Below, piece by piece: positions 1 to 10,355 of a stretch of 10,355 nucleotides of DNA (position 1 is the first letter of the stretch; the number at the start of each line of letters is the position of its first letter). The position numbers and the translations under genes are program-made. This stretch comes from Promethearchaeota archaeon (GTDB lineage Archaea; Asgardarchaeota; Lokiarchaeia; Sigynarchaeales; SOKP01): positions 1 through 10,355 of the forward strand of contig JAEOUI010000454.1 of the NCBI GenBank assembly GCA_016839425.1, read 5' to 3'. The notes under the pieces were generated by a model that saw only the letters and a program-made list of their open reading frames with translations, was not told where the DNA came from and ran no database searches.

Positions 1-2
1 AC

Positions 3-161
3 CAGATGATTTTAAATACGAGTAAAACAATCGATTTAATAGCGAAATACCAAAATAGAAGTATTATGGTAGAAGAAATAATTGTACTTATTGTTCTTTT
101 TGTCGTTTTTATGGCATGTTATTTTTTAAGCCTGAAAAGTTTCACTAAGAAGAAGTTCTAA
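3..161 (+). CDS. C-terminal end of a membrane protein (partial, cut by left edge)
   Basis: An open frame runs in from the left edge and stops at TAA 159-161, giving the last 52 residues. After a polar stretch (ILNTSKTIDLIAKYQNRS) there is one strongly hydrophobic segment, EEIIVLIVLFVVFMACYFL, followed by a short basic tail ending in KKKF. This is the pattern of a last transmembrane helix with a cytoplasmic positive tail. It would suit an ABC-2 type permease or another polytopic transporter subunit, but nothing in the visible part identifies the family. An AT-rich hairpin begins 21 bases after the stop and is a plausible terminator. The coding call rests on the sensible hydrophobic/basic pattern and the uninterrupted frame to the edge. 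Confidence 0.6.
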   Translation, partial: QMILNTSKTIDLIAKYQNRSIMVEEIIVLIVLFVVFMACYFLSLKSFTKKKF

Positions 162-182
162 GTTCTTGAATTCATTTACTTT

Positions 183-219
183 AGAAAATAATTATATGCT
201 TGTATGGTAATTATTTTCT
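183..219. terminator. Hairpin in convergent spacer, likely transcription terminator
   Basis: A perfect 12-bp inverted repeat, AGAAAATAATTA (183-194) and TAATTATTTTCT (208-219), encloses a 13-base loop. It starts 21 bases after the stop of the left-edge gene, and T-rich sequence follows. Being symmetrical and AT-only in most positions, it could act on transcripts from either side. Function is inferred from position. Confidence 0.45.
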
Positions 220-259
220 TAGTTTAATCAATATTGTTATATATAGAAACGAATTAATA

Positions 260-294
260 AATAATTTTTTTAAATCATAAATTAAAAAATTATT
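260..294. terminator. Bidirectional T-run hairpin between convergent genes
   Basis: The arms at 260-273 and 282-294 pair over 13 bp with one bulged base (seven Ts in the left arm against six As in the right) around an 8-base loop. The T7 run on the plus strand and the T6 run on the minus strand fit archaeal intrinsic termination, which relies on U-runs. It lies 39 bases past the stop of the minus-strand repeat gene and could serve both convergent genes. The rest of the 162-332 spacer shows only AT-rich sequence. Confidence 0.45.
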
Positions 295-332
295 GAAATA
301 TTTAATGAAAAAGAAATTCACCCTTACTTGAG

Positions 333-2504
333 TTAAGCCCTGAATTTATCATATATTTCCAAGCGAAGCCATATGTCTCCTTTTTGACAGAAAATGTTAT
401 AATTCATAAAATAACCCTTGCTACCAAGCCCAAAACCTCCAAAATGCTCATTTTTACATATGTACCCTTCTTCTTTTAATATTATATTTATAAAATTAGA
501 AATGAATTGAAATTTCTCCATTGTAAGTTGAATTTCTTCTTGAGTTATTCGGTTTTTATCAAGGTGATATATAGTATTAGGTTTTTTGGAGTTCCAAATT
601 TCAATGTAAAACTTTTGCTCATCAATAAATCTTACCAGTTCATTATTATCCATATATGTGCTTTCCACTTTCCTAGATATGCCCAAATCGCCTCCTTCTC
701 CATTATATTGCACTTGAAAGAGGTTAAACTCTTGATTATCATCAAATTTCTTTTTTAAAATTTTAAAAAGTTCTTTTTTCAATGATTCTTCCGTGTAAAA
801 AGGTTTATTTAAAAACTTATTTAAGAAATCCTTTTTCTTTTCATTAGACAAGTCTAGTGAATTGATTTTAGACGGTTTTTTACAGAAGCTTAAAAACTGA
901 TCGTAAAACTGATAAGAAGCTTTGTTTTCAACGCCCCACTTAGTTATTTCAGATTCTGTTTTGACAAAATAACTAATCCTTTGGAAAAAAGCACCTGGTG
1001 CTCTGTTTTCAAGTCCTAAACTTGCAAGATCTATATTTTTAACTGCATCTTTAAAGGACCAGTAAAACTCTTTAGGTGCCCCATATTTCACACCTAACTT
1101 GATAAGCTCAGGATCCTCCTTATATTTATGAAGATGATTGTAAAATTCTTGGTCCACACAATACTTTAGAACGAGTCTTGCAAGCTCGACATTGTTGGAC
1201 AACTCATTAAACTTATTATAAAAATCTTCAGAAGCGTGATTTAATAATGCCAACTCTGCGAGCTGTTTATTCTCTTTTATGCAATCAAAGTTTTCATAGA
1301 AATCATCGGGTGCATTATTCTCAAGTCCCAATCTTGTCAGATCCTCATCCTCCAATAACTCGAAAAAATTTGAAAAAAATGATTTAGTAGCGTTTAATTT
1401 AACTCCTAGCTCAGCGAGTTCTGGATTAAATTTTAATTTATTAAAATTCATATAAAAATGTTTAGAAGCGTCGTTATCTAAAGCAAATAGAACAAGATTT
1501 TCGTTATTCTCGTAGAAGTTAATACTCTCATAGTAAGTATAAGGTGCCTTGCGTTTAAGTCCAATTTTTGCAAGTTTTTCGCATTTTTTAACTTTATCAA
1601 AGTATCTATAAAATTCGCTGGGGGCCTCGTTCTCTAATCCAACTATTGCAAGCTCTTCATCCATCAATAACTTTTCAAAATATTCGTAAAAATAAGATGG
1701 GGCTTTAAGTTCCAAACCCCGCTTTGCTAGCTTCTCTCCCTTTTTTATTATATCTAAATATTCATAAAAACTTTCTGGAGCCTCTTTTTCTACACCTAAT
1801 TTGGCAAGTTCCTCATATTTCTGTACATTTCTAAAATTATCATAAAATCTTGCTGGAGCGTTGTTAATCACTCCCCATCTCGCAAGAGGGATGTTCTGAC
1901 TAACTTGGTTAAAGTTCAAATAAATTTTATGGGTGGCTTTATTTTTCTTTGCAAATAATAATAACTCGATATCTGGAGTCTTAGCAGAGTCGTGCAATTT
2001 ATTTATTTCTTCTTCTGAAAGATAATAAAAGTAACTCTTTAATATTAAGAATAAGATTGTATTTTTGTTACCTTCCTCCACTCTTCGGATTATTTCTTCC
2101 TTTAATACCTTCTTTGCCATAGGATCTCCTATACTTGAGAGTTTTTCTAGCAAGGGAAAGGCAAAATTACTGTGAAGTAAACGCGTGTCGTAATCGTTTT
2201 CCGCCCACGCCTGTAATGTAGAGCAATACCCCCAAAACTCGTCTTCTGGATTAATCCTTGAATTAATTAATGCATTAGAATCATCGCCAGTCTTTTCAAG
2301 ATATTCTAAATCGTCTATGGATTGAATATTTTTGTTTATATCACCATCTTTCTCTTTAGAATTAAATGCAAGGCACTTGCATTGGAATAATTTTTCCCAC
2401 TTGTTTAAATAGATAGTAATTTCCGTTCCTTCCAATCTAACATCGATATAATCGTTAACCTCGAATTTCTTTATTCTTTCGTCTCGTATTATTAAAATAT
2501 TCAT
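333..2504 (-). CDS. Asgard-type repeat protein: conserved N-terminal domain plus about 14 tandem 26-residue repeats
   Basis: This encodes 723 residues from ATG 2504; an upstream in-frame TTG at 2534 would add ten. I prefer the ATG because the protein then opens MNILIIRDERIKKFEV. Residue numbers here count from the TTG. Residues 11-180 form an N-terminal domain with FWGYCSTLQAWAENDYDTRLL (100-120) and FPLLEKLSSIGDPMAKKVLKEE (126-147); from memory this domain precedes leucine-rich or other repeats in Lokiarchaeal/Thorarchaeal proteins. Residues 189-553 are about 14 tandem repeats, twelve of them exactly 26 residues long, with core ELAxLG(L/V) then APxxFYxxF. Each looks like a short two-helix unit, so an alpha-solenoid used for binding is likely. 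Residues 555-733 are a separate, unrecognised C-terminal domain rich in aromatic residues (IYHLDKNRIT, EHFGGFGLGSKGYF). There is no signal peptide or membrane segment, so it is probably cytosolic. Function unknown; a scaffold or binding role is inferred. Confidence 0.85.
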   Translation of the reverse strand: MNILIIRDERIKKFEVNDYIDVRLEGTEITIYLNKWEKLFQCKCLAFNSKEKDGDINKNIQSIDDLEYLEKTGDDSNALINSRINPEDEFWGYCSTLQAWAENDYDTRLLHSNFAFPLLEKLSSIGDPMAKKVLKEEIIRRVEEGNKNTILFLILKSYFYYLSEEEINKLHDSAKTPDIELLLFAKKNKATHKIYLNFNQVSQNIPLARWGVINNAPARFYDNFRNVQKYEELAKLGVEKEAPESFYEYLDIIKKGEKLAKRGLELKAPSYFYEYFEKLLMDEELAIVGLENEAPSEFYRYFDKVKKCEKLAKIGLKRKAPYTYYESINFYENNENLVLFALDNDASKHFYMNFNKLKFNPELAELGVKLNATKSFFSNFFELLEDEDLTRLGLENNAPDDFYENFDCIKENKQLAELALLNHASEDFYNKFNELSNNVELARLVLKYCVDQEFYNHLHKYKEDPELIKLGVKYGAPKEFYWSFKDAVKNIDLASLGLENRAPGAFFQRISYFVKTESEITKWGVENKASYQFYDQFLSFCKKPSKINSLDLSNEKKKDFLNKFLNKPFYTEESLKKELFKILKKKFDDNQEFNLFQVQYNGEGGDLGISRKVESTYMDNNELVRFIDEQKFYIEIWNSKKPNTIYHLDKNRITQEEIQLTMEKFQFISNFINIILKEEGYICKNEHFGGFGLGSKGYFMNYNIFCQKGDIWLRLEIYDKFRA
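876..1970 (-). repeat. Coding tandem repeat region, about 14 units of 78 bp (26 residues)
   Basis: Units 2-13 (residues 215-526 of the 733-residue reading) line up with an exact period of 26 and no gaps; unit 1 (189-214) and unit 14 (527-553) are slightly irregular. Near-invariant positions are Leu/Ala in ELA, Gly in LG, the Ala of AP, and the aromatic pair FY. The DNA of the units is well diverged, so this is an old protein repeat maintained by selection on structure and not a recent expansion. Confidence 0.85.
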
Positions 2505-2553
2505 CTTATTATTGAAAAAACTTTTGTATTTCAAGCAAGAAAGTAAATTGAAT

Positions 2554-2562
2554 TATAAAGAA
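2554..2562 (-). promoter_or_regulatory. Candidate TATA box for the repeat protein gene
   Basis: On the minus strand this reads CTTTATAAT, about 26 bases before the TTG at 2534 and about 54 before the preferred ATG at 2504. A second AT box (ATTTAAAT) lies a few bases further upstream. The assignment is by position and composition only. Confidence 0.3.
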
Positions 2563-2585
2563 AGAATTTAAATCATAACTAAAGA

Positions 2586-2610
2586 TCGTGAAACGGGTCT
2601 TTTTTCACGA
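2586..2610. other. 8-bp inverted repeat in divergent promoter region
   Basis: TCGTGAAA (2586-2593) and TTTCACGA (2603-2610) are perfect inverted repeats around a 9-base loop. The element sits just upstream of the minus-strand repeat gene and about 170 bases before the plus-strand membrane gene. It could be an operator for a dimeric repressor or simply a hairpin. It is the only clear palindrome of this size between the two starts. Confidence 0.35.
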
Positions 2611-2733
2611 AGAATTGAATAAATATTATGAAATAATCATCGTTATAAGGGACAAAATGAAATGTATTCAATAATCAAGTTCAATTTTATTTTTATCAAG
2701 ATAATCTAATACTTCACTTTTTACCATCATTCC

Positions 2734-2742
2734 TTTATAAAT
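2734..2742 (+). promoter_or_regulatory. Candidate TATA box for the membrane protein/methyltransferase unit
   Basis: TTTATAAAT is centred near 2738. A start of transcription about 26 bases downstream would fall near 2764, leaving a leader of about 14 bases that carries AAGAGGT just before the ATG at 2778. The position fits an archaeal promoter; there is no experimental support. Confidence 0.4.
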
Positions 2743-2777
2743 TAATTATTTTTTATTTATACTTGAAAAGAGGTAAT

Positions 2778-4943
2778 ATGTTCGATATGTTAAAATCAAA
2801 GTTAAAAGAAAAAATGAAAATGAGCTTTAAAGGAGAGAATGGTTTTGTGAGGCTTTTTCTCGTGTTTATGTGTACTATCATTATTATACAATTATTTATC
2901 GTTCCAACTTATTTTGAAATTTTTAATGGTGGGTTTGTAGGCTATATGTTTTATGGTCTTATTTTTTATCATATCTATTATGGATATGGATTGTATTTTG
3001 AATTTCATCCTCAATATCATATAATACTTATGATTTTTGCTTTAATTCTATTAGTCTTGCTTACCATAAGGATTAATAAATTCAAAAAAAAGGAAATATT
3101 AATCATTGGAATCGTGACTTCCATTTTATTCTTGATTACTTTTAGTATAACTCTTTTTGTGAGCGTTGTAAATCAAAATTTTTTTATATCTTATATTTTC
3201 TTGGCCAACCTTCTAATGATACTTGTTTACGCCATTATCACGCTCGTTATTACTTTTCAATTATCCAAAAAACCCTATAAATCTAATAAGATAAAGAAAG
3301 TTTCCTTGAGGAAAAATCAACTTGAATCTTCAATCTATTTTATGCGAATGCTTTTTTTAGTTCTTGCTATCTTATTGATCATTCAATTTTTCATACCAAC
3401 CTTTATATCAATCAATTTTTATAGCTATACTCCATTATTCTGTATGTATTTTTTCTGTGGAATATTCTTCATTTTAGACGGAAGCGGAACATCCTACATT
3501 TCTTTTGATCCTATTAGTCTCTTTCAAATAATACCTCAGATTATTGCATTGGTATTAATCATTGTACTGATCGTAAAATTAAGAACACTCGATAGGAGGC
3601 AAATTCTTTCTTTAGGAATCGGAAGTGCAATTTTTCTCATTCTCTCTCCGTTCTTGTATTTCGGAGTATATCATGAGATAGGTGGCTCATTTGCTCCATT
3701 TATTACTATTAGTTATTTTAATCTTCATTTTAATATTTTTTGTGTACTTTTCATTCTTTTAGGAACTATTTATATCTCAAAAAGAGCTAAACCATCATAT
3801 TACATTATCGCTCGAAAATTAGCGATAATTATATATAAGTATCGCGTAGAAGTCGTTGCATTTTCGGCCTTTTTTATTTATTTATTAGTACTGAGAATCC
3901 TTACTCCTTTTTATGTGGTTTATCAAAACAGTTTTCTCGATTGGGATATGTATTTGATGATGTCAAGGGACATTACTTCCTTATTTAAAAGACAAATTGT
4001 TGCTCCATTTTGTTATAGACCTTTAATACCAATTTTAGCGGGGATATTACCTTTTGACTTACAAACGAGCTACGCTATTATTATTTTCTTTTCTGTTTAT
4101 TTTACGGGAATATTATTGTACCTGACCCTCCGGTTAAAATTTAGAAAATTCATTAGTTTAATAGGTTTGTTATTGTTCATATTCCTAAGTTATATTCCAG
4201 AAGCAAGCTTGATATCTTTAGGTCCATATAATCTTGGATTTATCAACGCTGCCTTTCTTTTCGTATATTTTGTTGATTTTCCTGCTGGATTTTTCTTAAT
4301 GGCCTGTTTTTTTTGCATTTTTTCTCGAAGAAAAAAAGGATTTCTAATTTGTTTATTATTTGGAACTCTAACGAAAGAGATCGTTCTTGGAACAATTCCT
4401 GTATTTTTAGCTTATGAAATAATGATAAATCAAGACCCACGGAATATTAAAAACATGGGAAATATTTTATTAAAAAATACTAAATATTTTGCTCCTGGAA
4501 TTTGTGCCTATCTCTTATTACGCCTTATTGTAATTCCCATTCCCGTTATAGAGACATCTTGGCATGGATCTTACAACAATAGCGATTACGGTTCCATCGG
4601 AATGTTTTTAGTTTTTTGGGATATGAGAATAAACGAAATATTAAATGGCAATGCGCTTTACGATTGGCTCATTGGTGTTTGGAGTCCTATGATCATTGCT
4701 CTTTGCTGTTTGAATAATTTGAAAAGATTAAAACGCTGGTTCGCTATATTTGGTATATTTGTATTGTTTTGCTATGCTCAAATATTTCTGGGTTTTGCGA
4801 CTTCTAGATATATAATATTTAGTTTTTACCCAATTATATTCTTAGCTGTTTCAGGCTTGGATAGAACTATTAATGTAAAATTATTACAAGAATACCACGA
4901 GTATTATTATATTGAAGTAGAAATCAATTCAATAAAACCATAA
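2778..4943 (+). CDS. Polytopic membrane protein, GT-C-like glycosyltransferase fold candidate with duplicated N-terminal half
   Basis: This encodes 721 residues from ATG 2778; an in-frame TTG at 2763 would give 726. Purine-rich AAGAGGT (2768-2774) lies only three bases before the ATG, so ATG 2787 is also possible. Numbering here is from the TTG. Residues 28-168 and 196-340 look like two copies of the same membrane module: each opens with a helix of type LFLV..IIIQ.F(I)xPT, has a helix pair joined by a short basic turn (KFKKKEIL; TLDRRQIL), and closes with a helix and basic tail. Residues 364-700 form a second membrane region with DWDMYLMMSRD (393-403) after its first helix, YRPLIPILA (418-426), TKE (537-539) and SRYIIFSFYP (681-690). 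An acidic loop after the first helix followed by Arg-Pro-Leu is what I would expect of a GT-C enzyme using a lipid-linked sugar. That class call is tentative. A methyltransferase follows 21 bases later. Confidence 0.8.
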   Translation: MFDMLKSKLKEKMKMSFKGENGFVRLFLVFMCTIIIIQLFIVPTYFEIFNGGFVGYMFYGLIFYHIYYGYGLYFEFHPQYHIILMIFALILLVLLTIRINKFKKKEILIIGIVTSILFLITFSITLFVSVVNQNFFISYIFLANLLMILVYAIITLVITFQLSKKPYKSNKIKKVSLRKNQLESSIYFMRMLFLVLAILLIIQFFIPTFISINFYSYTPLFCMYFFCGIFFILDGSGTSYISFDPISLFQIIPQIIALVLIIVLIVKLRTLDRRQILSLGIGSAIFLILSPFLYFGVYHEIGGSFAPFITISYFNLHFNIFCVLFILLGTIYISKRAKPSYYIIARKLAIIIYKYRVEVVAFSAFFIYLLVLRILTPFYVVYQNSFLDWDMYLMMSRDITSLFKRQIVAPFCYRPLIPILAGILPFDLQTSYAIIIFFSVYFTGILLYLTLRLKFRKFISLIGLLLFIFLSYIPEASLISLGPYNLGFINAAFLFVYFVDFPAGFFLMACFFCIFSRRKKGFLICLLFGTLTKEIVLGTIPVFLAYEIMINQDPRNIKNMGNILLKNTKYFAPGICAYLLLRLIVIPIPVIETSWHGSYNNSDYGSIGMFLVFWDMRINEILNGNALYDWLIGVWSPMIIALCCLNNLKRLKRWFAIFGIFVLFCYAQIFLGFATSRYIIFSFYPIIFLAVSGLDRTINVKLLQEYHEYYYIEVEINSIKP

Positions 4944-4964
4944 TAATTAATTCGTTTTAAAGAT

Positions 4965-5798
4965 ATGATCTCTATAACAATGAAAGAGCAGCAATATAAG
5001 CAAATGTATAGAAAAACCTTCAACATTATTGCTGAAGGATACGATAACCCAAATATGTGGTTCTTCGACGATAGTGCTAATTATATCGCTTCATTATTGA
5101 ATCTAGAAGGTCACGAGCGCGTGCTTGATGTGGCTACTGGAACTGGAAATGTGGCAATTGCTTTGGCTACAAAATTACCAGAAGGACATGTTATTGGCAT
5201 TGATTTTTCCGAAGGTATGCTTTCCCAAGCTAAGAGAAAAATGAACGATATAAGAGCAAAAAACATCGAATTCATCGAAATGGACATGCAATCCATTGAA
5301 TTTCCGGATAAGTCTTTTGATGTGGCCGTATGTGCTTATAGTATCTTTTTTGTTGAAGATATAAGGAAACAACTCGTTCATATTGCTAGTAAGATCAAAG
5401 AAGGTGGAACCATCCTCGTGTCCACCTTTTTCGAAAAATCATTTTCTCCTCTTGTCGATCTATTCTTTAAACGCCTTGAAATCTACGGTATTGAGCCACC
5501 AAACTTGGTTTGGAAGCGAATTGCTACACAAAACCAATGCGTTTCGCTTTTTAAAGATGTGGGATTATGCGATATAACATGTGAATGCGTTAAGGACGGT
5601 CAAAACCTCAGGAACGCCTCTGTTTGGTGGTACATAGTAATGAACGGTGGATTTCGTGGTTTAATAAACAAACTTTCTATGGACGATTTTGAAAAATTTA
5701 AAGAAGAACATTTGGCAGAAGTAATGGAATTGGCTACAGAAAAGGGTATTTGGATGGATATGAGTTATTTACATACAATTGGAAAAAAGAACTATTAA
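4965..5798 (+). CDS. Class I SAM-dependent methyltransferase (UbiE/Methyltransf_11-like)
   Basis: This encodes 277 residues from ATG 4965; a second in-frame ATG at 4980 would remove five. It transfers a methyl group from S-adenosylmethionine to an unknown acceptor. The Rossmann-fold signatures are complete: motif I VLDVATGTG (53-61), the acidic residue D80 in GIDFSEGM that binds the ribose, D107 in EMDMQS near the adenine, FDVAVCAYSIFF (118-129) as motif II, and KEGGTILVS (145-153). Opening residues YRKTFNIIAEGYDN resemble the start of UbiE-type enzymes. The C-terminal third (160-277), including NASVWWYIVMNGGFRG, probably sets the substrate. It is soluble. It begins 21 bases after the membrane protein gene with no promoter visible in between, so the two are likely co-transcribed and may share a lipid or glycan substrate (inference). 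Confidence 0.9.
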   Translation: MISITMKEQQYKQMYRKTFNIIAEGYDNPNMWFFDDSANYIASLLNLEGHERVLDVATGTGNVAIALATKLPEGHVIGIDFSEGMLSQAKRKMNDIRAKNIEFIEMDMQSIEFPDKSFDVAVCAYSIFFVEDIRKQLVHIASKIKEGGTILVSTFFEKSFSPLVDLFFKRLEIYGIEPPNLVWKRIATQNQCVSLFKDVGLCDITCECVKDGQNLRNASVWWYIVMNGGFRGLINKLSMDDFEKFKEEHLAEVMELATEKGIWMDMSYLHTIGKKNY

Positions 5799-5815
5799 TA
5801 CAGTCTAAAAAAGTA

Positions 5816-5834
5816 GGATCTCACCATAAGATCC
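5816..5834. terminator. Short hairpin between convergent genes, overlapping a stop codon
   Basis: GGATCT (5816-5821) and AGATCC (5829-5834) form a 6-bp perfect stem with a 7-base loop. The loop covers most of the minus-strand gene's TGA (5821-5823), and the stem begins 18 bases after the methyltransferase stop. No T-run follows closely, so it may be a weak terminator or a 3'-end processing/stability element. Confidence 0.35.
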
Positions 5835-6261
5835 AACCCGTAATCGTGCAATTTACTCGCGATATATTATGTGATTCGATTTCTGTTATGCTTCCTGCTT
5901 CCACATTCTCCAGTGAAATGTCAATAGAATTTGAAATTTTTAGTTCTTTTTTAATCTTAATATCTTGGATAACACTACTAGAACACTTTTCTAACTCCAA
6001 CCTTTTGGCTTTTATATTTTTAAAAGCAATATTTTCACAATTTTGGAGCTTGATACCTCTAACTTGGATATTATCGACTATGAGGTGTTCCTTAGATTCT
6101 GAAATGAGAATTACTACTCGCCCCATATCCCGATTTGAATTGTCTGGTATTATCATATAAGGATCTTGACTAGTTCCCTTTCCCGATAGTTCAATGTTAA
6201 AAGAGGAAAAACTTTCATTTCTCGTTTTACATGTATTATCTATCGTAATCATTATTTTCAT
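5821..6261 (-). CDS. Small beta-solenoid protein with 19-residue rungs (paralogue 1)
   Basis: This encodes 146 residues from ATG 6261; a TTG at 6270 would add three. The ATG is preferred because MKIMITIDN then aligns with MNIKITHDDN of the neighbouring paralogue and the promoter spacing matches. Numbering here is from the TTG. The N-terminal part has SGKGTSQDPYMI (29-40), a Gly-x-Gly-Thr...Pro-Tyr signature often seen at the beginning of right-handed parallel beta-helix domains. VVILISESKEHLIVDNIQV (52-70) follows, then rungs at about 72-90, 91-109, 110-128 and 129-146. Each rung has hydrophobics alternating around an Asn/Lys-Cys/Ser corner (LQNC, LEKC, ISNS, IESH). No signal peptide or membrane segment is present, so it is probably cytosolic. 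Too short for a catalytic pectate-lyase-type enzyme; a binding or structural role is inferred. Function unknown. Confidence 0.75.
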   Translation of the reverse strand: MKIMITIDNTCKTRNESFSSFNIELSGKGTSQDPYMIIPDNSNRDMGRVVILISESKEHLIVDNIQVRGIKLQNCENIAFKNIKAKRLELEKCSSSVIQDIKIKKELKISNSIDISLENVEAGSITEIESHNISRVNCTITGWILW

Positions 6262-6289
6262 ACTTATCAATCCTAAGAATCTATTTATG

Positions 6290-6319
6290 TATTTAAATAA
6301 GTGTGGTTGAAAAATGAAA
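6290..6319 (-). promoter_or_regulatory. Promoter with conserved upstream element, paralogue 1
   Basis: On the minus strand this reads an upstream block TTTTTCAACCACACT followed by the TATA-like TTATTTAAATA. Its centre is about 34 bases before ATG 6261, implying a leader of roughly 8 bases. It matches the element before the neighbouring paralogue at 28 of 30 positions. The conserved block is longer than a TATA box plus BRE, so it probably includes a regulator site. Confidence 0.65.
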
Positions 6320-6384
6320 TTTATGATATTTTAGAATTAAAAAACATTTCATAATTTTGGAAATAGCTTGTTTAATGAATTAGA

Positions 6385-6813
6385 TCAACTTTTTTTAACC
6401 TGGCAATTCTTGAGCGATGTGTTTTGGTTTTCGAATTCGAGGAGTTTTTTTGCTACAACATCTTCAAGCGAAATGTCAATGGATCTGTAAACTTTAATCT
6501 TTTTTTTTATCACTGCATCTTGAATTTTGCAATTTAAACATTCATTTAACTCAAGCAATTTTGCTTTTGAATGCTTTAATATTATATTTTCGCAATTCAC
6601 GAGATTAATGGCTTTTACTTGTATGTTATCGATCACGAGATGATCCTTGGAATCTGAAATAAGAATTACTACACTGCTGAAAACTAGAATTGAATTGTCT
6701 CGCATTACATAAGGTTCTTGATTCGTTCCCTTTCCTGTTAGTTCAAAATTGAAAAAATTTAGACCACTATAACGCATTAAATAATTATCATCGTGTGTAA
6801 TTTTTATATTCAT
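6385..6813 (-). CDS. Small beta-solenoid protein with 19-residue rungs (paralogue 2)
   Basis: This encodes 142 residues from ATG 6813. It is a tandem paralogue of the gene downstream (5821-6261). Shared blocks include TGKGTNQEPYVM (26-37) with its counterpart SGKGTSQDPYMI, VVILISDSKDHLVIDNIQV (48-66), NCENI (73-77), and SIDISLEDV (111-119), with only conservative changes. After the N-terminal cap the sequence falls into 19-residue rungs (about 69-87, 88-106, 107-125 and 126-142) with the same hydrophobic alternation and polar corners (LVNC, LNEC, VYRS, FENQ). It lacks a signal peptide and membrane segments. The final rung ends in a basic KKS tail, whereas its paralogue ends in the hydrophobic GWILW, so the C-terminal caps differ. 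Its own promoter lies immediately upstream, so the pair is duplicated with regulation and is not simply one operon. Function unknown. Confidence 0.75.
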   Translation of the reverse strand: MNIKITHDDNYLMRYSGLNFFNFELTGKGTNQEPYVMRDNSILVFSSVVILISDSKDHLVIDNIQVKAINLVNCENIILKHSKAKLLELNECLNCKIQDAVIKKKIKVYRSIDISLEDVVAKKLLEFENQNTSLKNCQVKKS

Positions 6814-6842
6814 TATTTATCAATTTCTTTTATCCAATAATA

Positions 6843-6872
6843 TATTTAAATTAGTGTGGTTGAAAAGTGAAA
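6843..6872 (-). promoter_or_regulatory. Promoter with conserved upstream element, paralogue 2
   Basis: This is the same 30-base element as before paralogue 1, with mismatches at only two positions: one in the TATA box (TAATTTAAATA here) and one in the upstream block (CTTTTCAACCACACT here). Its centre is about 35 bases before ATG 6813. Both genes also share ATTGATAA just before the ATG. Confidence 0.65.
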
Positions 6873-6940
6873 ATAATAATCAGATTCAATATTATTTGAG
6901 AACCTAAATATTTTTTAATGGAGAAACTAACCTTTAAAGT

Positions 6941-8509
6941 ATGAAGTTTTTATCTGCTGAAAAAATTCCTGCCGAAGAAGTGGGCATTTTAGACAATAAT
7001 TCCGAGTGGTTGGGAATTCCAAAAAGTCATCTCATGGAATGTGCGGGATTTTCCTTTACGAACGAAATTATCAACCATTATAAATTGAAAAGTAACGATA
7101 AAGTTGCCATTTTTTGCGGGACTGGAAACAATGGAGGAGATGGATTCGTTATTGCCCGTCATTTGGCTGCTTTTGGAATAAAGTCTTACTTGATTTTATT
7201 AGGTACCCCAGAACAAATTCGAACTCTCGAGGCTCGACTTAATTGGAACATAATTTCAAAAAGCTTGATTTATTCCGTTGCTATAAAAGTGGCTAAAGAC
7301 TCTAGCGAACTAAGAGATGTAATTAATGCGATTAATAAGGACTCAACACTTAAGTTGTTAATCGATGGATTGTTAGGGACGGGGATCCAAGGTCGAATTA
7401 GGGAACCCATATCTTCTGCAATCGAAGCGATAAATAAATTAAAGAGAGACAATCAAGAACGATTAAATGTGGTCTCCATTGATGTTCCTTCGGGAGTAGA
7501 TCCAAACACGGGAAGCGTTCCAGATAAAGCCGTCAGAGCCGACTTGTTAATTACTTTTCACAGGAATAAGATTGGATTAAAAGAAGGTTCTGAAAACGCT
7601 CGTGAGATTGTTGTTAAATCGATCGGGATTCCTCAAGAGGCCAATTTATTCGTGGGAAAAGGAGACGTGCTACCCACGCTGAAAAAGAGAGGTACTAATA
7701 TTCATAAAGGGCAGTTTGGGAAGGTTTTAATTGTAGGTGGCTCAAAAGAATATTCAGGTGCACCGGTGTATTCCACTCTAGCATGTAACCATTTCGGTGT
7801 TGATTTGGTAAAGACTTATGTTCCAGAAGTAATCGGAAATGTTATTAAAAGTTATTCTCCAAGTATCATTGCTCGGACGAGTCCAGGGGATTACTTCACA
7901 ATAAAAGCATTGGAAGAAGGATTGAGGTTAGCTGGATGGGCAGATGCGATATTAATTGGACCAGGAATGGGCGTTGAAAAGGGAACTCAAGATTTCTTAA
8001 TTGAGTTCTTAAAAAACCTTGAAAAAACGGATAAACCTATTGTATTTGATGCAGACGCTTTAAAATTACTAAAAAAAGATCTAGGATTAATTAAAAATAA
8101 GAAAATCATTCTCACGCCGCATGTAGGAGAACTAAAAGCTTTAACGGGTATGGAACTCCCGTCATATGATGCAATAGAGGATCGATGTACTAAAGTGATG
8201 AGTATTGCGAAAGAAGTGGGGGTAACACTCTTAGTTAAAGGTCCATTTGACTATGTCAGTAATGGTAGTACAATAAAAATCAATCGTACGGGATGTCCAG
8301 AAATGTCAATGGGGGGGACGGGAGACGTGCTTGCAGGATTATGTGCTGCTTTATGTTCTACAAAAAACGATACATTTTCATCAGCATGTTCGGCGGCGTT
8401 TTTAAACGGCTATATTGGGGAGTTCTGCAAAAAAACTATTGGTCCAAGATTTACAACTTCAGACATGATCTCGTGCATTAATAATGCGATATTGGACTTT
8501 CAAAATTAA
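6941..8509 (+). CDS. nnr: Bifunctional NAD(P)H-hydrate repair enzyme: epimerase plus ADP-dependent dehydratase
   Basis: This encodes 522 residues, the usual length of the fused enzyme. It repairs damaged hydrated nicotinamide cofactors: the N-terminal half interconverts R- and S-NAD(P)HX, and the C-terminal half dehydrates the S form back to NAD(P)H using ADP. The epimerase domain (about 1-230) has CGTGNNGGDGFVIARHL (59-75), the catalytic-type Asp in LLIDGLLGTG (139-148) and IDVPSGVDPNTG (180-191). The dehydratase domain (about 245-520) has HKGQFGKVLIVGGS (255-268), ILIGPGMG (337-344), PIVFDADAL (366-374), LTPHVGELKAL (391-401), LVKGPFD (431-437) and GGTGDVLAG (458-466) with catalytic D462. 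Before GGTGD the sequence is TGCPEMSM where TGNPGM-type residues are common. The enzyme is soluble. It starts at ATG 6941 with a CTAAATATT box about 32 bases upstream, suggesting a near-leaderless message. It diverges from paralogue 2 and ends inside the stop of the next gene. Confidence 0.96.
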   Translation: MKFLSAEKIPAEEVGILDNNSEWLGIPKSHLMECAGFSFTNEIINHYKLKSNDKVAIFCGTGNNGGDGFVIARHLAAFGIKSYLILLGTPEQIRTLEARLNWNIISKSLIYSVAIKVAKDSSELRDVINAINKDSTLKLLIDGLLGTGIQGRIREPISSAIEAINKLKRDNQERLNVVSIDVPSGVDPNTGSVPDKAVRADLLITFHRNKIGLKEGSENAREIVVKSIGIPQEANLFVGKGDVLPTLKKRGTNIHKGQFGKVLIVGGSKEYSGAPVYSTLACNHFGVDLVKTYVPEVIGNVIKSYSPSIIARTSPGDYFTIKALEEGLRLAGWADAILIGPGMGVEKGTQDFLIEFLKNLEKTDKPIVFDADALKLLKKDLGLIKNKKIILTPHVGELKALTGMELPSYDAIEDRCTKVMSIAKEVGVTLLVKGPFDYVSNGSTIKINRTGCPEMSMGGTGDVLAGLCAALCSTKNDTFSSACSAAFLNGYIGEFCKKTIGPRFTTSDMISCINNAILDFQN

Positions 8510-8841
8510 CCTTCTCGATTCTTTTTTGGAATCCTAAGGATATTCGCAAGCTTCTCTTTCTTTTCGTTCATTAAAGGGCCAGCTGCAGCCGTTGCAGGTC
8601 CGATTGAACCCATGCCTAATTTTTGATGGATTTTCCAATAAGCGTTTTTATATATTTCAATTAAATTCTTGGGATTCTTTCTGCAAGCAATCATTGCCCT
8701 TTGAATAATTTCTTCGGCAATGACATCTAATTCAGTTAATCTTTCTTGTATGGACTCACCCGTGATGTCCCTTCCCGTGATTGGATCGATAATTTTTTGG
8801 ATCATATCATCAGGTGGATGTTTATCATCTTCTGGTTTCAA
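8506..8841 (-). CDS. Small soluble protein of unknown function
   Basis: This encodes 111 residues from a TTG start at 8841. The sequence GAGGG eight bases upstream supports it, and the next candidate ATG (8805) would lose an otherwise sensible acidic beginning. I do not recognise a family. The N-terminus is polar (KPEDDKHPPDD), then IIDPITGRDITGESIQERLTEL (17-38), a long predicted helix AEEIIQRAMIACRKNPKNLIEIYKNAYWKIHQKL (42-75), a small flexible Gly/Ala-rich stretch GMGSIGPATAAAGPL (76-90), and a basic tail (IPKKNRE). There is no membrane segment or metal motif. It is mostly helical and could bind a protein or nucleic acid partner, but nothing proves this. Its stop overlaps that of nnr by four bases, head-on. 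Confidence 0.75.
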   Translation of the reverse strand: MKPEDDKHPPDDMIQKIIDPITGRDITGESIQERLTELDVIAEEIIQRAMIACRKNPKNLIEIYKNAYWKIHQKLGMGSIGPATAAAGPLMNEKKEKLANILRIPKKNREG

Positions 8842-8865
8842 TCCTAAATCCCTCTAAAGTTCATG

Positions 8866-8875
8866 GTATTAAATA
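8866..8875 (-). promoter_or_regulatory. Candidate TATA box for the small unknown gene
   Basis: The minus-strand sequence here is AT-only (part of TTATTTATTTAATA), roughly 28-30 bases before the TTG at 8841. It lies in the 92-base spacer after the HTH/zinc-ribbon gene. That spacer also contains T-rich stretches on the minus strand (for example CTAAATTTTTAATTGG) that could end the upstream transcript. Weak, position-based call. Confidence 0.3.
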
Positions 8876-8933
8876 AATAACAAGAAATACTAAAATTTAT
8901 TATTTCTTTTCCAATTAAAAATTTAGACATATT

Positions 8934-9266
8934 TTAGGTCAATCGAAGGGATGGCCACTCAATCCTCTGTTGGTGGCATTTAGGACATTTTGATGGAATT
9001 TTAAATTCCTTCTTTTTATGATCGAAAATATATCCGCAAGCAATGCAAGAGGCGGGTTCGACCTTTAGAATCTTATTGATGTTGCGTAAAGATTTTGAAA
9101 CGCTTAATATGTCTGCAATCAAATGTTTTTTGCTCGAATATTCCAGCTGTTTCATGTAATTCTTTAAATCGGGAATTAATCCCTGATTAAGCAACATTCG
9201 AGCAAGAGATTGACGTTTTGTTTCCCATTCTCCATTAATGATCAAGTCCTCAGGCTTTTCATCCAT
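8934..9266 (-). CDS. Archaeal HTH plus zinc-ribbon transcriptional regulator (COG3357-like)
   Basis: This encodes 110 residues from ATG 9266. A longer start at ATG 9290 would give 118 but overlap the upstream gene by 23 bases; the shorter start lies one base after that gene's TAA and makes a tidy coupled junction. Residues about 12-64 form a small helical DNA-binding region: a helix TKRQSLARMLLNQG, then LIPDLKNYMKQLEYSSKKHLIADILSVSKSL, a winged-helix-like arrangement. Residues 70-110 form a zinc ribbon: CIAC (C74, C77) and CPKC (C94, C97), in the setting EPASCIACGYIF...IPSKCPKC. This arrangement matches the small archaeal family COG3357 as I remember it. It presumably binds DNA and regulates transcription, perhaps its own operon; targets are unknown. 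Confidence 0.85.
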   Translation of the reverse strand: MDEKPEDLIINGEWETKRQSLARMLLNQGLIPDLKNYMKQLEYSSKKHLIADILSVSKSLRNINKILKVEPASCIACGYIFDHKKKEFKIPSKCPKCHQQRIEWPSLRLT

Positions 9267-9267
9267 T

Positions 9268-10050
9268 TTAATCAACCCATTTATACACATGAGAAATATG
9301 TTGAGAATTCGTTTGTTGAATCCTTCCTTCGGTGTTTTGCTCTACTCGATACCAGCCGTGTAATTTTATCGTTTTGTGTTCCACATGACAAATTTTTCCC
9401 TTCACGAATTGTCCTAAATTCGTGTTTATCAATTCGTCTGCGATATGAGCGTTTCCAATAGTATTTTTTCCAATTCTTTGTTTTTTCAAGATAATATCAA
9501 TTTCTCCTTCCCTGAGTTTTTTGATTTCTTCTAACTCCTCTGTTGTGGTAGGAATGAAAAACCATTCACCTTGTCGTTTAATTCGATTAGTCTTTTTTTC
9601 GTTTGTTATAACGCTCTTGGGCTTAAGCATTCTATGAGCGTCCGTGACCTTGTTAATTGGTCCTAAATCGCTTGGGAGCTCTGCAATAAAAAGATGGGAC
9701 TCGTCCATTCCCATTAAATACTTTCTTAACACATCGGGAGTAGTTTCTGTATTTATATCGTATTTCTTTTCCTTGGCATTCCAAACTTGTACTTTATATT
9801 GGCGGGAAGGTTCCTTTACTAACAATATTACTTGTTGGTGTTTTGAATTTGCGTCTATCACCCTAATATCGTTTTCTTCGTGACCTAAATAGATTCGAAA
9901 GTATTCAGATTTTTTCTTTTTCCCTTTCGTGTCTATTGACATTTGAAAAATATCGCGATTATTTACACTAAAACTTTGCGTTGTCAAGGGATCACTTTCG
10001 ATCTTTAAGGGAACCATTGCTTTTTGAAACCACAGCTTAATATCTTGCAT
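9268..10050 (-). CDS. Conserved protein with RQGEWFF motif, function unknown
   Basis: This encodes 260 residues from ATG 10050, with a weak AGGA eight bases upstream. The N-terminal half (about 1-150) is a mixed fold with YFRIYLGHEENDIRVIDAN (50-68), QQVILLVKEP (72-81), RKYLMGMDESHLFIAELP (109-126) and GPINKVTDAHRMLKP (130-144). The C-terminal half holds RQGEWFFIP (159-167), then HIADEL (202-207), GKICHVEHKTIKLHGWYRVEQNTEG (218-242) and a His-rich end. I remember the RQGEWFF...H.ADE...VRG.V.H..H.T..L.GW(H/Y)RV..NTE pattern from uncharacterised proteins in many bacteria and some archaea and mobile elements. Several conserved His/Glu/Asp residues could form a metal or active site, but no activity is known to me. 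There are no membrane segments. The regulator gene starts one base after its stop, so the two are probably translated together. Confidence 0.85.
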   Translation of the reverse strand: MQDIKLWFQKAMVPLKIESDPLTTQSFSVNNRDIFQMSIDTKGKKKKSEYFRIYLGHEENDIRVIDANSKHQQVILLVKEPSRQYKVQVWNAKEKKYDINTETTPDVLRKYLMGMDESHLFIAELPSDLGPINKVTDAHRMLKPKSVITNEKKTNRIKRQGEWFFIPTTTEELEEIKKLREGEIDIILKKQRIGKNTIGNAHIADELINTNLGQFVKGKICHVEHKTIKLHGWYRVEQNTEGRIQQTNSQHISHVYKWVD

Positions 10051-10101
10051 CTAATTTTTCCTACTCTTTTTTTATGTTCTAAATCACATAATGCATCGCT
10101 A

Positions 10102-10111
10102 TTATTTAAGC
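10102..10111 (-). promoter_or_regulatory. Candidate TATA box for the RQGEWFF/regulator operon
   Basis: On the minus strand this reads GCTTAAATAA, about 55 bases before ATG 10050. Transcription would start near 10080, giving a leader of about 30 bases that contains AGTAGGA before the ATG. The AT box directly adjoins the GC-rich stem-loop on its upstream side. Confidence 0.4.
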
Positions 10112-10116
10112 ATTAC

Positions 10117-10149
10117 GCTCGCACAGGCACATAGGCGCCGTGCGGGAGC
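10117..10149. other. GC-rich stem-loop in an AT-rich spacer
   Basis: GCTC-GCAC-A-GGC (10117-10128) pairs with GCC-GTGC-GG-GAGC (10137-10149): 11 GC-rich base pairs with a one-base and a two-base bulge and the loop ACATAGGC. In 10117-10165, 33 of 49 bases are G or C, far above the surroundings. It lies just upstream of the operon's TATA box. It could be a structured small RNA, an attenuator or end of an RNA transcribed from the right, or a protein-binding site. It does not fit a tRNA cloverleaf, and no family is assigned. Confidence 0.45.
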
Positions 10150-10319
10150 CCCAAAACCCACTGGACACTCTGGATAAAGAATCAATTGATTAGCTAAACC
10201 GAAAAACAATATTATCTCTAAATATAAGTAATCACCTTTAGAATGTGAATATTAGCGATTTATTCTCGATTTAAAGGCCTAATTCAATCTTATCTATAGA
10301 TCGATTCAATTCGATTCCG

Positions 10320-10355
10320 ATGAATGTTTTCCAACCTAATGGCTTCGAAAAGCCA
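10320..10355 (+). CDS. Possible start of a gene running off the right edge
   Basis: ATG 10320 opens a frame (MNVFQPNGFEKP) that stays open for 12 codons to the window end. An AT-rich box, TTATCTATAG (10290-10299), lies about 25 bases upstream, which would suit a leaderless archaeal message. A second frame starting at ATG 10324 is also open, so the choice is uncertain. Too short to identify. Confidence 0.25.
   Translation, partial: MNVFQPNGFEKP

What the first reader, a model, noticed from the sequence alone, without database searches (positions are those of the whole stretch)
876..1970. Exact 26-residue tandem repeat, about 14 copies, that I cannot assign to a known repeat family
Twelve consecutive units align with period 26 and no gaps, each with ELAxLG(L/V) followed by APxxFYxxF. 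The length does not fit TPR (34), ankyrin (33), Sel1 (36-38), HEAT or Armadillo. It is closest in length and pattern to the leucine-rich variant (LRV, about 24 residues), where VA.NP.TP..LL plays a similar role. A short two-helix solenoid with an aromatic FY spine is a plausible new repeat class, here joined to an Asgard-type N-terminal domain and a unique C-terminal domain.
Basis: partly seen in the sequence, partly recalled or inferred. Interest (0 to 1): 0.7.

Follow-up and report, generated by a model that had tools for sequence, protein, structure and literature searches.

The report
New 26-residue helical repeat in Lokiarchaea
A protein with a Lokiarchaeal N-terminal domain carries fourteen copies of a 26-residue building block that fits no catalogued repeat family tested; the array is predicted to form a stacked helical scaffold that probably holds a binding partner.

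Summary
The repeat is real and lies where reported: 13 ungapped 26-residue units plus a 14th after a one-residue slip (876-1970, minus strand), far beyond shuffles. It is a family: 105 units in 14 proteins or fragments, 84 of 91 steps exactly 26; consensus [IVP]ELAKWGVQNNAPxxFYxNFDKLxEN. Pfam and NCBIfam give no match over a cut-off for window or relatives; LRV and DUF4116 fail the profile test. One unbacked phage-family hit (phrog_26570, E 2.3e-7) stays unexplained. AlphaFold2 predicts an alpha-solenoid (array blocks pLDDT 86-98, 72 at the slip; seven-unit piece 96.6): a 9-residue helix, a loop, then a helix broken in two. Foldseek finds no solved structure at E<=0.001. In 12 of 13 proteins compared the array goes with an N-terminal domain that elsewhere mostly carries leucine-rich repeats (18 of 31 sampled). 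Of 227 genomes of the phylum, 70 have that domain, two an intact array, one a relic. Best reading: a new repeat family within the known kind 'alpha-solenoid', an exchangeable binding scaffold; ligand unknown.

The parts
333..2504 (-). Protein-coding gene, 723 aa, ATG at 2504, stop 333-335
   Evidence: same order N-domain then array in P0001-P0003, P0005-P0010 and ORFs of L022 and L023
1989..2504 (-). N-terminal domain, about aa 1-172 (strands then helices in the model; conserved EFWG motif)
   Evidence: tblastn and profile matches; model
876..1970 (-). Array of 14 units of 26 residues (aa 179-543)
   Evidence: models
1893..1970 (-). Unit 1 (aa 179-204), a divergent end unit
957..1892 (-). Units 2-13 (aa 205-516), ungapped
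876..953 (-). Unit 14 (aa 518-543), after a one-residue slip
813..866 (-). Cap after the array, aa 547-564 (INSLDLSNEKKKDFLNKF), also seen after the array in relatives
   Evidence: alignments; strict pattern, written after seeing the alignment, in 7 of 13 proteins and 2 of 3900 shuffles; helix 554-564 in the model
336..794 (-). C-terminal part (aa 571-723), no relative found; fold not predicted

Best explanation
A Lokiarchaeal scaffold protein in three parts. Shown by sequence: an N-terminal domain shared with many Lokiarchaeal proteins, 14 units of a 26-residue repeat, a short cap, and an unmatched C-terminal part. Predicted, not shown by experiment: the units stack into a continuous alpha-solenoid (handedness not determined); in each unit helix A (positions 1-9) leads into a loop ending in Ala-Pro (10-13), then a second helix broken at position 19 (14-18 and 20-25), with Asn/Asp 26 before the next unit. 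Inferred: conserved Leu3, Trp/Leu6, Val8, Phe16, Tyr17, Phe20 and Leu23 form the core, and the most variable positions (14, 15, 18, then 24 and 22) form an exposed ribbon along the array that binds a partner, probably a protein or peptide, while the N-terminal domain does the job it has in the related leucine-rich-repeat, TPR and other fusions. The repeat is then one of several exchangeable recognition modules on a common N-terminal platform.
For: Periodicity; 105 units, 84 of 91 steps exactly 26, with strong position-specific conservation; 4 to 16 units in the 13 proteins other than the fragment L024, so units are gained or lost; confident best models from two alignments; N-domain carriers: LRR_4 in 18 of 31 sampled ORFs, TPR in 1, Ras/Roc in 1, zinc ribbon in 3; TPRs follow the repeat in P0001; the cap follows the array in relatives.
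Against: No ligand, partner, expression or conserved neighbourhood is known. The models rest on shallow alignments (17 and 10 rows); three of the five models of the seven-unit piece have mean pLDDT 74-80, and the five whole-protein models range from 76.1 to 63.8. Charged positions (E2, K5, D21, K22, E25) give no clear sign of the ligand. The N-domain's own function is unknown.
Confidence: 0.62

Rival explanations
1. The repeat is a very divergent member of the short two-helix repeats (LRV, DUF4116) rather than an independent family; profile methods miss it because units are short.
For: Same order of features in the recalled LRV and DUF4116 consensus units (helix, turn with N/G/P, second helix; about 24-26 residues). 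DUF4116 gives the only repeat-family Pfam rows for real members, both sub-threshold: 13.3 bits for a P0001 block and 10.0 bits for P0004; the short hhalign match is in a consistent register.
Against: A ten-unit consensus array lists neither family at E<=10, though recalled consensus sequences of both are recognised by their own profiles. hhalign of A10 gives 0.05-0.29% against them, while A3 against P0004, both of the new family, gives 99.8%; single sequences on one side make this a weak test. 1LRV is in the PDB but not among the Foldseek matches, which is inconclusive.
Confidence: 0.25
2. The array works as a nucleic-acid reader: units stacked in a superhelix contact a linear polymer step by step, as in TALE or mTERF proteins.
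For: The natural proteins with the highest Z for the whole model are TAL effectors and BurrH (up to 5.3), with a chain of the MTERF4-NSUN4 complex lower (3.0).
Confidence: 0.06
3. The repeat is a passive spacer or rod that sets the distance between the N-domain and what follows, with no ligand of its own.
For: Unit number varies from 4 to 16; TPRs follow the array in P0001, and the window protein has 180 further residues.
Against: In 10 of the 14 proteins or fragments the protein ends 22-31 residues after the array, so there is little to hold apart; some positions vary far more than others.
Confidence: 0.15

Closest known systems
Leucine-rich repeat variant (LRV, Pfam PF01816, structure 1LRV)
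   Same: Short unit of about 24-26 residues: a helix, a turn with proline, a second short helical element; tandem array
   Different: No profile match; hhalign 0.05%; FY in the second helix and WG in the first; period 26 in 84 of 91 steps
DUF4116 (Pfam PF13475)
   Same: Two-helix unit of similar length and similar order of conserved positions; [quoted passage not shown]
   Different: Best match 13.3 bits against a cut-off of 24.9; hhalign 0.29%
TAL effector / BurrH repeats
   Different: 33-35 residue units (recalled), rmsd about 10-17 A, absent for the seven-unit model
Designed helical repeat proteins (8v2d, 8ugc, DHR8)
   Different: Man-made; at this Z a helical repeat may match by common arrangement only
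Lokiarchaeal N-domain proteins with leucine-rich repeats, TPR or other parts
   Same: Same N-terminal domain
   Different: Other modules after it; none of 31 sampled ORFs has a unit scoring over 5 with the repeat matrix

Membership tests
LRV (PF01816) | Match to the Pfam profile | tested here: not met
   No LRV row for the window protein (E<=1), its array and a ten-unit consensus (E<=10) or the 10 members of A9 (E<=1); a recalled LRV consensus scores 5.2e-31
LRV (PF01816) | 24-residue period (recalled) | tested here: not met
   26 in 84 of 91 steps
LRV (PF01816) | Fold of 1LRV | tested here: inconclusive
   1LRV not among Foldseek matches; absence does not exclude
DUF4116 (PF13475) | Pfam match over the cut-off of 24.9 bits | tested here: not met
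   Best 13.3 bits and 10.0 bits; a recalled consensus scores 158.7 bits
DUF4116 (PF13475) | Fold | not testable with these tools
   No solved member found at E<=0.01 with the recalled consensus
TPR, ankyrin, Sel1, HEAT, Armadillo | Pfam match in the array | tested here: not met
   No row for any of them in the window protein at E<=1 or its array at E<=10; the TPRs of P0001 lie outside its array
TALE-like repeats | 33-35 residue unit (recalled) | tested here: not met
   Period 26
TALE-like repeats | Superhelix fold | tested here: inconclusive
alpha-solenoid (general kind) | Tandem units of stacked helices | tested here: inconclusive
   Met in the predicted models only; no solved structure
Lokiarchaeal N-domain proteins | N-terminal domain with EFWG motif | tested here: met
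   Six Lokiarchaeota loci at 37-46% identity; EFWG at aa 89

The most novel reading that the evidence does not exclude
The 26-residue unit is a new natural repeat fold (three short helices per unit), not only a new sequence family. It arose within Lokiarchaeia as an alternative to leucine-rich repeats on a common N-terminal platform, giving an exchangeable, variable-length recognition system in archaea related to eukaryotes.
Probability: 0.3. Interest if true: 0.75.

Novelty: new variant of a known kind. Interest (0 to 1): 0.55.

Why it matters
A repeat family with a strict period and a clear consensus that the libraries searched do not hold is unusual. This one has a fixed unit length, a confident predicted fold without a Foldseek match in the PDB at E<=0.001, and a rare, patchy distribution on an N-terminal domain that is common in Lokiarchaeia. 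If right, it adds a module to the interaction repertoire of archaea related to eukaryotes, shows recognition modules being swapped on one platform, and offers a compact consensus for repeat-protein design. A profile of it would let annotators recognise these 'hypothetical proteins'.

Tried and rejected
COX6C, CBM_10, DUF2795 and other Pfam rows for the typed consensus arrays, and phrog_22466 and other PHROGs rows, are judged artefacts of giving many identical units: scores sum over repeated weak pieces. COX6C shares a short stretch around A-x-x-F-Y-x-N-x-D; with the real profile A10 it is E 0.11-0.19 against PDB sequences, 0.066 for the window protein and 0.0015 (19.1 bits, under its 22-bit cut-off) for a P0001 block. 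Rejected as chance.

Phage link: phrog_26570 matches one stretch of the window protein (aa 205-238, 31.8 bits, E 2.3e-7) and the consensus array (E 5.5e-8, no stretch passing on its own), but not P0001 at E<=1. tblastn of the whole protein against 50,697 phage records found nothing at E<=0.01, a 78-residue consensus one place at E 6, a 34-residue piece ten records at E 2 to 4, in records annotated as porphyrin or cobalamin biosynthesis proteins or a portal protein where annotated. Left unexplained.

Other sub-threshold Pfam rows among the 10 members of A9: CAP_N for P0003 (E 0.00028, 21.4 bits, cut-off 27), CobT_C in 2 members (best E 0.016) and others; not pursued.

Viral contigs: the window protein and P0003 found no relative; A9 found two contigs, in which I saw only the N-domain. 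Foldseek against viral models: none at E<=0.001. Plasmids: N-domain only, one record; consensus none.

Genome-contig scan with A2 found no relative; the second scan with A1 found six N-domain loci. Family searches in G006: DUF4116 0 of 1, with nothing in the 14 control genomes either, so uninformative; LRV 0 of 1, with one control genome positive.

C-terminal part: no match in 227 genomes (the tool notes that an empty answer without a positive shows nothing). The first two protein searches returned only P0001; all three protein searches scored only about 8000 candidates, so the ten proteins found are a lower bound. Five short N-domain ORFs had no Pfam match at E<=0.001.

Paper searches (listings and starts of abstracts; three of these, 15, 16 and 65, found no paper) and passages of PMC8078820 and PMC13055192 showed no description of this repeat. 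The library holds open-licence papers only.

In one search I dropped P0002 (same protein as the L021 ORF) and units scoring under 12 (for example an L021 unit at 10.5 with an insertion); the script stopped on an error and a corrected one ran. The cap pattern was written after seeing the alignment.

Full report
Observation. The minus-strand gene at 333-2504 encodes 723 aa. Autocorrelation of aa 171-540 stands out only at 26, 52 and 78, far above 500 shuffles. Fourteen units lie at aa 179-543, window 876-1970: thirteen without a gap and a fourteenth after one extra residue. The DNA copies are 49.4% identical on average and TRF reports no array there; from this I infer old duplications kept for the protein, not recent slippage.

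A family. A search of about 5.8 billion proteins with the array gave P0001 (1111 aa, E 5.7e-54), and an alignment search gave nine more, P0002-P0010 (E 7.1e-129 to 3.8e-29); the one with an organism in its source name is from a Promethearchaeota archaeon (P0010). Profile searches of 227 genomes of the phylum of G006 (the genome of L006, a Candidatus Lokiarchaeota assembly) found arrays in 2 of 227 (G006, G104) and, with a better profile, matches in 3 of 227, the third (G119) being a two-unit relic with an in-frame stop. G006's ORF is the same protein as P0002. The candidate limit of the protein searches (about 8000 scored) and incomplete genomes make these lower bounds.

Unit anatomy. Over 105 units from 14 proteins or fragments the consensus is [IVP]-E-L-A-K-W-G-V-Q-N-N-A-P-x-x-F-Y-x-N-F-D-K-L-x-E-N; 84 of 91 steps are exactly 26. 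Strong columns: Phe16 (94%), Tyr17 (82%), Ala12 (82%), Leu3 (79%), Gly7 (73%), Phe20 (73%), Ala4 (70%), Pro13 (69%), Asn10 (69%), Trp6 (62%). The least informative are 14, 15 and 18. In some proteins units resemble one another more than other proteins' units (P0003 51% within, 40% to others; P0004 47 and 38), as expected from recent unit duplication; in the window protein they do not (32 and 33). After the last unit relatives carry a short cap of the type INSLxxSxEKKxxFLxxF: a strict pattern, written after seeing the alignment, hits 7 of 13 proteins and 2 of 3900 shuffles; by eye a version of it follows the array in 11 of 13, the exceptions being P0001 and the L023 ORF.

Known families. Pfam and NCBIfam give no match over a cut-off for the window protein or the ten members of A9; PADLOC gives none for the window protein. 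PHROGs gives phrog_26570, of unknown function, at E 2.3e-7 over aa 205-238, which phage searches did not back. DUF4116 is the nearest repeat family: 13.3 bits for a P0001 block and 10.0 for P0004 against a 24.9-bit cut-off. LRV does not appear. Consensus sequences of both recalled from memory are recognised by Pfam, so the profiles work. hhalign of A10 with 1LRV residues, an LRV consensus and a DUF4116 consensus gives 0.05, 0.07 and 0.29%, like a TPR control at 0.05%, while A3 against P0004, both of the new family, gives 99.8%. These comparisons use single sequences on one side and are weak tests. I therefore call it an unassigned family of the alpha-solenoid kind that may work like LRV or DUF4116 arrays, without claiming membership.

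Surroundings. The N-terminal domain is a Lokiarchaeal family: six Lokiarchaeota loci at 37-46% identity; 70 of 227 genomes at E<=1e-8, with up to 16 matches per genome, 16 being also the number of candidates scored. I fetched one locus from each of 40 of the 70 genomes; a motif search recovered 31 ORFs from 30 of the 40 loci, some cut by the stretch or contig end. Of the 31, 18 match LRR_4 (and 18 LRR_8), 1 TPR, 1 Ras/Roc and 3 a zinc ribbon at E<=1e-4 (25 of 30 families shown); none holds a 26-residue unit scoring over 5. Conversely 12 of 13 repeat proteins compared have the EFWG motif of the N-domain; P0004 has a different N-terminal part. The N-domain also lies on an uncultured-archaeon plasmid and on two IMG/VR contigs. 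The picture is one platform with exchangeable modules. Neighbouring window genes (methyltransferase, NAD(P)H-hydrate repair enzyme, membrane protein, two small paralogues, a zinc-ribbon protein) give no functional clue; no tRNA or Rfam family at its gathering score lies in the window. That the window is Lokiarchaeal is inferred from these relatives; the attempt to place it by a neighbour gene did not complete.

Mechanism. Shown: sequence anatomy, family, distribution in the collections searched. Predicted: solenoid. Inferred: conserved aromatic and aliphatic positions form the core; variable positions 14, 15, 18, 22 and 24 face out and bind a partner, most likely protein or peptide; unit number and surface residues tune specificity. 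Confidence 0.62 in this as a whole; the ligand is unknown.

Verdict. Observation confirmed; interpretation partly supported. A new repeat family of a known kind, not categorically new; interest 0.55.

Noticed in passing
window 1989-2504 (aa 1-172); L001-L007, L025, L026, L043-L082: The N-terminal domain is common in Lokiarchaeal genomes (70 of 227 genomes of the phylum), mostly fused to LRRs and once to a Ras/Roc GTPase among 31 sampled; it also occurs on a plasmid (LC711081) and two IMG/VR contigs. No Pfam match over a cut-off covers it in the window protein.
   Followed up: partly
window 5821-6270 and 6385-6813, minus strand: Two neighbouring paralogous proteins (by eye) of 149 and 142 aa with a regular pattern, beta-solenoid-like by eye; no Pfam match over a cut-off.
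   Followed up: no
window 2763-4943, plus strand: 726 aa multi-pass membrane protein (by eye) without any Pfam or NCBIfam row at E<=1.
   Followed up: no
L073 about 1289-1444 (G119:C20:58288-58443): Two-unit relic of the 26-residue repeat with an in-frame stop, just after a gene with TPR-like sequence (by eye): a decayed copy.
   Followed up: partly
P0004: Seven units of the repeat follow a different N-terminal part (HEAT-like by eye) without the EFWG motif, so the repeat can occur without the N-domain.
   Followed up: no
window aa 205-238 (1791-1892, minus): One stretch matches phage family phrog_26570 at E 2.3e-7; no phage record could be found to back it.
   Followed up: partly
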